From Embleya scabrispora (GTDB taxonomy: Bacteria > Actinomycetota > Actinomycetes > Streptomycetales > Streptomycetaceae): a DNA stretch of 64,000 nt. Shown here in pieces: positions 1 to 64,000 of this stretch (its first letter is position 1; each line of letters opens with the position of its first letter). The stretch spans positions 682,001 through 746,000 of the forward strand of contig NZ_MWQN01000003.1 in the NCBI RefSeq assembly GCF_002024165.1. The letters run 5' to 3'. The notes beneath the pieces were generated by a model that searched no databases, was not told the DNA's origin, and worked only from the letters and a program-made list of their open reading frames with translations. Made by a program: the position numbers and the translations under genes.

Positions 1-165
1 TCGTCCAACCGCTCGAAGGGCGACCGGGACCCTGCCGAATGGCTGCCCCAGGCGTCCTTCCGCTGCACGTACGCCCGGGCCTGGGTCCAGGTCAAGCACG
101 ACTACGCGCTCACCGTCGACAGCAGCGAGAAGAGCGCGCTCGCCTCCATCCTCGGCGCCTGCTGA
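1..165 (+). CDS. HNH endonuclease family protein (DUF1524/GmrSD C-terminal type), 3' end only
   Basis: The window opens inside an open frame that ends at TGA 163-165. The 54 visible residues include NRSKGDRDPAEWLP, then a Cys-Tyr-Ala-Arg-x-Trp stretch, and end in a Cys (GAC). This tail matches the end of the secreted DUF1524/HNH family proteins common in streptomycetes, where the NRSKG-DxDPxEW block carries the Asn and trailing residues of the HNH fold and a Cys pair closes the C-terminus. The catalytic His lies upstream of the window, so activity cannot be judged. No terminator is obvious before the ABC genes. Confidence 0.8.
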   Translation, partial: SSNRSKGDRDPAEWLPQASFRCTYARAWVQVKHDYALTVDSSEKSALASILGAC

Positions 166-286
166 TCTCACGGACCGCGAACCGGGCGCCCCGGCCGCCC
201 GTTCACCCGTTTCCCACACTGCGGATGCGGATTTCCTCGACAGAAGCGATCATGTAGACCGCCCGAGGAGAAAGCGGCACATATCC

Positions 287-1261
287 ATGATTGTTGCGGA
301 AGGCCTCACCAAGAGGTACGGCGCGAAGACGGCTGTCGACGACGTCAGCTTCGAGGTCCACCCCGGGCGGGTCACCGGGTTCCTCGGACCCAACGGCGCG
401 GGGAAGTCCACCACGATGCGGATGATCCTGGGCCTGGACCGACCCAGCGCCGGTCGGGTGACCGTGGACGGTCGGGCCTACCGCGACCTGAGCGCGCCGA
501 TGGTGGAGGTCGGCGCGCTCATCGACGCCAAGGCCCTGCACGGCGGCCGGACCGCCCGAGACCACCTGGTCGTACTGGCCAAGTCCAACGGCGTCCCGCT
601 CACCCGCGTCGACGAGGTCTTGGACGTCGTCGGTCTCACCTCGGTCGCCAAGAAGCGCTCCGGCGGCTTCTCGCTGGGCATGGGCCAGCGGCTGGGGATC
701 GCCGGGGCGCTGCTCGGCGATCCCCGGGTGCTCCTGTTCGACGAGCCGGTGAACGGGCTCGACCCCGAGGGGATCCTGTGGATCCGCAACCTGATGAAGC
801 GCCTCGCCGGCGAGGGCCGCACGGTCTTCGTCTCCTCACACCTGATGAGCGAGATGGCGCTGACCGCCGACCACCTCCTCGTCATCGGGCGCGGGCGGAT
901 CCTCGCCGACACGGGCGTGGCCCAGTTCATCGCGGAGAACTCGGTCAGCCACGTGAAAGTGCGCTCGCCGCAGGCGGATCGGCTGGCCGAACTCGCCGCG
1001 GAGGCGGGCTGGCAGGTGAACCGGGACCCGGCGGGGGCGCTGTTGATCCAGGAGGTGACCACCGATCAGGTCGGTGATCTCGCCGGGCACAACGGGGTGT
1101 TCCTGCACGAGTTGGCGAAGGTCGAGGCCTCGCTCGAAGAGGCGTTCATGCGGCTCACCGCCGACAGCGTCGAATACCACACCGGTGGTACACCCCCGAA
1201 GGTCGCCCCCGAGGCGGTCCCGGGATGGGGCCCGCCGACCGCCGCCGACCGGATCGGATGA
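287..1261 (+). CDS. ABC transporter ATP-binding protein (drug/antibiotic-export type)
   Basis: A 324-residue nucleotide-binding subunit. Walker A is GPNGAGKST at residues 34-42. The signature region reads FSLGMGQRL, the variant usual in this export subfamily in place of LSGGQ, and Walker B is VLLFDEPVNGLDPEG. A C-terminal accessory domain of about 100 residues follows, as in DrrA/BcrA-like ATPases. The stop lies 7 bp before the ATG of the permease gene, so the pair is an operon and should form one exporter. A GAGGAG about 20 bp upstream is rather far for the chosen ATG. The substrate cannot be read from sequence. Confidence 0.93.
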   Translation: MIVAEGLTKRYGAKTAVDDVSFEVHPGRVTGFLGPNGAGKSTTMRMILGLDRPSAGRVTVDGRAYRDLSAPMVEVGALIDAKALHGGRTARDHLVVLAKSNGVPLTRVDEVLDVVGLTSVAKKRSGGFSLGMGQRLGIAGALLGDPRVLLFDEPVNGLDPEGILWIRNLMKRLAGEGRTVFVSSHLMSEMALTADHLLVIGRGRILADTGVAQFIAENSVSHVKVRSPQADRLAELAAEAGWQVNRDPAGALLIQEVTTDQVGDLAGHNGVFLHELAKVEASLEEAFMRLTADSVEYHTGGTPPKVAPEAVPGWGPPTAADRIG

Positions 1262-1268
1262 GGCCACG

Positions 1269-2090
1269 ATGACGACGACCGCACCCGCCGCGCCCAGCGC
1301 GGTCGCGCCCGGCGCGCGACTGACCTTCGGCCGGATCCTGGATTCCGAGTGGGCCAAGATCAAGACCGTACGCTCGACCGTTTGGACCCTGCTCGCCCTG
1401 TTCGCGGTGAGCGTGCTGATCAGCTGGGGCATCGCCGCCCTGGCCGCGAGCGATGTGGCCAAGGACGTGGCCGAGGGCAAGAAGAACGACGCGCCCGATC
1501 TGCTCACCGTGGGCGTCGCGTTCGGCCAGATCGCCGCGCTGGTGCTCGGCGTGATGTCGATGACGGCCGAATACTCGACCGGCATGATCCGTACCAGCCT
1601 GACCGCGGTGCCGTGGCGTGCCTCGATGCTCACCGCCAAGGCCGTGGTACTGGCCCTGGTCCTGTTCGTGGTGGGCGCGATCACCGGGTTCTGCTGCTAC
1701 TTCCTGGCCAACCTGATGCTCGACGCCAAGGACGTCGGCGTCGACCTGGGCGAACCCGGCGTGATCCGGGCCCTGATCGGCACGGGCCTGTACCTGGCCG
1801 TCCTCGGCCTGTTCGGTATGGCCCTGGGCGTACTGCTGCGGCACACCGCCGGCGCCATCACCCTGGGCATCGCGCTGATCTTCGTGGTCGGCGGCGTGGT
1901 CGGCCTGATCCCCGGCAGGACCGGCGACTGGATCGCCAAGCTGATGCCCGCCAACGCCGGCGGCCAGGTCATGTCGGTCGAGGCCGCGGACAAGATGCTC
2001 CAACCCTGGCCGGGCTTCGCGGTCTTCGCGGCCGAAACCCTGATCCTCCTACTCCTCGGCGCCCTCCTCCTCGAGAAACGCGACGCGTGA
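1269..2090 (+). CDS. ABC transporter permease
   Basis: A 273-residue membrane protein with about six hydrophobic segments, starting with a short Ala/Pro/Thr-rich cytoplasmic tail and the GRILDSEWAKIKTVRST block typical of ABC-2 type permeases of actinobacteria. ATG 1269 was chosen because it lies 7 bp after the ATPase stop and gives the usual family N-terminus; a longer open frame upstream overlaps the ATPase gene and is not credible. Its last 42 bp overlap the 3' end of the converging Tat-protein gene. It should form the membrane half of an exporter with the preceding ATPase. Confidence 0.9.
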   Translation: MTTTAPAAPSAVAPGARLTFGRILDSEWAKIKTVRSTVWTLLALFAVSVLISWGIAALAASDVAKDVAEGKKNDAPDLLTVGVAFGQIAALVLGVMSMTAEYSTGMIRTSLTAVPWRASMLTAKAVVLALVLFVVGAITGFCCYFLANLMLDAKDVGVDLGEPGVIRALIGTGLYLAVLGLFGMALGVLLRHTAGAITLGIALIFVVGGVVGLIPGRTGDWIAKLMPANAGGQVMSVEAADKMLQPWPGFAVFAAETLILLLLGALLLEKRDA

Positions 2091-3176
2091 CCCACCGCAC
2101 CGACGCCGCCCCGGATCGGACCGGCCCGACCCGAGTTGATCCTGGATCTCTCGGGCGAGCAGGTCCTCGCGGCCCTTCAGCGCGTCCGCCGAGCGCCGGT
2201 CGTGCGGGAACACCAGTTCCGCCGCGACGTTGTCCTGCACGATCCGGGCCAGGTTGTCGAGGGCGACGAGGACCGGGTCGGTGGGCGGTTGGGCGGTCGC
2301 GATGTCGATCAGGTGCGAGTCGGCCGTCGCGGGGTCCATGAACCGTTTGACGATGATCGAGTTCTGGTTCGGGGCGGACGTGGTCCAGATCGACAGGACG
2401 ACCACGTACAGGCCGGGCCAACTCCCGGGGCCGACCTCGTCCCGCCACCGGTTCATCAGCGCGGTCACGCCGCCGATCTGCGCCCGGGCCGCGTACTCGA
2501 TGTTGGTGGCGATGGCTTCGCCCAGGCCGCCCGTGAAGTCCTCGAACGACCGCGTGTCGAAGGCGGCGCGGCCGGCCGATCGGGCGATGAACTCCAGTGC
2601 CGCGTCCAGGATGTGCCCGCTCGCCGCGTCGAGCCGGCCGGGCAGGCGCGCGTCGCCGAGGTGCCGTCGGGCGTCTGCCAGGGTGGCGCCGAAGGCCCGC
2701 AGCGGACCGATCCACTCGGTCGTACCGGGGCCCTCGAACGCCACCATGTCCACGTCGTGCCGGTCCAGGCGCGCGGTACCGGGCGGGTTCGGGATTCGCC
2801 GGCTCAGGTACGGCGCGAGGATCGAGAAGATGCCCAACGGCACATGGGCGATCGACTTGGCCAGTTCGAAGATGTCCGAGACGGGCCACAGGGACTCCCG
2901 TCGACCCTCGTGCACGAGGGTGAACAGGCCGCCTCGGGAGTCGTTCTCCACGACGACGACCGGCCCGAGGCGCGGGATCAACTCGGCCCGCAGCGTGTCG
3001 TAATGGCGCCGCGTGTCGCCGTCGATCGCGACGATCGTGTTGCGGGCCCGGAGTTCGGCGCCGGCCGGATCCGGCCCCGGGTCGCCCGCATCCGGGGCCG
3101 CGGTCCCGATACCGCCGAGGAACGTCGAGGCGCCGACGGCCGACACGGCTCCGAGGAAGTCCCTACGCGCGGTCAT
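2049..3176 (-). CDS. Tat-exported protein of unknown function
   Basis: A 375-residue protein. The N-terminus has the twin-arginine signal RRDFLGAVSAVGAS followed by an Ala/Gly-rich segment, so it is probably exported folded. The rest has balanced, globular composition with no repeats and few Cys. I do not recognise the family. A stretch around residues 205-300 (ending in motifs such as NQNSIIVKRF) looks like a compact helical domain. The gene converges on the ABC permease gene and the two 3' ends overlap by 42 bp, so either the real proteins overlap or the Arg-rich C-terminal tail is an extension past a lost stop. Confidence 0.7.
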   Translation of the reverse strand: MTARRDFLGAVSAVGASTFLGGIGTAAPDAGDPGPDPAGAELRARNTIVAIDGDTRRHYDTLRAELIPRLGPVVVVENDSRGGLFTLVHEGRRESLWPVSDIFELAKSIAHVPLGIFSILAPYLSRRIPNPPGTARLDRHDVDMVAFEGPGTTEWIGPLRAFGATLADARRHLGDARLPGRLDAASGHILDAALEFIARSAGRAAFDTRSFEDFTGGLGEAIATNIEYAARAQIGGVTALMNRWRDEVGPGSWPGLYVVVLSIWTTSAPNQNSIIVKRFMDPATADSHLIDIATAQPPTDPVLVALDNLARIVQDNVAAELVFPHDRRSADALKGREDLLAREIQDQLGSGRSDPGRRRCGGSRVAFLEEEGAEE

Positions 3177-3381
3177 GCCCCACCGCCCGCCTTTCCGCCG
3201 CTGCGCCCGGGCCCGGCGTGTTTGTCGAGTTCCAGCGTGAGGGCGCGGAACGGCGCGATGCCATCCCTCGTTCGACTGAACGCGCCGGGCCGCCCCGCTA
3301 CCGGGCCACGGCGCGGACCGGGAGCGGGGAAGGCGATGATCGTCGCAGGAATCGGATCGGGCGAACCATAAGGGGCGAGGC

Positions 3382-3882
3382 GTGGGCGAGAGCGACGGCG
3401 CCGGGATCGAATCGGCGCAGGATGCCGCGAACGACGAGTTGGTGCTCGCGTTCGGGCGGTTGCAGGGGGCGGCCGGGCGACTGGAGTACCTGCTCGGCGG
3501 CGCGATCGAGGAGGAGTTCGGGATCAGTCACCTGATGTACGAGGTGCTGCTGATCGTTGGCCGAGCGGGTGGCGCAGGCATGTCGATGCGCGCGATCGCG
3601 CAGGAGCGGGTCCTGACCACGGGCGGGATGACCCGCCTGGTGGACCGCATGGAGGCGGCCGGCCTGGTCGCGCGCACCGACGACCCCACGGACCGTCGCG
3701 GCAAGCTGGTACGGCTGACCGCGCACGGCCGGGACGTCGTGGTGCGGGCCAGTCGACTCCACGTACAAAACATCCGCCGCCACTTCCTGGAACCGCTGCC
3801 CGCGGAGGCCCGGGAACAGTTCATGGAGTGCCTGCGCATCCTGTCCCACGCGGCCCGTGACGCCCTCCCACGCCTGCGCTAG
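3382..3882 (+). CDS. MarR family transcriptional regulator
   Basis: A 166-residue winged-helix regulator. Residues 50-110 contain the MarR core: SMRAIAQERVLTTGGMTRLVDRM as recognition region, then the wing AGLVARTDDPTDRRGKLVRLTAHG. The GTG start at 3382 follows AGGGGCGAG. MarR proteins bind short palindromes and are released by small phenolic or oxidised ligands. A perfect inverted repeat lies 56 bp past its stop, in front of the DsbA-like gene, so that gene is its likely target. Autoregulation is not evident, since no matching palindrome was seen upstream of 3382. Confidence 0.93.
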   Translation: MGESDGAGIESAQDAANDELVLAFGRLQGAAGRLEYLLGGAIEEEFGISHLMYEVLLIVGRAGGAGMSMRAIAQERVLTTGGMTRLVDRMEAAGLVARTDDPTDRRGKLVRLTAHGRDVVVRASRLHVQNIRRHFLEPLPAEAREQFMECLRILSHAARDALPRLR

Positions 3883-3937
3883 CCCGAACCGACCGGGTTC
3901 ACCGGCTCGCCCGGCCGAGCGCACACCCGAAGGGAAT

Positions 3938-3955
3938 ATCTGACAGAACAGATAC
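3938..3955. promoter_or_regulatory. Candidate MarR operator
   Basis: Perfect inverted repeat TATCTG-N6-CAGATA between the MarR gene and the DsbA-like gene; another CAGATA half site follows just downstream. The size and position fit a MarR-type operator overlapping the promoter of the downstream gene. Binding by the adjacent regulator is inference. Confidence 0.6.
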
Positions 3956-4044
3956 TGTTGGAGCAGATACATCGCTTCGACCGGCACCTGCGCCCGGAGC
4001 GGTGCGTATGCCCGAGCCATTCCCTCCCACGAAAGCCCCTTCCC

Positions 4045-4689
4045 GTGAAACTCGTCTACGTCTTCGACGCATACTGCGGCTGGTCCTACGGCTTTGCCCC
4101 CACCCTCGCCGAGGTCACCGCGCGCCACCCCGAACTGCCCGTCGAGGTGGTGTCCGGGGGGCTGTTCACCGGGCCGCGCGCCGTGCCGATCCGCGAGTTC
4201 GGCTACGTCCAGGGGGCGAATGCCCGGATCAGTGAGCAGACCGGCGTCGTGTTCGGGCCGGCCTACGAACGGCTGATCGCGGACGGGTCGTTCGTGATGG
4301 ACTCCGCGGCGGCCGCACGCGGCATGGCGGCGCTTCGGCAGGCGGCGCCGGAGCGGGCGGCGGCACTGGCCGGCGAGGTGCAGGCCGCGTTCTATCGCGA
4401 CGGGCTGAGCCTGTCGGAGCCCGGTACGTTCCTCCGCGTCGCTGCCGCGGCCGGCCTCGACACGACGCGGATCGGAGCCGCGCTCGACGCACCGGCCTCC
4501 CGTCACGCGGCCGAGGCCGACTTCCGGTGGGCGGCCGAGTCGGGGGTGACGGCGTACCCGACCCTCCTGGTCCAAAACGGCGAGCGCGTCGCGGTCCTGG
4601 CCGTCGGCCGCGCCGATCCCGACTCGATCGACGCCGCGCTGGAACGGTTCGGAGCGGGCCGCCCCGGGACCACCACCGCCGGCCACTGA
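4045..4689 (+). CDS. DsbA-family thioredoxin-fold protein with CxxS active site
   Basis: A 214-residue protein starting at GTG 4045 (KLVYVFDAYCGWSYGF). It has the thioredoxin beta strand followed by the active-site turn and a helical insert of about 130 residues, then the cis-Pro loop TAYPTLLV near the C-terminus, as in DsbA/FrnE/HCCA-isomerase-like proteins. The usual CxxC is Cys-Gly-Trp-Ser here: the second Cys is missing. This leaves a monothiol enzyme that could do isomerase or glutathione/mycothiol-dependent chemistry rather than disulfide formation. No signal peptide, so cytoplasmic. The start was placed at 4045 because upstream in-frame sequence overlaps the candidate operator. Confidence 0.85.
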   Translation: MKLVYVFDAYCGWSYGFAPTLAEVTARHPELPVEVVSGGLFTGPRAVPIREFGYVQGANARISEQTGVVFGPAYERLIADGSFVMDSAAAARGMAALRQAAPERAAALAGEVQAAFYRDGLSLSEPGTFLRVAAAAGLDTTRIGAALDAPASRHAAEADFRWAAESGVTAYPTLLVQNGERVAVLAVGRADPDSIDAALERFGAGRPGTTTAGH

Positions 4690-4730
4690 GGCGCGCCCCC
4701 GGACACCGCCCGACTCCCCTCTCGACACAG

Positions 4731-4768
4731 GATTGGTTATGCGCATAATCTTATGCGCATAACCAATC
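4731..4768. promoter_or_regulatory. Double palindromic operator in front of the F420-type nitroreductase gene
   Basis: A perfect 18-bp inverted repeat (GATTGGTTATGCGCATAA and its complement) with a 2-bp spacer. Each arm itself contains the palindrome TTATGCGCATAA, so the site is also two direct copies of a 12-bp palindrome 14 bp apart. This is the pattern expected for two regulator dimers bound side by side on one face region of the DNA, or for a cruciform. It sits 38 bp before the next start codon. The regulator is unknown; the nearest candidate is the MarR protein about 0.9 kb upstream. Confidence 0.75.
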
Positions 4769-4806
4769 TGCCGTCAGGCACAGGCACGGCCCGTCGAGGA
4801 GAGCCC

Positions 4807-5301
4807 ATGACCACCGACATCGATCAGAGCGCGATACCCACCGGGGACTACGAGCCGAGCGCGTCGCCGTGGGTCCGCGAGCACGTCGAGCAGATCATGC
4901 GCACCGGGACCACCGAGGGCATCACGATCAAGGGCCTGCCCACCGTGCTGCTCACCTATCGGGGCGCCAGGTCCGGCAAGATCCGCAAGACACCGGTGAT
5001 GCGCGTCGAGTACGGGGGGCAGTACGCGGCCGTCGCATCCAAGGGCGGCGAGCCGACCAACCCGCAGTGGTACGCCTCCCTCGTCGCCGAACCCGTCGTC
5101 GGTCTCCAGGACGGCACGACCGTCGGCGGATATCGGGCGCGCGAGGTGTTCGACGACGAGAAGGCCGTGTGGTGGCGCCGAGCCGTGGACGCGTACCCGG
5201 ACTTCGCCGACTACCAACTCCGGACCGACCGCCTCATCCCGGTCTTCGTCCTCGAACCCGTCGACGCGAACACACCGGCGCGGCACGCGGTCGAGGACTG
5301 A
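4807..5301 (+). CDS. Nitroreductase family deazaflavin (F420)-dependent oxidoreductase
   Basis: A 164-residue protein of the Ddn/FDOR-A type: it carries TVLLTYRGARSGKIRKTPVMRVEY, followed by YAAVASKGGEPTNPQWYASLVAEP and the ending RLIPVFVLEPV, all hallmarks of F420H2-dependent quinone/nitro reductases. ATG 4807 is preferred over an ATG at 4753 because GAGGAGAG precedes it and the earlier start lies inside the operator. Family members reduce quinones or nitroaromatics with F420H2 and protect against redox stress. The palindromic site upstream implies tight control by a ligand-sensing repressor. Confidence 0.92.
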   Translation: MTTDIDQSAIPTGDYEPSASPWVREHVEQIMRTGTTEGITIKGLPTVLLTYRGARSGKIRKTPVMRVEYGGQYAAVASKGGEPTNPQWYASLVAEPVVGLQDGTTVGGYRAREVFDDEKAVWWRRAVDAYPDFADYQLRTDRLIPVFVLEPVDANTPARHAVED

Positions 5302-5510
5302 GCCGACCCGCACTCCCGCAGGGGCGCCGCCGTGGCCGGCGCCGACCGCGGTCATCTCGACGAAACCCCCGCCGGCGCGGGCGAGTCGGCCTACCCTGAT
5401 CGGGGAGGGTCGTACGCGGTGGTGCGCGGCGACCGTGGGGGGAGCGCGTCGGCATCCGCGTCCACCGGGCGCCGGTCACCGGACGCGGGAAGACGGTGGG
5501 GGTATTCGGC

Positions 5511-6404
5511 ATGTCCTTCGGTGTGTCCTCCAATCGAGCGTCGGGCGTGCGCGCGCTCGGCCGGACGGTGTGTGCGGCGACCGTGGCGGGATCGCTGGTC
5601 GCCTGTGGAGTGGTGGTCAAGCAGGGTCTTCCGGCGCTGACCGTCGAGGTGGCCCGGCTGATGATGAGCCAAGGCGGCGACATCTCGGTCGAGCAGGCCG
5701 CCAAGCTCACGGTGACCGTACTGGGACCGATCGCCCTGGAAGCACTGCTCGCCGCGAGCGCGGCCGGCACCGACCCCGGCGCCGGCCCGTCCGGCGGCAT
5801 CGTCCCCGTCGCGCATCGCGTCGCCTCCGATGCGACGCGACCCGTGGACAACGACTGGACGATCGTGGTGCGCCGCAAGGTCGACGGCACGGTGCGGAAC
5901 ACCGGATACCGAGTCGCCTACGCGGGCAAGGTGTACGTGCTCACCAACGGCCGTACCGCGCAGTCGTTCGAGCCCAGTCGGAAGCTGATCACGATCGACG
6001 CCACCTCGGACACCGCGACCGCCGTCGCCGTCGTGGACAGCCTGGAGCAACCGGTGCGCAGTTCGGGGAAGTTCCGGCTCCTGGTGGCGGGCAAGTACAC
6101 CGACTACGACTTCGACTCCGACAAGCGCTCCGCCTCGCACGCCGGCACCGACCTGCACGCCGGCCTCGGCGGCCCCTCGGCCGCACACGGCGCGCGGTAC
6201 GCGAAGTTCTCCGGCGACAAGACGCCGTCCCTGCGGGACTGCGTCACGGAACCACCGGACGCCTGGGGCAGCGATTTCAACAAGCTCAACCCCTACGGCC
6301 ACTACTGCCTGCAAACCGCCGACGGCCACTTCGGCACCCTCGGACTCAGCAGCACCAGCGAATACTCCTACACGATGTGGCAAACGGCAGTCGCCACTAA
6401 GTGA
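5511..6404 (+). CDS. Putative lipoprotein of unknown function
   Basis: A 297-residue protein with a positively charged N-terminus, a short hydrophobic stretch and a lipobox-like LVAC-G about 30 residues in, so probably membrane-anchored on the outside. ATG 5511 was chosen because GGTGGGGGT precedes it. The body after residue 90 alternates charged strand-like segments (NDWTIVVRRKVDG, YRVAYAGKVYVLTNG) and ends in a region with two Cys that may form a disulfide. I do not recognise a family. It converges on the HAD phosphatase gene with only about 40 bp between stops. Confidence 0.72.
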   Translation: MSFGVSSNRASGVRALGRTVCAATVAGSLVACGVVVKQGLPALTVEVARLMMSQGGDISVEQAAKLTVTVLGPIALEALLAASAAGTDPGAGPSGGIVPVAHRVASDATRPVDNDWTIVVRRKVDGTVRNTGYRVAYAGKVYVLTNGRTAQSFEPSRKLITIDATSDTATAVAVVDSLEQPVRSSGKFRLLVAGKYTDYDFDSDKRSASHAGTDLHAGLGGPSAAHGARYAKFSGDKTPSLRDCVTEPPDAWGSDFNKLNPYGHYCLQTADGHFGTLGLSSTSEYSYTMWQTAVATK

Positions 6405-6446
6405 GGCGGCCGGGCACGATGATCGGGCTCGGCCGAGCCGAGGGAC

Positions 6447-6929
6447 TCAGGTGCGGCCGGCGCCGTTCTGAGCCTGTCGCAGCGCCTGCGAGGACGGCAT
6501 CCAGTCGGCGTGTACCACCCGGAAGCCCGCGGCCCGGTATGCCTCGCAGACCAGGGCGTCGTCGTCGACGACCATGGCGACGGTACGGCCGCGCGCGAGC
6601 TTCCGCAGCAGTTCGGGTTTGGCGACCCGTGCCGGGCGGCGGTCCCGCTCGGCACGCATCAGCAGGCGGCCGGCGGGCAGGCCGTGTCGATCCAACCAGT
6701 CGACGGTGTCGCGCCTGCAGCGCTCCGGACGGCCGGTCACGTACACCACCTCGTGCGTCTCCGCACTGGTCCGCGCGAGTTCGGCACCCTCGGCGAGCGG
6801 CGCGTCCTGCGCCGCGGCCGCGAAGAACGCGTCCCAGTCCCGGGGACGCGCCTCGACGAAGTGCAACCGGTGCCGGGTATCGGCCACCGTGCCATCCAGG
6901 TCGAACACCGCCAGCGGACGGGATATCAC
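6447..6929 (-). CDS. HAD superfamily phosphatase, polynucleotide-kinase-3'-phosphatase-like
   Basis: About 160 residues. HAD motif I is FDLDGTVADT directly at the N-terminus, with both Asp residues; motif II is VVYVTGRPE; the Lys of motif III lies in the KPELLRKL region; motif IV is MVVDDDALV. This compact layout matches the C-terminal phosphatase domain of T4 Pnkp-like proteins and acid-phosphatase-like HADs. GTG 6929 is preferred because GGAGG sits 5 bp upstream; an earlier open extension is Arg-rich and lacks a site. The gene is divergent from the peptide cluster to the right and shares its long upstream region. Confidence 0.87.
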   Translation of the reverse strand: MISRPLAVFDLDGTVADTRHRLHFVEARPRDWDAFFAAAAQDAPLAEGAELARTSAETHEVVYVTGRPERCRRDTVDWLDRHGLPAGRLLMRAERDRRPARVAKPELLRKLARGRTVAMVVDDDALVCEAYRAAGFRVVHADWMPSSQALRQAQNGAGRT

Positions 6930-7432
6930 AAACGCCTCCACGACAATCCGGACTCGGTCGCGCAGTCTACGCCGATGCCGCGGGGCTCCCGGGAGCCGCC
7001 TCGGAGCCGGCGTCGTCACCCCTCGCCGTCGGAGCACAGGGCCGCCGACTCGGGAGACATCCAGGCGGGCAGGCCGTCACCGGTCACCACCGACCCGGGC
7101 ACTCGGCTCCGCCGGCCCGCTTACCCCCGTGGCCGAAAGAGATCCGTTTATCCTCGCTCCTACTCGACCTCCGCACGTGATCGGAACCGCCGACGGATCT
7201 TTCGGGGACCCGCGCGCAAGATCGACACACAACCGCTTACATCTTTTGTGTGAGGAGTGTGTGAGCCTTTTTGATCTGTGATCCACATCACATTGACGCA
7301 CCTTTCGTATCAAGGCTTCACTTTCGAGGCGACGAGAATCGAAAGACGGATTCTCTAGCGGTGGATATCTCTCCACCGGTCCGGGTCGCGTAGGAAACCC
7401 GGCCGGTCCACAGTCACCTGGAGGTTGTCGTG
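6930..7432. promoter_or_regulatory. Long, relatively AT-rich leader region upstream of the peptide precursor
   Basis: About 500 bp without a credible gene. From about 7130 the base composition drops well below the surroundings (runs such as TTTTTGATCTGTGATCC). It holds small hairpins: CGGTGGA-N6-TCCACCG at 7359-7378 and CCGGGT-N10-ACCCGG at 7381-7402, followed by the ribosome-binding site CTGGAGG at 7418-7424. The promoter of the peptide cluster should be here, and the hairpins may shape its 5' untranslated region. No regulator-type long palindrome was seen. Confidence 0.5.
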
Positions 7433-7516
7433 GTGAAGATCGTCAACTCTTTCTCCAAGAGGTTCAGGGTCGAGAAGAGCCTCAAATCCGCCACCTGGTA
7501 CATCTGGTACAGCTGA
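7433..7516 (+). CDS. Atropopeptide (tryptorubin-type) RiPP precursor peptide
   Basis: A 27-residue peptide: a basic leader beginning MKIVNSFSKRFRVEKSLK and the C-terminal sequence SATWYIWYS. Tryptorubin A is the hexapeptide AWYIWY, carved from the C-terminus of a ribosomal precursor and cross-linked by one P450. The pentapeptide WYIWY is identical here and a P450 gene follows. Two differences stand out: Thr replaces the Ala before Trp, and a Ser follows the last Tyr. The KSLK just before the core recalls, from memory, a leader motif of this family. GTG 7433 is chosen with GGAGG 8 bp upstream; an overlapping GTG at 7430 would add one residue. Codon use is less GC-biased than in neighbours. Confidence 0.88.
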   Translation: MKIVNSFSKRFRVEKSLKSATWYIWYS

Positions 7517-7717
7517 TCGTTTCGATCGGCTCCGCCTGAGATTCGGTTGATCCGCCGACCGATGCGGTTCGGGCTCGCTCCCGCCGCATAATCGTTACCT
7601 CTGCGGTAGCGCCGCCTCGACCCGACCGAGCGTCGGATCGCCGCCCGGGCTCGCGTCCGGTGGAGCCGCGTCCCGGCTCCGCCGGGCGGGAGACTCTACG
7701 CCCAGTGGAGAGCACCG

Positions 7718-8779
7718 ATGAATCGTTCCGACACGGTCGGAAGTGCCCGGGTCACCGTTTTCGCGCCGAAGATCGAGGAACTGCTGCGCGAACGTCGCGG
7801 TGCGGGGTTTTTCCGCATCGACGGCGACACGGTCGGGGTCGCCGATCCGGAATTGATCAACAAACTCCTGGAGAGCAGGCCGGCGCACGAATTCGAGCGA
7901 CCGACTTTCAAGCCGCTCCAGGGAAGATCGATCGAGCGCGTGGAGGCCAACGACGTCCTGCGGGCCGTCTCGCACGACGTACGCGCCGCATTGGGCGGCC
8001 CGGCTCCCGATTCCGTCGATCTTTCCGGAATCTGGCCGCGTACGGGGCACGCGTATCTTCGCGATCTTCTTTTCGGGCCCGATCCCTTGCGGTTTCGCAT
8101 GCTCACCGATCGCCGCCTCGAAAAGGCGCCGGTACTCACCCGCGCCGTGGTCCGCACGAGTGCCGTCCTGCCGGGAAAGCCCGCCCTCGACCCGCCGGTG
8201 TCCCGCCTCGCCGCCGTCATCGCCGCGGCCGCCGAGCACGGCGACCGGCACTACGCCATGGGCCTGTACCGCCGGGTCGCCGCGCCGGTGTGCCTGGGGG
8301 TCGCGGCGCTGGTTGCGAACGCGCTCTGGCTCGGCTCGCCGTTCCACCCCGACGCGAGCAACCGGCACATCGTGCTGGAGTCGCTGCGGTTGTTGCCGCC
8401 GTCGTGGAACATCCTGCGGGTCGCGTCCCCCGAGTTCTCCGCCGTGGACTCCCGGATCGGCCCGAACGACGATGTGCTGCTGCTCCCGCTGTTGACCCAC
8501 CGCGATCCCGAACTGTGGCCCGAGCCCGATGTGTTCGTCCCCGAGCGCTGGCACGAGCTGGACGAGGACGACCACCCGGGCTACATTCCCTTCGGCCACG
8601 CGAGCGATCGTTGCCGGGGTCGGCACCTGATCGTCCCGCTCGCCGAACACCTCCTCGAACGCTTGCGCGCCGACCACCTCGCGGTGAGCCCCGGACAGAC
8701 CACCGCCAAGGTGCCGCTCGCCGGCCTGCTCGGGGTCACACGGGTACAGGTGTCCCGAAACCGACTGTCCGGCAGCTGA
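7718..8779 (+). CDS. Cytochrome P450, predicted cross-linker of the tryptorubin-like peptide
   Basis: A 353-residue P450, shorter than the usual 390-420. The K-helix ExxR is E221-S-L-R224, the PERW block is at 275-278, and the heme-ligand loop is F292-G-H-A-S-D-R-C299-R-G301. The Gly normally four residues before the Cys is Ala295. No acid-alcohol pair of the (A/G)GxDT type is visible in the I-helix region near residues 185-205, which is typical of P450s that couple aromatic radicals instead of hydroxylating. In the tryptorubin pathway a single P450 makes all C-C and C-N bonds between Trp and Tyr side chains and the backbone. GTGGAGAG lies 8 bp before ATG 7718. The 200 bp after the precursor show no gene. 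Confidence 0.9.
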   Translation: MNRSDTVGSARVTVFAPKIEELLRERRGAGFFRIDGDTVGVADPELINKLLESRPAHEFERPTFKPLQGRSIERVEANDVLRAVSHDVRAALGGPAPDSVDLSGIWPRTGHAYLRDLLFGPDPLRFRMLTDRRLEKAPVLTRAVVRTSAVLPGKPALDPPVSRLAAVIAAAAEHGDRHYAMGLYRRVAAPVCLGVAALVANALWLGSPFHPDASNRHIVLESLRLLPPSWNILRVASPEFSAVDSRIGPNDDVLLLPLLTHRDPELWPEPDVFVPERWHELDEDDHPGYIPFGHASDRCRGRHLIVPLAEHLLERLRADHLAVSPGQTTAKVPLAGLLGVTRVQVSRNRLSGS

Positions 8780-8804
8780 GTTCGGCGCGGCGCGCCTTCA
8801 ACGC

Positions 8805-8828
8805 GCCGGATCCCGCCCGGGATCCGGC
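8805..8828. terminator. Hairpin between converging P450 and serine hydrolase genes
   Basis: Perfect 11-bp inverted repeat GCCGGATCCCG / CGGGATCCGGC with a 2-bp loop, lying between the two stop codons. A further GGGATCCC copy follows at about 8831. No U-tract, as usual for actinomycete terminators; probably bidirectional. Confidence 0.65.
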
Positions 8829-8847
8829 TCGGGATCCCACCTGGTCG

Positions 8848-10374
8848 TCAGCCGTCGTGCGCCACGACCCTGCCGCCTCGGTAGAGGTACCGAGTCCCGT
8901 CCAGCGTGAAGAACTTGATCGTCTGCCACTCGCGCGTGTCGGACACACGATGCACGTACAGGTCACGGCCGGCCGGCAGGAGGCGGAACTCCGACGGCGC
9001 CCGCCCCTCGAACGTCCGGCGCACGTACAGCGCTCCGTCGCGTTCGAGGACCTCCTCGACGATGCCGGTGGCCGGGTAGCGGCCCAGGTATCCGCCGGCG
9101 TCGCGTGGCGGGGTAGTGCCGTCGGGGGTGTGCTGCGGGCGTGGTGCGACGTGGGCGAGGGCGGTGAAGATCTCCCGGAACAGGTCCACGTGCAGCGCGG
9201 CGTTGTCGCCGCCGTTGGTGAGCAGGACGACGGCGATCCGGGCATCGGGCAGGATGCGCAGGAAGGACGCCTGGGCGTGGGTGGTGCCGTCGTGGCCGTA
9301 GGCGGTGCGGCCGTTCCAGTCCCAGCGGGCCCAACCCAGTCCGCGGGTTTCGCCGCTGTCGGCGGTGTCGGGCGTGTCGGTCCACCGCGAGCGCATCGCT
9401 TCGGCGGAACGGCTCGACAGGATGCGCGTGCCGTCGGGCCCGCGCCCGTCGTCCAGGTGGAGGCGGGCGAACGTGAGCACGTCCTCGACGGAGGAGCAGA
9501 CGATGCCGGCGGGGCCCGAGGAGCGCGGTATCGGGGCGGGGTTCACGTGCGGAGGCCGATCCCGCTCCCAGGTGTGTCCGGCGGCGGCGCGGTGGGCGAG
9601 CACGTCCTCGGGCAGGGTGTGCGTGCGGGTCAGGCCCAACGGCTTCAGGAGCCGATCGTGGAGTGCGGCGTCCCAGGTCGTACCGGTGACGCGCTCGATG
9701 AGCCGGCCCGTGAGCATCAGGCCGGCGTTGCAGTACGAGTGGACGCGGCCGAGCGGGTGCACGCCTCGAACGCCTCCGAGCAGCGCGGCGTATCGCTCCA
9801 GGCAGTCGTCGCCGCGACCGGTGTCGGTGAGCACGTCGCCGTCGATTCCGCTGGTGTGCGTGAGCAGGTGACGCAGGGTCAGGCGGGCTGTGCGCTCCGG
9901 GTCCGACAGGCGCAGTTCGGGCATCACCCGGGTCACGGGTGTGTCGAGGTCGAGCAGGCCCTCGTCGACCAGGCGCATGGCCACGGTCGCGGTCCAGACC
10001 TTGGTGACGGAGCCGATCTGCCAGACGGTGTCCGGTGTGGCCTCGATCCGGTCGTCGACGTTGGCCATGCCGGTGGCGATCTTCGTGACACGATTGCCCG
10101 ACAGGATGCCCAGCGCGGCGCCCGGGACCTGATGGCGGGCGGCCAGTGCGTCGAGCCTGGTCTGCCAGTGCCGCGCGGCGGGGCCGGCGGCGGACGGGTC
10201 GGCGGGCGCGGGAGGTTGCTCGGCGGCGTACGCGGACGGCGCGAGGGCGGAGCCGGTCGCGGTGGCGCCGGCCGCGACGCCCAGCGACCCGCGAAGCACG
10301 GCGCGCCGGGTGGGCGACACGGACGCGTGGCCGGCGGCCTCGTCGGCGGAGGGGGTGTCACGATGGTCGATCAC
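8848..10374 (-). CDS. Tat-exported serine hydrolase (class C beta-lactamase / D-peptidase fold)
   Basis: A 508-residue protein starting at GTG 10374 behind GAGAGGCGAC. A Tat signal (TRRAVLRGS near residue 22, then AAGATATGSALAPSAYA) ends near residue 51. The penicillin-binding fold follows: S122-V-T-K125 gives the nucleophile and base, Y214-C-N216 the second motif, and HDGTT lies where the KTG-like triad is expected. A C-terminal beta-rich domain of about 100 residues (GGYLGRYPATG onward) is typical of EstB/D-aminopeptidase relatives. It could act on cell-wall peptides, esters or other secreted peptides. It converges on the P450 gene; a role in trimming the RiPP would be speculation. Confidence 0.9.
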   Translation of the reverse strand: MIDHRDTPSADEAAGHASVSPTRRAVLRGSLGVAAGATATGSALAPSAYAAEQPPAPADPSAAGPAARHWQTRLDALAARHQVPGAALGILSGNRVTKIATGMANVDDRIEATPDTVWQIGSVTKVWTATVAMRLVDEGLLDLDTPVTRVMPELRLSDPERTARLTLRHLLTHTSGIDGDVLTDTGRGDDCLERYAALLGGVRGVHPLGRVHSYCNAGLMLTGRLIERVTGTTWDAALHDRLLKPLGLTRTHTLPEDVLAHRAAAGHTWERDRPPHVNPAPIPRSSGPAGIVCSSVEDVLTFARLHLDDGRGPDGTRILSSRSAEAMRSRWTDTPDTADSGETRGLGWARWDWNGRTAYGHDGTTHAQASFLRILPDARIAVVLLTNGGDNAALHVDLFREIFTALAHVAPRPQHTPDGTTPPRDAGGYLGRYPATGIVEEVLERDGALYVRRTFEGRAPSEFRLLPAGRDLYVHRVSDTREWQTIKFFTLDGTRYLYRGGRVVAHDG

Positions 10375-10927
10375 GATGTCGCCTCTCGATCGATCTCGGT
10401 GGGGCGCGGCGCACGCAGGTGGCCGCCACGCGAGCGAGCGGGCACGCGGGCGGGCACGTACGACGACGCGGGCGCCCATCGCCGGCGCACACCGGAGGCG
10501 TGGCCGAATACGCCGCGCTCAACGGGACTTCGCCCCATGACACCGTGCCCGCGCACTCCCCGATCGCGTGGGTCGAGGCTATGAAGCCGCCCCGGGCGGG
10601 CACGTCCCCCGAGGGTACGAGGACCCGAGTACTGCCCCGGCACACTCGACCGCCCCGCGCGTCCTACACCGGTACCCGCTCCGAGGGCCGATGTCGCCGC
10701 CGGCGAGGCGGGCCCCTGGGGATCGGGTGCGGAAGATTGCGCGCGGCACGAAACAGCCGTACCCGCCAGTGCAGTTCATGCCCTGTCACCAGCGCGGCCC
10801 GCACCGCACACTGACCTGGTCCACATCGATCGGGTGTCCCGGCGCACCCCGCACCGGGCCGATCGTCGGGCCCGGCCCCCGCGAACTCGCGCGGTACGGC
10901 CGGGCGTTCCGGACAGAAAGGGTCCCG
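10375..10927. other. Intergenic region without a recognised gene
   Basis: About 550 bp between the divergent serine hydrolase and small secreted protein genes. Short open frames exist on both strands but none has a start with a ribosome-binding site or a sensible protein. It should hold two divergent promoters. I see no long palindrome. Confidence 0.5.
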
Positions 10928-11167
10928 ATGAATCGTTCGACCCGGATGCCGAAGCTCCGTCCGCGGTTCCGCCGCCTGGCCGTCTGCGCGGCCTCGGCCG
11001 CCGTTCTCGCGCCGGTGCTCGTCCTCGCCGGTCAGACGTCGGCGAGCGCCCTCCCGACCGGCGCGAGCCGCAGTGCCTCCTGCGGCGCCGCCTACCAGAT
11101 CAATCTCCAGGTCGGTGGGTACCAGTTCGCCCGTACCCAATACCTGGCGTGCGTCGGCCAGATCTGA
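10928..11167 (+). CDS. Small secreted protein, unknown function
   Basis: A 79-residue protein starting at ATG 10928 after GAAAGGG. Residues 1-44 form a Sec signal (Arg-rich start, hydrophobic core, ASALP cleavage area). The predicted mature part is only about 36 residues, with two Cys (CGAAYQINLQ and YLACVGQI) about 22 residues apart that may form one disulfide, and an aromatic-rich middle. I do not recognise a family. The short size and disulfide could fit a secreted signal, inhibitor or toxin-like peptide, but nothing in the neighbourhood decides. Confidence 0.7.
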   Translation: MNRSTRMPKLRPRFRRLAVCAASAAVLAPVLVLAGQTSASALPTGASRSASCGAAYQINLQVGGYQFARTQYLACVGQI

Positions 11168-11400
11168 TCCGCGTCGACGCACGTCGCCGGCGGCGCCCGA
11201 CCGACGGCCCGTGATCCGCCCGCGCGGCTCCCGCCCTTCCCCGTGGGGCGAGTTCGTGGCCGCGCGGGCCCGGCCGGCGTCCGCGTCCGCGCGCCGGCCG
11301 CCTCCGGACGGCCCCCGCGTCGAGCCGCCGACGAGCGCCCGCGATCATGTACCGCAGCCACGATCGGCGGGATCGGGGCGGGAGCGGATCGGAAACATCG

Positions 11401-12156
11401 ATGGCGCGTGTGGGTTCGGCTGCGTCGGGACGCCTCGCGGCGGCCGCGGCGGCGGGGATGGTCCTGGTGACGGGATGTTCGGCGGCCGCGGACCTGGCCG
11501 ACACGGCCTCGGCCGATCTGTCGAAGCTGAGCACCGAGGCGGTGTCCGAGCGGGTCGCCAGGGCCGTGGACCGCGTGCATTCGGTCCGCGCCACCGTGGA
11601 GTTGCGGCGGAACGGCACGACCCAACGCACCGACCTCCGGTTGGACATACGGACCGGCGACTACTCGGCGACCGCCAAGACGTCGAGTTACACCATCGAG
11701 ACGGTGCGCATCGGTGAGGACGTCTACGTCAAGGCTCCGCGCGCCTACTGGCAGTCGCGGCTCGGGCGGGACAAAGCCGCCCTCCTCAACTCGCTCGACG
11801 GCAAGTACGGGCACGTGGCCGCCGACGACCCGGCCCGGTCCACCATGAAGAACCTCAGCAAAAAGGCGGACCCGCACACCATCCTGCCCAATCTGGGGGA
11901 CGCCGAACGCCGCCCCGACTCCACCGTCGACGGCCGGCGCGTGGTCGTCCTCGCCGAATCCGGCGAGAAGAACCCCGACCTCCTGTACATCCCGGTGGAG
12001 GGCCCGGCCCTGCCCGTCAAGGTGGCCGGCTCCGACAGCGCGACGTTGACCTGGTCCGAGTACGACCACCCCGTCGACATCCAGGCCCCCGCACCCGACC
12101 GGATCGTCGAACTTCCCAACCTCGGCACCGCCCGGCCCGGCGCCGGCGTGCTCTGA
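11401..12156 (+). CDS. Lipoprotein, possibly LppX/LprG-like
   Basis: A 251-residue protein from ATG 11401. The signal ends in the lipobox VTGC near residue 27, so it is anchored to the outer face of the membrane. The body is rich in short beta strands (ATVELRRNGTTQRTDLRLDIRTGDYSA, EDVYVKAPRAYWQS) and resembles the beta-sheet lipid- or ligand-binding fold of LppX/LprA/LprG-type actinobacterial lipoproteins, though the match is by feel only. An upstream in-frame ATG at 11347 would add a charged tail ahead of the signal and is less likely. No obvious operon partner. Confidence 0.75.
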   Translation: MARVGSAASGRLAAAAAAGMVLVTGCSAAADLADTASADLSKLSTEAVSERVARAVDRVHSVRATVELRRNGTTQRTDLRLDIRTGDYSATAKTSSYTIETVRIGEDVYVKAPRAYWQSRLGRDKAALLNSLDGKYGHVAADDPARSTMKNLSKKADPHTILPNLGDAERRPDSTVDGRRVVVLAESGEKNPDLLYIPVEGPALPVKVAGSDSATLTWSEYDHPVDIQAPAPDRIVELPNLGTARPGAGVL

Positions 12157-12221
12157 GCACCGGCGTCGACCTCGACCGTACGCCGCCGACGCGGACGCCC
12201 GAGCCACCGGGCGGAGCACCG

Positions 12222-13721
12222 CTATCCCGCGGCGCGCGGCACCGAACGCACGACGGCACCCGGACCGTCGAGCAGGTTCCGGCTGTCCCGGATCGCCTCC
12301 TGCTCCCGGGCCGGATCGAAGCCCCGGGTGGCCAGGAAGTAGGCGGCGCCGGAGGCGACCAGGCCGACCACGAACGCGATGTCGGCGCCGTCGAGCGCGT
12401 CGACCATGGGCCCGGTGTAGAAGCCGGTGGTCATGAACGGGATCAGCGCGGCCACGCCGAGGGCGTAGGAGAGCAGACCCGCGCGGCCCCAGCGGCCGTA
12501 GATGCTGTCGGGGCTGAAAATCTCGGTGATGGCGTAGTGGCCCCGGCGCACGAAGTAGTAGTCGATGAGATTGACCGCGGTCCAGGGCGCCAGGGCGTAG
12601 AGGATCAGCGTGATGAAGTCGTTGAAGCTGTCCAGGTACTTGCCCGGCAGCCCCTCGGCCACGGCGAACACGACCGCGGCGCCGGTCGCGACGCCGACGA
12701 CACGGGTACGGGCGGTCAGCGCGATCGGCCGGAAGGCGTGCACGATGCTCAGACCCGAGAGCATCGCGCCGTAGAGGTTGACGCCCATGATGGCGATCGC
12801 GCTGGGCACCAGGACCGCGACCACGGCGGTCTTGCCGAAGCCGGAGAAGAGCGTGTCGCCGATGTCCTGGAGGTTGACCAGCGCGTCGGGGACGGGAACG
12901 GAACTCGCGACGAAGTTCCCGAGCACCATCAGCCAGATCGCCGACAGCGCGGCCCCGGCGTAGGTCCAGCCGATCACCCCGCGCCCGGAGGTGTCCGCGG
13001 GCAGGTATCTGGAGTAGTCGGAAACGTAGACGGCGTAGCCGAGTTGGTAGCCGGCGGCGGCGACGAACTGGGCGAGCGCGGCGGCCCAGGTGAAGGAGGC
13101 GGTCCGCGGGTCGTGATGCGGGCTCAGGTGTGTCAGGGCGAGCACGGTCAGGATTCCGAACACGGGTACGACCAGATACGGCAGCAGGCGCAGCACGGTG
13201 TGCAGCAGGTCGTAGCCGACGATCGCGAGGACGGCCGCGAGCAGCACGATCACCACCGCCCACAGCGTGGTCGAGCCGGGCAGCACCGTTTCCAGCACCT
13301 GGGAGGCCAGCAGGACACCGAAGGCGCTGAAGCCGATGTAGACGCAGATGACGGCGAGCATCGGCACGAGCGCGCCGCGGGTGCCGAACTGGGCGCGCGA
13401 TTGGATCATTTGCGGCAGGCCCATGGTGGGTCCCTGGTTGGCGTGGAACGCCATGAAGCAGGTGCCGAACAGGATGCCCAGGACGGTGGTCGTGATCGAC
13501 CAGCCGAGGGACAGTCCCATGACCGGTCCGGCGAAGCCGACGACCATGGTGGTGGGCACGAACTGTCCGGTGAACCAGAACGGCGCCTGGTGCCAGGCGC
13601 GGCCGTGTCGCTCGGACTGCGGGATGTAGTCGATCGAACGGGTTTCCAGGACCGGGCCGCTGCGCGGGTTCTCGCCGGGTGCCGGCTGCCGGCTCCTCGT
13701 CGCGCCTGTGGGGTCGACCAT
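12222..13721 (-). CDS. NCS1-family nucleobase/allantoin/hydantoin permease
   Basis: A 499-residue membrane protein with about 12 transmembrane segments. Marks of the purine-cytosine permease family are IDYIPQSERHG near the N-terminus, NQGPTMGLPQMIQSRAQFGTRGA in the first helices, YVSDYSRYLP in the middle and NLIDYYFVRRGHY after helix 9. Start ATG 13721 follows GAAGGAGGG. It is the last gene of the minus-strand operon that begins at 18425, only 26 bp after the M20 gene, so it probably imports the nitrogen compound that the operon degrades. A second, more distant NCS1 gene lies at 27659. Confidence 0.94.
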   Translation of the reverse strand: MVDPTGATRSRQPAPGENPRSGPVLETRSIDYIPQSERHGRAWHQAPFWFTGQFVPTTMVVGFAGPVMGLSLGWSITTTVLGILFGTCFMAFHANQGPTMGLPQMIQSRAQFGTRGALVPMLAVICVYIGFSAFGVLLASQVLETVLPGSTTLWAVVIVLLAAVLAIVGYDLLHTVLRLLPYLVVPVFGILTVLALTHLSPHHDPRTASFTWAAALAQFVAAAGYQLGYAVYVSDYSRYLPADTSGRGVIGWTYAGAALSAIWLMVLGNFVASSVPVPDALVNLQDIGDTLFSGFGKTAVVAVLVPSAIAIMGVNLYGAMLSGLSIVHAFRPIALTARTRVVGVATGAAVVFAVAEGLPGKYLDSFNDFITLILYALAPWTAVNLIDYYFVRRGHYAITEIFSPDSIYGRWGRAGLLSYALGVAALIPFMTTGFYTGPMVDALDGADIAFVVGLVASGAAYFLATRGFDPAREQEAIRDSRNLLDGPGAVVRSVPRAAG

Positions 13722-13747
13722 GTGCCCTCCTTCACGTGGGGCAGAAT

Positions 13748-15025
13748 CTACAGTTGTCTGCCGGTTTGTCTGCTCGGGGAGACGCGGCCGGTGTCGGCCT
13801 GTGCCACGAAGTCGGCGAATCCCGCGATGGCGCGGGCGAAGGTGCGCGCGGCGAGGGTGAGATCGCCGATCCCGACCCATTCGTCGGCGCCGTGGGCCTG
13901 CTCGATCGAGCCGGGGCCGTAGACGACGGTGGGGATGCCGAGGCGATTGCGCAGGAAGCGGGCGTCGGAGCCGAGCGAGAGGCCGATGAAGCCCTCGCCC
14001 GGCGCGACGCGGGAGCGGGGTCGGGTGTGTGGTCGCGGGCGCGGTCGGCACGCGTCGACGAAGTCCGCGAAGGGGTGCGGCAGGGGCAGCTCGGAGGCCT
14101 CGCAGAAGAACTTCGGCAGTACGCGGTAGTCGACGTCGGGGCAGCTCGCGTCGATGGTGCGCACGATCGAGGCGTACACGTCGTCGGCGCTCTCCCCGGG
14201 CAGCGTGCGCCGGTCGATGGTCAGCGTGCAGGCGGGGGCGATCACGTTGGCCGCGACGCCGCCGCGCACCATCGCCACGTTGCACGTCGGGCTGCCGAGC
14301 AGCGGGTGTGGCCGGTCGTGGAAGCGGGCCAGGTGCAGGGCGGTGGTGATCCGTGCCGCGTCGGCCACCGCGGAGCGGCCGAGCGCCGGTTCGCCGCCGT
14401 GTCCCGCCGTACCGAAGACCTCGATCCCGGCCTGCCACGAGCCGCGTTCGGCCACCGCGACACGCAGCCCGGTCGGCTCGGGGACGATGCACGCGTCGGC
14501 CCGGACCAGGCCGGCGTCGACGAGTTCCGCCGTACCGTGGGCGCCGCCGGTCTCCTCGTCGGCGACGAGGTGGAAGACGATGTCGGCGTCCGGTGCGAGC
14601 CCGGCGTCGAGGCAGGCCCGCAGGCCCTCGACGGCGGCGGCGATCCCACCCTTCATGTCCGCCGCACCGCGTCCGATCAGCCGGCCGCCACTGACGACCG
14701 CGTCGAACGGCGGCGTGGTCCAGTCCGCCTCGACCACGGGCACCACGTCCACGTGGCCGTTGATCAGCAGCGTCGCCCGCCCGGGTGCGCCGGTGCCGTA
14801 TCGGGCCAGCACGGACGGCCGGCCGCCGCTCGACGTGAACACCTCGGTGTCGCAGCCGATCGCCCTCATGAGGTCGAGCAGCGCCGGTACGGCCGCGGCC
14901 TCTCGGCCGGGCGGGTTGCGGGTGTCGATGCGCACCAATGCGGCCGCGGTGCGGGTGACCCGATCCACCCGGACGAACGCTTCGACGGCGGACTCGGGGA
15001 TGTGTGGCGAGGAAGTCGTCGTCAT
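13748..15025 (-). CDS. M20 family metallo-amidohydrolase (ArgE/DapE type)
   Basis: A 425-residue zinc hydrolase. Visible motifs: LLINGHVDVVPV (metal His and catalytic Asp), GRGAADMKGG (bridging Asp), ADEETGGAHGT (general base Glu and metal Glu), ACIVPEPT (metal Asp/Glu) and a C-terminal HGADEW-like block for the last His ligand. The lid domain sits near residues 190-300. Family members split N-acyl or N-carbamoyl amino acids and succinyl-diaminopimelate. Its ATG overlaps the TGA of the DUF1028 gene by 4 bp, showing translational coupling. In this operon it plausibly hydrolyses an N-acyl or N-carbamoyl intermediate. Confidence 0.93.
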   Translation of the reverse strand: MTTTSSPHIPESAVEAFVRVDRVTRTAAALVRIDTRNPPGREAAAVPALLDLMRAIGCDTEVFTSSGGRPSVLARYGTGAPGRATLLINGHVDVVPVVEADWTTPPFDAVVSGGRLIGRGAADMKGGIAAAVEGLRACLDAGLAPDADIVFHLVADEETGGAHGTAELVDAGLVRADACIVPEPTGLRVAVAERGSWQAGIEVFGTAGHGGEPALGRSAVADAARITTALHLARFHDRPHPLLGSPTCNVAMVRGGVAANVIAPACTLTIDRRTLPGESADDVYASIVRTIDASCPDVDYRVLPKFFCEASELPLPHPFADFVDACRPRPRPHTRPRSRVAPGEGFIGLSLGSDARFLRNRLGIPTVVYGPGSIEQAHGADEWVGIGDLTLAARTFARAIAGFADFVAQADTGRVSPSRQTGRQL

Positions 15026-15930
15026 CGGGCCGCCTCGCTCCGCGGCAGGATCCCGACCTGCGCCAGGCCATCGGCAAACTCGGCCAACTGCGGGCGTTCG
15101 GCGGTCAGTTCACCGATCAGCGCGCGGCCGGCGTCGACCCGGCCGCTGCGCAGCAGCACCACCGCCCGCCACAGGTCCGCCTCGCGGTTGGCGCCGAGAC
15201 CGATTGCGGCGGACGCGAGCGCGGCGATCGTCTCCCGGGCCCGGTCCGCGACGATCCCCGAGGCGTCGCCGATGACCAGGGGCGGGGCGAACAGGGCCGC
15301 CCCGATCGCCCGGAAGCCCTCGTGGATGGGCAGCATCCGGCGCAACTCCGCCACCGGGTCGGCGTGGTCGTCGACCCGGATGTCCGCGAGCACGTGCCGC
15401 CAGGGCCGCTCGTCCCGGACCGGGCCGACCACCTTGAGCACCGCCGACTGTGATCCCCGCGCGTCTCCCCCGGCCCGTTCGCCCGCGAGCAGCGCCGCGA
15501 CGAGCCGGTCGGCGTGGGTCGAGGTCGAGGCGCGGTGGGTGGCGAGCATGGCCGCGCACACCGTGTCCGAGGCGAGCATGTTGCCCACCGCCGCCATGCC
15601 CTCGCCGCGCGCGATGCCGGTGTGCGGCGCGCAGCCGGTGCCGCCGAAGCAGGCGTAGCGGCCGCCGGCGTCCATCACGATCGCCTGGCGATACTCGGCC
15701 TGCGGATCCGCCGAGGTGAGCGTGTCGAGTACGTCGTCGGGCGTCGCGCCGGCCCGCAGCAGCGCCAGGCCCTCGTGCGGCCAGTCGGTGTTGGCGAACG
15801 CCTGGCTGACCACCACGCCGACGCCGGCCTCGGCGTCGCCCACGACGGAGCCCACGGCGAAGAAGTGCGACTGCGCGGCGAACCCCAGGGAGCCGTCGTC
15901 GGGATTGAAGCTCACCATCGAATAGGTCAT
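15022..15930 (-). CDS. DUF1028 domain protein (Ntn-hydrolase-like)
   Basis: A 302-residue protein with the typical DUF1028 start TYSMVSFNPDDGSLGFAAQS, followed by AVGSVVGDAEAGVGVVVSQAFAN, a layout seen in Ntn-hydrolase-fold proteins with a Thr/Ser near the N-terminus. The last 90 residues form a second helical part that ends LAQVGILP. DUF1028 genes often neighbour amidohydrolases and transporters for nitrogen compounds, but I know of no firmly fixed reaction. ATG 15930 was chosen from the conserved N-terminus. It follows the luciferase-like gene by 74 bp and overlaps the M20 gene by 4 bp. Confidence 0.92.
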   Translation of the reverse strand: MTYSMVSFNPDDGSLGFAAQSHFFAVGSVVGDAEAGVGVVVSQAFANTDWPHEGLALLRAGATPDDVLDTLTSADPQAEYRQAIVMDAGGRYACFGGTGCAPHTGIARGEGMAAVGNMLASDTVCAAMLATHRASTSTHADRLVAALLAGERAGGDARGSQSAVLKVVGPVRDERPWRHVLADIRVDDHADPVAELRRMLPIHEGFRAIGAALFAPPLVIGDASGIVADRARETIAALASAAIGLGANREADLWRAVVLLRSGRVDAGRALIGELTAERPQLAEFADGLAQVGILPRSEAAR

Positions 15931-16004
15931 CGGAATCTCCGATCGCTGTCGTGTGCCGTGGTGGGGCGGCCGACCCGGGGCGCCGGGTGCGGCCGCCCGG
16001 CGTC

Positions 16005-17003
16005 TCAGCCGTCGGCGCGTCCCGGAAGCAGCGGAAGCAGTTCGCGCGCGAGCAGGCCGACCTGTGCCTCGGCGTCCCGGTCGGGGTCGAGGCACAGCGC
16101 GACGCAGTCCGCTCCGGCCTCGGCGAGGAGCGTGATCCGCTTCGCGCAGTCGGCAGGGGTGCCGACGACCGCCAGTTCCTCGATCCAGGCGTCGGGGATG
16201 GCCCGGACCGCGTCGGCGAAGTCCAGTGCGGCCAGTGCCTCGGCCTCGTCGGCGATCCCGTGCGCCTCGGTCATCGGGTTGCGCGGCCCGGCGAGGAGGT
16301 ACAGCCCGAACAACTCGCGCACCCGTTCGCGGGCGACGGCGGCGTCCGGGTCGACCGAGCACAGCGCGTACGCCACCAGGTCGTGCCCGACCCCGGCGCC
16401 GCCGGCGGCCACCCGCTCGGCCGCCCACCGCACGTAGCGCGTGCCGGCGAGCACGGAGAGCACGGTCCCGTCGGCCGAACCGCCGGACATGGCAAGCGCC
16501 TTGGGGCCGCCGACGCCGGCCAGGAGGGGCGGCGCCACCGCCGGCGGATGCGCCAGTCGTACCTCGCGGGCCCGATACGACGACGCCTCGACGGTCAGCG
16601 TCTCCCCGGCGAGGAGGGTGCGCAGGCCGGCGATGACGTCGCGGACCGAGGCCGGCGGCGTCGTGCACCGGATCGCCATCCGATCGAGCCAGTCCGGCAC
16701 ACCGGCGCCGACCCCGGCGCTGAGCCGGCCCGGGTACAGGCCGGCGAGCGTGGCCAACTCCATGGCCAGCAACGCGGGATGGCGTGTGGTCGTGGGCACG
16801 ATACCGATCCCGACGGGGAGTTCGGTCGCGGCCAGAACGGCACCGGCGGCGGCGATCGCGCCGGTGTAGAAGTAGTCCTCCCCGACCCACAGTTCGTCGA
16901 AGCCGCCGCGCTCGGCGGCACGGGCCGCCGTGACGATGTCGGCCGGTCGTTGCGAACTGCCCAGCACGAGGGCGATCCGCGGGGCGCGTCCGGTGATGGT
17001 CAT
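16005..17003 (-). CDS. LLM-class flavin/F420-dependent oxidoreductase
   Basis: A 332-residue luciferase-like TIM-barrel enzyme: AARAAERGGFDELWVGEDYF, VGIGIVPTTTRHPALLAMELATLAGLYPGRLSAGVGAG and PLLAGVGGPKAL are the classical strand-loop blocks. The family contains FMNH2-dependent monooxygenases and F420-dependent dehydrogenases; the VGxGAG phosphate loop alone does not decide between them. In the operon it is coupled to an alpha/beta hydrolase, as RutA and RutD are in uracil breakdown, so an oxygenative ring opening of an N-heterocycle is a reasonable guess. It starts 5 bp after the SnoaL-like gene. Confidence 0.92.
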   Translation of the reverse strand: MTITGRAPRIALVLGSSQRPADIVTAARAAERGGFDELWVGEDYFYTGAIAAAGAVLAATELPVGIGIVPTTTRHPALLAMELATLAGLYPGRLSAGVGAGVPDWLDRMAIRCTTPPASVRDVIAGLRTLLAGETLTVEASSYRAREVRLAHPPAVAPPLLAGVGGPKALAMSGGSADGTVLSVLAGTRYVRWAAERVAAGGAGVGHDLVAYALCSVDPDAAVARERVRELFGLYLLAGPRNPMTEAHGIADEAEALAALDFADAVRAIPDAWIEELAVVGTPADCAKRITLLAEAGADCVALCLDPDRDAEAQVGLLARELLPLLPGRADG

Positions 17004-17007
17004 CCGC

Positions 17008-17556
17008 TCAGACGCCCTTCGGGAGCGGGTTCCAGGGTGTCCACCCCAGGCCGCGACTGTTGGTGGAGTCGTCGAACCCGGGCCGCTTCTCGTCCGGGTC
17101 GGGCAGGGCGGTGATGTGGGTGTGCCACATGCGCCATTCGGGCGCGCCGGTGCCGCTGTCGCGGTGGTAGATCTCGGTGGCCCGGCCGAGCGTCGCGTCG
17201 ACCGAGTCGACCGTCCACTCGCCGCCGTCCAGCATCTCCGCGTCGATGGTGAACTCGCAGGCGAGCCAGGCGGTGTCGCCGCGAACTTCGAGGCGCATGA
17301 TCCGGGTCTGCAAGCCGCCGGTCTGCGCGATGAGTTCGCGGTACCACTTCCACAACGCGACCTTCTCGGTCATGTCGAAGTACGGGTGCCCGTTGAAGTT
17401 GAACATCAGGTACTCGTCGCCGGGCGACGGGAACACCTCGACCATGCGGTCGATGTCCCAGCCGATGTTGGACTTCCACCACTGCCGGTGCAGACGCAGG
17501 ATCTCGGCGATGTCCGCCTCGGGCGCGGTGCGTTCCGCGAACGGGGTGTCGGTCAT
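17008..17556 (-). CDS. SnoaL-like / NTF2-fold protein
   Basis: A 182-residue protein beginning TDTPFAERTAPEADIAEILRLH, behind GAAAGGAAAG. It has the one-domain cone-shaped NTF2 layout: an N-terminal helix pair (HRQWWKSNIGWDIDRMVEVF), a strand with the GDEYLMFNFNGHPYFDMTEKVALW segment and C-terminal sheet strands ending in WHTHITALPDP. Such proteins act as small isomerases, hydrolases or ligand-binding partners. The first codon overlaps the stop of the upstream alpha/beta hydrolase gene by 4 bp. Its substrate is unknown but must belong to the operon pathway. Confidence 0.85.
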   Translation of the reverse strand: MTDTPFAERTAPEADIAEILRLHRQWWKSNIGWDIDRMVEVFPSPGDEYLMFNFNGHPYFDMTEKVALWKWYRELIAQTGGLQTRIMRLEVRGDTAWLACEFTIDAEMLDGGEWTVDSVDATLGRATEIYHRDSGTGAPEWRMWHTHITALPDPDEKRPGFDDSTNSRGLGWTPWNPLPKGV

Positions 17557-18425
17557 GCTCGGCTTTCCTTTCGGGTGATCGGGTCTCGGTCGCGGCGGGG
17601 TCGGTGCGACCGGGTGCCGTCGACGAGGGAGGCGATGTACGCCGCGACCCGGGCGGGCGCGGTGTACATGGGCAGGTGTCCGTGTCCGACCAGGACCGCG
17701 AGCCGGCCGGCGGTCAGGTCCGCGAAGGCGCGGGAGTCCGCGACGGGGCACCCCCGGTCGCCGTCCCCGACGACGGCGAGGGTCGGACAGCGCAGACGAG
17801 GTGCCGCGGCCAACCCGGCTGCCTCGGCGGCGGCCGTCCAGATCGCCGCCGCCGTGTCGTCGGGGTTGACGCTGACGTCGGCCGCGACGGCGGCGAACAG
17901 GGCGTCTTCCAGGCCCGGTTCGTCCACGAGCACGTCCAACACGGCCTGCCGTACGCCCCTCGCGGCGATGGCCGCCAGGAACTCCCGCGTATCGCCCGGT
18001 TCGGCGGCACGGAAGGCACCGCCCACCGTGGTCACGCTCGCGACCCGGTCCGGGCGCGCCGCCGCCAGCTCGACCGCCACGGCGGCGCCGACGGACGCGC
18101 CGACCACATGCACCCGCGCCACGTCCAGCGCGTCCAGCAGGGCCACACACTCGGACACCCACCGGTCCACGCCGTACGCCGCGCGGCGGGGCGACGCGCC
18201 GTGCCCGGACAGGTCGATGGCCACACACCGCCAGTCGGCCGGCAGCGCCGCGAGCACGGCGCGCCAGCACCGCGCCCGAAGGTTGGCCGGGTGGACGAGC
18301 AGCACCGTCGGGGAACCGGGCCGCCCGCCCTGCCTGAGCAGTGCGGACGTCGAGTGCGCGGCTGCGTCGGTGTTCGTCGTCGTGCCCGCCGTCGTGCCGA
18401 AGACGATTCGTTCCAGGGATGACAT
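17553..18425 (-). CDS. Alpha/beta hydrolase, first gene of the catabolic operon
   Basis: A 290-residue hydrolase starting at ATG 18425 after GAAGAGGGGA. The oxyanion region is VLLVHPANLRARCW, the nucleophile elbow is VVGASVGAA (Ser), the acid is in VVGDGDRGCP and the His in VGHGHLPM near the C-terminus. This resembles the 3-oxoadipate enol-lactonase/RutD branch. It leads the six-gene minus-strand unit and faces the MerR-XRE-cupin regulator across a 93-bp region containing candidate operators. It may hydrolyse the product of the luciferase-like enzyme. Confidence 0.9.
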   Translation of the reverse strand: MSSLERIVFGTTAGTTTNTDAAAHSTSALLRQGGRPGSPTVLLVHPANLRARCWRAVLAALPADWRCVAIDLSGHGASPRRAAYGVDRWVSECVALLDALDVARVHVVGASVGAAVAVELAAARPDRVASVTTVGGAFRAAEPGDTREFLAAIAARGVRQAVLDVLVDEPGLEDALFAAVAADVSVNPDDTAAAIWTAAAEAAGLAAAPRLRCPTLAVVGDGDRGCPVADSRAFADLTAGRLAVLVGHGHLPMYTAPARVAAYIASLVDGTRSHRPRRDRDPITRKESRA

Positions 18426-18456
18426 CGGGGCTCCCCTCTTCGCTCGGGGCGCCATA

Positions 18457-18474
18457 GTTACAGTAACGATGTAA
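18457..18474. promoter_or_regulatory. Divergent operator region of the catabolic operon
   Basis: Two overlapping inverted repeats: GTTAC-N1-GTAAC at 18457-18467 and TTACA-N7-TGTAA at 18458-18474. They lie between the alpha/beta hydrolase gene (minus) and the regulator gene (plus), about 30 bp and 45 bp from the two starts, where a regulator would control both promoters. Confidence 0.6.
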
Positions 18475-18518
18475 GTTTGTCGAGAGCAGGGATCGCGACC
18501 CGCCCTAGACTCCGGGGC

Positions 18519-19433
18519 ATGAGTTGGCGAACGATCGGCGATGTCGCGGCCGAGGTCGGGGTCAGTCCCCAGACCCTGCGCGCGTGGGAGAAGCAGGACC
18601 TGCTCGTACCGGACCGGACGCCGGGCGGGCAACGCCGCTACGGCCCCGAGCACGTCGGCCGGGCCCGCCGGATCGCCGACCTGCGCCGCAGACACGGCTG
18701 GAATCCCGCCGCGATTCGCACCTCACTCGGCGAACCGGACTCCGCCGACGCCGCTCCCCCGGCCGCCGACGCACCTGCCGCCGACGCACCGGCCGACGGC
18801 GGTCGACTGCGCCGCGCCCGGCTGGCGAGCGGCCTGTCCCTGAAGGAACTCGCCGCGCTGACCGGCGCGTCCGTGTCCCACCTGTCCTCGATCGAGCGCA
18901 GTGTGGAACGCGCCTCGACCCAGTTGATCGCCCGGATCACCGACGCGCTCGGCGTCCCGATGAGCGGCCTCGCGTCCTTCACCCGCACCGACGCCAGCGT
19001 GGTCCGCGCCGACGAGCGGGCGAGCGTCGTCCTGGAGGGGGGCGTGCGGTGGGAGGAACTGCTGCTGCCCGGCCATGACCTCGAACCGGCTCTGCTGACC
19101 ATTCCGCCGCACGGATCCAGCGGCGGACCCTACTCGCGGCCGGGCGAATCCTTCGCGTTCCTGATGTCCGGATCGCTGCGCGTCCGGGTCGGCGGCGGAC
19201 TCGGCGACCACGAGCGAGTCGCCGAACCGATAGACATCGCCGAGGGCGACTCGGTCGCCCTCCCGTCCCGCACCCTGATCTCCTGGGAGAACGTGGGCCG
19301 CAAGACCGCCCGGGCGATCTGGATCGAAGTCCTCTCCCCCAAGGCGTGGTCCGACCCGATGACCCGACGCATCATCAAGGCGGCGTCCGGCTTCACCCCG
19401 CCGGACGAGGACCCCACGCCGGACCGCGCCTGA
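18519..19433 (+). CDS. Fusion regulator: MerR-type HTH, XRE HTH and cupin sensor
   Basis: A 304-residue regulator from ATG 18519. Residues 1-70 are a MerR-type winged helix (TIGDVAAEVGVSPQTLRAWEKQDLL, GGQRRY). An Ala/Asp/Pro linker of about 25 residues leads to an XRE helix-turn-helix at 96-152 (LRRARLASGLSLKELAALTGASVSHLSSIE). A cupin follows at about 185-272 (PYSRPGESFAFLMSGSLRVRVGG). XRE-cupin proteins often sense a small metabolite in the cupin; adding a second DNA-binding domain of another class is less common. It is divergent from the six-gene operon and probably controls it and itself. Confidence 0.93.
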   Translation: MSWRTIGDVAAEVGVSPQTLRAWEKQDLLVPDRTPGGQRRYGPEHVGRARRIADLRRRHGWNPAAIRTSLGEPDSADAAPPAADAPAADAPADGGRLRRARLASGLSLKELAALTGASVSHLSSIERSVERASTQLIARITDALGVPMSGLASFTRTDASVVRADERASVVLEGGVRWEELLLPGHDLEPALLTIPPHGSSGGPYSRPGESFAFLMSGSLRVRVGGGLGDHERVAEPIDIAEGDSVALPSRTLISWENVGRKTARAIWIEVLSPKAWSDPMTRRIIKAASGFTPPDEDPTPDRA

Positions 19434-19566
19434 CCGGGTCCGGCGCACCGGACGGACGCCCACCCGGGCCTGCCGTGCCGACGTGGCGTATGCACACGGT
19501 CGCGCGGTCGGCGCCCGGATCCGACCCGCGCCGGCCCGGTGGCGGCCGACGCGGGGATCGGCCGGG

Positions 19567-19905
19567 TCAGCCCCGGGTCTCCTGGAGCCACCGCAGGATC
19601 TCGGGCGTCACCGGGTCGACGAGGTCGGCGAACTCCTCGTACCTGCCCAGGAATTGCTTGACGTAGGGGCAGACCGGGACCACCCGCATGCCGGCGGCGC
19701 GCACGTCGTTCAGCGCCTCCCGTACCAGCACGGAGGCCAGACCTCGGCCGGCGAACGCGTCGTCGATCTCGGTGTGGTAGAAAACACGCTGCTCGCCCCG
19801 ATCGTGGTACGCGGTGAGACCGGCGAACGCGTCGTCGACGCGAATCTCGTAGCGGTGCCGGTCGGCGACGTTGTGAACGGTGGGTACGACGGCCTGCTCC
19901 GTCAT
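19567..19905 (-). CDS. GNAT-fold N-acetyltransferase, short YjdJ/GCN5-related type
   Basis: A 112-residue protein with the compact GCN5-related fold: RYEIRVDDAFAGLTAYHDRG, VFYHTEIDDAFAGRGLASVLVREALND (the acetyl-CoA loop, GRGLA) and VVPVCPYVKQFLGRYEEFADLV with the CPYVKxFL signature of this short family. Start ATG 19905 was set by the family N-terminus; a much longer antisense frame through the following genes is a shadow. Substrate unknown. It shares a 114-bp divergent promoter region with the AhpD-like gene. Confidence 0.92.
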   Translation of the reverse strand: MTEQAVVPTVHNVADRHRYEIRVDDAFAGLTAYHDRGEQRVFYHTEIDDAFAGRGLASVLVREALNDVRAAGMRVVPVCPYVKQFLGRYEEFADLVDPVTPEILRWLQETRG

Positions 19906-19957
19906 CGCGAATCCTTCGTGGTGGGGCGGGTTGAGCCGGATTGCGAAAGTTCCACTT

Positions 19958-19976
19958 TCAACAATCACGATGTTGA
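19958..19976. promoter_or_regulatory. Palindrome in the GNAT/AhpD-like divergent promoter
   Basis: Perfect inverted repeat TCAACA-N7-TGTTGA, with a second repeat GAAAG-N5-CTTTC overlapping on its left (19945-19959). It is central in the AT-rich gap between the two divergent genes. No regulator gene is adjacent, so the site must be read by a protein encoded elsewhere. Confidence 0.55.
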
Positions 19977-20019
19977 TGATAGGACGTGCGACGAGGGATC
20001 GCGCGATCAAGGAGTGCAG

Positions 20020-20517
20020 ATGACCGAAGCGGTAGTGCCGGCCCAGGACCGACGTGTCTACATCGACAAGCAGAGCCCCGCCGCGTACAAGGCGTTGCTC
20101 GCGACCGCCGAGGCCGTGCACGAGGTCGCCGCCGAGGCCGGTCTGGAACGACCGCTCGTCGAATTGCTGAACATCCGGGTGTCCCAGCTCAATACCTGCG
20201 CGTTCTGCCTCGACCTGCACACCCGCACCGCGCTGCGTGCGGGCGAGACGCCGCAGCGGGTCGCCGTGCTGCCCGCCTGGCGCGACACCATGCTGTTCGA
20301 CGCCCGGGAGCGGGCGGCGCTCGCACTGGCCGAGGCCACCACGCATCCCGCCGACGCGAACGCGCAGCAGACGGCGTACGAGGCGGCGCGGGCGGTGTTG
20401 TCCGATGCCGAGATCTCGGCGGTGATCTGGGTGGCGATCACGATGAACGCGTTCAACCGCGTGTCCGTGTTGAGCAAGCATCCCGTACGCCCGCCCGCCA
20501 CGACCCGTTCGGTCTGA
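20020..20517 (+). CDS. AhpD-like / carboxymuconolactone decarboxylase family protein
   Basis: A 165-residue protein from ATG 20020, behind AAGGAG. The active-site motif is N58-T-C60-A-F-C63-L-D-L-H67, the ExxxxxCxxC...H arrangement of the alkylhydroperoxidase AhpD core, in an all-helical fold. Such proteins reduce peroxides through a thiol-disulfide relay with lipoyl or mycothiol partners. The full catalytic set is present. The palindrome upstream and the divergent acetyltransferase suggest a small stress-response pair. Confidence 0.92.
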   Translation: MTEAVVPAQDRRVYIDKQSPAAYKALLATAEAVHEVAAEAGLERPLVELLNIRVSQLNTCAFCLDLHTRTALRAGETPQRVAVLPAWRDTMLFDARERAALALAEATTHPADANAQQTAYEAARAVLSDAEISAVIWVAITMNAFNRVSVLSKHPVRPPATTRSV

Positions 20518-20676
20518 CCCGCGGAGCACGGGCGCGAGTTCGAGCCGAGCCGGCCCGGGAAATGGGCCGGCACCTCGGGCCGGTCGATCCACCCGGGCGG
20601 CGCCGCGCGGGTCACCCGGACGGTGCGTCCGACGCCGGGTTGACCCTCTCACCGTGTCAGGCGGTCGACTGTCCGC

Positions 20677-21666
20677 ATGTTCGCCTACGTGGGCTCCGGC
20701 CCCTACTGCTACTCGTCCTGTCTCGCGATGGTGCTCGGCGCCGAGGCCCCGTCGCTCGCCGTCATCGAGACCCTGACCGGCTCGCCCTTCGGCTGCCAAC
20801 TCATCGGCGGCGTCGTGCCGTTGTTCGATCCGTACGCATGGGATCCGGACCGGGGCCTCGACGCCGCGATTACCCTCCTCGGCTGGTCCTGCACGCGCAC
20901 CGCAGGCGGCCCGCCGGCGGAGGCCCTCGTCCGACTGCGGGCGGCCTGCGCTCGCGGACCCGTCCTGGTCGGCCCGGTGGACATGGGCCTGCTGCACTAT
21001 CAACCCGAGACCCGGGGGGCGTCCATCCAGGGTACGGGGGTCGCCGCCCCGGGTGTCGGGGACGACGTCGGCGGTGACCTCGGGGTCGCCGACCACTACG
21101 TGGTGGTCCTCGAAGTTCCCGACGACACCGTGCTGTTGCACGATCCGCACGGCCATCCCTACGCCACCCTCCCCACCGACCGGTTCGCGGCCTCGTGGGA
21201 AGCGGAGAAGATCACCTACACCGACGAACCGTTCGTCATGCGGACCGACTTCGTGCGACGCGAACAGGTCGCCCCCGCCGAGGCGTTGGGCCGCTCGCTG
21301 GCGGCGGCCGCCGACTGGGCGGGTGGGCGCGAGGATCTGCCGATGCCGGCGGGATCCCTCGCCGGCGGCGCCGCGCTGGAGCGCCTCGCCGCCCAGGTGG
21401 ACGGCGGGCTCGCGGCGGAGGTGCGGGTCCTGCTCGAAGTGTTCGCGATCCGCGTCGGAGTTCGCCGACTCGTCGACGCCGCGACCTGCCTCGCCGGGAT
21501 CGGCCGGACCGAGGCCGCCTCGATCGCGACCGACCAGGCCCGGATCCTCGGCGGCCTGCAATACCCCCTGGTGCTCGGCGACGACCGGGCACTGGCGGCC
21601 GGGTTCCGCCGGTTGGCCCCGACCTACGAGCGCCTGCACGGGGTGCTCGCCGCGTCGCTCCCGTAG
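20677..21666 (+). CDS. BtrH/C39-like cysteine peptidase-fold protein
   Basis: A 329-residue protein. The start GSGPYCYSSCLAMVL resembles the papain-like nucleophile helix, with Cys15 the likely nucleophile (Cys11 next to it). VADHYVVVLEV places His140 and HDPHGHPY places Asp156 in the order of C39/BtrH-like acyl transferases and peptidases. The second half is helical and unassigned. BtrH moves an acyl group from carrier protein to an aminoglycoside, and C39 enzymes trim leader peptides; no partner of either kind is adjacent here, so the role is open. The gene stands alone. Confidence 0.8.
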   Translation: MFAYVGSGPYCYSSCLAMVLGAEAPSLAVIETLTGSPFGCQLIGGVVPLFDPYAWDPDRGLDAAITLLGWSCTRTAGGPPAEALVRLRAACARGPVLVGPVDMGLLHYQPETRGASIQGTGVAAPGVGDDVGGDLGVADHYVVVLEVPDDTVLLHDPHGHPYATLPTDRFAASWEAEKITYTDEPFVMRTDFVRREQVAPAEALGRSLAAAADWAGGREDLPMPAGSLAGGAALERLAAQVDGGLAAEVRVLLEVFAIRVGVRRLVDAATCLAGIGRTEAASIATDQARILGGLQYPLVLGDDRALAAGFRRLAPTYERLHGVLAASLP

Positions 21667-21783
21667 CGCGTCCGGCGGCGGTTACCTATGCGTGACGGAT
21701 TCGCCCGGCCCGGGAGGTGCGTACGTTCGTCGCGCGGGGGCGACCGGAGCGGCCGGTCGCACGCGAACGAAAGGGCGACGCGG

Positions 21784-22254
21784 ATGAACGCGGACACGAG
21801 CTCGGATCCCACCCGCGATGTGGTGGGCGAACTCCTGCGCCGGATCGGGGCCGGCGACGCGGCGGCCATCGCCGACCTGTACGCCGAATCCGTCGACTGG
21901 AAGCTGGACTGGCCGCTCGCCGAGCACGGGCGGGCGGCCACGCCGTGGATCCGGCACCGCACGACGGGCGCCGAGGCCGCCGAGCACTTCCGGCTGATCG
22001 CCGAGCACCACGTGCCCGACCGTGTGGACACCACGGTCGAGCGGGTCCTGGTCGACGGTGCGCACGCCGTGGTACTCGGCGAGATCCGGCAGACGGCGCG
22101 CGGCACCGGGCGCGCGTACACGGCCCGCTTCGCCCTGCACCTGACCGTCGAGGACGGCCTGGTCACCCGTCATCACGTCTACGAGGACAGCCTGGCCGTG
22201 GCCGCCGCGTTCGACGCCGACGGCGACGGCCGGGCGGGGAACCTCACGCGCTGA
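21784..22254 (+). CDS. SnoaL-like nuclear transport factor 2 fold protein
   Basis: A 156-residue NTF2-fold protein from ATG 21784 after GAAAGGGCGA: LLRRIGAGDAAAIADLYAESVDWKL, then an EHFRLIAEHH helix and strands ending RFALHLTVEDGLVTRHHVYEDSLAVAAAF. The HHVYEDS ending is typical of SnoaL-like ketosteroid-isomerase relatives. Reaction unknown. Its last 11 bp overlap the 3' end of the converging alpha/beta hydrolase gene. No close operon partner on its own strand. Confidence 0.88.
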   Translation: MNADTSSDPTRDVVGELLRRIGAGDAAAIADLYAESVDWKLDWPLAEHGRAATPWIRHRTTGAEAAEHFRLIAEHHVPDRVDTTVERVLVDGAHAVVLGEIRQTARGTGRAYTARFALHLTVEDGLVTRHHVYEDSLAVAAAFDADGDGRAGNLTR

Positions 22255-23215
22255 GCGAGGCGCCCAGGAAGCCGAGGATCTCCGCCCGCGCGGTCTCGGC
22301 CTGTGGCACCAGGCCCGGCAGGCTGAGGAACGCGTGCCCCGCTTCCGGGTATTCGCTCAGCCGCGCGAGCGTCCCGGTCGTGATCAGTCGTTCCGCGTAG
22401 CGACGTCCGTGATCGGCCAGCGGGTCCCGGGTCGGCACCACCACGAGCGCCGGGGCCACGCCGCCCTCGGTGTCCGCGTGCAGCGGCGACAGCGGGCGCG
22501 GGTCCGTGCCCGCCGGCACCCCGAGCCGCCGGAACAGGCGCAGCACCGGCAGGGAGAGGGTCGGGGTCTGCGCGTACTCCCGCATCGAGTCGTGCTCGAA
22601 CATCGTGTCCGTGACGTCGACGGCGGGGTTGACCAGCACCTGCGCCCGGAGCGGCAGCCCGGCCTCGGCGGCCCGGATCGCGACCAGGGCGCAGATCAAC
22701 CCGCCGCAACTCTCGCCCAGCACGGCGGTGCGCGCCGGGTCGATGCCCCACTGCGCGGCGTTGTGCAGGACGTGGCGGTACACGTCCCAGCCGTCGTCGA
22801 CGGCCGCCGCCAGCGGGTTGTCCGCGTCCACGAGGCGGTGCTCGACCGAGACGACGATCGCGGGCAGCCGGCCGGCGAGCCCGCTGTTGACCCAGTCGCT
22901 CTGTACCGCCGTGCCCACGAAGCCGCCGCCGTGCACGTGGAGCACGAGCGGCAGCCCGGCGCCGGCGTCCTGCCCGAGCCGCCCCCCGGGTCCGGGCGGA
23001 GCCGGCCGGTATACCCGCACCGGCAGATCGCGGCCGGGCAGCGCCAGGGTCCGCCACTCGATCGTGACGCCGGGCTCCGGCTCTCCGGTGATCGCCCGCG
23101 CGGCGTCGGACGCCCGGAAGCGGTTCTCCGCCTCGCGATAGGCGACCAGTTCCTCGGCCGTCAACTCCGACCAGTTCGGCTCCGCCGGCCGCTCGATGGC
23201 GGTGATCTCGCTCAT
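22244..23215 (-). CDS. Alpha/beta hydrolase of the hormone-sensitive-lipase family
   Basis: A 323-residue esterase. LHVHGGGFV is the HGGG oxyanion motif, VLGESCGG holds the catalytic Ser, DPLAD the Asp and EAGHAF the His. ATG 23215 follows GCAAGGAGAA. Family members hydrolyse short acyl esters and lactones. It is divergent from a TetR gene, and the 110-bp gap contains several GGTATCG-type half sites, so it is the probable target of that repressor. Confidence 0.93.
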   Translation of the reverse strand: MSEITAIERPAEPNWSELTAEELVAYREAENRFRASDAARAITGEPEPGVTIEWRTLALPGRDLPVRVYRPAPPGPGGRLGQDAGAGLPLVLHVHGGGFVGTAVQSDWVNSGLAGRLPAIVVSVEHRLVDADNPLAAAVDDGWDVYRHVLHNAAQWGIDPARTAVLGESCGGLICALVAIRAAEAGLPLRAQVLVNPAVDVTDTMFEHDSMREYAQTPTLSLPVLRLFRRLGVPAGTDPRPLSPLHADTEGGVAPALVVVPTRDPLADHGRRYAERLITTGTLARLSEYPEAGHAFLSLPGLVPQAETARAEILGFLGASLSA

Positions 23216-23258
23216 TGATTCTCCTTGCGCTACGGGTGGTCTCGACATGCCCAGGTTT

Positions 23259-23305
23259 CGATACCCGAGGTATCGCTACCTCAAGTATCGATACCTACGG
23301 TAGCG
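23259..23305. promoter_or_regulatory. Multi-copy TetR operator
   Basis: A cluster of related palindromes: CGATACC-N3-GGTATCG at 23259-23275, GTATCGATAC at 23285-23294, and an outer pair CGCTACC (23274-23280) / GGTAGCG (23299-23305). At least four copies of a GGTATCG-like half site occur within 47 bp. It lies right before the TetR gene and upstream of the divergent esterase gene, so it should control both. Confidence 0.75.
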
Positions 23306-23325
23306 CAAAGGGGTATCGTGTGGCC

Positions 23326-23919
23326 ATGACATCGACTGCTGCCGCCAGGCCGCCGGGGCGTCCGCGCGCGGGCGTCAACGACGTGGTCTTCGCCGCCACG
23401 CTGAGCACCGTCCGAGAACTCGGTTACGCGCGCGCCACCGTCGAGCGCATCGCCGTCGCGGCGGGCGTCGCGAAGTCGACCGTCTATCGGCGCTGGCCGT
23501 CGAAGGGCGCGCTGATCGTGGACTGCCTGCTGGACGCGTTCGGTCCGGCGCCGCTGGAGGGCGCCGATCGCGCCGAGTCGATGACCTCCGCCATCCGCTG
23601 GATCGCGGCGAAGATCGGCGAGCCCGGGGTGGGCGACGCGTTCGCCGGCGTGTTCAGCGACGCGGTCAGCGACCCGGCGCTGCGCGAGATCCTGTCCACG
23701 CGGCTCCAGGACCCGTACCGCATCGCCTTTCAGCACGCACTCGGCGAGCCGGAGAACCGGGTCCTGTTCTTCATCGACGTCGTCGTCGGAACCCTGCTCC
23801 ACCGCATGGGCATGACCGGCGAACCCATGGTCGAGGCCGACGTCACCGCACTGATCGAGATGATCGTGCCCCACTTCGCCACCGACCCGTCCGCCGCCCC
23901 GTCCACCGACCCGAACTGA
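23326..23919 (+). CDS. TetR family repressor
   Basis: A 197-residue regulator. Residues 12-60 hold the TetR helix-turn-helix: ATLSTVRELGYARATVERIAVAAGVAKSTVYRRWPSKGALI. The C-terminal ligand domain has the TetR_C layout with VVGTLLHRMGMTGEP. ATG 23326 follows the operator closely, so bound repressor would cover its own promoter. It probably responds to a substrate of the divergent esterase. Confidence 0.93.
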   Translation: MTSTAAARPPGRPRAGVNDVVFAATLSTVRELGYARATVERIAVAAGVAKSTVYRRWPSKGALIVDCLLDAFGPAPLEGADRAESMTSAIRWIAAKIGEPGVGDAFAGVFSDAVSDPALREILSTRLQDPYRIAFQHALGEPENRVLFFIDVVVGTLLHRMGMTGEPMVEADVTALIEMIVPHFATDPSAAPSTDPN

Positions 23920-24086
23920 ACGACCCGGTCCGAACGAGCCGACCGGAACGGGGCGATCCCCTTCGGGACGGTCTGGCTCCGGCGCCCGAAGGCGTGGTCT
24001 CCTGGGCGCGGGGCACCGGTTGCCCCGATGTCGTCCCGACCACGCGGTGTCGGAACGAACGTCCGGCACCTGTGAAGGAGTCCGCC

Positions 24087-24560
24087 ATGTCCGCATCCTC
24101 GTTATCGAGGCCTCGTACGTCGAAGCCTCGGGACGCAAGGCTCGACCGTCGGCTCTGCGCCGCCGCCGCGTGTGCCGTCGCGGCCGTGGGCCTGGCCGCG
24201 CCCACGGCCGTCGCCGCGCCGCACGCCACGCACCACGCCGCCGTACAGAACACCAAGTCGCTCGTGGTGCTCTGGGCCGAGGCCCGGCCGAGTTCGTTCC
24301 CGCCGATCAACGGCACGCTGACCATCGGCGGCACCTACACCTGCACCGTCGGCAGCACCGTGCAGGTCGGCTTCTCCTCGCTCCAGATCATGCCGACCTC
24401 GATGCCGTCCGGCGCCGGATTCCTGCCGTGCGGCCCGGGCGTCGTCGACGCGGCCTGGCAGTTGACCAGCCTCGGCACCCCGGACGTGCACCACGGACAC
24501 GTGTCCGTCTTCCCCACCTTCGACGGAGCCGGCCAACTCCCGGTGCAGTTGACCGCCTAG
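24087..24560 (+). CDS. Secreted protein of unknown function
   Basis: A 157-residue protein from ATG 24087 after GAAGGAG. A long Sec signal (Arg-rich, then AAAACAVAAVGLAAPTAVAAPHA) ends near residue 44. The mature part of about 110 residues is rich in Thr, Ser and Pro and has two Cys (YTCTVG and FLPCGPG) likely to form a disulfide. Composition suggests a small beta sandwich. I know no family for it. It stands alone between a TetR gene and a converging hydrolase gene. Confidence 0.75.
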   Translation: MSASSLSRPRTSKPRDARLDRRLCAAAACAVAAVGLAAPTAVAAPHATHHAAVQNTKSLVVLWAEARPSSFPPINGTLTIGGTYTCTVGSTVQVGFSSLQIMPTSMPSGAGFLPCGPGVVDAAWQLTSLGTPDVHHGHVSVFPTFDGAGQLPVQLTA

Positions 24561-24650
24561 CCGCGGCCGACCGGCGCCTCGGCAGAGGTGGGACGCCGGG
24601 GCGCCGACGCCGACGGGAACCGGGACCGGGGCCCGCCGGGGCGCCGCCGT

Positions 24651-25532
24651 TCAGGAGGTCGCGGTCTGTCGGACGATCGCCGCGACGATGATGTCCCACG
24701 TCGACTCGGGCGGCATCTGGTGGCCCATGCCCGGCACCGGGATCAGCGTGCTGCCGGGGATCTCGCGGGCGAGGGCCTCGGCGTGGCCGTACGGGAAGAG
24801 CGGATCGGCGGTGCCGTGCAGGACGAGGGTGGGCGCGGTGATCTCGCCGAGGCGGGCGCGGATCGGCCCGCCACCCTCGATGGCCCAGTGGTTGGCCGCG
24901 GCGGCGGGAACCGGGCTGCGGTCGAACGCGCGGCCCGCGGTCAGCCGCAGGCGCTCCTCGTCGACGGGGATGGTCCCGGCGAAGGCGTGTTCGGCGGCCA
25001 GGAAGTACGCGATGACGGCGTCGCGGTCGGCCCAGTCGGGGTCGGGCGCGGGTTCGGCGAACACCTTGTGCAGGGACTCGCTCATCGGCGGCAGCTCCGG
25101 GCCGTCGTTGTCGCCGGGGCCGCCCGGGCTGGTGGAGAGCAGGGTGAGCGTCAGGACCCGTTCGGGGGCCCGGAGGACCAGGCGCTGGGCGAGTCCGCCG
25201 CCCATGGAGATGCCGACGATGTGCGCGGCGGACAGTTCGTACGCGTCCAGCACGGCCAGGGCGTCGGACGACAGGTCTTCCTGCGTGTACGTCGGCGCGC
25301 CGAGCGGGAAGGTGGTCGACTGCCCGGTGTCGCGAGTGTCGTAGCGGATGACGTACCGGCCGGATTCGGCGAGTCGGGCGACGAAGTCGTCGTCCCACCA
25401 GTCCCGGGACGCCTCGGCGCCACCGATGAGCAGGATCGCGGGCGCCGCGGGGTCGCCGAATGCCTGCGCGGCGAGGTCGGCGCCGTCGGCGTGGACGACG
25501 CGCTCGGACGAGGTGGGGTGGGCGGCGCACAT
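24651..25532 (-). CDS. Alpha/beta hydrolase
   Basis: A 293-residue hydrolase. ILLIGGAEASRDWW is the oxyanion region, HIVGISMGGGLAQ holds the catalytic Ser, LVLHGTADPLFP the Asp and PGMGHQMP the His. This pattern is common in anthracycline-methylesterase-like (RdmC/AknP type) and generic alpha/beta hydrolases. ATG 25532 follows GGAGG. It is divergent from an HxlR regulator, with palindromes in between, so it is probably induced through that regulator. Confidence 0.92.
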   Translation of the reverse strand: MCAAHPTSSERVVHADGADLAAQAFGDPAAPAILLIGGAEASRDWWDDDFVARLAESGRYVIRYDTRDTGQSTTFPLGAPTYTQEDLSSDALAVLDAYELSAAHIVGISMGGGLAQRLVLRAPERVLTLTLLSTSPGGPGDNDGPELPPMSESLHKVFAEPAPDPDWADRDAVIAYFLAAEHAFAGTIPVDEERLRLTAGRAFDRSPVPAAAANHWAIEGGGPIRARLGEITAPTLVLHGTADPLFPYGHAEALAREIPGSTLIPVPGMGHQMPPESTWDIIVAAIVRQTATS

Positions 25533-25600
25533 GGAATGCCTCCGATGGAGATGGAGTGGGTGGGGCGATGCGAGAACCGTACTACGAATTTCGAAGCTTG

Positions 25601-25619
25601 CGCTACGATATTCGTAGCG
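25601..25619. promoter_or_regulatory. HxlR-type operator
   Basis: Perfect palindrome CGCTACGA-TAT-TCGTAGCG. A further half site CTACGAA at 25582-25588 pairs with TTCGTAG at 25611-25617. HxlR regulators often use GTAC/TACGAA-rich palindromes. It lies in the divergent gap between the hydrolase gene and the HxlR gene. Confidence 0.7.
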
Positions 25620-25656
25620 AGATGCTCTCGCGGGAACACTTCCGAAGGAGGCGGGG

Positions 25657-26342
25657 ATGCCGACAGCGACTCCCGGCGACACGCACGACGGTCGACGCAC
25701 CTACGGCCAGGCGTGCCCGATCGCGCACGCGCTCGACCTGATCGGCGAGCGCTGGGCCCTGCTCGTGGTGCGCGAACTGCGGCTCGGGCCGCGGCGGTAC
25801 GCCGACATCCAGGCGGCCCTGCCGGGGCTCGGCCCGAGCGTGCTGGCCCAGCGGCTGCGCGATCTGGAGGCCGTGGGCGTGCTGCGGCGGCGTGTGCTGC
25901 CGCCGCCGGCCTCCGCCAAGGTGTACGAACTGACCGAGTGGGGCTCCGAGTTGGAGCCGGTCTTCGCGGCGCTGCGGGTGTGGGGCATGCGCTCGCCGGT
26001 GGTGCCGCTCCGGGGGACATCGGCAGCGACACGGTGCTGCTCGGCCTGCGGGCGTACTTCGTGGCCCGACCCCGGGCCCCGTGGACGGCGGCGTACCGGA
26101 TCGACCTGGGTCGCGAGACCTACCGCGTCGCGGTCGTCGACGGCGAACTCGTCACGGTCGCCCGCGGCGAGGACCCGACCGCGCCCGCGCCGGACGTACA
26201 CGTCGTCGCCGAGGCCGCGGCGCTTCAGTCGGTCCTGACCGGAAAGGTTCCGCTGGCATCCGCCCTCGCCGACGCCGACCTGACCGTCACGGGCGACATG
26301 GCGGCCCTCGAACGCCTGATCGAGGCACTGCCGGCGCGCTGA
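25657..26342 (+). pseudogene. HxlR-family regulator with SCP2-like C-terminal domain, frameshifted
   Basis: The first 120 codons from 25657 encode an intact HxlR winged helix: CPIAHALDLIGERWALLVVRELRLGPRRY, then LPGLGPSVLAQRLRDLEAVGVL. After VVPLRG the frame turns into an Arg/Ser-rich tail that runs to 26238. In another frame the expected C-terminal domain continues cleanly (GDIGSDTVLLGLRAYFVA ... GDMAALERLIEALPAR, stop at 26342), as in regulators with a sterol-carrier-like domain. One extra G in the GGGGG run at 26012-26016 would restore the whole protein. Either a true one-base deletion or an error in a G run. DNA binding should survive; ligand sensing would be lost. Confidence 0.85.
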
Positions 26343-26392
26343 GTCCTCCCCGGCGCGCCCCGGTGTCGGCCCCCTCTGGGAGTCTGGCGCGC

Positions 26393-27457
26393 ATGGCCCA
26401 ACCGCTCAAGGACATGATCAATGCGACCTCCGTCGCCACCCTGGCCGACGCCGTCGCCACCGCCCGCGAGGGCTTCCCGCGCGAGCGCTTCGTCGCCGCG
26501 GCGCTGACCGGGCTGGGCGAGCTGGAGCTCAAGGCCCGCGTCGGCCACGTCGCCCGGGCGCTGCACACGGCCCTCGACCTGCCCTTCCCGGCGGCCGCCG
26601 AGGTCCTGCGCGCGGCGACCGGGCACACCGTCCTGGACATGTGGAGCGGCTGGCCCGCCACCGACTACGTCGCGGTGCACGGCGTCGACCACCTCGACGA
26701 GGCCATGGCCACACTCGCCGTGATCACCCCCTTCGCCACGGCCGAGTTCGCGGTGCGGCCCTACCTCGACCGCCACGAGGACACCGCGCTGAAGGTCATG
26801 CGCGGCTGGGCCGAGTCCGCCGACGAGCACCTGCGCCGGCTCGCGTCCGAGGGCACCCGGCCCCGGCTGCCGTGGGGCACGCGCGTGCACTGGCTGATGT
26901 CCCCCGGTCCGACGCTGCCCATCCTGGAGCGGCTGCGCGACGACCCGAGCGAATACGTCCGGCGCTCGGTCGCCAACCACGTCAACGACATCGCCAAGGA
27001 CCACCCCGACACGGCACTGGCCATCCTCGGCCGCTGGCACGCCGAGGGCGGCGTACACACCGACCGCGTCGTCCGGCACGCCGCCCGGGGCCTGCTGCGG
27101 GCCGGCCATCCCGAAGCGCTCGGCCTGATCGGCGCGACACACGGCAGCGGCACGGTGGCATCGCTCGTCGTCGCGGACACCGTCACGACCGGCGACCGTA
27201 TCCCGTTCACCCTCACCGTCCGCGCCGACGCCCCCGGGCCGCTCGTCCTCAAGTACGCCATCGCCCGCGACGGTTCCCACCGCGTCTTCCACCTGGCCGA
27301 GCGCGTGGCCGAGGCCGCCGGCGACACCTTCACTCTCGCCAGGTCCCACTCGTTCCGCCCGGTAACCACCCGCGCCGAGCCTCCGGGCCCCCGCACCCTG
27401 CACATCATCGTCAACGGCAAACCCCAAGCCACCGCCCCGTTCACCCTGCTCCCCTGA
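26393..27457 (+). CDS. DNA alkylation repair protein (AlkD-like HEAT repeats)
   Basis: A 354-residue protein from ATG 26393. It consists of helical HEAT-like repeats; the marker motif SEYVRRSVANHVNDIAKDHPDTALAILGRW is typical of AlkD-related alkylation repair proteins of the COG4335 type. The last 120 residues form a beta-rich extension (TVTTGDRIPFTLTVRADAPG ... LHIIVNGKPQ) seen in the actinobacterial members. It is likely to bind or excise alkylated bases. It stands alone, 50 bp after the frameshifted regulator, with no sign of co-regulation. Confidence 0.92.
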   Translation: MAQPLKDMINATSVATLADAVATAREGFPRERFVAAALTGLGELELKARVGHVARALHTALDLPFPAAAEVLRAATGHTVLDMWSGWPATDYVAVHGVDHLDEAMATLAVITPFATAEFAVRPYLDRHEDTALKVMRGWAESADEHLRRLASEGTRPRLPWGTRVHWLMSPGPTLPILERLRDDPSEYVRRSVANHVNDIAKDHPDTALAILGRWHAEGGVHTDRVVRHAARGLLRAGHPEALGLIGATHGSGTVASLVVADTVTTGDRIPFTLTVRADAPGPLVLKYAIARDGSHRVFHLAERVAEAAGDTFTLARSHSFRPVTTRAEPPGPRTLHIIVNGKPQATAPFTLLP

Positions 27458-27658
27458 CACCCGACCGCGTCTTCGGGGCCGCGCGCTCGGTCCGGTCATG
27501 ATCGAATCGCAGGTCGGCGACCCCGGCCGCCTTGCATTTCGGGTGCGCGCACTGCCTGGATGAATCAATTCATTCAGGCCGTTGACGTTGGTTTAAATGC
27601 ATGCAAGATTCTGCGCACCACACCGCACGCAGGTACGCAGATCCACGGGGAGACACCC

Positions 27659-29104
27659 ATGACCCTCGAGCAACCGTCCGAGTCCCGTCTCGCGGTGGAG
27701 CACCGCACCATCGAGGTGATCCCCGACGCGGAGCGGCACGGCACGCCGCGGAGTCAGTTCACCCTGTGGTTCGGGGCGAACATGCAGATCACCGCGATCG
27801 TCGACGGCGCCCTCGCGGTGGTCTTCGGCGCCGACGCGTTGTGGGCGATCCCGGCCCTGCTGATCGGCAACATCCTCGGCGGCATCGTCATGGCGTTGCA
27901 CTCGGCCCAGGGGCCCCGGCTGGGTGTGCCGCAGATGATCTCCAGCCGCGCACAGTTCGGCGTCTTCGGCGCGGTGTTGCCGCTGGTGATGGTGATCCTG
28001 ATGTACCTCGGCTTCGCCGCGACCGGCAGCGTGCTGGCCGGGCAGGCGGTCTGCGAAATCCTGCACATCGACAACACCAAGGTCGGCATCCTGATCTTCG
28101 GCGCGTTGACCGCCGTGGTCGCGGTGACCGGATACCGACTCATCCACCTCGCGGGTCGGATCGCGACGGTCGCCGGCATCGTGGGGCTGGGCTACCTGGT
28201 GATCGCCCTGTTCGCCAAGTACGACGTCGGTGCGCACGTCGGCGACAAGTCGTTCGACCTCGCGACCTTCCTGCTCGCGGTCTCCCTGGGCGCCGGCTGG
28301 CAGTTGACCTTCGGCCCCTACGTGGCCGACTACTCCCGGTACCTGCCGCGCGACACCAGCGAACGTGCCACGTTCTGGTCGACGTTCGCCGGCAGCGTCA
28401 TCGGTTCGCAGTGGTCGATGACGCTGGGCGCGCTGATCGCCGCCGTGGCGGGTGACGCCTTCCTGCCGGACCAGGTGGGCTTCGTCGGCGATCTGGCCGG
28501 ACCGGCGTTCGTCGCGTTCCTGATCTACCTGGTCATCCTGGTGGGCAAACTGACGGTCAACTGTCTCAACGCCTATGGCGGCTTCATGTCGATCCTGACC
28601 ACGGTGACCGCGTTCGACGGCCGGTCCCGGATCTCGCCCGTCGTGCGCGCGGCGTACATCGTCGCCTTCACCGCGACATCGGTGGTGATCGCGATCGTGG
28701 CCAGTGCGGACTTCCTCGGCAACTTCAAGAACTTCGTCCTGCTGCTGCTGATGGTCTTCACCCCGTGGAGCGCCATCAACCTGACGGACTACTACCTGAT
28801 CTCGCGCGAACGTGTCGACATCCCCGCCCTGTACGACCCGAACGGCCGCTACGGGCGCTGGAACGTCCCGGCGTTGACCTGCTACGTGGTCGGCGTCGTC
28901 GCGCAGATCCCGTTCCTGGCCCAGAAGTTGTACACCGGGCCGCTGACCGAACGCCTCGGCGGCGCGGACATCTCCTGGATCGTCGGCCTCGCGTTCACCG
29001 CGGTGATCTACTACGCGTGGGCCCGCAAGACCAACAACCCGCCCGCCGAGACCATCCACCCGGCCGCGGATCGCGGCGACGACGCCGCGACGCTCCTCGT
29101 GTAG
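27659..29104 (+). CDS. NCS1-family cytosine/purine-type permease
   Basis: A 481-residue permease with about 12 transmembrane helices. The family blocks are IEVIPDAERHGTPRSQFTLWFGANMQ, SAQGPRLGVPQMISSRAQFGVFGA, YVADYSRYLPRDTS and NLTDYYLISRERVDI. The ATG at 27659 follows GGGGAGA. It is a close cousin of the permease at 12222 in layout but clearly divergent in sequence. An unusually AT-rich stretch (27560-27610, with TTTAAATGCATGCAAG) precedes it and probably holds the promoter. It has no catabolic partner beside it, so its substrate cannot be inferred. Confidence 0.94.
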   Translation: MTLEQPSESRLAVEHRTIEVIPDAERHGTPRSQFTLWFGANMQITAIVDGALAVVFGADALWAIPALLIGNILGGIVMALHSAQGPRLGVPQMISSRAQFGVFGAVLPLVMVILMYLGFAATGSVLAGQAVCEILHIDNTKVGILIFGALTAVVAVTGYRLIHLAGRIATVAGIVGLGYLVIALFAKYDVGAHVGDKSFDLATFLLAVSLGAGWQLTFGPYVADYSRYLPRDTSERATFWSTFAGSVIGSQWSMTLGALIAAVAGDAFLPDQVGFVGDLAGPAFVAFLIYLVILVGKLTVNCLNAYGGFMSILTTVTAFDGRSRISPVVRAAYIVAFTATSVVIAIVASADFLGNFKNFVLLLLMVFTPWSAINLTDYYLISRERVDIPALYDPNGRYGRWNVPALTCYVVGVVAQIPFLAQKLYTGPLTERLGGADISWIVGLAFTAVIYYAWARKTNNPPAETIHPAADRGDDAATLLV

Positions 29105-29455
29105 CTACTCGCCCGCGGCCATCGCCGCCCGCATCTTTTCGGCGGTGACGGCCGGGTCGTAGTCCTCGGGGACACCCTCGACCAGGATGATGTCGCCCTC
29201 GATGTGCCGCGAGCGCAGGGGGGCGATCTCCTGGTACTCGGGCGAGTCCCACCAGGTCCGAGCCTCGGTGATGCCGGGGAAGCCGATCATCACCACGCTC
29301 CCGGGCCAGGTGCCCTCCTTCACCTCGTGCGGCGTGACGTGCACGAGGAAGCGGCCGCCGTACGGCGCGAAGGTGCCGGGCAGGCGCTCGATGTATTCGG
29401 CGATCTCGGGGTGCGGGGCGGCGTCCCGCAGCTTGGCGATGGCGTAGGCGGTCAT
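29105..29455 (-). CDS. DUF1330 family protein
   Basis: A 116-residue protein of the ferredoxin-like dimeric alpha-beta barrel type: AYAIAKLRDAAPHPEIAEYIERLPGTFAPYGGRFLVH, then WPGSVVMIGFPGITEARTWWDSPEYQEIAPLR. Both blocks are signatures of DUF1330. Reaction unknown. Its stop codon touches that of the converging permease gene, leaving no room for a terminator between them. Confidence 0.93.
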   Translation of the reverse strand: MTAYAIAKLRDAAPHPEIAEYIERLPGTFAPYGGRFLVHVTPHEVKEGTWPGSVVMIGFPGITEARTWWDSPEYQEIAPLRSRHIEGDIILVEGVPEDYDPAVTAEKMRAAMAAGE

Positions 29456-29588
29456 GTTCGTTCGCTCCCGTGTCGTCGGATTTCCCTGGCGAACACCAAC
29501 CTAGGCAGTCGACGACGAGGGGGAATCGGTCGCGCATAGGTAATCTCCGCGTGCGGCTCGGGTGGTGGCCGGGTAGTACCGGATCGCG

Positions 29589-30146
29589 CTATCGGTCGCG
29601 ATCGTGCCCTCCGCGCGCACTGCGGCGGGCGCGGTAGGCGGCCACCGCGTTGCGGTTGCCGCATGCGGTGCTGCAATAGCGGCGCGAGCGGTTGCGGGTG
29701 AGGTCCAGGACGATGCCGCCGCACCCCTCGTCCGCACACGGGAACAGCCGGGACATCTCGTCCATGCGGACCACGTCGGTCATCGCCATCGCGGTCTCCA
29801 CGACCACGCGGCTCGCCAGCGGCGCGTCACCGGTCACCGCGTGCAGGTGCCAGTCCTGGTCGTCGTGCCGCACGAGCTGCGGAAGCGCGCCTGCGTCGGC
29901 GAGCATCGTGTTCGCCAGGCCCGCGGCGCGGTCGCGGTCGGCGGTCAGCAGATCGCGCAGCACCGGGCGCAGCGCACGCAGGCTCGCGAGCTCGGCGGCG
30001 TCGCCGTCCCGGCGGCCGGTGTAGCGATGCTCGGCGTACCACGCGTCCACGTCCTGCACCGTGGTGAGGGTGTCCGGCCCCTCCGCGCTGTTGATCAGCG
30101 CCACGACGGCCTGCAGCGAGGATTCCGTGTCATGACCAAAAATCAT
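29589..30146 (-). CDS. CGNR zinc-finger (ABATE domain) regulator
   Basis: A 185-residue protein. The N-terminal two thirds form the ABATE ligand domain (VVALINSAEGPDTLTTVQDVDAWYAEH, LRALRPVLRDLL). The C-terminus has the zinc finger FPCADEGCGGIVLDLTRNRSRRYCSTACGNR, with the four Cys and the CGNR motif that names the family. These are stress- or ligand-responsive transcription factors. It is divergent from the EamA transporter, and TGTCA-N16-TGACA (30128-30153) spans its own start, a candidate autoregulatory site. The EamA exporter is its probable target. Confidence 0.93.
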   Translation of the reverse strand: MIFGHDTESSLQAVVALINSAEGPDTLTTVQDVDAWYAEHRYTGRRDGDAAELASLRALRPVLRDLLTADRDRAAGLANTMLADAGALPQLVRHDDQDWHLHAVTGDAPLASRVVVETAMAMTDVVRMDEMSRLFPCADEGCGGIVLDLTRNRSRRYCSTACGNRNAVAAYRARRSARGGHDRDR

Positions 30147-30185
30147 TTTGACAGCTTACCGGCCGCGCCTCTACCGTCATGATCC

Positions 30186-31142
30186 ATGACCGATGTAGCC
30201 CATGACATACCGCGTGTGCGCACATTCTCCGGCCCCTCCACCCGTGCCGGATGGGGCGGCGGTCTCCTCCTCGCCCTGGTCTCGGCGACCTCCTTCGGCA
30301 TGTCGGGATCGTTGGCGCGGGGGCTGCTGTCGTCCGGCTGGAGTCCGGGGGCGATCGTGCTGGCCCGGATCGGCCTGGCCGCACTCGTCGTGGCGCCGTT
30401 CGCGGTCGTCGCCCTGCGCGGGCGGTGGCATCGACTGCGCACGCAGGCCCGCACCGTGCTGGTGTACGGCGTACTCGGCCTGGCCGGCGCACAGTTCTGC
30501 TTCTTCTCCGCCGTCACCACGATGGACGTCGCACCCGCGCTGCTCATCGAGTACACCGCTCCGGCGGCGGTCGTGGTATGGCTCTGGGCGCGCCGAGGTC
30601 GGCGCCCGCGACCGTTCACCCTGGCCGGCATCGGGCTGGCGGCCGCGGGACTGGTCCTCGCCGTCGACCTGTTCTCCGGCGCCGATCTGGCCTGGTCGGG
30701 CGTGGCCTGGGCACTCGCGGCGATGGTGGGCCTGACCGCCTACTTCCTGATCGCGGCGGACACCGACACCGGCCTGCCGCCGGTGGCGCTGACCGGGGCC
30801 GGTCTGGTGGTCGGCACGATCACCCTCGCCGTGCTCGCGGCGCTCGGCCTGCTGCCGATGCACGCCGGCCTCGACCCGGCCGACTACCGCGCCGGCAGCA
30901 CGCCCTGGTGGGTGCCGGTGCTCCTGCTCGGCCTGGTCACCGCCGCCCTGGCCTACACCACGGGCACCGCGGCGAGCCGCCGACTCGGCTCCCGCACGGC
31001 CTCGTTCGTCGCCCTCCTGGAGGTGGTCGCCAGTGTCGGATTCGCCTGGCTGCTGATCGACGAGGCACCGAACGCCTCCCAGACGGTCGGCGGCCTGCTG
31101 ATCATCGGCGGCGTCGTCCTGGCCGGACTCGACAACCGCTGA
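30186..31142 (+). CDS. EamA/DMT-family transporter (RhaT/YdcZ type)
   Basis: A 318-residue membrane protein with ten hydrophobic segments in two EamA halves; each begins with a GxxL-rich helix (LALVSATSFGMSGSLARGLL and VAWALAAMVGLTAYFLI). The second half ends ASFVALLEVVASVGFAWLLIDEAPNASQTVGGLLIIGGVVL, the classical EamA signature. Likely exports amino acids or small metabolites. It is divergent from the CGNR regulator by 39 bp, a regulator/target pair. Confidence 0.93.
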   Translation: MTDVAHDIPRVRTFSGPSTRAGWGGGLLLALVSATSFGMSGSLARGLLSSGWSPGAIVLARIGLAALVVAPFAVVALRGRWHRLRTQARTVLVYGVLGLAGAQFCFFSAVTTMDVAPALLIEYTAPAAVVVWLWARRGRRPRPFTLAGIGLAAAGLVLAVDLFSGADLAWSGVAWALAAMVGLTAYFLIAADTDTGLPPVALTGAGLVVGTITLAVLAALGLLPMHAGLDPADYRAGSTPWWVPVLLLGLVTAALAYTTGTAASRRLGSRTASFVALLEVVASVGFAWLLIDEAPNASQTVGGLLIIGGVVLAGLDNR

Positions 31143-31486
31143 CGCCCCACTCCGCGCACACCCGCCGAACCGGCCCCTCACCGCCGCCGACAACGAGATC
31201 GAGCCGCTCGCGGCGGCGATTTCGCACGCCGACCAACGGCCGGGGGTCGGCCACGTCTGACCCAGGGTCCAGTGCCGAACAGCCGGGCCGCCACCGCCCG
31301 GGCATCGCCGCACGCGCCGAGGTACCGACCGAATCCTGGGCCGGCGGCGCGCGGTGGGCGAGCCGGGTCGCGGCTGCCTCCCGGCCCGGAGTCGCGGAAC
31401 TCCCCGGGAAGGCAAGGCACTTCGCGCCGACCCCGGCCCACCCGGGCGATGCTGCCTCGCGGGCGGGGCCGCACGCGCCCCCACGC
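31143..31486. other. Intergenic region without a recognised gene
   Basis: About 340 bp between the ends of the EamA and TetR genes, which converge. No open frame with start site or family resemblance. Likely holds their terminators; no long perfect hairpin was found. Confidence 0.5.
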
Positions 31487-32101
31487 TCACGGTCCGTCGC
31501 CGCGCGTGCCCACCACCTCGCGCAGCGCCGTCACCCACGCCTGCGGTCCGTCGGTCACGCCGTCGACCACCACACGCCGGGCCAGGCCGGCGAGGAGCGC
31601 GCCGATCGCGGCGGGGCGCAGGTCCCGGTCGGGGTCGACGCCCATGCGCGCGGCCGCGATACCGACCGCGTCCCGGGCGAGCGCGTCGATCCGCAGGATC
31701 GCGAACTCGTGCACCGAGCGGATGTGGGCGCAGCGTCGGCGCAGTTCGCGGCGTCGCGCGGTCGTCCCGGCCGCCTCCTCGGGCACCCCGCCGCCGTAGC
31801 GGTCGAAGGCGTGCGTCAGGGCCGCCCACGGGTCCAGTTCGGCGGGCGCCGCCGCGAACTCCTCGACGAGGAGGCGGCCGAAGCCCCAGCCGAAGAGCAG
31901 GGCCTCCTTGCACTCGTAGTAGCGGAAGAACGTGCGGTGCGCGACGTTCGCCCGGGCGCAGATGCGGTCGACCGTGGTCGCCTCGAAGCCCTGCTCCTCG
32001 AACAGGTCGAGCGCCGCGGTCCGGATGGCGTCGCGCGTCTGCGCCTTCTTGCGTTCGCGCAGCCCCGGTCGGGGTGCCGCCTCGTCCGCCTGCTCGGTCA
32101 T
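31487..32101 (-). CDS. TetR family regulator divergent from the Opp-type/GH3 operon
   Basis: A 204-residue TetR protein from ATG 32101. The DNA-binding part is RERKKAQTRDAIRTAALDLFEEQGFEATTVDRICARANVAHRTFFRYYECKEALLF. The ligand domain follows with many Ala/Arg-rich helices. Upstream in-frame sequence is ignored because it overlaps the operator. It faces the solute-binding gene of the importer across 225 bp containing a 26-bp imperfect palindrome and should repress that operon until its sugar or glycoside ligand appears. Confidence 0.92.
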   Translation of the reverse strand: MTEQADEAAPRPGLRERKKAQTRDAIRTAALDLFEEQGFEATTVDRICARANVAHRTFFRYYECKEALLFGWGFGRLLVEEFAAAPAELDPWAALTHAFDRYGGGVPEEAAGTTARRRELRRRCAHIRSVHEFAILRIDALARDAVGIAAARMGVDPDRDLRPAAIGALLAGLARRVVVDGVTDGPQAWVTALREVVGTRGDGP

Positions 32102-32237
32102 GCCGCTCGTCCTCCCAGCCGGGTCGTCGCGTACGCCCGGTGTTCGGGTCTTGCGACGGCGTGTAGTCGGGGTGGCATCCGGAGGGTTCCGGGGAGTTCG
32201 GGATCCCGGATTGCAATCTTCCCCACCTTGAAAGTTT

Positions 32238-32263
32238 GCACTACTGTCACCTGGCAGTTGTGC
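32238..32263. promoter_or_regulatory. Operator between TetR and the ABC importer operon
   Basis: Imperfect 26-bp palindrome GCAC-N2-CTG-N8-CAG-N2-GTGC, flanked by an outer GAAAGT/ACTTTC pair at 32230-32235 and 32265-32270. The stretch is markedly AT-richer than its surroundings and lies 64 bp before the start of the solute-binding protein. Confidence 0.6.
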
Positions 32264-32326
32264 CACTTTCCTAGGTTAGTGCAGGTCCACCCCTGTGGGC
32301 TTGTAATTCCGGATGGAGCGAGGCAG

Positions 32327-33865
32327 ATGAACAATCGCAAACGGCTGGTGGCCGTCGCACTGGCGACGGCCGCGGCGCTCGGGGCGGCCGGCTGTTCGGC
32401 CTCCGACGACGCGGTGGCGAACAAGCAGCCCGCCCCCGCGGGTGCCGCCGTCGACGGCGGCACGCTGCGCGTGGGCCTGGACCGCGCGTTCGGCAGGCTC
32501 GACCCCGCCGACTCCGCGCTCACCTCGCAGCCCATGCTCCTGCTGGCCAACTCCCTGTTCGACCCGTTGATGGTCAACGACAAGGACGGACAGGTACGGC
32601 CCTACCTGGCCAAGTCCTTCACCCCGAACGCGGACGCGAGCAGTTGGACGCTCGAGCTGCGCGACGGGGTGAAGTTCGGCAACGGACGCCCCCTGGACGC
32701 CCAGGCCGTGATCGACCACGTACAGCGCCTGGCCAAGCCGGAGAGCAAGTGCCCGTGCGCGGCCGACGCCGCCACGATCGCCGGCATGACCGCGTCGAGC
32801 CCCACGTCGGTGCGGATCGACCTGAAGAAGCCGGACGCGGCACTGCCCAACCTCTTCACCCGCGCCCTCGGCTACATCGCCTCGGCGCCCACCGACTCCT
32901 CGGCCCCGGTCGGCTCCGGCCCGTTCACCGTCGAGCAGTCCCAGCCCGGCGTCTCGGTCACCGTCGCCCGCAACCCCGGCTACTGGGGCGACAAACCGCA
33001 CGTCGACAAGGTCGTCTACCGGGTCCTGCCGGACGCCGACAGCCGCTACCAGAGCGTGCGTTCCGGCGACGTCGACCTGATCTGGGCCGAGACGCCCACC
33101 CATCTACGGCAGAGCAATACCGACGGACTGCGTACCGCCACCGCCCTGGGCGCCACCACCACGACGCTCTTCAACACCAAGGTCGCCCCGTTCGACGACC
33201 CCCGGGTACGCCGGGCGATGCAGTACACGATCGATCGCGCCACCCTCGCCAAGGTCGTCACCCTCGACCAAGGGAAACCCGCCGAGGGGCCGCTGGTCTC
33301 CACCGCGCCCTACCGGTCCGCCACGCCCTATCCGGCCCCCGATCCGGCCAAGGCGCGCCAACTGCTGGCCGAGGTCGGCACCCCGGTGAGATTCGACTAC
33401 CTGATCCCCACCCAACCCGAGGCGCAGCAGCGAGCCACCGTCCTGCAGCAGATGCTCGGCGACGTCGGCATCCACATGACCATCAAGCCGCTCGACATCC
33501 CCACCTATCTGAGCAACCTGTACCAACGCCAATTCCAGGTCGCGGACTTCACCACCAGCGCGCTCGGCGACCCGAGCACGGGGCTGAGCACGTTCTTCGG
33601 CACCGGCTCGCCCACCAACTTCCCCGGTTTCGCCGACCCGGCCCTGGATACCGCGCTGGCCACCGGGCGCGGCGCACTCGACCCCGCCCGCCGCGGCGCC
33701 GCCTACGCCGATGCCGGGCGAGTCCTCGTCCAGCAGGCACCCGCGTTGTTCCTCACCGAGAACCGGGTCGGCTTCATCGCCGCCGCCGCGGTGGGCGGAC
33801 TGCCCGACCTGTCCGGCCGCAGCGTCGTCAACGTCTCCCCGGCCGCGCTGTGGGTCGCCCGATGA
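32327..33865 (+). CDS. ABC importer solute-binding lipoprotein (family 5, Opp/Dpp type)
   Basis: A 512-residue lipoprotein; the signal ends in LGAAGC with the lipid Cys at 23. The family 5 blocks are GGTLRVGLDRAFGRLDPADS, LRDGVKFGNGRPLDAQAVIDHVQRL, and DDPRVRRAMQYTIDRATLAKVV. ATG 32327 follows GGAGCGAGG. Opp/Dpp-type binders take peptides, but homologues in many bacteria bind oligosaccharides; the GH3 enzyme in this operon favours a glycoside. Its TGA overlaps the next ATG (ATGA), so all transporter genes are translationally coupled. Confidence 0.94.
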   Translation: MNNRKRLVAVALATAAALGAAGCSASDDAVANKQPAPAGAAVDGGTLRVGLDRAFGRLDPADSALTSQPMLLLANSLFDPLMVNDKDGQVRPYLAKSFTPNADASSWTLELRDGVKFGNGRPLDAQAVIDHVQRLAKPESKCPCAADAATIAGMTASSPTSVRIDLKKPDAALPNLFTRALGYIASAPTDSSAPVGSGPFTVEQSQPGVSVTVARNPGYWGDKPHVDKVVYRVLPDADSRYQSVRSGDVDLIWAETPTHLRQSNTDGLRTATALGATTTTLFNTKVAPFDDPRVRRAMQYTIDRATLAKVVTLDQGKPAEGPLVSTAPYRSATPYPAPDPAKARQLLAEVGTPVRFDYLIPTQPEAQQRATVLQQMLGDVGIHMTIKPLDIPTYLSNLYQRQFQVADFTTSALGDPSTGLSTFFGTGSPTNFPGFADPALDTALATGRGALDPARRGAAYADAGRVLVQQAPALFLTENRVGFIAAAAVGGLPDLSGRSVVNVSPAALWVAR

Positions 33866-34812
33866 CCCGGCACATCGTGCTCCGACTGCTGCGCGCGGCG
33901 GCGGTGGTCGTCCTGGTCACCACCGCCGCCGCGGCGCTGCCGCACCTGATGCGCGGCTCACCCGCGCTCGCCACCCTGGGCCCCAACGCGACCCCCGAGC
34001 AGATCGCCGCCTTCGACGCCGAGATCGGCCTGGACGACAACGCCCTGGCCGCCGCCTGGCACTGGATCGCCGACGCCCTGCACGGCGATCTGGGCAACTC
34101 GCTCGCCAACGGGGTGCCGGTGACCACCGAACTGGGCGACCGGGTGCCGGTCACCCTCGAACTGTTCGCCGCCTCCCAACTCGTCGCGCTCGCCATCGCC
34201 CTGCCGGTCGCGCTGTGGTCCGCCTGGCGCCCCGGCGGGTGGTTCGACCGGCTCGCCACGGCGCTGGCATTCGTCTGGCTCGCCATCCCCGCCTTCGTGC
34301 TCGGCCTGCTGCTGATCTACGTCGCCGCCGTGCAGTGGCGGATCCTGCCCGCCACCGGCTGGACCCCGTTCACCGACGATCCCGCCGACAACCTGCGCCA
34401 CCTGGTGCTGCCCGCGCTGACCATGGGTCTGACCGAGGCCGCCGTGTTCACCCGCACCCTGCGCGCCCAACTCATGGACACCCTCGACCAGACCTACATC
34501 GACGCCGCCCGCGGTCGGGGCCTGGGCGCAACACGCCTGCTGCTGCGCCGCGCGCTGCGCCCGTCCGCACTGCCCCTGGTCACCCTGATCGGCATCGGCT
34601 TCGGCATGGCGCTGGGCGGATCGGTGCTGGTGGAGACCCTGTTCGCGGTCCCCGGCATGGGCGGCCTGGCGGCGACCGCCATCAACGGCCGCGACTTCCC
34701 CGTCATTCAGGCGATCGTCGTGGTCACCGCCGTCGGCGTCGTGGCCGCCACCCTCGCGGTCGACCTGCTCTACCGCCGGATCGACCCCAGGATCGCCCAT
34801 GACCACCGCTGA
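33862..34812 (+). CDS. ABC importer permease 1 (OppB/DppB type)
   Basis: A 316-residue permease with six transmembrane helices; the N-terminal helix has VVLVTTAAAALPHLM, the GDLGNSLANG-VPVTTEL block is typical of DppB and the EAA loop reads YIDAARGRGLGATRLLLRRALRP. Starts in a 4-bp overlap with the binding protein and overlaps the next permease by 14 bp. Forms the membrane pore with the following subunit. Confidence 0.93.
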   Translation: MTRHIVLRLLRAAAVVVLVTTAAAALPHLMRGSPALATLGPNATPEQIAAFDAEIGLDDNALAAAWHWIADALHGDLGNSLANGVPVTTELGDRVPVTLELFAASQLVALAIALPVALWSAWRPGGWFDRLATALAFVWLAIPAFVLGLLLIYVAAVQWRILPATGWTPFTDDPADNLRHLVLPALTMGLTEAAVFTRTLRAQLMDTLDQTYIDAARGRGLGATRLLLRRALRPSALPLVTLIGIGFGMALGGSVLVETLFAVPGMGGLAATAINGRDFPVIQAIVVVTAVGVVAATLAVDLLYRRIDPRIAHDHR

Positions 34813-35683
34813 CCCGACCACCCGCGTCGCCCCGGCCTCCCGCACGCGGTACCGCATCGGGCCGCGCGGCATCCGCCTCGCCTCCCCGGGGGCGGTGCTC
34901 GCCGCGAGTTGGCTCGCCGTCGTGGTGCTCGCGGCGATCGTGGTGCCGATGTTGCCGGGCTGCGACCCGCTGCGCGCCGACTTCACCCACCCCTCCGCGC
35001 CGCCCGGGCCGGGCCACTGGTTCGGCACCGACGACACCGGCCGCGACGTCCTGGTCCGTACCGCCGCCGGGGCCCGCGCGTCCTTCGGCGTCGCCGCGCT
35101 GACCGTCTCCGTCGGTCTGGTCGTCGGCGGGGCGCTGGGTATCGCGTCCGGCTGGTTCGGCGGGTGGGCCGACCGCGTCATCGGCTTCGCCACCGACCTG
35201 TTGATGTCGGTACCCGCGCTGATCCTCGTGATGATCGTGGTCACCCTGCGCGGCCCGAGCCTGCCGGTGATCGGCGGCCTGATCGGACTGTTCACCGTGC
35301 CGTCGTTCACCCGCGTCACCCGCGCCGGCGCACTGTCCCTGAAGGAACGCGGATTCGTCCAGGCCGCCCGGATGATCGGCACCGCCCCCGGACGCATCCT
35401 GCGGCGCGAGATCCTGCCGAACATCGCCCCCGCCGCGCTGTCGTTCGCGTTCACCGCGACGACCGCGGCCATCGTCGCCGAGGGCGCGCTCAGCTTCCTC
35501 GGCTTCGGCCTGCGTCCGCCGGCGCCCTCGTGGGGCGGCATCATCGCGCAGGGACGCATCACCCTGGGCAGCGCGCCGTGGATCTCGCTGATCCCCGCCG
35601 GCGTGTTGTGCCTGACCGTATTGGCGCTGAACCACCTGGGCGAGAGCCTGCGTTCCGGCTCTCCGAAGGAGTCCCCCCGATGA
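34799..35683 (+). CDS. ABC importer permease 2 (OppC/DppC type)
   Basis: A 294-residue permease. The OppC family blocks are present: HWFGTDDTGRDVLVRTAAGARASFGVAAL after the first helix and the EAA loop GFVQAARMIGTAPGRILRREILPN, ending in SFLGFGLRPPAPSWGGIIAQGR. Overlaps the preceding permease gene by 14 bp and the following ATPase gene by 4 bp, so expression of all five subunits is coupled. Confidence 0.94.
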   Translation: MTTADPTTRVAPASRTRYRIGPRGIRLASPGAVLAASWLAVVVLAAIVVPMLPGCDPLRADFTHPSAPPGPGHWFGTDDTGRDVLVRTAAGARASFGVAALTVSVGLVVGGALGIASGWFGGWADRVIGFATDLLMSVPALILVMIVVTLRGPSLPVIGGLIGLFTVPSFTRVTRAGALSLKERGFVQAARMIGTAPGRILRREILPNIAPAALSFAFTATTAAIVAEGALSFLGFGLRPPAPSWGGIIAQGRITLGSAPWISLIPAGVLCLTVLALNHLGESLRSGSPKESPR

Positions 35684-36771
35684 CCGTCACGACTCCCACC
35701 GCCGGGCCGGGCGCCGCCGCGTCGCACCACCCGACCCCCGTGTTGCGCGTCGAAGCGCTCGACGTCGTCATCCACCCCGCCCACGGCCGTCCGCTGCACG
35801 TGCTGCACGACGTACACCTGCACATCGACGCGGGGGAATGCCTGGGCGTGGTCGGCGAGAGCGGATCGGGCAAGTCCGTGCTGAGCCGCACCATCCTCGG
35901 CGTGCCCGGACGCGGCACCCGCGTCGCCCGCACCGGCCGTGTGCGCCTGCACGACGAGGACATCCTCGACATGGACGCGCGCCGCCGCGCCGGGCTCCCG
36001 GGCGCCGAGATCGCCATGGTCCACCAGGATCCGATGACCTCGCTCAACCCCGTCGTGCGGATCGCCGACCAGGTGACCGAGGCGCTGACCGCGCGCCGCC
36101 GACTGCGCCGGCGCGAGCGGTACCGCACCGCGGCCGAACTGCTCGCCGCCGTCGACGTGCCCGACCCCGAAGGCCGGGCCCGCGCCTACCCGCACGAACT
36201 CTCCGGCGGCCTGCGCCAGCGGGTGGGCATCGCCGCCGCGCTCGCCGGCGAACCCGCGCTGCTGCTCGCCGACGAACCCACCACCGCCCTCGACGTCACC
36301 GTCCAGCGCACCGTGCTGGACCTCCTTGACCGCCACCGGGCCGAACGCGGCCTGGCCACCCTGCTGATCACCCATGACATCGGGTTGCTGTTCGGCCGCG
36401 CCCGCCGGATCGCCGTGATGTACGCCGGGCACATCGTCGAGACCGGCCGCACCGAGGACGTCACCGACCGGCCGGCGCACCCGTACACCGCCGCCCTCCT
36501 GCGCAGCGTCCCGCGCGTCACCGGCCCGCTGCGGCGCACCCTGCCGACCATCCCCGGTGCCCCGCCCGACCTGACCCGCCCGCGCACCGGCTGCCCGTTC
36601 GCGCCGCGCTGCGACCGCGCGAGCGAGCAGTGCACGCGGGCGACGCCGCCCGTACACCACGCCGGGGCCGGCCACACCGCGTCGTGCTTCCACCCGCTGT
36701 CGCACCCCGACGCCGACCCGCAGGGGGCGTCCGCGGCCCCGAACCCCGCCCCGCGAAAGGCCACTTCGTGA
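35680..36771 (+). CDS. ABC importer ATPase 1 (OppD/DppD type)
   Basis: A 363-residue ATPase from ATG 35680 after GAAGGAG. Walker A is GESGSGKS, the Q loop HQDPMTSLNP, the signature LSGGLRQRVGIA and Walker B ALLLADEPTTALD. The C-terminal tail carries the Cys-rich oligopeptide-transporter motif CPFAPRCDRASEQC. It pairs with the ATPase encoded next, whose GTG overlaps its stop by 4 bp. Confidence 0.95.
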   Translation: MTVTTPTAGPGAAASHHPTPVLRVEALDVVIHPAHGRPLHVLHDVHLHIDAGECLGVVGESGSGKSVLSRTILGVPGRGTRVARTGRVRLHDEDILDMDARRRAGLPGAEIAMVHQDPMTSLNPVVRIADQVTEALTARRRLRRRERYRTAAELLAAVDVPDPEGRARAYPHELSGGLRQRVGIAAALAGEPALLLADEPTTALDVTVQRTVLDLLDRHRAERGLATLLITHDIGLLFGRARRIAVMYAGHIVETGRTEDVTDRPAHPYTAALLRSVPRVTGPLRRTLPTIPGAPPDLTRPRTGCPFAPRCDRASEQCTRATPPVHHAGAGHTASCFHPLSHPDADPQGASAAPNPAPRKATS

Positions 36772-37787
36772 CCGCCGTCCTCCAGGCGAGCGACCTGAGC
36801 GTGGTGCACCGCACCCGTTCGGGGCCGCTGTACGCCGTCAGCGACGTCAGCCTGACCCTGCATCGGAGCCGCACCCTCGCCCTGGTCGGCGAGTCCGGTT
36901 CCGGGAAGAGCAGCATCGCCAAGGCGATCCTGCACCTGCCCGCGCCCACCCGGGGCACCGTCACCGTCGACGGCGTCGACCTGGCCGGGCTGACCCCGCG
37001 CGCGCTGCGGGCGTTTCGCCCCCGCGTGCAGATGGTCTTCCAGGACCCGCTGTCCTCGCTCAACCCGCGTCGCCGGGTGCGCGACATCGTCGCCGAGGCC
37101 CTCGACGCCCACCCCGGCACCGCCCGCACCGTCGACCGCGAGGCCCGGGTCCGCGAACTCCTGGACGCCGTCGGCCTGTCCCCCGACACCTTCGCCGACC
37201 GTCTCCCCGCGCAGCTGTCCGGCGGCCAGGCGCAGCGGGTGGCCATCGCCCGGGCGCTGGCGGCCGAGCCGCACGTGCTGATCGCCGACGAGGCCGTCTC
37301 CGCGCTCGACGTGTCCGCCCAGGCCACCGTGCTCAACCTGCTGCGGCGCCTCACCGAAACCCTCGGCCTGGCCGGGTTGTTCATCTCACACGATCTGGGC
37401 GTGGTGCGCGCCGTGAGCGACGATGTCGCGGTGCTCTACCTCGGGCGGGTATGCGAACAGGGACCGACGGAGGACCTGTTGGCCGCACCGGCGCATCCGT
37501 ACACCGCCGCGCTGCTCGCCGCCGTGCCCGAACCCGGGCGGGCGCTCGGCGACGGGCACCTGCTCGCGGTCGATCCGCCGTCCCCGCTGAACCCGCCGTC
37601 CGGCTGCCGGTTCCGCACCCGCTGCCCGTACGCGAGCGCGGTGTGCGCGGAGAGGGAACCGGCGATGCGCGTCGTCGCCGAGCGGCGCGCCGTCGCCTGC
37701 CACCACCCGCTGCCGCCCTTTGCCGCCCCGGCCACCGACGACCCCACCGGGCACCGCCCCGACCACTCCATCCAGCACGAGGACTGA
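36768..37787 (+). CDS. ABC importer ATPase 2 (OppF/DppF type)
   Basis: A 339-residue ATPase from GTG 36768. Walker A is GESGSGKSS, the Q loop FQDPLSSLNPRRR, the signature LSGGQAQRVAIARAL and Walker B HVLIADEAVSALD (the usual Pro after Glu is Ala here). The Cys-rich tail is CRFRTRCPYASAVC. Together with the previous ATPase it forms the energy unit of the importer. The GH3 gene follows 6 bp after its stop. Confidence 0.94.
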   Translation: MTAVLQASDLSVVHRTRSGPLYAVSDVSLTLHRSRTLALVGESGSGKSSIAKAILHLPAPTRGTVTVDGVDLAGLTPRALRAFRPRVQMVFQDPLSSLNPRRRVRDIVAEALDAHPGTARTVDREARVRELLDAVGLSPDTFADRLPAQLSGGQAQRVAIARALAAEPHVLIADEAVSALDVSAQATVLNLLRRLTETLGLAGLFISHDLGVVRAVSDDVAVLYLGRVCEQGPTEDLLAAPAHPYTAALLAAVPEPGRALGDGHLLAVDPPSPLNPPSGCRFRTRCPYASAVCAEREPAMRVVAERRAVACHHPLPPFAAPATDDPTGHRPDHSIQHED

Positions 37788-37793
37788 TCCGCC

Positions 37794-39575
37794 ATGCTCC
37801 GGACTCTGCGCCACCACGACGGCACCCCCTTCCGCGACCTCAACCACAACGGGACCATGGAGCCCTACGAGGACCCCCGGCTCCCGATCGACGAGCGGGT
37901 CGCCGACCTGCTGGGGCGGATGACGCTGGAGGAGAAGGCCGGGCTGATGTGTTGCGGCCGGATGATCCCCGGCAACGGCGCCCGGGTCCCCACCGGGGCC
38001 GAGCTGATCGGCGAACGCGGTGTCAACACCTTCGGGTTGACCGCCATGCCCTCGCCGGTCGAGACGGCCCGGTGGAACAACCACGTGCAGGACCTGGCCG
38101 CCGCGACCCGCCTGGGCATCCCCGTCACGCTCGCCTCCGACCCGCGCCACGGCTTCACCGAGAACCCGGCCACCGCGTTCACCGGCGGCGCGTTCAGCCG
38201 AGGGCCCGAACCGATCGGCCTCGCGGCCACCGACGATCCCGCGCTCGTCGAGGAGTACGCCGCCGCGATCGCGGCCGAACTGCGCGCGGTGGGTGTGCGG
38301 GTCGCGATCCACCCGATGGCCGACCTCGCCACCGAGCCCCGCAAGCCGCGCACGAGCGGCACCTTCGGCGAGGACGCCGACCGGGCCGGACGCATCCTGG
38401 CCGCCTACATCCGGGGCATGCAGGGCGAGCGATGGGGCCGGGACAGTGTGGCCTGCATGACCAAACACTTCCCCGGCGGCGGGCCGCAGGAGGGCGGCGA
38501 GGACCCGCACTTCGCCTACGGCACCCGCGCCGTCTATCCGGGCGGCAACCTCGACTACCACCTGAAGCCCTTCGAGGCCGCCTTCGAGGTCGGCACCGCG
38601 CAGGTCATGACGTGCTACTCGATCCCGACGGGCACCGCGCTCGCCGAGGTCGGCTCCTCGTTCAACCGCGACGTGCTGACCGGGCTGCTGCGCGAGCGGT
38701 ACGGCTTCGACGGCGTGGTGTGCAGCGACTTCAACGTACTCACCGGCATGGAGATCCCCGGCCTCGTCGCGCTGCCGCCGCGCAACTGGGGCGTCGAACA
38801 CCTCACCGTCGCCGAGCAGGCGGTGCTGATGCTGCACGCGGGCGTGGACCAGTTCGGCGGGGAGACCCGATCCGACCTGATCGTCGACGCGGTACGCTCC
38901 GGCGCCGTCGACGAGGCGCGGATCGACGCGTCGGCCCGGCGCATCCTGCGCGACAAGTTCCGCCTCGGCCTGTTCGACGACCCGTACGTCGACCCCGAGG
39001 CCGCCGAGCGGGTGGTCGGCCATCCCGCGCGCGTCGAACTCGGCCGCCGGGTGCAGCGGCGCTCCCTGGTCCGGCTCACCGGGGAGCCGTTCGCGGACAC
39101 GCCTGGGCGCCGGCTGTACGTGGAGAACATCGACCCCGAAGTCGCCGCCCGCTACGGCACGGTGGTCGAGCGGGTCGAGGACGCGGATCTGGCGGTGGTC
39201 CGGATCGACGCCCCGTACGAGGCCCGCGAGGGCCTGCTGGAACGCCACTTCCACGCCGGATCGCTCGACTTCCCCGCCGCCGAGGCCGAACGCCTGCGCG
39301 CACTGTGCGCGACCGTGCCGACCACCGTCGGCGTCTTCCTGGACCGCGCCGCGATCCTCACCCCGCTCGCCGAGTGCGCCGCCGCCCTGCTCGCCGACTT
39401 CGGCGCCGACGACGACCTGGTCCTGGACGCGGCCTTCGGCCGGGCCCCGACGCCCGGCACGCTGCCGTTCGACCTGCCGTCGTCGATGGAGGCCGTGCGC
39501 GACTCGCGCGAGGACGTGCCCTTCGACACCCGCGACCCGCTGTTCCGCTGCGGCCACCCGCACACGACACGCTGA
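37794..39575 (+). CDS. Glycoside hydrolase family 3, cytoplasmic
   Basis: A 593-residue enzyme with the GH3 layout. RVADLLGRMTLEEKAGLM opens the TIM barrel, TKHFPGGGPQEGG (about 223-235) binds the sugar, and VVCSDFNVL holds the predicted nucleophile Asp312. A smaller C-terminal alpha/beta domain follows. No signal peptide, so it acts in the cytoplasm on what the linked importer brings in. GH3 enzymes are exo-acting beta-glucosidases, xylosidases or N-acetylglucosaminidases; the KHFPG-type motif does not settle which. Last gene of the operon, ending 21 bp before the converging MFS gene. Confidence 0.93.
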   Translation: MLRTLRHHDGTPFRDLNHNGTMEPYEDPRLPIDERVADLLGRMTLEEKAGLMCCGRMIPGNGARVPTGAELIGERGVNTFGLTAMPSPVETARWNNHVQDLAAATRLGIPVTLASDPRHGFTENPATAFTGGAFSRGPEPIGLAATDDPALVEEYAAAIAAELRAVGVRVAIHPMADLATEPRKPRTSGTFGEDADRAGRILAAYIRGMQGERWGRDSVACMTKHFPGGGPQEGGEDPHFAYGTRAVYPGGNLDYHLKPFEAAFEVGTAQVMTCYSIPTGTALAEVGSSFNRDVLTGLLRERYGFDGVVCSDFNVLTGMEIPGLVALPPRNWGVEHLTVAEQAVLMLHAGVDQFGGETRSDLIVDAVRSGAVDEARIDASARRILRDKFRLGLFDDPYVDPEAAERVVGHPARVELGRRVQRRSLVRLTGEPFADTPGRRLYVENIDPEVAARYGTVVERVEDADLAVVRIDAPYEAREGLLERHFHAGSLDFPAAEAERLRALCATVPTTVGVFLDRAAILTPLAECAAALLADFGADDDLVLDAAFGRAPTPGTLPFDLPSSMEAVRDSREDVPFDTRDPLFRCGHPHTTR

Positions 39576-39596
39576 CGGGCCGGCACGCCGCGGCGG

Positions 39597-41075
39597 TCAA
39601 GACAGGGTTCGGGACGCGCGGCGGGCGGCCTCGCGCGTCCCGGGCCCGGCGGAGGGCGGTGTCGCGGTGCGCGGGATGGCCGCCGCGGTCAGTGCCGCCG
39701 CGAGGGCCGCGGCGGCGGCGAGGGCGAAGACGATGCGGTACGCGTCGAGCGAGGCGTAGGTGCCGCCCGTCGCGTCTCCCGGGTCCGCCGGCACCGTCGT
39801 GGTCACCGTGGTCAGCACGACGGCGACCACCGTGCTGCACAGGGCCTGGCCGATGGTGCGCATCAGCACGTTCAGGCCGGTCGCCGCCGCCGTCTGCGCC
39901 GCCGGCACCGCCTGGATCACCAGGGTCGGCAGCGCCGAGTACACCAGCCCGGTCCCGATCGAACACATCGTCGCCCCGGCCGTGATCGTCCACATCTGCT
40001 CACTGGTGAACACCCGCACCACGTAGGCGCCGGCAATTCCCAGCGCCCCGGCCACCAGCGTCAGGCGCGCCCCGCGTGCGGCGGACAACCGGGCCGACAC
40101 CGGCGACATCACCACCATCGCCACCCCGCCGGGCAGCAGGCACAGGCTCGCCACCAGCGCGGACGCGCCCAAGCCGTATCCGGTGCCCTCGGGCGCCTGG
40201 ACCAGTTGCACGGTGGCCAGCCAGTTGGCGTAGAAGGCGAATCCGGTCACCAGCGCCGCCAGATGCGGCAGCAGCACGGTACGGCGGGCCGCCAGGCGCA
40301 GGTCCACCAGCGGCTCGCGCGACCGCAGCTGATGCCGGCCCCACAGCGGCAGGACGAGTACGCCGCCCGCCCCGACGCCGAGCACCGCCGGGCTCGTCCA
40401 CCCCCAGTCGCCGCCCTTGGACACCGCGAGCAGTACGCCCACCAGTCCCGTGGTCAGCAGCAGCGCGCCGACCACGTCGAACCGACCCGGTGTGCGGGCC
40501 GACGAGCGCGGCAGTACCCACCACGAGAGCCCCGCACCCAGCGCGCCCAGGCCGGTGGTCACCCAGAACAACACGTGCCAGTCCGCGTGCCGCACCACGA
40601 TCGACGCCAGCGGCAGCCCGGCCGCCGCCCCGATGCCCACCGTCGAACTCATCAGCGCGACCGCCGAACCGACCCGGTGCGGCGGCAGTTCCTCGCGCAG
40701 GATGCCGGTGGCCAGCGGCACCACCGCGGCGGCGGTCCCCTGGAGCGCCCGCGCGGTGATCAGGACGCCGATGTCGGTGGTCAGCGCGCACAGTGCCGAA
40801 CCCACGGTCATTCCCACGAGCGCGGCGACCAGGATGCGGCGTCTGCCGTACATGTCGCCGGCCCGCCCGAGGACCGGGTTGAGCACCGCGCCGGAGAGCA
40901 GCGTCGCGGTCAGCATCCAACTCACCGTGCCCGGCGAGGACCCGGTGTCGCCGGGCAGTGCGGGCAGCAGCGGCACGATCACCGTCTGCATGAGCGCCAT
41001 CAGGACGCCGCCGAAGGCCAGGGTCGGCACCATCAGACGGGAACGAAGGCCGGATGAGGGTACTGCGGTCGGCAC
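39597..41075 (-). CDS. MFS drug-efflux transporter (DHA2/EmrB type)
   Basis: A 492-residue transporter with about 14 hydrophobic segments. Motif A between helices 2 and 3 is GRAGDMYGRRRILV, and LPALPGDTGSSPGTVSWMLTATLLSGA and ITARALQGTAAAVVPLATGIL are typical DHA2 blocks. GTG 41075 is used, with a weak ribosome site. It is divergent from the next MFS gene; a CTGACG-N3-CGTCAG palindrome 36 bp from its start is the kind of site read by TetR repressors of efflux pumps, but no such repressor gene is nearby. Confidence 0.93.
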   Translation of the reverse strand: MPTAVPSSGLRSRLMVPTLAFGGVLMALMQTVIVPLLPALPGDTGSSPGTVSWMLTATLLSGAVLNPVLGRAGDMYGRRRILVAALVGMTVGSALCALTTDIGVLITARALQGTAAAVVPLATGILREELPPHRVGSAVALMSSTVGIGAAAGLPLASIVVRHADWHVLFWVTTGLGALGAGLSWWVLPRSSARTPGRFDVVGALLLTTGLVGVLLAVSKGGDWGWTSPAVLGVGAGGVLVLPLWGRHQLRSREPLVDLRLAARRTVLLPHLAALVTGFAFYANWLATVQLVQAPEGTGYGLGASALVASLCLLPGGVAMVVMSPVSARLSAARGARLTLVAGALGIAGAYVVRVFTSEQMWTITAGATMCSIGTGLVYSALPTLVIQAVPAAQTAAATGLNVLMRTIGQALCSTVVAVVLTTVTTTVPADPGDATGGTYASLDAYRIVFALAAAAALAAALTAAAIPRTATPPSAGPGTREAARRASRTLS

Positions 41076-41110
41076 GCGGCGACTCCGGGATCCGGGGGCC
41101 GCCAGCTGAC

Positions 41111-41125
41111 CTGACGACCCGTCAG
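41111..41125. promoter_or_regulatory. Candidate TetR-type operator of the DHA2 efflux gene
   Basis: Perfect palindrome CTGACG-ACC-CGTCAG close to the start of the minus-strand MFS gene. No adjacent regulator gene. Confidence 0.6.
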
Positions 41126-41236
41126 ATCAGTTCTGTCACGAACTCCCTCGGAACGCCGGCACACGTGACGGACGTCGCACCGCGCCGCGCGGCGGGATGG
41201 ACCGATCCCGAAAGTGCGGGCGAAAACCCCTTGCCC

Positions 41237-41260
41237 AATGGTCAAGAAACGTTGACCATT
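41237..41260. promoter_or_regulatory. Candidate operator of the second MFS gene
   Basis: Perfect inverted repeat AATGGTCAA-N6-TTGACCATT, 73 bp before the preferred start of the plus-strand MFS gene. Its sequence differs from the other palindrome in the same gap, so two different regulators are likely, one for each divergent transporter. Confidence 0.65.
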
Positions 41261-41332
41261 ACTCGCATGCCTACGGATGATCTTCCAGCCGTCCCGCCCC
41301 GCAGCGCGCGAGCGGGCCGAGGAGTACACCAA

Positions 41333-42574
41333 GTGACCTCGAACGGAGGGAAGTTGCCGACCGGATTCGGCCGGTTGTGGACCGCGCAGACGGTGTCCTC
41401 GCTCGGTGACGGGGTGTCACATGCCGCGCTGCCGCTCCTCGCGTTGACGTTGACGCGGGATCCGATGGCGCTGGCCGTCGTCACGGGCGCGGGCACGCTG
41501 CCATGGCTGCTCTTCGGGGTGCTCGGCGGCGCGCTGGTGGACCGCTGGGACCGCCGCCGCACGATGTGGGTCGCGGACACGGCGCGTGCGGCGCTGCTCG
41601 TGATACCCGCGGCGGCGGCCGTGCTCGACGTGCTGAGCATTCCGCTGCTCGCGACCGTCGCCTTCCTGCTCGGCCTGGGCGGACTCTTCTTCGACACGGC
41701 CGCCACGGCCTACTTGCCGGATCTGCTCCGCCGCGACTGCGCGCTCCTGGAGCGCGCCAACTCCCGTCTGCGCGGCACCCAGATCGCCGCGTCCGGCTTC
41801 GTGGGGCCGCCCGCGGGCAGTGCGCTGCTCGCGCTCGGGCGGGCGGTTCCGCTGCTCGCCGACGCGGTGTCGTTCCTGCTGTCCGCGCTGCTCGTACGGA
41901 CGCTGCCCGCCATGCCCCGGCCCGAGCCGGAGGCCCGCGAGTCGCTGCTGCGGCAGGCGCGCGCCGGGGCCTCGTACGTCTTCCGGGACCGATTGCTGCT
42001 CGGGCTCGCGCTCCGCCCGGCGATCGGGAACATCGCCTTCGTCGCGGTGGAGACCGTGCTCGCCCTGTTCGCACACGACCGCCTCGGCATGGACGCCTAC
42101 GGCTTCGGCCTGCTTTTGACGGCGGAGGCCGCCGGCGGCCTGCTCGGCGCGGGCCTCGCCTCGTATCTCGGCCGACGACTCGGCACCGGTACCGCGCTGA
42201 CCTGCACGGCCGCCGTCGAGGGGCTTGCCGTCCTGGGCCTGGCCGCCGCGCCGAACCCGTACCTCGCCGGCCTGGCGCTCGCCGGCTGCGGAGCGGGCGT
42301 GGGCGCCACGATGGTGCTCGGCCCCTCGCTCCGACAGGCCATCGTGCCCGCCCATCTCATGGGCCGGGTGGCCTCGACCTCCCGCATGCTGGGCATGTGT
42401 GCCGCCCCCTTCGGCGCCTTCCTCGGTGGGTGGCTCGCCACCACCTACGACGTCCGCGCCCCGCTGTACGCCGCCGCCGGCCTCCTCCTGGCGATGACGG
42501 CCGTCACGGCGTCCATGACCGACAACCGCCGGGTCGAGGCGGCACTGCGCGCCGCCGCCCCCGTCGGGGTGTGA
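41333..42574 (+). CDS. MFS transporter (enterobactin-exporter/MefA-like 12-helix type)
   Basis: A 413-residue transporter. The opening FGRLWTAQTVSSLGDGVSHAALPLLAL, motif GGALVDRWDRRR and the VFRDRLLLGLALRPAIGNIAF block are typical of EntS/MefA-like exporters. GTG 41333 is preferred because GAGGAG lies 8 bp upstream; an ATG at 41267 sits directly on the operator edge and adds a non-conserved tail. Likely exports a drug-like or siderophore-like molecule. No partner gene follows. Confidence 0.92.
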   Translation: MTSNGGKLPTGFGRLWTAQTVSSLGDGVSHAALPLLALTLTRDPMALAVVTGAGTLPWLLFGVLGGALVDRWDRRRTMWVADTARAALLVIPAAAAVLDVLSIPLLATVAFLLGLGGLFFDTAATAYLPDLLRRDCALLERANSRLRGTQIAASGFVGPPAGSALLALGRAVPLLADAVSFLLSALLVRTLPAMPRPEPEARESLLRQARAGASYVFRDRLLLGLALRPAIGNIAFVAVETVLALFAHDRLGMDAYGFGLLLTAEAAGGLLGAGLASYLGRRLGTGTALTCTAAVEGLAVLGLAAAPNPYLAGLALAGCGAGVGATMVLGPSLRQAIVPAHLMGRVASTSRMLGMCAAPFGAFLGGWLATTYDVRAPLYAAAGLLLAMTAVTASMTDNRRVEAALRAAAPVGV

Positions 42575-42587
42575 TCCCCCTTTTCGA

Positions 42588-42614
42588 GCCGGAGCCGAAG
42601 CCGGAGCCGAAGCC
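42588..42614. repeat. Short 12-bp tandem repeat after the MFS gene
   Basis: GCCGGAGCCGAA occurs twice in tandem (42588-42611), with a partial third copy. Too short to be a mobile trace; it may be a remnant of slippage. Confidence 0.5.
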
Positions 42615-42625
42615 GGGCGCCGTGG

Positions 42626-42644
42626 GGCCGGCCGCGGGCCGGCC
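42626..42644. terminator. Bidirectional hairpin between converging genes
   Basis: GGCCGGCC-GCG-GGCCGGCC hairpin between the stop of the MFS gene and the stop of the DUF6328 gene; outer arms GGGGCC/GGCCCC extend it into the end of the latter. Confidence 0.5.
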
Positions 42645-42646
42645 GG

Positions 42647-43159
42647 TCAGGCCCCGCGACCCTTTGCCGGCTCGCCCGCTTCTTGCGATCCGGCGTCGCG
42701 CAGGCGCAGCACCAAGGGCAGGACGAGCCACCATCCGAGGAACCAGATCGCGGCCCCCGACGTGAGCACCGCCGCGGTGACCGGGCCGGTGGCCACCCGC
42801 AACAGCAGCAGCAACGAACAGCCGATGGTGCAGGCCAACAGCCCCACCCCGAGCGGGACAAGACGGTTGGCCACGCGGACGAGGCCGGGCTTGCGGCCCA
42901 GTCCCGCGACGGCGCGATGCACCGAGACCACGGACACCAGGACCCCCATCGACGCCGCGCCCAGCACCACGGCGGCCACGTACAGGCCGTTGTCGAAGTC
43001 GCCCAGGGTGCCGAACTTGGGCGTGAACACGACGCTCAACAGGAAGCCGAACAACACCTGCGCCCCGGTCTGGACGACCCGGACCTCCTGGAGCAGTTCG
43101 TTCCACCGCCGGTCGGCCCGCTCGTCCGCGCTCTCGCTCCGACCGTCCTGCTCGCGCAT
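42647..43159 (-). CDS. DUF6328 family membrane protein
   Basis: A 170-residue protein from ATG 43159 after GAAGGGGA. A charged N-terminal helix (DRRWNELLQEVRVVQTGAQVLFGFLLSVVFTPKF) leads into four hydrophobic segments. The NELLQEVRVVQTGAQVLFGFLL block is the hallmark of this actinobacterial family. Function unknown. The long Arg-rich frame upstream of the ATG is not coding. Confidence 0.88.
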   Translation of the reverse strand: MREQDGRSESADERADRRWNELLQEVRVVQTGAQVLFGFLLSVVFTPKFGTLGDFDNGLYVAAVVLGAASMGVLVSVVSVHRAVAGLGRKPGLVRVANRLVPLGVGLLACTIGCSLLLLLRVATGPVTAAVLTSGAAIWFLGWWLVLPLVLRLRDAGSQEAGEPAKGRGA

Positions 43160-43713
43160 GGTGTCCCCTTCGTCGGTTCGCGTTTGTGTGGGGGGACGAC
43201 TTCCCCGACCATCGCGAAGGCACACGGGTCCGGCCGGCCGATCGCGCCGCGCGCGACGCGTCGGACCCGAGCCGGTCGGCAACTCCCGTGTCGTGGCGGC
43301 GAATCAGTCGCCGGGATCGACCGCGCACCGGCTCGGGGGTGGCCGGAGCGGACCGGGAGCGCGGCGTGGCGCTCGGGTCGGGCGCGACCGACGGCGGAGC
43401 GGAACGTTCCGGCGTCGTGTCGAGAATCCCGGAGGCGGCCGGCCGCGGCGTCGGTGGTTCGCACAGGATCGGGGATCGTTCTTCGTGCGCGGCGACGATC
43501 CCTCGGTTTCCGGCCACTGCCTACCGTGATCGTCCGCAGCGGCGCAGGCCGCACTCCGAGGAGGTTTCCCGTGACGGAACGATCCGAACTGCCGGGTACA
43601 CCGCCCACAGGCCGCCGATGGGCGCCGGTCGCCGAGTCGGGTGCGGTGCGCGACACCGGGCGCACCGGCGCCGCGTCCTTCCCGATGGCCGAGTGTTTTC
43701 CGGAAGGCGCGCG
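43160..43713. other. Intergenic region without a recognised gene
   Basis: About 550 bp between the divergent DUF6328 and solute-binding genes. It contains one 8-bp inverted repeat GGGATCGT / ACGATCCC (43472-43479, 43495-43502), a possible regulatory or transcript-shaping element. No credible open frame on either strand. Confidence 0.45.
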
Positions 43714-45285
43714 ATGAGACGCGTCTCGCGAGGCGTCGTGGGGACCCTCGTCCTGGGCCTGTTCGCCGCCGGGTGCGGCGGCAGTGCCGGCGGTGGCGAC
43801 GCCGGCGACGGCGACACGATGACCGTCGGGGTCGTCGCCGACCCCGGTGGCCTGAATCCGCTCACCGCGTTGAACGCGAGCGCGTTCATGCTGAACCGCT
43901 TCTCCTACGACGGGCTGGTCAACATCCAGCCCGACGGGCGCGTCGTCTCCGGTGTCGCCGAGACGTGGACGACCGACGCCACCACCGCGAGCTTCACCCT
44001 CAAGCGCGGCGTGACGTGCGACGACGGTACGCCGTTGACCCCGTCGGCGATCGCGGCGCAGTACGCGTACATCGCCGAACCGAGCAACGCGTCGCCCATG
44101 CTCGGCATGATCGTGCCCACCGGCCTCACCGCCTCCGCCGACGACGCGGCCGGCACCCTGACCCTGAAGACCCCCGAGCCCACGCCGTTCCTGCTGCGCA
44201 ACGCCGCGACGCTGCAACTGGTGTGCCCCTCCGGCCTGCGCGCGCAGGGCAAACTGGACCACGCCTCGGACGGCACCGGGCCCTACCGGCTGACCGAGGC
44301 GGTACCGGGCGACCACTTCACCTTCACCAAGCGGCCGGGTTACACCTGGGGGCCGGACGGCGTGGACAACGCCCGCACCCCGGACCGGGTGGTGTTCAAG
44401 GTGATCGGCAACGAGTCCACCCGGACCAATCTGCTCCTGGGCGGCCAGTTGGACGTCACCACGGTGGTCGGCCCCGACCGGTCCCGGCTGACCGCGGCGG
44501 GGATCAAGTCCACGGCCATGCAGGACCCGCTCGGCCAGTTGTTGTTCAACGAGGACCCGAACCGGGTCACCGCCGATCCGCGAGTGCGCCGGGCCCTGGT
44601 CACGGCCATCGACCTCCGGCAGCTCGGCGCGGTCGCCACCGGCGGCAAGGGGGTGCGGCCGACCCGGCTGGGTACCGCGATGTCCCCGCCCTGTCCGACC
44701 GACTCGGTCACCGCCAACCTCCCGACCCACGATGTGGACGGCGCCGCCGAGCTGTTGCGCACGGCGGGGTGGCGCAAGTCCGGTGGGTACTGGACCAAGG
44801 ACGGCCGGCAACTGTCCATCGCGGTGCCCTACCCGGGCCTGTCGGGCACCCAGGTCGTCGCGGCGGCCGAGTTGGCGGTCAAGCAGTGGAAGTCGTTCGG
44901 CGTGAAGGTCGACCCACGACCGACCACCCCCGCGACGAAGGTGTCCACGCTGATGGCCGGCCAGTGGGATGTGGCGTGGGCGCCGCTGTCGCTGAGCACG
45001 CCCGACCAGATGCTCCCGTTCTTCTCCGGGACCAAGCCGCCCGAGGGGCTCAACTTCGGTTCCGTGCAGAACCCGGAGTACCAGCGCCTGACGGCGCTCG
45101 CGATGGCCAAGCCGGACACCTCGGGCTGCGCCGAATGGACCGCGGCGGAGGAGGAGTTGATGAAGCGGATCGATGTGATCACCTTCATGGACAGCAACGT
45201 CCCCTACTTCACCCGGGGCTACGCGTTCGAGGTCGACGGCGGGGGTTTCCTGCCCACGACGCTGCGCCGCGCCGACGCGCGCTGA
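43714..45285 (+). CDS. Orphan ABC solute-binding lipoprotein (family 5)
   Basis: A 523-residue lipoprotein; lipobox LFAAGC with the Cys at 21, followed by a Gly-rich linker. The family 5 blocks are TMTVGVVADPGGLNPLTALNAS, LKRGVTCDDGTPLTPSAIAAQY and ADPRVRRALVTAIDLRQLG. No permease or ATPase genes are adjacent, so it either serves a transporter encoded elsewhere, perhaps the importer at 32327-37787, or acts as a sensor. Followed by a converging Rrf2 gene after 25 bp. Confidence 0.92.
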   Translation: MRRVSRGVVGTLVLGLFAAGCGGSAGGGDAGDGDTMTVGVVADPGGLNPLTALNASAFMLNRFSYDGLVNIQPDGRVVSGVAETWTTDATTASFTLKRGVTCDDGTPLTPSAIAAQYAYIAEPSNASPMLGMIVPTGLTASADDAAGTLTLKTPEPTPFLLRNAATLQLVCPSGLRAQGKLDHASDGTGPYRLTEAVPGDHFTFTKRPGYTWGPDGVDNARTPDRVVFKVIGNESTRTNLLLGGQLDVTTVVGPDRSRLTAAGIKSTAMQDPLGQLLFNEDPNRVTADPRVRRALVTAIDLRQLGAVATGGKGVRPTRLGTAMSPPCPTDSVTANLPTHDVDGAAELLRTAGWRKSGGYWTKDGRQLSIAVPYPGLSGTQVVAAAELAVKQWKSFGVKVDPRPTTPATKVSTLMAGQWDVAWAPLSLSTPDQMLPFFSGTKPPEGLNFGSVQNPEYQRLTALAMAKPDTSGCAEWTAAEEELMKRIDVITFMDSNVPYFTRGYAFEVDGGGFLPTTLRRADAR

Positions 45286-45310
45286 CCGCTCGCGCGGGCG
45301 CGGCGGATTC

Positions 45311-45817
45311 TCAGTCGGCGGACGGTGGCCCGGCGGCGGTCTGGGGGGCGTGCAGCCAGGTGCGGATGCCGGCCAGGGCGGCGGGGCCGAAGTCCTCGTC
45401 GACACCTTCGGCCAGATCCGCGATGGTGATCGAGCCGAGGACCGCGCGCCAGGCCGCGTCGGCCTCGGCCATCGCCCGCGCGATCGCGCAGGGCCGGGTG
45501 CAGGCCTCGGGCGGCATCGCCAGCGGGCCCCGGGTGCGGATCTCGGTGCAGACGAAGGCGGGCTCGGCACCGTCCACGGCGGTGACCACGTCCAGGACGG
45601 TGATCCGTTCGGCGCTCCTGGTCAGCACGTACCCGCCGCATTTGCCCTGCACGGAGCCGACGAGCCCGGCGCGGGAGAGCGCCTGGAGCTGTTTGGCGAG
45701 ATAGCTGCCGGAGACGCCGTGCAGTTCGGCGAGCCGCGCGGCGGGTACCGGCTCGGTGGTCGTGGTGAGCACCACGCAGCAGTGCAGCGCCGACTCCACC
45801 CCGCCCGACAACTTCAT
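45311..45817 (-). CDS. Rrf2 family transcriptional regulator with three Cys
   Basis: A 168-residue winged-helix protein from ATG 45817, chosen because GGAGAGG is 9 bp upstream (an ATG at 45826 is too close to it). The HTH is VPAARLAELHGVSGSYLAKQLQALSRAGLV and the wing SVQGKCGGYVLTR. Cys90, Cys106 and Cys110 lie where Rrf2 proteins hold an iron-sulfur cluster, though the spacing is not the IscR or NsrR pattern. It probably senses redox state or nitric oxide and represses the divergent NAD(P)-binding gene. Confidence 0.9.
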   Translation of the reverse strand: MKLSGGVESALHCCVVLTTTTEPVPAARLAELHGVSGSYLAKQLQALSRAGLVGSVQGKCGGYVLTRSAERITVLDVVTAVDGAEPAFVCTEIRTRGPLAMPPEACTRPCAIARAMAEADAAWRAVLGSITIADLAEGVDEDFGPAALAGIRTWLHAPQTAAGPPSAD

Positions 45818-45838
45818 GCCCCGCATCCTCTCCGGTTG

Positions 45839-45861
45839 ACTCGGATGAAGAGTATCCGAGT
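45839..45861. promoter_or_regulatory. Rrf2 operator
   Basis: Perfect inverted repeat ACTCGGAT-N7-ATCCGAGT, with a third copy of the half site (ATCCGAGT at about 45881). The spacing matches Rrf2-type operators, and it lies in the divergent gap, next to the -10-like region of both genes. Confidence 0.75.
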
Positions 45862-45959
45862 ATTATCGCGGACAAGACGTATCCGAGTTTGGGGTGCGCT
45901 CCCCGTGCTCCCCCGTGCCCCGACGCGCGCCCGTGCGTGCTCGGTGAAAGGTGGCAACC

Positions 45960-46700
45960 GTGAGGCTCACAATCGTCGGCGGTACCGGACTGATCGGCTC
46001 GCAGGTGGTCCGGCAACTGACCGAACTCGGGCACGACGCCGTGCCGGCGGCGCCGTCCACCGGTGTCGACCTGATCACCGGCGCCGGCCTGGCCGAGGCC
46101 CTGGAGGGCGCCGAGGTCGTGGTCAACCTGACGAACTCGCCGACGTTCGACGACAAGTCGCCCGACTTCTTCCGCACGACCATGACCAACCTGCTCGACG
46201 CGGGCGCGAAGGCCGGTGTGCGGCACCAGGTGATCCTGTCGATCGTCGGCGTCGACCGCGTGCCGGAGCTGGTGTACTACCGGGCCAAGACCCTCCAGGA
46301 GGAACTGCTCCGCGAGGGCCCCACGCCGTACTCGATCGTGCGCGCCACCCAGTTCTTCGAGTTCGTCGACGCGGTCATGTCCTGGTCCTCCGACGACGAG
46401 ACGGTACGACTGCCGGCCACCCCCGTACAGCCGATCGCCGCCGCGGACGTCGTGGCCGCGATCGTCGACGTCGCCGTCGGCGCCCCGCTGCGGGGCATCC
46501 GCGAGATCGCCGGCCCGGACCGCTTCACCCTGGACGAGCTGGGCCGGGTCACCCTGGCCGCCCGGCAGGACGCCCGTACGGTGGTCACCGACGCCTCGGC
46601 CGGCATGTTCGCGGCCGTCCCCGGCGACGTGCTCGTGCCCGGACCCGACGCCCGTCTCGCGGCCACGCGCTACCGCGACTGGCTCCGCGAGGACGCGTAG
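45960..46700 (+). CDS. NAD(P)-binding atypical SDR (NmrA/YwnB type)
   Basis: A 246-residue protein from GTG 45960 with AAAGG upstream. The Rossmann start is MRLTIVGGTGLIGSQVVRQL, then the VVVNLTNSPTFDD block and a YYRAKTLQEE segment replacing the classical YxxxK. Similar proteins act as redox sensors or quinone reductases. Divergent from the Rrf2 gene with a shared operator, so it is the probable target. Confidence 0.9.
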   Translation: MRLTIVGGTGLIGSQVVRQLTELGHDAVPAAPSTGVDLITGAGLAEALEGAEVVVNLTNSPTFDDKSPDFFRTTMTNLLDAGAKAGVRHQVILSIVGVDRVPELVYYRAKTLQEELLREGPTPYSIVRATQFFEFVDAVMSWSSDDETVRLPATPVQPIAAADVVAAIVDVAVGAPLRGIREIAGPDRFTLDELGRVTLAARQDARTVVTDASAGMFAAVPGDVLVPGPDARLAATRYRDWLREDA

Positions 46701-46818
46701 GCGACGCGCCCCGGCGCGCCCGGCCGGGAACCGGGTCGGAGGTAGTGTTTCGGTGCGGTCCGGTGCGGCGACGTCGCCGCGCATCCCACCGCGGCCGGAC
46801 CCGCGACGAGGAGGACTC

Positions 46819-47259
46819 ATGTCGAAGCCGCCGCTGCCCGAACAGGCCATCACGATGCTGCAAAAGCCCAACCCCGCCGTGATGACCACGCTCCGGCCCG
46901 ACGGCCAACCCGTCTCCACCGCGACCTGGTACCTATGGGACGACGGCCGCATCCTGATCAACCTGGACGAGGGCCGGAAGCGGCTCGACCATCTCCGCAA
47001 CGACCCCCGCGTCTCGCTCACCGTGCTCGACGAGGGCAACTGGTACACGCACCTGAGCATCGTCGGCACCGTCGAGGACATCCGCGACGACAAGGACCTG
47101 GCCGACATCGACCGGTTGTCCCGGCACTACGGCGGGCAGCCCTACCCGCAGCGGGAACGGGCCCGGGTCAGCGCCTGGATCCGGATCGACCGCTGGCACG
47201 GCTGGGGCACGCTCAAGGACAACGACCAGGCGGGCGGCAGCCGGAACGTGACGGAGTAG
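46819..47259 (+). CDS. PPOX-class F420-dependent oxidoreductase
   Basis: A 146-residue split-barrel flavin/F420 protein from ATG 46819 after GAGGAGGA. ITMLQKPNPAVMTTLRPDGQPVSTATWYLWDDGRILINLDEGRKRLDHLRNDPRVSLTVLD is the complete FDOR-B/Rv1155-like signature. It reduces unsaturated or heteroaromatic compounds with F420H2. It stands alone, followed by two tandem hairpins. Confidence 0.94.
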   Translation: MSKPPLPEQAITMLQKPNPAVMTTLRPDGQPVSTATWYLWDDGRILINLDEGRKRLDHLRNDPRVSLTVLDEGNWYTHLSIVGTVEDIRDDKDLADIDRLSRHYGGQPYPQRERARVSAWIRIDRWHGWGTLKDNDQAGGSRNVTE

Positions 47260-47290
47260 CCGACCCGTTCCCGGGCCGGCACGCCCGGGC

Positions 47291-47326
47291 GCGGCCCCTG
47301 TCTCCTCCGTTCGGGACAGGGGCCGC
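47291..47326. terminator. Strong hairpin terminator
   Basis: Perfect 12-bp inverted repeat GCGGCCCCTGTC / GACAGGGGCCGC with a 12-base loop, 32 bp after the F420 enzyme's stop and before the converging TetR gene. Confidence 0.8.
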
Positions 47327-47343
47327 CGAGGTGTGGGAGCCCC

Positions 47344-47367
47344 GCGCGCACCGCCGCCCGTGCGCGC
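47344..47367. terminator. Second hairpin in the same convergent gap
   Basis: Perfect repeat GCGCGCAC / GTGCGCGC with an 8-base loop, 10 bp before the TetR stop. It probably ends the minus-strand TetR transcript, the previous hairpin the plus-strand one. Confidence 0.65.
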
Positions 47368-47376
47368 TCCGGAGGG

Positions 47377-47979
47377 CTAACTCCGCTGGGGAGCACGCAG
47401 GTTGCCCGGCGGCGGCCAGCCGTGGGCGAGGATGTCGAAGACCGTATCGACGGTGGCCGCGGGATCTTGCCGGCCGCGCGCCAGGGTCGGGATCTCCAAC
47501 ACGAACCGGGCCAGTGCCCGACACGCGATGTCGTCGTGGTCCACGCCGAGTTCGTCGGCGATGGCCGCGCCGAGGGCGTCGGTGTGCCGGGTCCACATAC
47601 GTTCCGCGTAGGCGCGCAGCGCCGGCGTGGAGTCCACGAGGTGACTGAACCCGGCGGCCTGCGGATGTGTCGCGACCGCGAGGAAGTTCTCCCGCACGTG
47701 CCGCCGGAGCGCGTCGAGGATGTCGCGGCCGGCGGGCCGCCCCCGCACCGCGGCGACCAGGTTCGCCTCCCGATCCTCCTCCTGGTCGAACACCAGCGCC
47801 TCCTTGCCGCTGAAGTGCTTGAACACCGTGGTCGTGGACACGTCGGCCGCGTCGGCGATGTCCCGGATGCTCACCCGGTCGTAGCCGTGCTCCAGGAACA
47901 GTTCCAGTGCGGCGTCGGCGATCGTTCGCCGGGTGGCCGCCTTTTTGCGTTCACGGCGGCCGGCAGGGGGGACGGTCAT
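47377..47979 (-). CDS. TetR family repressor of the TetX-like gene
   Basis: A 200-residue TetR protein: RRERKKAATRRTIADAALELFLEHGYDRVSIRDIADAADVSTTTVFKHFSGKEALVF, then the ligand domain ending in FDILAHGWPP. It is divergent from the FAD monooxygenase gene, with a 33-bp palindromic region in between. It should repress that gene until its drug-like ligand binds. Confidence 0.93.
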   Translation of the reverse strand: MTVPPAGRRERKKAATRRTIADAALELFLEHGYDRVSIRDIADAADVSTTTVFKHFSGKEALVFDQEEDREANLVAAVRGRPAGRDILDALRRHVRENFLAVATHPQAAGFSHLVDSTPALRAYAERMWTRHTDALGAAIADELGVDHDDIACRALARFVLEIPTLARGRQDPAATVDTVFDILAHGWPPPGNLRAPQRS

Positions 47980-48010
47980 GGGTTGAGTGTATCCGATGGT
48001 TGTATCGATG

Positions 48011-48043
48011 ACTAAGTTGACTCATTGCACTTTTGAACTTAGT
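48011..48043. promoter_or_regulatory. Operator of the TetR/TetX-like pair
   Basis: Perfect 8-bp inverted repeat ACTAAGTT-N17-AACTTAGT in a very AT-rich stretch 82 bp before the start of the FAD enzyme. Confidence 0.65.
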
Positions 48044-48124
48044 TTGCTTTCGTGAGGGCAGCGGGTGAAGTTCCCCCGCCTCGGCTCGGCCGACGAGCCC
48101 TCTCCGCCATCGAAGGGAACCACC

Positions 48125-49255
48125 ATGACCTCCCCCGCACCCGCTCACGCCCGGATCAGCGTCATCGGCGCCGGACCCGGCGGGCTGACCTGCGCGCGCA
48201 TCCTCCAGCGGCACGGCATCGCGGTGACCGTCCACGACCGCGACCCGGGCCCCGACGCGCGCGACCAGGGCGGCAGCCTGGATCTGCACGCCGACAACGG
48301 CCAGATCGCGCTGCGCGAGGCCGGTCTGCTCGACGAGTTCTTCGCCCGGGCCCGTCCCGAGGGCCAGGAGATGCGCAGGCTGGACCCGAGCGGCCGGATC
48401 ACCTTCCATCACGTCCCGGCCGCCGACGAACTCTTCAAGCCGGAGATCGACCGCGGCCACCTGCGCGCACTGCTCCTGGAGTCCCTGCACCCGGGCACCG
48501 TGCGCTGGGGCCACGCGCTCGACACGATCGACGGACCCGCCGACGGGCCCCGGCTGTTGCGCTTCGCGGACGGGACGACCGTCGAGGCCGATCTGGTCAT
48601 CGGGGCCGACGGCGCCTTCTCGCGAGTGCGCCCGGCGGTGTCCCCCGCCGTGCCCGCCTACACCGGGACGGGCTTCCTGGAGGCCCACTTCTCCGACGTC
48701 GAGCGGCGGCATCCGGAGATCGCCGCTCTGGTCGGCCGGGGCAGCGCCGCGGCGGCCGACGGCGAGCGCGGCATGTTCGCCCAGCGCAACAGCGGCGACC
48801 ACATCCGCGTCTACCTCATCCGACGGGTCCCGGTCGACTGGATCGCCGCGAGCGGGCACACCATCGAGGACACCGAGGGCATCCGCGCGCTGCTCCTCGA
48901 CGAGTACGCCGGCTGGTCGCCGAGCCTGCGCCGGATGCTCACCGACAACGACGGGCGCTACGTGGACCGGCCGCTGTTCGCGCTCCCTGTCCCGCACGCC
49001 TGGGCGCACCACCCGACGGTGACCCTGCTCGGCGACGCCGCGCACCTGATGCCCCCGCTGGGCGTCGGCGTCAACCTCGCGATGCTCGACGCCACCGAAC
49101 TCGCCCTCGCCCTCGCGAGTGCCGCCACCGTCGCGGACGCGGTCGGGATGTACGAGAAGACCATGCTCCCGCGCTCCACCGAGCTGGCCGAGGCCCTCGA
49201 CGGCGCCACGGCGGACCTGCTGTCCGCCGAGGAATCCGACGACGGCCGGCCCTGA
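48125..49255 (+). CDS. FAD-dependent monooxygenase (TetX/PHBH family)
   Basis: A 376-residue enzyme from ATG 48125. The FAD motif is ISVIGAGPGGLTCARIL, followed by RDQGGSLDLHADNGQIALREAGL, the TetX-type block. DLVIGADGAFSRVRP is the DG motif and LLGDAAHLMPPLGVGVNLAMLDA the ribityl-binding GD motif. TetX enzymes hydroxylate tetracyclines; relatives act on many aromatic substrates. The palindromic operator and divergent TetR gene suggest inducible detoxification of an antibiotic-like compound. No ribosome site stronger than GAAGGGA was seen. Confidence 0.93.
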   Translation: MTSPAPAHARISVIGAGPGGLTCARILQRHGIAVTVHDRDPGPDARDQGGSLDLHADNGQIALREAGLLDEFFARARPEGQEMRRLDPSGRITFHHVPAADELFKPEIDRGHLRALLLESLHPGTVRWGHALDTIDGPADGPRLLRFADGTTVEADLVIGADGAFSRVRPAVSPAVPAYTGTGFLEAHFSDVERRHPEIAALVGRGSAAAADGERGMFAQRNSGDHIRVYLIRRVPVDWIAASGHTIEDTEGIRALLLDEYAGWSPSLRRMLTDNDGRYVDRPLFALPVPHAWAHHPTVTLLGDAAHLMPPLGVGVNLAMLDATELALALASAATVADAVGMYEKTMLPRSTELAEALDGATADLLSAEESDDGRP

Positions 49256-49295
49256 ACGGGCGACCCGGCGGGCCGGCGCCACCCGCCGCGCGGGG

Positions 49296-49643
49296 TCAGC
49301 GTCGACGGGGGCGGTGGATGGCGGTGACGAGGGCTGCGGACGCGGCGACGAGCAGCGCCACGAATACGGGGTGGATGTCCTTGGACAGGCTCTGGGCGCC
49401 GTCGGGGCGCACCAGCCAGACCGTGAGCGGGACGGCGAAGGCCACCGCCACGAGCGCCGCCGCAGCGCGCACCGACCGGTCGCCGACGCGGGTGAGGGCG
49501 CCGATCAGGGCGATGGCGACCGGGACGACGGCGATCAGGGCGAATTGGGCCAGGACCATGACGGGGACCAGCCAGGCGGAGACGGTGACCGCCCGCGGCA
49601 CGCGCCGGTCGGTGGTGGCGGGCGAGACGGAGGTGGCTGACAT
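49296..49643 (-). CDS. Small membrane protein of unknown function
   Basis: A 115-residue protein with four hydrophobic segments (VTVSAWLVPVMVLAQFALIAVVPVAIALIGAL, AAAALVAVAFAVPLTVWLV, FVALLVAASAALVTAI). Short N- and C-terminal tails with Arg at the end. ATG 49643 precedes an AT-rich promoter-like gap containing GTTATAAC. Family not recognised. Confidence 0.75.
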   Translation of the reverse strand: MSATSVSPATTDRRVPRAVTVSAWLVPVMVLAQFALIAVVPVAIALIGALTRVGDRSVRAAAALVAVAFAVPLTVWLVRPDGAQSLSKDIHPVFVALLVAASAALVTAIHRPRRR

Positions 49644-49851
49644 GACGTTCCCCTCGTTGGCTTAGCAGGTTTGCCGTTCGTTAGAAGTTATAACGCTCAT
49701 GAGATCATAGAGTCAAGAAGGTTCGTGACACCTTCCAACTTCTGCGATCGCATATCGGACGGCGGGCCCGGGGCTGTGCCGGGTGGGACCGGGCCGGCAT
49801 CGTCGGAGGGCGACGGGGGTTCCGTGCTTGGTCGAGGAGAGGAATTGCTTC

Positions 49852-50520
49852 GTGTCACAGCAGCAATGGAGCGCCGTGGACGGATACTTCACCGATCTGC
49901 TCGGCGCCGACGACGAGGCGTTGCGGGCCGCGCAGCGGGAGAGCGACGCGGCGGGTCTGCCGCCGATCGCGGTCACCGCGCACCAGGGCCGGCTTCTGCA
50001 CCTCCTGGCCCGGATCCGGGGGGCTCGGCGCATCCTGGAGATCGGCACGCTCGGCGGGTACAGCACCATCCATCTCGCACGGGCGCTGCCCGAGGACGGC
50101 CGCCTGGTCACGCTCGAATACGCGCCGCACCACGCCGAGGTGGCCCGGGCCAACATCGCGCGGGCGGGTCTGGTCGATCGGGTCGAGGTCCGGGTCGGGC
50201 CGGCCCTGGAAACGCTGCCGGTCCTGGAGGCGGAGGACGGCGGGCCGTTCGACCTGGTGTTCATCGACGCCGACAAGGACAACTACCCGCACTACCTGGA
50301 GTGGTCCCTGCGGCTGGCCCGGGTCGGCGCGGTGATCGTCCTGGACAACGTCGTGCTGGGCGGCGACGTTCTCGACCCGGCGGCGGGCGGTGTGCGCGCC
50401 CAGGGTGTGCGTACGACCCTCGAACTGCTCGCCAAGGATCCCCGCCTGGACGCCACCGCCGTGCAGACGGTCGGCGACAAGGGGTGGGACGGGTTCGCGC
50501 TCGCCGTGATCACGGGCTGA
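49852..50520 (+). CDS. Class I SAM-dependent O-methyltransferase (catechol/caffeoyl-CoA type)
   Basis: A 222-residue enzyme from GTG 49852. ILEIGTLGGYSTIHLARALP is SAM motif I, VTLEYAPHHAEVARANIARAG motif II and FDLVFIDADKDNYPHYLEW motif III with the metal-binding Asp residues. Such enzymes methylate catechol hydroxyls with a divalent metal. No operon partner is intact; the decayed regulator sequence follows. Confidence 0.93.
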   Translation: MSQQQWSAVDGYFTDLLGADDEALRAAQRESDAAGLPPIAVTAHQGRLLHLLARIRGARRILEIGTLGGYSTIHLARALPEDGRLVTLEYAPHHAEVARANIARAGLVDRVEVRVGPALETLPVLEAEDGGPFDLVFIDADKDNYPHYLEWSLRLARVGAVIVLDNVVLGGDVLDPAAGGVRAQGVRTTLELLAKDPRLDATAVQTVGDKGWDGFALAVITG

Positions 50521-50599
50521 GCACCCCGTCGGCGCGGCGGGCGGCTTCGACGGGGCCACCCACCGCGCCGACGCGTGCCACACCTGCGCGTGCGCCTCG

Positions 50600-51070
50600 T
50601 ACCAAACGCGCGGTCCTGGTCGCCCTGACCGAGCGGGGCCGCGCGTCGATCGCCAACAGGTGGGGCCCGAGCTGCGCCAGGCCCTGGAGGCGCTCACGCT
50701 CGCCCTCGCGTACCCCATCGGACGCCGGCTGGACATCCCGGCCTGGAACGAACCGGCCCGTGCCCTGGTCGCCGAATTCCCGCGATCCCGGTGGCCGAGC
50801 GGAACCTGATCGACGAACTCACCGCCTCCAGCCGGGACTTCCGCCGGCTGTGGGCGGACCACCACGTCCGGGCCAAGACTCGTGGACGCAAACGGTTCGT
50901 GCATCCGCGACTGGGCGAACTCGCGCTCGACTACGTGGCCATGCGCGCTCCGGACGACCCCGACCCGACCATGATGATCTACAGCCCCCCGCCGGCTCCG
51001 AGGCCGCGCTCGCGCTGCGCCTGCTGACCGATCCCGCCGTCGTCACGCACCGTCCGCACCCGGGCGCCGA
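50600..51070 (+). pseudogene. Decayed regulator remnants (MarR-like scrap and MmyB-like domain)
   Basis: Three frames each carry part of one protein. About 50600-50657 reads KRAVLVALTERGRASIAN, like a MarR wing. About 50657-50806 reads VGPELRQALEALTLALAYPIGRRLDIPAWNEPARALVAEFP, and 50791-51000 reads AERNLIDELTASSRDFRRLWADHHVRAKTRGRKRF then GELALDYVAM; these are consecutive parts of the MmyB ligand domain of XRE regulators. A last shift after about 51000 moves on to EAALALRLLTDP. The XRE helix-turn-helix is missing. Several frameshifts and a deletion mean it is dead. Confidence 0.8.
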
Positions 51071-51148
51071 GCGTCCTTTTTTGGCGGAAGACCCCAAACG
51101 GCGTGGCGAAATTGGGACCCCACGACGGAGATCGACGACCGGGAGCCG

Positions 51149-52177
51149 GTGAGAATCGGGGTTGTTGCTCCCCCGAGAAAGGCCGGGTCGACCGTGAACG
51201 AGGCAGAGCGAGACCCGGTGCGCGCGCTGCGGTTCCGGGACGCGGGGCATCGGGTCGGGCGGTTCGCGACGGGTCCGCACAACACCATCACCGACGTGTC
51301 GGGCGTGCTCGTGGGGCACACGACGCTCGTGGACGAGGCCGAGGGGGTGTGCTCCGGGGTGACCGCGATCGTGCCGACGGCGATGCGGGAGGCCCGGTCG
51401 TTGCCGGCGGGGCTGTACCTGGGCAGCGGTCACGGGAAGTCGGTCGGGGTCACCCAGATGGTGGAGCGGGCCGAGTTGGCGACGCCGATTCTGCTCACCT
51501 CCACGCCGAGCCGGGTCGCGGATCACCCGGACGCGCCGGTGGTCGGCGGGATCGACGACGCGTGGCCGGCTCCGGTGGTTCGGCGGCCGCTCACCCGGGA
51601 GCACGTCTCGGCCGCGCTGACGAGCGCGCACGACGGGCCGGTCGAACTGGGCAGCGTCGGCGGCGGTGCGGGAGCGTGTGCCCTCGGCTTCAAGGCCGGC
51701 ATCGGGTCGGCGTCGCGCCGGGTGTCGCTCGGTGCCCGGGCGGCGACCGTGGGCGCGCTCGTCCAGGCCGACATGGACGGGGAGTTGCGCCTGCTCGGGC
51801 GATCGGTGACGCCGGTCGGCCTGGGCTTGGCGAGCGCCGGTCCGGCCGCCCCGCACAGCTCCTGCGTGGTCGTACTGGCCGTCGACGTCCCGTGCACCGC
51901 CCGGCAGTTGTCCCGCATCGCGGCCCGCGGCGTATTCGCCCTCCGCCGCGTCGGCGCCACGCTCGGCCGCGGCAACGGAGACTACGGCCTGGCCTTCTCC
52001 ACCGCCTCCCGAAACCACCGGACGGACCTCGAACAGGCCCACCTGGAAACCCTGTTCACCGCCGCCATGGACTGCGTCGAGGAAGCCGTGATCGACGCCC
52101 TGCTCGCCGCCCGCACCATCACCACCCCCACGGGCCGCAAGGCCCACGCCCTCCCCCGCCACCTCATCCGGACCTGA
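51149..52177 (+). CDS. P1 (DmpA/S58) family aminopeptidase
   Basis: A 342-residue protein in the DmpA/ornithine-acetyltransferase fold. HNTITDVSGVLVGHTTL opens the fold, VGGGAGACALGFKAGIGSASR is the classical middle block, and SSCVVVLAVDVPCTARQLSRIAARG is where DmpA proteins self-cleave before a Ser or Thr. Here the residue before the likely nucleophile Ser238 is Ser instead of Gly, so processing may differ. These enzymes cut N-terminal D- or beta-amino acids. Start GTG 51149 (GGGAG upstream) is uncertain; GTG 51194 is an alternative. Confidence 0.9.
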   Translation: MRIGVVAPPRKAGSTVNEAERDPVRALRFRDAGHRVGRFATGPHNTITDVSGVLVGHTTLVDEAEGVCSGVTAIVPTAMREARSLPAGLYLGSGHGKSVGVTQMVERAELATPILLTSTPSRVADHPDAPVVGGIDDAWPAPVVRRPLTREHVSAALTSAHDGPVELGSVGGGAGACALGFKAGIGSASRRVSLGARAATVGALVQADMDGELRLLGRSVTPVGLGLASAGPAAPHSSCVVVLAVDVPCTARQLSRIAARGVFALRRVGATLGRGNGDYGLAFSTASRNHRTDLEQAHLETLFTAAMDCVEEAVIDALLAARTITTPTGRKAHALPRHLIRT

Positions 52178-52270
52178 TCCCGCCGAATCCCCCCGCCGGC
52201 CCCGTAAACCTTTCCGGGCCGGGACCCGACTTACCCGGCGAGAGCGGTGGGAGCCGCTCGGTGTGGTGAG

Positions 52271-52615
52271 GTGAGGCCGCGCTCGCGCCTGCGCGGCCTC
52301 GGGGTGGGGCCGGCCGGCGGTTGCGGCGCGGCGTTCGTCGCGCTGCTCCGGGCGACCGAAACGGGCGCCCTGCCGACCCGCACCCGCATCGTGATCGCCG
52401 CGCCGATCGTGGTGGGCCCGGCCTCGGCCGCGTTCGGCACGTGGGCGCTGACCGCCCGCCGACCGCTGTACGGCCACGACCGGGTGGTGGGCGGCTGGAT
52501 CGCGCTCGCCGCGACCACGGCGGTCGCCGCGTCCGCCGGCCCCCTGTACCGCGCCCGCGCCCACCGCCGCACCCTGTTGCGCCGCCGCCGCGAACTCCGG
52601 GAGGGAACCGGGTAG
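52271..52615 (+). CDS. Small membrane protein, unknown
   Basis: About 114 residues, with nearly every third codon position G or C, unlike a random frame. Two hydrophobic segments (IVIAAPIVVGPASAAFGTWAL and VVGGWIALAATTAVAASAGPLY) and an Arg-rich C-terminus on the inside. GTG 52271 is a guess; no strong ribosome site is visible. Family not recognised. Confidence 0.55.
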   Translation: MRPRSRLRGLGVGPAGGCGAAFVALLRATETGALPTRTRIVIAAPIVVGPASAAFGTWALTARRPLYGHDRVVGGWIALAATTAVAASAGPLYRARAHRRTLLRRRRELREGTG

Positions 52616-52775
52616 GCGTCGATCGCCTCCGACGGAACACGAACGGAAGTTTTCCCCGGACCCGTCACACTCGCGGATCGCGCAACGTCATACCCTCCGA
52701 GAGCCGGATCCGGATCGAATTCCGGTTCTCGCGGTCGCCGAAGGTCGATGTCGGGTAGGGCCCGACCTTTGGCCC

Positions 52776-52808
52776 CCGGGGAGCGGGCAGTTGGGGCCCG
52801 CTCCCCGG
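52776..52808. terminator. Hairpin terminator after the SDR gene
   Basis: Perfect 13-bp inverted repeat CCGGGGAGCGGGC / GCCCGCTCCCCGG with a 7-base loop, 72 bp past the minus-strand SDR stop; a smaller hairpin (GTCGGG/CCCGAC) lies just to its left. Confidence 0.75.
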
Positions 52809-52879
52809 ATCTTCGGCCCGCCTCCATGCGGGACGACATCCCGCGTCCCGCGCCCGCTCCGCGCACCGGTCGATCGGGC

Positions 52880-53674
52880 TCAGGGGGTGATCGCGTCGAC
52901 GTAGCCGCCGTCCACGCGGAGGGCGCCGCCCGTGGTTGCCGAGGCGAACGGGGAGCTCAAGTAGACCACCATGTTGGCGATTTCCTCGGGTTCGATCAGC
53001 CGCTGAATCAGCGACTGAGGGCGGTGCAGCCGCATGAACTCGCGTTGCGCCCGGTCCCACGGCAGGGCGGGATCCACCAGCTCGTAGACGAAGTCCTCGA
53101 CTCCGCCGGTGTGCGTGGGGCCGGCGATCACCGAGTTGACCGTGACACCGCTCCCGGCCGCCTCCTTGGCGAAGCCGCGCGAGACCGCCAACAGCGCCGT
53201 CTTGGACATGCCGTACTGGATCATCTCCCCCGGGGTGGCGATCGCCGAGTCGCTCGCGATGTTCTGGATCCGTCCCCAGCCGCGCGTCCGCATCCCGGGC
53301 AGGTAGGCGCGGGTCATCCGGACGGCGGTGAGCACGTTGACCTCGAAGTAGCGCCGCCATTCGGCGTCGTCGATCTCCAACGCCGGCCGGGTCCCGAAGA
53401 TGCCGAGGTTGTTGATCAGGATGTCGACCGACGGGACGGCGGACAACACCCTCGCCGCTCCCTCGTCCTCGGCGATGTCCCCGGGCGCGGCCCGGAATTC
53501 ACCCTCCGGTACGTCCTTGCGCAGCCGTTCCAAGGCTGCCGCGACCGATTCCGGCGTCCGTCCGTTGACGGCGACCTCCGCTCCCGCTCCGGCAAGGCCC
53601 TTCGCGATCGCGGCCCCGATGCCCTGCGTGGAACCGGTGACCAGAGCGGTCCTCCCGGTGAGATCGATCAACAC
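52880..53674 (-). CDS. SDR family oxidoreductase
   Basis: A 264-residue classical short-chain dehydrogenase from GTG 53674 (GAAGGG upstream). ALVTGSTQGIGAAIAKGL is the cofactor motif, ILINNLGIFG the NNxG, QNIASDSAIATPGEMIQYGMSKTALLAVSRGFAKE holds Ser, Tyr and Lys, and the end GGALRVDGGYVDAITP matches. The GRTPES loop suggests NADP. Substrate unknown. Confidence 0.93.
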   Translation of the reverse strand: MLIDLTGRTALVTGSTQGIGAAIAKGLAGAGAEVAVNGRTPESVAAALERLRKDVPEGEFRAAPGDIAEDEGAARVLSAVPSVDILINNLGIFGTRPALEIDDAEWRRYFEVNVLTAVRMTRAYLPGMRTRGWGRIQNIASDSAIATPGEMIQYGMSKTALLAVSRGFAKEAAGSGVTVNSVIAGPTHTGGVEDFVYELVDPALPWDRAQREFMRLHRPQSLIQRLIEPEEIANMVVYLSSPFASATTGGALRVDGGYVDAITP

Positions 53675-53786
53675 GACGCGAACCCTTCGTCCGAACAACT
53701 CCTCTGCCGGGCCCAGTAGATCATCCCGCCCGGCCCGTGGACACGCGCCGCGTCCGGTCCGGCCGGGTGTCGATCGACCATGTCGG

Positions 53787-54668
53787 CTACGACGCGTCGG
53801 TGATCCGGTGCCGGAGGTGGTCGTAGGCCCAGGCGGCGAGCGTGGTCGTGGTGGTGGTCTCGACGGTGCGGGGCTGTTCCGGCACGAAGTCCTCCCGAAG
53901 GCCGATCGACATCCCGAGCACCGCCTCCACCAGCCCGTCGGTCATCCCGGCCCCGAGGAGCCGGTCGCGCATGGCGTCGTCGGGGATCCGTTCGACGCCG
54001 ATCCGCCGACCCGTGGCGGCGGTGAGGATGTCGCCGACCTGCCGCCAGGTGAGGTCGGCCGGACCGTGCACGGCGCGTACGCGGTGCCCGGACCAGTCGG
54101 GAGACAGCAGCCGGGTGACCGCGACCTCGGCGATGTCGCGGGGCGCCACCCAGGCCATGGGTTGGTCGAGCGGCAGGATCACCTCGAGGGTGCCCGCACG
54201 CAGGGCGTCGAGTTGCAGTTCGAGGTTGGTGAAGAAGTAGCCGCAGCGCAGATGGGTAACGTCGACGTCGATCCGGTCCAGCGCGGCCTCGGTGTGCGCG
54301 AGGCCGTCGATCTCACCGGCGCCGTGCCGTTTCTCGGCGCCCACGCTGCTCTGGAAGACGACCCGGCCGATCCGGTTGTCGGTGACGGCGTGGACCACAC
54401 TGTCCGTGGCGTGGGCATAGTCGGCCAGGGGGTCCTCGCCGCCGGTGGTCGGATCCACCCAGAACAGCGCGTCGACGCCCTCGGTGGCGGCCACCACCGT
54501 GTCGGCCTCGAACTGGTCGACCCGTACCGCGTCCACGTGGTCGCGCAGCTCGGGCGCCAGTCGGCCGGGATCGCGCAGCAGGACACGCGGCCGGAGCCCG
54601 GCGCGGACCAGCATGGCGACGACGTGCCGGCCGACGTTCCCGGTCGGGGTGGTGACAGCGATCTGCAT
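53787..54668 (-). CDS. NmrA-like NAD(P)-binding protein
   Basis: A 293-residue protein from ATG 54668 after GAGAGGG. The N-terminal motif IAVTTPTGNVGRHVVAMLVRAGLRPRVLLRDP binds NAD(P); VDALFWVDPTTGG and VFQSSVGAEKRHGAGEIDGLAHTEAAL follow. The active-site Tyr/Lys pair of SDRs is missing, as in NmrA-like redox sensors and NAD(P)H:quinone reductases of the QorB kind. It is divergent from the AraC regulator and probably its target. Confidence 0.92.
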   Translation of the reverse strand: MQIAVTTPTGNVGRHVVAMLVRAGLRPRVLLRDPGRLAPELRDHVDAVRVDQFEADTVVAATEGVDALFWVDPTTGGEDPLADYAHATDSVVHAVTDNRIGRVVFQSSVGAEKRHGAGEIDGLAHTEAALDRIDVDVTHLRCGYFFTNLELQLDALRAGTLEVILPLDQPMAWVAPRDIAEVAVTRLLSPDWSGHRVRAVHGPADLTWRQVGDILTAATGRRIGVERIPDDAMRDRLLGAGMTDGLVEAVLGMSIGLREDFVPEQPRTVETTTTTTLAAWAYDHLRHRITDAS

Positions 54669-54794
54669 GATGCCCTCTCGTCCGGCGATGCGACGTGAAC
54701 CCGGCAGGCCCGGAGGCGGCCTGAACCTCTCCTCTGCCCGACCCGACGGGTCGGACACCTTCGGCGACGCGTCGGGGGATGCGAGAATCGTGCG

Positions 54795-55724
54795 GTGTTC
54801 GACTCGTCCGATTTCGACCTTGCGCCGTATACCGACGTCGACATGGACGGCGTCGTGCGCCGCACGTTCTGTAGTTGGCAGGACGCCGGCTGGCGCTCGC
54901 TGCTGGTACAGAGCTTCACGCACGCGCGGGAGGCGGAGGATTTCCCGTTGCCGGGAGTCGCCGATCTGCATCTCGTGCTCTACACGAGCGGTGCGGCGGA
55001 CATGCGGATCCGCGCCGGCGGAAAGCCCACCCGCCGACGCTGGATGCCGGGCCGCCTGGAGTTGATGCTCCCGGGCCAGGCCACCGTGCGCAGCTACCGT
55101 GCGACACCGCCGATGCGGACCGTACAGGTACACGTGCCACGCGCGACCGTGATCCGGGTGGCCGCCGAACTGGGCGGGCCCGAACCGGACTTCGAGGCCA
55201 TGGCCGGCGGGCTGGCCGCGGGTGACACCCTCGTCGAACAGGTCGTACGCGCTCTGCCGACCGTCGCGGGCGCGACCGACGTCTACGCGGAATCGGCCGC
55301 GACGGTCCTGGTGACCCACCTGCTGGCCCGGGGCCGGGAGCAGCGGGTCCCCGGCCGCGAACCCTCGGCGGTCCGGCGGGCCGTCGCCATCATGCGCGAG
55401 CGCCTGGCCCATCCCCTCACGGTGGCCGATCTCGCCGCCGAAGTACATCTGAGCGTCTACCACTTCATCCGGGTCTTCCGCCGCACCACCGGCGAGACCC
55501 CGCACGCGTTCCTCACCCGGTTGCGGATCGAACACGCACGGCGGCTGCTCGACGGCACCGACCTCACCATCGCGTGCGTCGCCGAGCGCTGCGGCTTCGC
55601 CGGGCCCGGCAGCCTGTCCTCGGCCTTCCTGGCGCAGGTCGGGGTGCGCCCGTCGCAGTACCGCAAGATTTCCGCGAAGGGAGGGCAATCCGGCGCATGG
55701 CCCGGGCCGCCGGCGCCGTCCTAG
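54795..55724 (+). CDS. AraC family regulator
   Basis: A 309-residue regulator from GTG 54795. The N-terminal cupin-like half (residues 40-130) carries VLYTSGAADMRIRAGGKPTRRRW. The C-terminal AraC pair of HTHs reads HPLTVADLAAEVHLSVYHFIRVFRRTTGETPHAFLTRLRIEHARRLL and IACVAERCGFAGPGSLSSAFLAQVGVRPSQYRK. It is divergent from the NmrA-like gene by 126 bp and 9 bp upstream of the SRPBCC gene, which it may co-express. Confidence 0.93.
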   Translation: MFDSSDFDLAPYTDVDMDGVVRRTFCSWQDAGWRSLLVQSFTHAREAEDFPLPGVADLHLVLYTSGAADMRIRAGGKPTRRRWMPGRLELMLPGQATVRSYRATPPMRTVQVHVPRATVIRVAAELGGPEPDFEAMAGGLAAGDTLVEQVVRALPTVAGATDVYAESAATVLVTHLLARGREQRVPGREPSAVRRAVAIMRERLAHPLTVADLAAEVHLSVYHFIRVFRRTTGETPHAFLTRLRIEHARRLLDGTDLTIACVAERCGFAGPGSLSSAFLAQVGVRPSQYRKISAKGGQSGAWPGPPAPS

Positions 55725-55733
55725 CGTGACGAC

Positions 55734-56192
55734 GTGCCTTACACCTACCTCGTGACCTCCCATTCCCCCGCGAGCCCCGACGCGGTCTTCGCGGTCCTCC
55801 TCCGGGCCGCCACCTGGCCGCAGTGGTCGCCGATCGATTCCGCCGCCGTCGAGGGCGACGGCGATCCCGCGGCCCCACAGCAGGTCGGCGACGTCCGGGT
55901 CTTCCGGACCGGCCGGGGGGCCGCCCGGGAACGCATCGTCCACCTGGTCGCCGACCGGCACTTCCGCTACACGAACGAAGGCGGCCTGTTCCGGTCCTTC
56001 CGCGGAACCGTCGACCTCATTCCGGCGCCCGCGGGCGGCACCGACATCACCTGGTCGGCGATCTTCGAGCCGAAGTTGCCGCTCTCCGGTCCGTTCTGGC
56101 GGTGGTATCTGACCCGCTTCATGCAACGGATGGCCGACGGCCTGGCCGGCTACGCCGACAGTGCCGAGAACCGGCCCGGAAGCGGCTCCTGA
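55734..56192 (+). CDS. SRPBCC family (polyketide cyclase/START-like) protein
   Basis: A 152-residue protein with the helix-grip fold: YTYLVTSHSPASPDAVFAVLLRAATWPQWSPI is the usual opening, and ITWSAIFEPKLPLSGPFWRWYLTRFMQRMADGLAGYA the long C-terminal helix. Such proteins hold hydrophobic ligands and act as cyclases or carriers. It lies directly behind the AraC gene, probably in the same transcript. Confidence 0.9.
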   Translation: MPYTYLVTSHSPASPDAVFAVLLRAATWPQWSPIDSAAVEGDGDPAAPQQVGDVRVFRTGRGAARERIVHLVADRHFRYTNEGGLFRSFRGTVDLIPAPAGGTDITWSAIFEPKLPLSGPFWRWYLTRFMQRMADGLAGYADSAENRPGSGS

Positions 56193-56198
56193 ACCCGA

Positions 56199-56244
56199 CA
56201 CGGCCGGGTGCGGACGGTGACGAACCGTCCCCCACCCGGCCGTG
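56199..56244. terminator. Long bidirectional hairpin
   Basis: Perfect 12-bp outer stem CACGGCCGGGTG / CACCCGGCCGTG and an inner stem GGACGGT / ACCGTCC with a 5-base loop, between the converging SRPBCC and DUF5682 genes. Confidence 0.85.
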
Positions 56245-56281
56245 GTCGTTCGTACCGGTCCCCGGCCGACCGGCCGTCGGC

Positions 56282-59119
56282 TCAGCCGGCCAACAGCGCC
56301 TCGACCGCCTCCGCCGTCGCCGGATACCGGCCGAGCAGGGCCGCACCCCGCGGCTCCTCTCCCGCGCCCTGTTCCCACGTGTCCTCGCAGCCCAGCAACC
56401 GCGCCACCACGTCACACGTGTGCGGATGCGCGACGAGCAGGGACAGGCCACGTGCCCCGCCCGGGACCCGGGACACCGATGCCGCGGCCGGTTGGGCCCG
56501 CCACGGCGGCACCCACTCGTCCAGCGCGGCCAGCCGGCCCGGAAAGATCCGCCCGGCCTCGCGGATCAGCAGCGGCGCGAACTCGGCGCCGCCGGCGCGC
56601 AGCGTACCGATCAGGGTCGGCAACCACGGCAACAGGACCGAGTCCGGCAAGCGGGCGAAGGCGTTGGACACCGCCTCCACCACGAAGTCGGTCAGCGCCG
56701 GCACCGGCTCCAACGCGTACACCAACCCGCTCAGGTAGCGCGGGTAGGCCGGCAGTACCAGCGGATTACCCAGCAACTCGTCGCAGCGCGCCCGCAGTTC
56801 CATCCGGGGCAGCCGGCCGAGGTGGACCTGTCCCGCCCACAGCAGCGCCACCTTCGACGGCTCCTCCGGGTGGGACTGGGCGACCGCCAGCTCCAGCTGG
56901 GTTCGGTCGCAGCCCAGGGACAGCGCCAGGCTCTCCATGCCGAACAGGAACCCCAGCGTCGCGGCGACCTGCCGCAGCGTCGCGTCCTCGTCGGCGAACG
57001 CCGTCGGCAACAGCGTGCAGTAGTGCGCGTATCCGGTCTTGACGAACGACTCGATCCACGACGGCAACACCGATTCGCCGGTCCGGTAGTACGCCAGCAA
57101 CCGGCGCACCCGGCGCAGCACCTCCGGCGCGCCGTCGACGCTGCGCTCGGTGGCCAGCACCTCCAGTGCCCGCGTGCCCAGTTCGTCGGCGAGTCGGCGG
57201 CTGCGCAGGTACAGCGTGGCGTCCTCGACCGCCGCCAACACGTTCGCGGTGGTCGCGTTCGGCCCGTATGCCGCGCGCCGCAGCCGCTGTTCCAGTACCT
57301 GTTCGATGCTGACGCCCTCGTAGCCGAGTTCGATCAGCGCCCGCTGGTGGGTGCCCAGGGCCAGGTCCCACGACTCCTGGATGGAGCGTTCGCCGAGCCG
57401 CCGCTCGCCCATGATCGGACGGGCCGCGCCCGGCGGCATCAGGTAGCGCAGCATCCACAACACGTCGGAGCATCGCTCCAGTTCGGGCTGCCCGGCGATG
57501 TCGAGCAACGCCCGCCGCACCCCGCGCTGTTCCAGTCTCAGGCCCAGGGGCGCGAGCCGGTCGTGCACGTCGCGGGCCAGCGGCGGCAGCGCGTCGTAGC
57601 CGACCCGGCCGATCCGGTCGCCGCCCATCATGATCTCGACGAGCCGGCGTACGTCGCGCCGGCCGGGCACCCGGTCCTTCTCGATGCAGGTGATCGCCGC
57701 GTCCTGGAAGTCGTACGGCGTGGGCTTGGCCCGGTCGCGCAGCCCGGCCAGCAGAATCGACGTCTCGAACACGGCGATCGCGTCGGCGGTCGAGGCCAGG
57801 TAGCCGTTGCGGCGTGCGGCGCGCACGATGTCCACGGACCAGCCGAGCAGTTCCTCCTCGTCCAACCGGTCGAGGACCGGTGCACGACGCAGGAACCCGG
57901 ACAGCTTGTCGGCGGACGGGACGGGCGACGCGGACGGGCCCTGCGCGCCGCCGGCCGGGACGATCGCCGACGCGGCGCGTTTCGCGGGCTTCGTGCTCTT
58001 CTTCCTCGCCCCTGCCTGCCCGGTGAGCCGGAAGGGTTTCACCCCGCCGCGGGTGAGGTTCTTCGCCCATACCGAGGCGGCGATCGTCACCGAGCCGGCC
58101 GCGAGGCCGAACTGCGCCTCGATCGCGGCGTGGCTGGAGGGGATCAGCCCGTGCAGCCAAGTGGTCGCGGTACGCGGGCTTATCTCGAAGGTGTCGGCAC
58201 CGTGCACGCCGAACTCCTCGACCCGGGAGGCCGCGTGGAACGCGCCGCAGACGTAGAGGCAGTCGGCGGGGTCGGTGCCGCTCGCGGCCAGGTGCTCGCG
58301 CATCCGGGTCCACATGTAGCGCTCGCGGTCCTCGTCCACCCGCACCCGGCGCGCGTCGCCCGGGGCCAGCCGGCGGAACAGGCTGCCGATCAGCAGCATG
58401 ACCTGCCGGTAGGTGTCGTGGTCGCAGTCGCCGAGCGGCAGTTCGACGTACTGGTGCCACCACTCCGACCAGTGCCGGACCCGGCCCTGGCGCAGCAGGT
58501 GTTCCTCCAGTTCGGCGAAGCGCGGGCGCAGGTCGCCGATCTCCAGGCCGACGGAGTCGCCGTGCAGCGCGCTCTCCTCCTCGGCCGGCGGCGCGTCCGG
58601 GTCGGCGGGCGTGGCGGGCGCGGCCCCCTCGCCCGCGCGCGGCTCCCACTGGAACACGTGGTCCGAGGAGCGGTCGACCAGGACCAGTTCGGTACCGGGG
58701 GTGTCCAACGTGTAGGCGATCGCCTGGTATTCGGCCGACGCCTCGGTGATCGGCGCGATCACGGACAACGGCGCCCAGTCGAGCGGGAACCCGTCGATCT
58801 CGGCGGCGAAGGACTGGACGGCCACCGGCAGCGTGCAATTGCGCAGTTCGGGAAGCAACGGCGCCATGTCCTCGCACAGTTCGAGGTAGACCACCTTCGG
58901 CTGCTTCTCCCGCAGCCTGCGGGCCATGGCGGTGGCGGAGGCGGGCGAGTGATGGCAGACGGGGAAGATCTCCAGGGGTTCGCGCACGGCGCGGTCGACG
59001 TCGTCGACGATGCCGAGCAGGATCTCGCCCAAGGCGTCGGGTCCGTCGGCGAACGTGGCGGCGGCTTCGCGGAGTTGACTGCGCAGGGCGTCGAAGGCGC
59101 CCTCGGGCGGGCCGCTCAC
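56282..59119 (-). CDS. DUF5682 family protein, component of the MoxR-VWA system
   Basis: A 945-residue protein. Its start (GTG 59119) overlaps the ATPase stop by 4 bp. The first 400 residues carry EIFPVCHHSPASATAMARRLREKQPKVVYLELCED and DCLYVCGAFHAASRVEEFG, which recall the His/Glu-lined TraB/PrgY or erythromycin-esterase-like fold, suggesting a hydrolase-like active site. A Lys/Ala-rich linker of about 40 residues then leads to a 500-residue helical part. This family is always coupled to MoxR and VWA genes as far as I recall (E. coli yehM is the comparison). Its substrate is unknown. Confidence 0.9.
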   Translation of the reverse strand: MSGPPEGAFDALRSQLREAAATFADGPDALGEILLGIVDDVDRAVREPLEIFPVCHHSPASATAMARRLREKQPKVVYLELCEDMAPLLPELRNCTLPVAVQSFAAEIDGFPLDWAPLSVIAPITEASAEYQAIAYTLDTPGTELVLVDRSSDHVFQWEPRAGEGAAPATPADPDAPPAEEESALHGDSVGLEIGDLRPRFAELEEHLLRQGRVRHWSEWWHQYVELPLGDCDHDTYRQVMLLIGSLFRRLAPGDARRVRVDEDRERYMWTRMREHLAASGTDPADCLYVCGAFHAASRVEEFGVHGADTFEISPRTATTWLHGLIPSSHAAIEAQFGLAAGSVTIAASVWAKNLTRGGVKPFRLTGQAGARKKSTKPAKRAASAIVPAGGAQGPSASPVPSADKLSGFLRRAPVLDRLDEEELLGWSVDIVRAARRNGYLASTADAIAVFETSILLAGLRDRAKPTPYDFQDAAITCIEKDRVPGRRDVRRLVEIMMGGDRIGRVGYDALPPLARDVHDRLAPLGLRLEQRGVRRALLDIAGQPELERCSDVLWMLRYLMPPGAARPIMGERRLGERSIQESWDLALGTHQRALIELGYEGVSIEQVLEQRLRRAAYGPNATTANVLAAVEDATLYLRSRRLADELGTRALEVLATERSVDGAPEVLRRVRRLLAYYRTGESVLPSWIESFVKTGYAHYCTLLPTAFADEDATLRQVAATLGFLFGMESLALSLGCDRTQLELAVAQSHPEEPSKVALLWAGQVHLGRLPRMELRARCDELLGNPLVLPAYPRYLSGLVYALEPVPALTDFVVEAVSNAFARLPDSVLLPWLPTLIGTLRAGGAEFAPLLIREAGRIFPGRLAALDEWVPPWRAQPAAASVSRVPGGARGLSLLVAHPHTCDVVARLLGCEDTWEQGAGEEPRGAALLGRYPATAEAVEALLAG

Positions 59120-60228
59120 GACAGGCTCGCGATCGCCGAGCGGCCGCCCTCCAGGAACTCCGGCCACGCGCCGCCCTCCTCCTTGCCGCGCGGCTCGACC
59201 ACGCCGTGCAGGTACTTGTTGATGATGGCCAGGTCCTCCGGCTCGCGGCGGGCCAGTGAGCCGACCAGCGAGGCGGCGAGGGTGTGTGCGGTCAGCGCCC
59301 GCTCGCCGAAGAAGTTGCCGTGCAGGATGGCGTCTTCGAGCACACCGATCTGCTCGGCGGTGGACAGCGACGACTCCAGCTTCTCGTCGTCGCTGCGGGC
59401 GGCGGCCGCGGCGGCGCGCAGGTCGGCGAAGCTCTGCAGGAGCACGTCGAGCAGGTTCGGCGGCACCTCGAGTTCGATCTCGTGGCGGCGCAGCAGTTCC
59501 TCCGTGCGGAAGCGCACGATCTCCGCCTCGCTCTTCTTGTTCGTCACCACCGGGATGCGGACGAAGTTGAAGCGGCGTTTGAGCGCGGAGGACAGGTCGT
59601 TGACGCCCCGGTCGCGGCTATTGGCGGTGGCGATGATCGAGAAGCCCGGCTTGGCGAAGACGATGGCGTCGTCGTCGAGTTCGGGCACGGAGACGTACTT
59701 CTCGGACAGGATGGAGATGAGCGCGTCCTGGACGTCGCTGGTGGAGCGGGTCAGTTCCTCGAAGCGGCCGATGGCGCCGGCCTCCATCGCGGTCATGATC
59801 GGCGAGGGGATCATCGATTCGCGCGACTGGCCCTTGGCGATGACCATGGACACGTTCCACGAATACTTGATGTGGTCCTCGGTGGTGCCGGCGGTGCCCT
59901 GCACGACCAGGGTGGAGTCGCGGCAGATCGCGGCGGCGAGGAGTTCGGCCAGCCAGCTCTTGCCGGTGCCGGGGTCGCCGATCAGCAGCAGGCCGCGGTC
60001 GGAGGCGAGGGTGACGATGGCGCGCTCGACGATGCCGCGGTCGCCGAACCACTTCTGCGCGATCTCGCGGTCGAGGCCGTCGGAGCGCTCGGAGCCGAGC
60101 ACGAACAGGCGGATCATCTTCGGGGACAAGCGCCAGGTGAAGGGCTTGGGGCCGGTGTCGATCGACTCCAGCCAGTCCAGTTCCTCGGCGTACTTGAGTT
60201 CGGCGGGGGCGCGCAACAGGTCGGACAT
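59116..60228 (-). CDS. MoxR-type AAA+ ATPase
   Basis: A 370-residue ATPase from ATG 60228 after GAAAGG. Walker A is GDPGTGKS (84-91), followed by the MoxR-like loop GTAGTTEDHIKYSWN; Walker B ends in FEEL near 156-159, sensor 1 is ATANSRD with Asn203, and the arginine finger sits in ALKRRFNF. MoxR ATPases load metal or cofactors or remodel VWA partners. It lies between the VWA gene (11 bp upstream) and DUF5682 (4-bp overlap). Confidence 0.95.
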   Translation of the reverse strand: MSDLLRAPAELKYAEELDWLESIDTGPKPFTWRLSPKMIRLFVLGSERSDGLDREIAQKWFGDRGIVERAIVTLASDRGLLLIGDPGTGKSWLAELLAAAICRDSTLVVQGTAGTTEDHIKYSWNVSMVIAKGQSRESMIPSPIMTAMEAGAIGRFEELTRSTSDVQDALISILSEKYVSVPELDDDAIVFAKPGFSIIATANSRDRGVNDLSSALKRRFNFVRIPVVTNKKSEAEIVRFRTEELLRRHEIELEVPPNLLDVLLQSFADLRAAAAAARSDDEKLESSLSTAEQIGVLEDAILHGNFFGERALTAHTLAASLVGSLARREPEDLAIINKYLHGVVEPRGKEEGGAWPEFLEGGRSAIASLS

Positions 60229-60239
60229 GAGAGGCCTTT

Positions 60240-61694
60240 CTAGCCGAGGAACGTCTTGAGTTCGTGCACGAGCTTGCGGATGTGGCCGGAGAGCACCGGC
60301 GTGCCGAGGTCCTTGAACCGCTCCCGGAACCAGGGGTTGACACTGGCCCGGCCGGAGCTGGTCACCGAGCCCACGGGAATGAACTTGGCCCCCGAGCGAT
60401 GAATGGCGGCCATGCTCTCGAAGAGGGGGTCGGTGTGCCATTCGTAGAAGTCGGAGATCCACACCACGACGGTGTTGCGCGGTTCGGCAATCTTGGGTTG
60501 GGCCAGCGCCATCGCGACCGTCCCGTCGGTTCCGCCGCCGAGGTTGGTGCGCAGCAGCGTCTCGAAGGGGTCGTGCACCCATGGCGTGAGGTCGAGCGCC
60601 TGGGTGTCGTAGGCGATCAGGTGCACGTCCACCTTCGGCAGCCCGGCGAAGATGGAGGCCAGGATGGTGCAGTTCACCATCGAGTCGACCATCGAACCGG
60701 ACTGGTCGACGACCACGATCAGCCGCGAGGGTGTGGTCTTGCGGACGGTGTGGCGGTAGAAGAGGCGGTCGACGTAGAGCCGTTCCTCCTCCGGGCTCCA
60801 GTTGGTGAGGTTCTTCCAGATGGTGCGGTCCAGGTCCAGGTTGCGGTACACCCGCTTGGGCGGGAGCGACCGGTCCAGGGTGCCGACGGAGGCCTTGGCC
60901 ACCTGGGTGCGCAGGACTTCGGCGACCTCGTCGACGAAGCGGCGGATCAACGCCTTGGCGTTGGCCAGGGCGACGCCGGAGAGGTTGTCCTTATCTCGCA
61001 GCAGTTGCTCGATCAGCGACATGCTGGGGGTCAGCCGGGCGGCGAGCGCCGGGTCGGCGAGGACTTCGCGCAACCGCATACGCTTGACCAGATCGGCTTC
61101 GATGGCGGCGAGTTCGGGGCCGATCTCGGGGATCAGGGTGCCGAGGTCGGGCGTGCCGCCGGCGCCGCCGGTGCCGGTCGGGGAGACGCCCGCGCCCGCA
61201 CCGCCGCCGCGTCCGCCCCGCAACTGCCCCGGCTTGCAGCCCAAGGCGCGCTCCAGCCAACCGGCGTCGGACTGCCAGCCGGCCAACTGCCCGGCGCTGA
61301 CCGTGCCGGAGCCGGTGGCAAGGACGTTGAGCAGCACCTTGGACACCATCGCGGCGCGGCGCACCTCGGCGGCTCGATCGCGGCCGCCCTCGTCCGCGTC
61401 GGGCACCATCAGGCCGTCGAACTCGGCGGCCAGGTCCGGGTGTCGCTGCACGATCGAGTCGACCGAGGCGCGCGGGTCGAGCAGTTCGGCGGGCAGGCCG
61501 ATGTCCTCGACGACGGCCACGGAGGCCGATTCCAGGGCGGCCTGCTCCTCGGAATCGAAGAGTCGGGCGAGCAGTCGCCAATACAGCACTTGGCGGCGGT
61601 TCTCGTTCGGGTCGTCGGCCGACGCCGCAGGGCGGGCGGCCGGTTCGGTGCCCTCGGTGGTGGGTTCGATGCCCTCGGCTGTGGAATCGGTCAT
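60240..61694 (-). CDS. VWA (CoxE-like) domain protein
   Basis: A 484-residue protein. The N-terminal 280 residues are helical, with a Gly-rich linker at about 159-182. The C-terminal von Willebrand A domain begins RLIVVVDQSGSM with the metal site D330-x-S332-x-S334 intact, followed by TNLGGGTDGTVAM (metal Thr) and VVWISDFYEW. MoxR ATPases act on such VWA partners. Its ATG overlaps the stop of the previous gene by 4 bp. Confidence 0.94.
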   Translation of the reverse strand: MTDSTAEGIEPTTEGTEPAARPAASADDPNENRRQVLYWRLLARLFDSEEQAALESASVAVVEDIGLPAELLDPRASVDSIVQRHPDLAAEFDGLMVPDADEGGRDRAAEVRRAAMVSKVLLNVLATGSGTVSAGQLAGWQSDAGWLERALGCKPGQLRGGRGGGAGAGVSPTGTGGAGGTPDLGTLIPEIGPELAAIEADLVKRMRLREVLADPALAARLTPSMSLIEQLLRDKDNLSGVALANAKALIRRFVDEVAEVLRTQVAKASVGTLDRSLPPKRVYRNLDLDRTIWKNLTNWSPEEERLYVDRLFYRHTVRKTTPSRLIVVVDQSGSMVDSMVNCTILASIFAGLPKVDVHLIAYDTQALDLTPWVHDPFETLLRTNLGGGTDGTVAMALAQPKIAEPRNTVVVWISDFYEWHTDPLFESMAAIHRSGAKFIPVGSVTSSGRASVNPWFRERFKDLGTPVLSGHIRKLVHELKTFLG

Positions 61695-63082
61695 TTCCGC
61701 AGCAGCTTTCCGGCCCGCTCGCGCAGTGCGGCGACGGCTTCGGTGGCGGCCTTCTCGGCCTTGACGCCGAGCTTGTCGGTGGTGCCCCCGGCCCAGGCGC
61801 CGGCGTGCAGCGCGACGGTCTTCTTCTTGACGGTGGTCTCGACGGCCAGCGGCTGGACCCGGAACGCCCCGGCGTCCCAGCGCAGCAGCCCGATGCACGC
61901 GGTCGAGCCGGCGACCGCCTCGGGCGTGAGCGGGCCGGCGGCCGGTATACGGTCCACGTCGAGGGGGAAGCGGTGTCCGGCGAGGATCAGCGCCGGTGCT
62001 CCGTCCTCGGCGAGGGCGTACCCCTCCAGGAACACCGGGATCGCGATCCGCGTCGGGTGCCGGTCCAGCGGCGCGGTCGGTGCCGCGACGGCGGTGGGCA
62101 GCGCGACCCGGGCGGTGGCGAAGGCGTCGGCCGGCTCGCCGGTGCGCGCGCGAGCGTCGTCCCAGATCAGGTCGCCCTCGGCGGTGATCGGCATGTCGGT
62201 CAGATCCATCGCCCGGCCCTCGCCCGCGGCGGTGAGCAACGACAGGTGGGGGCGCAGGAGTTGCCAGACGCCGACCCCGACGACCGTGTCCGGCTTGGGT
62301 ACCGACACGCTCGCCCGGACCAGGCGCGAGGGGCTCCCGTCGGCGGGTTCGAAGACCGCGTGTATCTGGGCCTGTGCGGCGGTCGGGTGCTCGTGGACGT
62401 CGACGCCCAGCGGCAGCAGTCGCCCGGTGGCCGTGCCGATCGCCGGTCCGGCGTCGACCCGCGGCCGGGTCGACAGCAGGGCGCGCGACCACAGGTCGGC
62501 CCAGCGGCGCAGCGGTATGCGCTCCAGAGTCGCCCCCGGGCAGGACGCGGCCAGTTCGGCGGAGAACCCGTCGAGCAGCGTGGCGAGGCGGCGCAGTGTC
62601 GGGTCGGGCAACATCGCGAAGACGACCGGCGCGGAGTCGGCGATCAGGTCGTGGTCGATGCCCTGCCACCCGGCGCGGGCCAGGTCGGCGAGCCAGGTGC
62701 GGGCGGCGACGAGCAGATTCGGGACGGACTCCCCCTCCCCCGCCGGGACCGCTTGCGCTTCCTCGCCGCGCCCGCGCCCGATCGCCTCGTCGGCGCGGGC
62801 GACGAGCGCGTCGTGGGCGGCGCCCAGGAGTGCGGTACGGGCGGCGGCGAGGGCGACGAGGTGGTCCTCGCTCGCGGTGCCGGCCGCCGCCTTCTCGGCC
62901 GCCTCCGCGACGCGGCCGGCCAGGGGTGTACCGGCGACGGCGGCGGCCAGTTCGGCCAGGGCGCCGGCCTGGGTGGGGTGGGGGCGCAGCAGGCCGCCGA
63001 CGAGGGTGCGGTCGAAGGCGTCCACCACGGCCAGGACTTCGTCGAGCCCGTCGACGGGTTCGACGAGCAGGTCGGCGCGCAT
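61691..63082 (-). CDS. Unknown protein of the MoxR-VWA operon
   Basis: A 463-residue acidic, Ala-rich protein starting at ATG 63082, 1 bp into the SWIM gene's stop. The first 200 residues are helical (EVLAVVDAFDRTLVGGLLRP, LATLLDGFSAELAASCPGATL); the second half is beta-rich (AIHAVFEPADGS-type strands, RIAIPVFLEGYALAEDGAPALILAGHRFPLDVDRIP) and ends in a charged Lys-rich helix. I do not recognise a family. Its conserved coupling to both SWIM and VWA genes suggests a dedicated adaptor. Confidence 0.82.
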   Translation of the reverse strand: MRADLLVEPVDGLDEVLAVVDAFDRTLVGGLLRPHPTQAGALAELAAAVAGTPLAGRVAEAAEKAAAGTASEDHLVALAAARTALLGAAHDALVARADEAIGRGRGEEAQAVPAGEGESVPNLLVAARTWLADLARAGWQGIDHDLIADSAPVVFAMLPDPTLRRLATLLDGFSAELAASCPGATLERIPLRRWADLWSRALLSTRPRVDAGPAIGTATGRLLPLGVDVHEHPTAAQAQIHAVFEPADGSPSRLVRASVSVPKPDTVVGVGVWQLLRPHLSLLTAAGEGRAMDLTDMPITAEGDLIWDDARARTGEPADAFATARVALPTAVAAPTAPLDRHPTRIAIPVFLEGYALAEDGAPALILAGHRFPLDVDRIPAAGPLTPEAVAGSTACIGLLRWDAGAFRVQPLAVETTVKKKTVALHAGAWAGGTTDKLGVKAEKAATEAVAALRERAGKLLRK

Positions 63083-63588
63083 CAGGCCACCGCCCGCGTC
63101 GGCGGGAACCACTGCATCTCCGGCAGCGGCGCGGTGGTGGGGACGAGTTCGAGGTAGGCCAAGTGGCGCAGGAACCTGCTGAACACGGGGGCGGCGGCCG
63201 TCTTGTCCCCCTGCGGCGGGCGGGTTGTGCTCATGGTCCTGGTGATGTGCCACGCCTCGGATTGCCCGTCCACGATCTCGACCCGCAGGTAGCGGGCGAC
63301 ACGTTCGGCGCCGTATTGCAGCACCGCCTCGCCGATCAGGGTTTCGATGTGCTTGCAGAACCTGCCGTGCGCGCCGCCGCAGGGGCGGTTGTTGTTGGTA
63401 CTGCACGTGAACGCGAAGTCCCCGGCGGCGACCGAGGACACGTAGACCCGCCCGATGTCCGAACCGCTGGACACCACACCCTGAAGGCGCCCGTCGGCCA
63501 GTTCGACGAACGGCACCTTGGCGAGTTTGCGCGGCCGAGCGGGTGGCAACACCCGCGCCACGCTCGACTCCTCCCATGCCGACAACAC
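63082..63588 (-). CDS. SWIM zinc-finger protein, first gene of the MoxR-VWA operon
   Basis: A 168-residue protein from GTG 63588, with AAAGGAG 8 bp upstream. The zinc motif is C62-x7-C70-x7-C78-x-H80 (FTCSTNNNRPC and GRFCKH), a SWIM-like CxH ending. SWIM domains bind nucleic acids or proteins. YehQ of E. coli also carries a SWIM domain beside a MoxR and a VWA gene. The promoter of the five-gene unit should lie in 63589-63760. Confidence 0.88.
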   Translation of the reverse strand: MLSAWEESSVARVLPPARPRKLAKVPFVELADGRLQGVVSSGSDIGRVYVSSVAAGDFAFTCSTNNNRPCGGAHGRFCKHIETLIGEAVLQYGAERVARYLRVEIVDGQSEAWHITRTMSTTRPPQGDKTAAAPVFSRFLRHLAYLELVPTTAPLPEMQWFPPTRAVA

Positions 63589-63710
63589 ACCATCTCCTTT
63601 GCGCCGAGGGGGATTCCACGCCGAGTCGGAAACGATCGGCGGGTACGGATACGAACCTACTGACGGTGACCGACACGCGCGGGGACGGTGTGGATCCCCA
63701 TCGGCGAACA

Positions 63711-63740
63711 GGATGAGAAGGGATGAGAGGGGATGAGAGG
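63711..63740. repeat. Three 10-bp direct repeats in the promoter region
   Basis: GGATGAGAAG, GGATGAGAGG and GGATGAGAGG in direct succession, just upstream of the SWIM-led operon. Spacing of 10 bp puts all three on the same DNA face, as for an activator or repressor that binds cooperatively. Confidence 0.55.
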
Positions 63741-63759
63741 GGGGAGGCGGATCGCCGGG

Positions 63760-64000
63760 TCAGGCGCGCAGTGTGGCGGCGGCCTTGTAGGTGCGCAGGA
63801 CCGGTGCGGTCTCGATCCGGGTGATGGCGTCCAGGGCGAGCCGGTGGATCAGGTATCGGTGCAGGTCCTCCGCGTCGCGGCACAGGGCGTGTGCGACCAG
63901 GTTGGTGGGACCGGTGGTGGCGGCCACGACGGCGAGTTCGGGGTGGCCCGCCAACACGTGGGCGACCTCGTCGAGGCGGCTGGGGGCGACCTGCATCCAC
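63760..64000 (-). CDS. Lrp/AsnC family regulator, C-terminal part
   Basis: About 80 residues to the stop at 63760, running off the window: QVAPSRLDEVAHVLAGHPELAVVAATTGPTNLVAHALCRDAEDLHRYLIHRLALDAITRIETAPVLRTYK. This is the RAM ligand domain of Lrp/AsnC regulators (GPTNLVAHA is the characteristic glycine turn). The DNA-binding half is outside. It probably precedes the SWIM-led operon in the same direction. Confidence 0.88.
   Translation of the reverse strand, partial: WMQVAPSRLDEVAHVLAGHPELAVVAATTGPTNLVAHALCRDAEDLHRYLIHRLALDAITRIETAPVLRTYKAAATLRA

Follow-up and report, generated by a model that had tools for sequence, protein, structure and literature searches.

What does a gene pair make in which a tiny peptide gene, carrying WYIWY near its 3′ end, is followed by a single cytochrome P450 gene? 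Tryptorubin A has the sequence AWYIWY, and the first-pass annotation of this DNA took the pair for an atropopeptide cluster with a tryptorubin-like product, cross-linked with the loss of several H2. We analysed the pair in its window (the whole stretch of 64,000 nucleotides) and against its relatives. The unit is genuine and intact and, judged from its sequence, probably functional. We consider it likely that the two genes form a functional atropopeptide (RiPP) unit of scabrirubin type, yielding a cyclic WYIW with one bridge.

The gene pair and its limits

The unit has the following features (window coordinates).

7265..8783, +, whole unit common to the window and E. scabrispora DSM 41855 (single blastn alignment, E 1e-10, against locus L018)
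7277..7292, no strand, perfect palindrome TGTGATCCACATCACA, CRP-like, about 140 nt 5′ of the precursor at the left edge of the shared block
7420..7424, +, ribosome-binding site GGAGG, 5 nt 5′ of the GTG at 7430, identical in four Embleya
7430..7516, +, precursor peptide gene, 28 codons and TGA (NF038372 match; frame kept in four Embleya)
7475..7486, +, KSLK leader motif, residues 16–19 by translation (motif as defined in PMC11450843)
7493..7513, +, heptapeptide core TWYIWYS, residues 22–28 by translation, one residue off the TWFIWYS of ScaA
7496..7507, +, WYIW, predicted mature tetrapeptide with Trp23 and Trp26 bridged, from scabrirubin and scabrirubin CB-1
7517..7717, +, between-gene stretch from precursor to P450, partly conserved in four Embleya
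7718..8779, +, intact cytochrome P450 gene, 353 residues, ScaB counterpart (Pfam p450; 95% and 77% identity to Embleya relatives)
8294..8299, +, Leu193-Gly194 (Phe-Thr in 50/50 other atropopeptide P450s aligned; Leu-Gly also in a half gene of the Embleya genome G003)
8378..8389, +, ExxR motif (E221, R224), invariant in 53/53 aligned atropopeptide P450s
8612..8614, +, haem-ligand Cys299, invariant in 53/53 aligned atropopeptide P450s

Translation of 7430–7516 gives the peptide VVKIVNSFSKRFRVEKSLKSATWYIWYS (stop at 7514–7516), and the C-terminal end of this 28-residue precursor is KSLKSATWYIWYS. A GTG-started gene of 27 codons from 7433 had been proposed; the gene and its GTG stand, but the start was set one codon late. 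In all four Embleya genomes searched the scabrirubin-type precursor gene opens with GTG and its second codon varies (GTG, GTG, ATC, AAG), and the published numbering of ScaA (W23, F24, I25, W26; 28 residues; PMC12352619) agrees, so that 7430 is the better start. The proposed GGAGG is present, and so is the same-strand P450 gene, which begins 201 nt after the precursor and has GGAGAG ahead of it at 7707–7712.

The precursor scored 38.9 bits against the NCBIfam model NF038372 (tryptorubin_fam, tryptorubin family RiPP precursor; cut-off 33), as the one match in the 10.96-Mb window genome; 0/14 control genomes gave a match. Because a curated NCBI model exists for such precursors, the gene may already be annotated. 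A scabrirubin-type precursor was carried by 4/4 Embleya genomes searched. Those of E. hyalina (38.9 bits) and E. scabrispora DSM 41855 (35.7 bits) also exceeded the cut-off, and that of G003 reached 29.8 and 31.7 bits in two scans, below it. G003 has two atropopeptide clusters, L007 (G003:C692) and L044 (G003:C257), with cores AWYAWY and TWFVWYS.

The Pfam p450 match to the window enzyme (E 2.6e-13) spans residues 218–304 only. Seven other P450 matches in the window genome align with the C-terminal part only, at 30–37% identity. The closest solved structure by sequence was 9ulw_A (record name 'Cytochrome P450'; E 4e-12, query residues 207–319), and an AlphaFold2 model of the enzyme from a three-row alignment (A1) had a mean pLDDT of 31.6.

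Two relatives of the window genome, both of its own genus Embleya, set the limits of the unit. In E. hyalina NBRC 13850 (NZ_BIFH01000018.1, L017) the precursor is identical letter for letter, the P450 is 95% identical and the flanks are colinear, with 90–95% DNA identity over window positions 2134–14824. When the window was compared with 17 kb of E. scabrispora DSM 41855 (8 kb per side), the 1.5-kb unit alone aligned, and the P450 was the only one of 14 window reading frames tried that matched that locus. Since E. scabrispora DSM 41855 shares only 7265–8783, neither a tailoring gene nor a protease is conserved together with the unit. The HAD phosphatase (6447–7037), the β-lactamase-family hydrolase (8848–10479), the 5496–6404 protein without a Pfam match and further neighbouring genes were considered as cluster members and rejected, all being common to E. 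hyalina and absent beside the E. scabrispora unit.

Placement among atropopeptide clusters

Published criteria define an atropopeptide precursor by KSLK, or a listed variant, at residues 17–20 and by Trp at core position 2 (xWxxxx) (PMC11450843). The window precursor carries KSLK at residues 16–19, one off the stated place, as does ScaA by its published numbering, and its core TWYIWYS has Trp at position 2. In the tree, the adjacent P450 falls together with that of sca and 50 others, on a branch separated from a sister group at 100/100. The assignment as an atropopeptide cluster with one precursor and one P450, made earlier from the letters alone, is thus supported by a P450 that groups with those having such precursors.

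A P450 search at E 1e-50 gave matches in 65/394 genomes of the family Streptomycetaceae; a class-wide precursor search found 3/394 genomes, from a different sample and by a different method, so that the two rates are not comparable. We inspected the upstream side of the matches listed in the P450 search and of two from another family; five weaker P450 loci (L012–L016), which did not match at E 1e-25, were left out. Among the matches listed, 54 distinct places had upstream DNA and a P450 at least 53% identical to the window enzyme, and in all 54 an atropopeptide-like precursor lay 68–233 nt 5′ of the P450 match; the count excludes L043, a C-terminal half gene of G003 without an upstream side. 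The L011 locus, for example, has an AWYHWY precursor. A further 19 places at about 40% P450 identity form the sister group, with precursors of the type [AS]WxxH[VL]I and no KSLK; these were found in 17/19 when a ribosome-binding site was required and in 19/19 by pattern search.

The sister group (19 Streptomycetaceae loci, L064–L082) has 27-residue precursors such as MKMIKALVKKFKKDEDLANHAWVLHVI. Two of them gave no match in an NCBIfam scan, and their core strings were not found among the literature matches listed. We considered a new family and dropped the idea, because cyptides with a Trp C7′–His bond have been described beside roseovertin (review PMC12299652); the group is probably roseovertin-type and already known. 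As putative roseovertin-type cyptide loci, its members resemble the window unit in their small upstream precursor and related P450, and differ in the presumed Trp–His bridge, the core and the lack of KSLK.

The tree comprised 72 P450s, 53 of atropopeptide type and 19 sister rows, leaving aside the G003 half genes, duplicate loci and housekeeping CYPs. It is drawn midpoint-rooted, and 'outside' here means with the 19 sister rows as outgroup. The P450s of the window, E. hyalina and E. scabrispora DSM 41855 form one group with moderate support (96/79), and the other 50 atropopeptide P450s stand apart from these three complete Embleya enzymes at 100/97. The window enzyme is nearest ScaB and lies off the branch that holds the remaining atropopeptide P450s; TryB, LauB1 and SvaB were not identified among the rows of the tree. 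Published trees place ScaB nearest the root of 288 such enzymes and the polycyclising TryB, LauB1 and SvaB away from it (PMC12352619).

The sca locus (E. scabrispora DSM 41855, contig NZ_KB889561.1; PMC11450843) shares with the window the two-gene layout, the leader, KSLK, a heptapeptide core ending in Ser and the upstream palindrome, but its flanking genes differ. Its P450 is 77% identical, and 25/28 precursor residues are alike; the exceptions are V2 for I2, V14 for T14 and Tyr for Phe24 (TWYIWYS against TWFIWYS). The tryptorubin and laurentirubin clusters (try, lau) share the family, the KSLK leader and the WYIWY core, whereas their cores are hexapeptides without Ser and their P450s, reported to make several bridges, lie away from ScaB. 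The window unit is a close relative of the characterized sca cluster and not new in kind; its family, gene layout, Ser-terminated heptapeptide and chemistry have all been described before.

Positions 43, 142, 148, 193, 194 and 304 set the four scabrirubin-type Embleya enzymes apart from at least 46 of the 50 other atropopeptide P450s, our threshold for listing a position; 142, 148, 193 and 194 do so from 50/50. A set of nine fixed Embleya residues was rejected, as G003 has the residue of the other branch at 297, 300 and 305. The sister group carries the Embleya residue at 43 (18/19) and at 142, 194 and 304 (19/19 each), so that at these four Embleya may have kept an ancestral residue and not acquired a new one. 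Descent alone can also account for a difference that is fixed on a single branch. By sequence, Leu193-Gly194 would lie within the I helix over the haem.

The predicted product

Expression of the sca cluster in S. albus is reported to give scabrirubin, a WFIW peptide with one Trp–Trp C–N bond, from the predicted core TWFIWYS (PMC11450843). ScaB combined with LauA, whose core contains WYIWY, gave cyclic WYIW (m/z 665.3083) and WYIWY (m/z 828.3718), each minus 2 Da and with a Trp–Trp C–N bond, and LauB1 and SvaB were unable to cyclize the ScaA core (PMC12352619). The two compounds, scabrirubin CB-1 and CB-2, were reported in 2025 and called non-natural (PMC12352619). They have the WYIW(Y) sequence that we predict here, but were obtained by mixing genes of two organisms, whereas in the window one genome has both parts. 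With WYIWYS and a ScaB-like enzyme side by side in the window, cyclic WYIW is expected as a natural product.

By analogy with the published sca experiments, we propose that the 28-residue precursor would be translated first and its leader would dock on the P450 via KSLK. The enzyme would then set a single C–N bond between the Trp23 and Trp26 side chains, and peptidases that the unit does not encode would cut off Tyr27-Ser28 at the C-terminus and, at the other end, the leader together with Thr22. Beside the unit, the window and E. scabrispora DSM 41855 have no protease, transporter or additional enzyme in common, so trimming is probably the work of host peptidases. The end product would be cyclic WYIW, identical to scabrirubin CB-1, with an expected [M+H]+ of 665.308, and a likely companion would be cyclic WYIWY (CB-2) at 828.372; the computed values for WYIW and WYIWY minus 2 Da are 665.3082 and 828.3715. 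At 77% identity to ScaB, the enzyme may form a different bond or one more. The P450s for jum and amyxirubin yield one and the same product at 59% identity, and one varsorubin P450 gives two bridging patterns (PMC11450843).

That a chance peptide merely stands beside an unrelated P450, or that the cluster is dead, is extremely improbable. Both genes are intact, the P450 has its ExxR motif and cysteine, and the frame is kept in four Embleya; the NF038372 score above the cut-off, the single match in the genome with none in the controls, the precursor upstream in 54/54 places and the tree grouping all argue that WYIWY beside a P450 is no accident here, as had been claimed. A tryptorubin-like outcome, in which (T)WYIWY receives two bridges (minus 4 Da) or three (minus 6 Da) from the P450, gains from a core that differs from tryptorubin A only at the first residue and by the added Ser, and from the tryptorubin B reported on expressing lauA together with lauB1 (PMC11450843). 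We nevertheless find it quite doubtful in view of the enzyme, which is ScaB-like and belongs to the four Embleya enzymes that are set apart from all 50 others at residues 142, 148, 193 and 194. Because ScaB sets one bridge on the WYIWY of LauA as well (PMC12352619), the core sequence alone cannot decide the number of bridges. The several lost H2 of the first-pass annotation thus give way to the loss of 2 Da that a ScaB counterpart predicts, and a mass search for multi-H2 loss would probably miss the product.

The ends of the peptide raise a further alternative, namely that the native product is longer, TWYIWYS or WYIWYS with one bridge, because Embleya is without the trimming peptidases of S. 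albus. The C-terminal Ser occurs in one precursor of each of the four Embleya genomes and in 0/50 other precursors, including the second one of G003, so it may matter, and the published C-terminal trimming of scabrirubin was observed in S. albus, a foreign host (PMC11450843). Set against this, the C-terminus could be a short follower, as the authors of that study suggest (PMC11450843). We judge the longer product unlikely and prefer cyclic WYIW.

If cyclic WYIW is indeed formed, a compound obtained from mixed genes becomes a predicted natural product that can be sought by its exact mass, and the search target is corrected to the loss of one H2, not several. The accessible parts of the literature on scabrirubin name no natural producer of CB-1 and make no mention of the product of the E. 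hyalina locus; in a literature search that did not extend to supplements we found no paper with TWYIWYS. Three heptapeptides with a terminal Ser are counted in the AtropoFinder paper (PMC11450843); the window precursor or its E. hyalina twin may be among them and thus already catalogued. Against influenza viruses in cell culture, CB-1 was reported to be about as active as scabrirubin (PMC12352619). A WYIWY core paired with a presumed one-bridge enzyme would make it testable with natural parts whether enzyme or core is the cause of polycyclization. More speculatively, the window Embleya and E. hyalina might be natural producers of CB-1. One WYIWY would then meet one-bridge enzymes in these two and multi-bridge enzymes in Streptomyces, and Leu193-Gly194 against Phe-Thr would be a tentative candidate for the switch.

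Conservation and possible rearrangement of the DNA

The palindrome at 7277–7292 resembles a Crp operator, and its sequence points to possible Crp-type binding. The exact pattern TGTGAN6TCACA has 10 sites in the 10.96-Mb window genome, and the reversed pattern has none. It lies upstream of the precursor in 4/4 Embleya, and in a scan of L001–L082 no exact copy was found in any other locus.

Within the precursor gene, the 30 nt at 7436–7465 (codons 3–12) are invariant across four Embleya, silent sites included, which suggests a constraint on DNA or mRNA beyond the peptide. Over P450 residues 1–150 of the same four, codons are identical at 45 of 100 same-residue positions and the longest run is 3 codons. 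Values of dN/dS for the precursor (NG86, codons 3–28) were mixed, with dN > dS in 1/6 pairs, and, resting on 1 to 10 nucleotide differences per pair, they were given no weight. An alignment of the four Embleya over 7517–7717 (A2) had a mean column identity of 79%, first and last codons included.

The otherwise colinear E. hyalina locus is longer by about 1.8 kb immediately 5′ of the unit (L017 5489–7377 against window 7028–7074) and by about 1.9 kb near window position 12.2 kb (L017 12506–14386 against window 12153–12198). Window 39635–41179, about 31 kb away from the cluster, matches positions 2939–4463 of L043, the G003 contig with the C-terminal P450 half, at 82% DNA identity, perhaps a trace of the unit having been rearranged or relocated between species.
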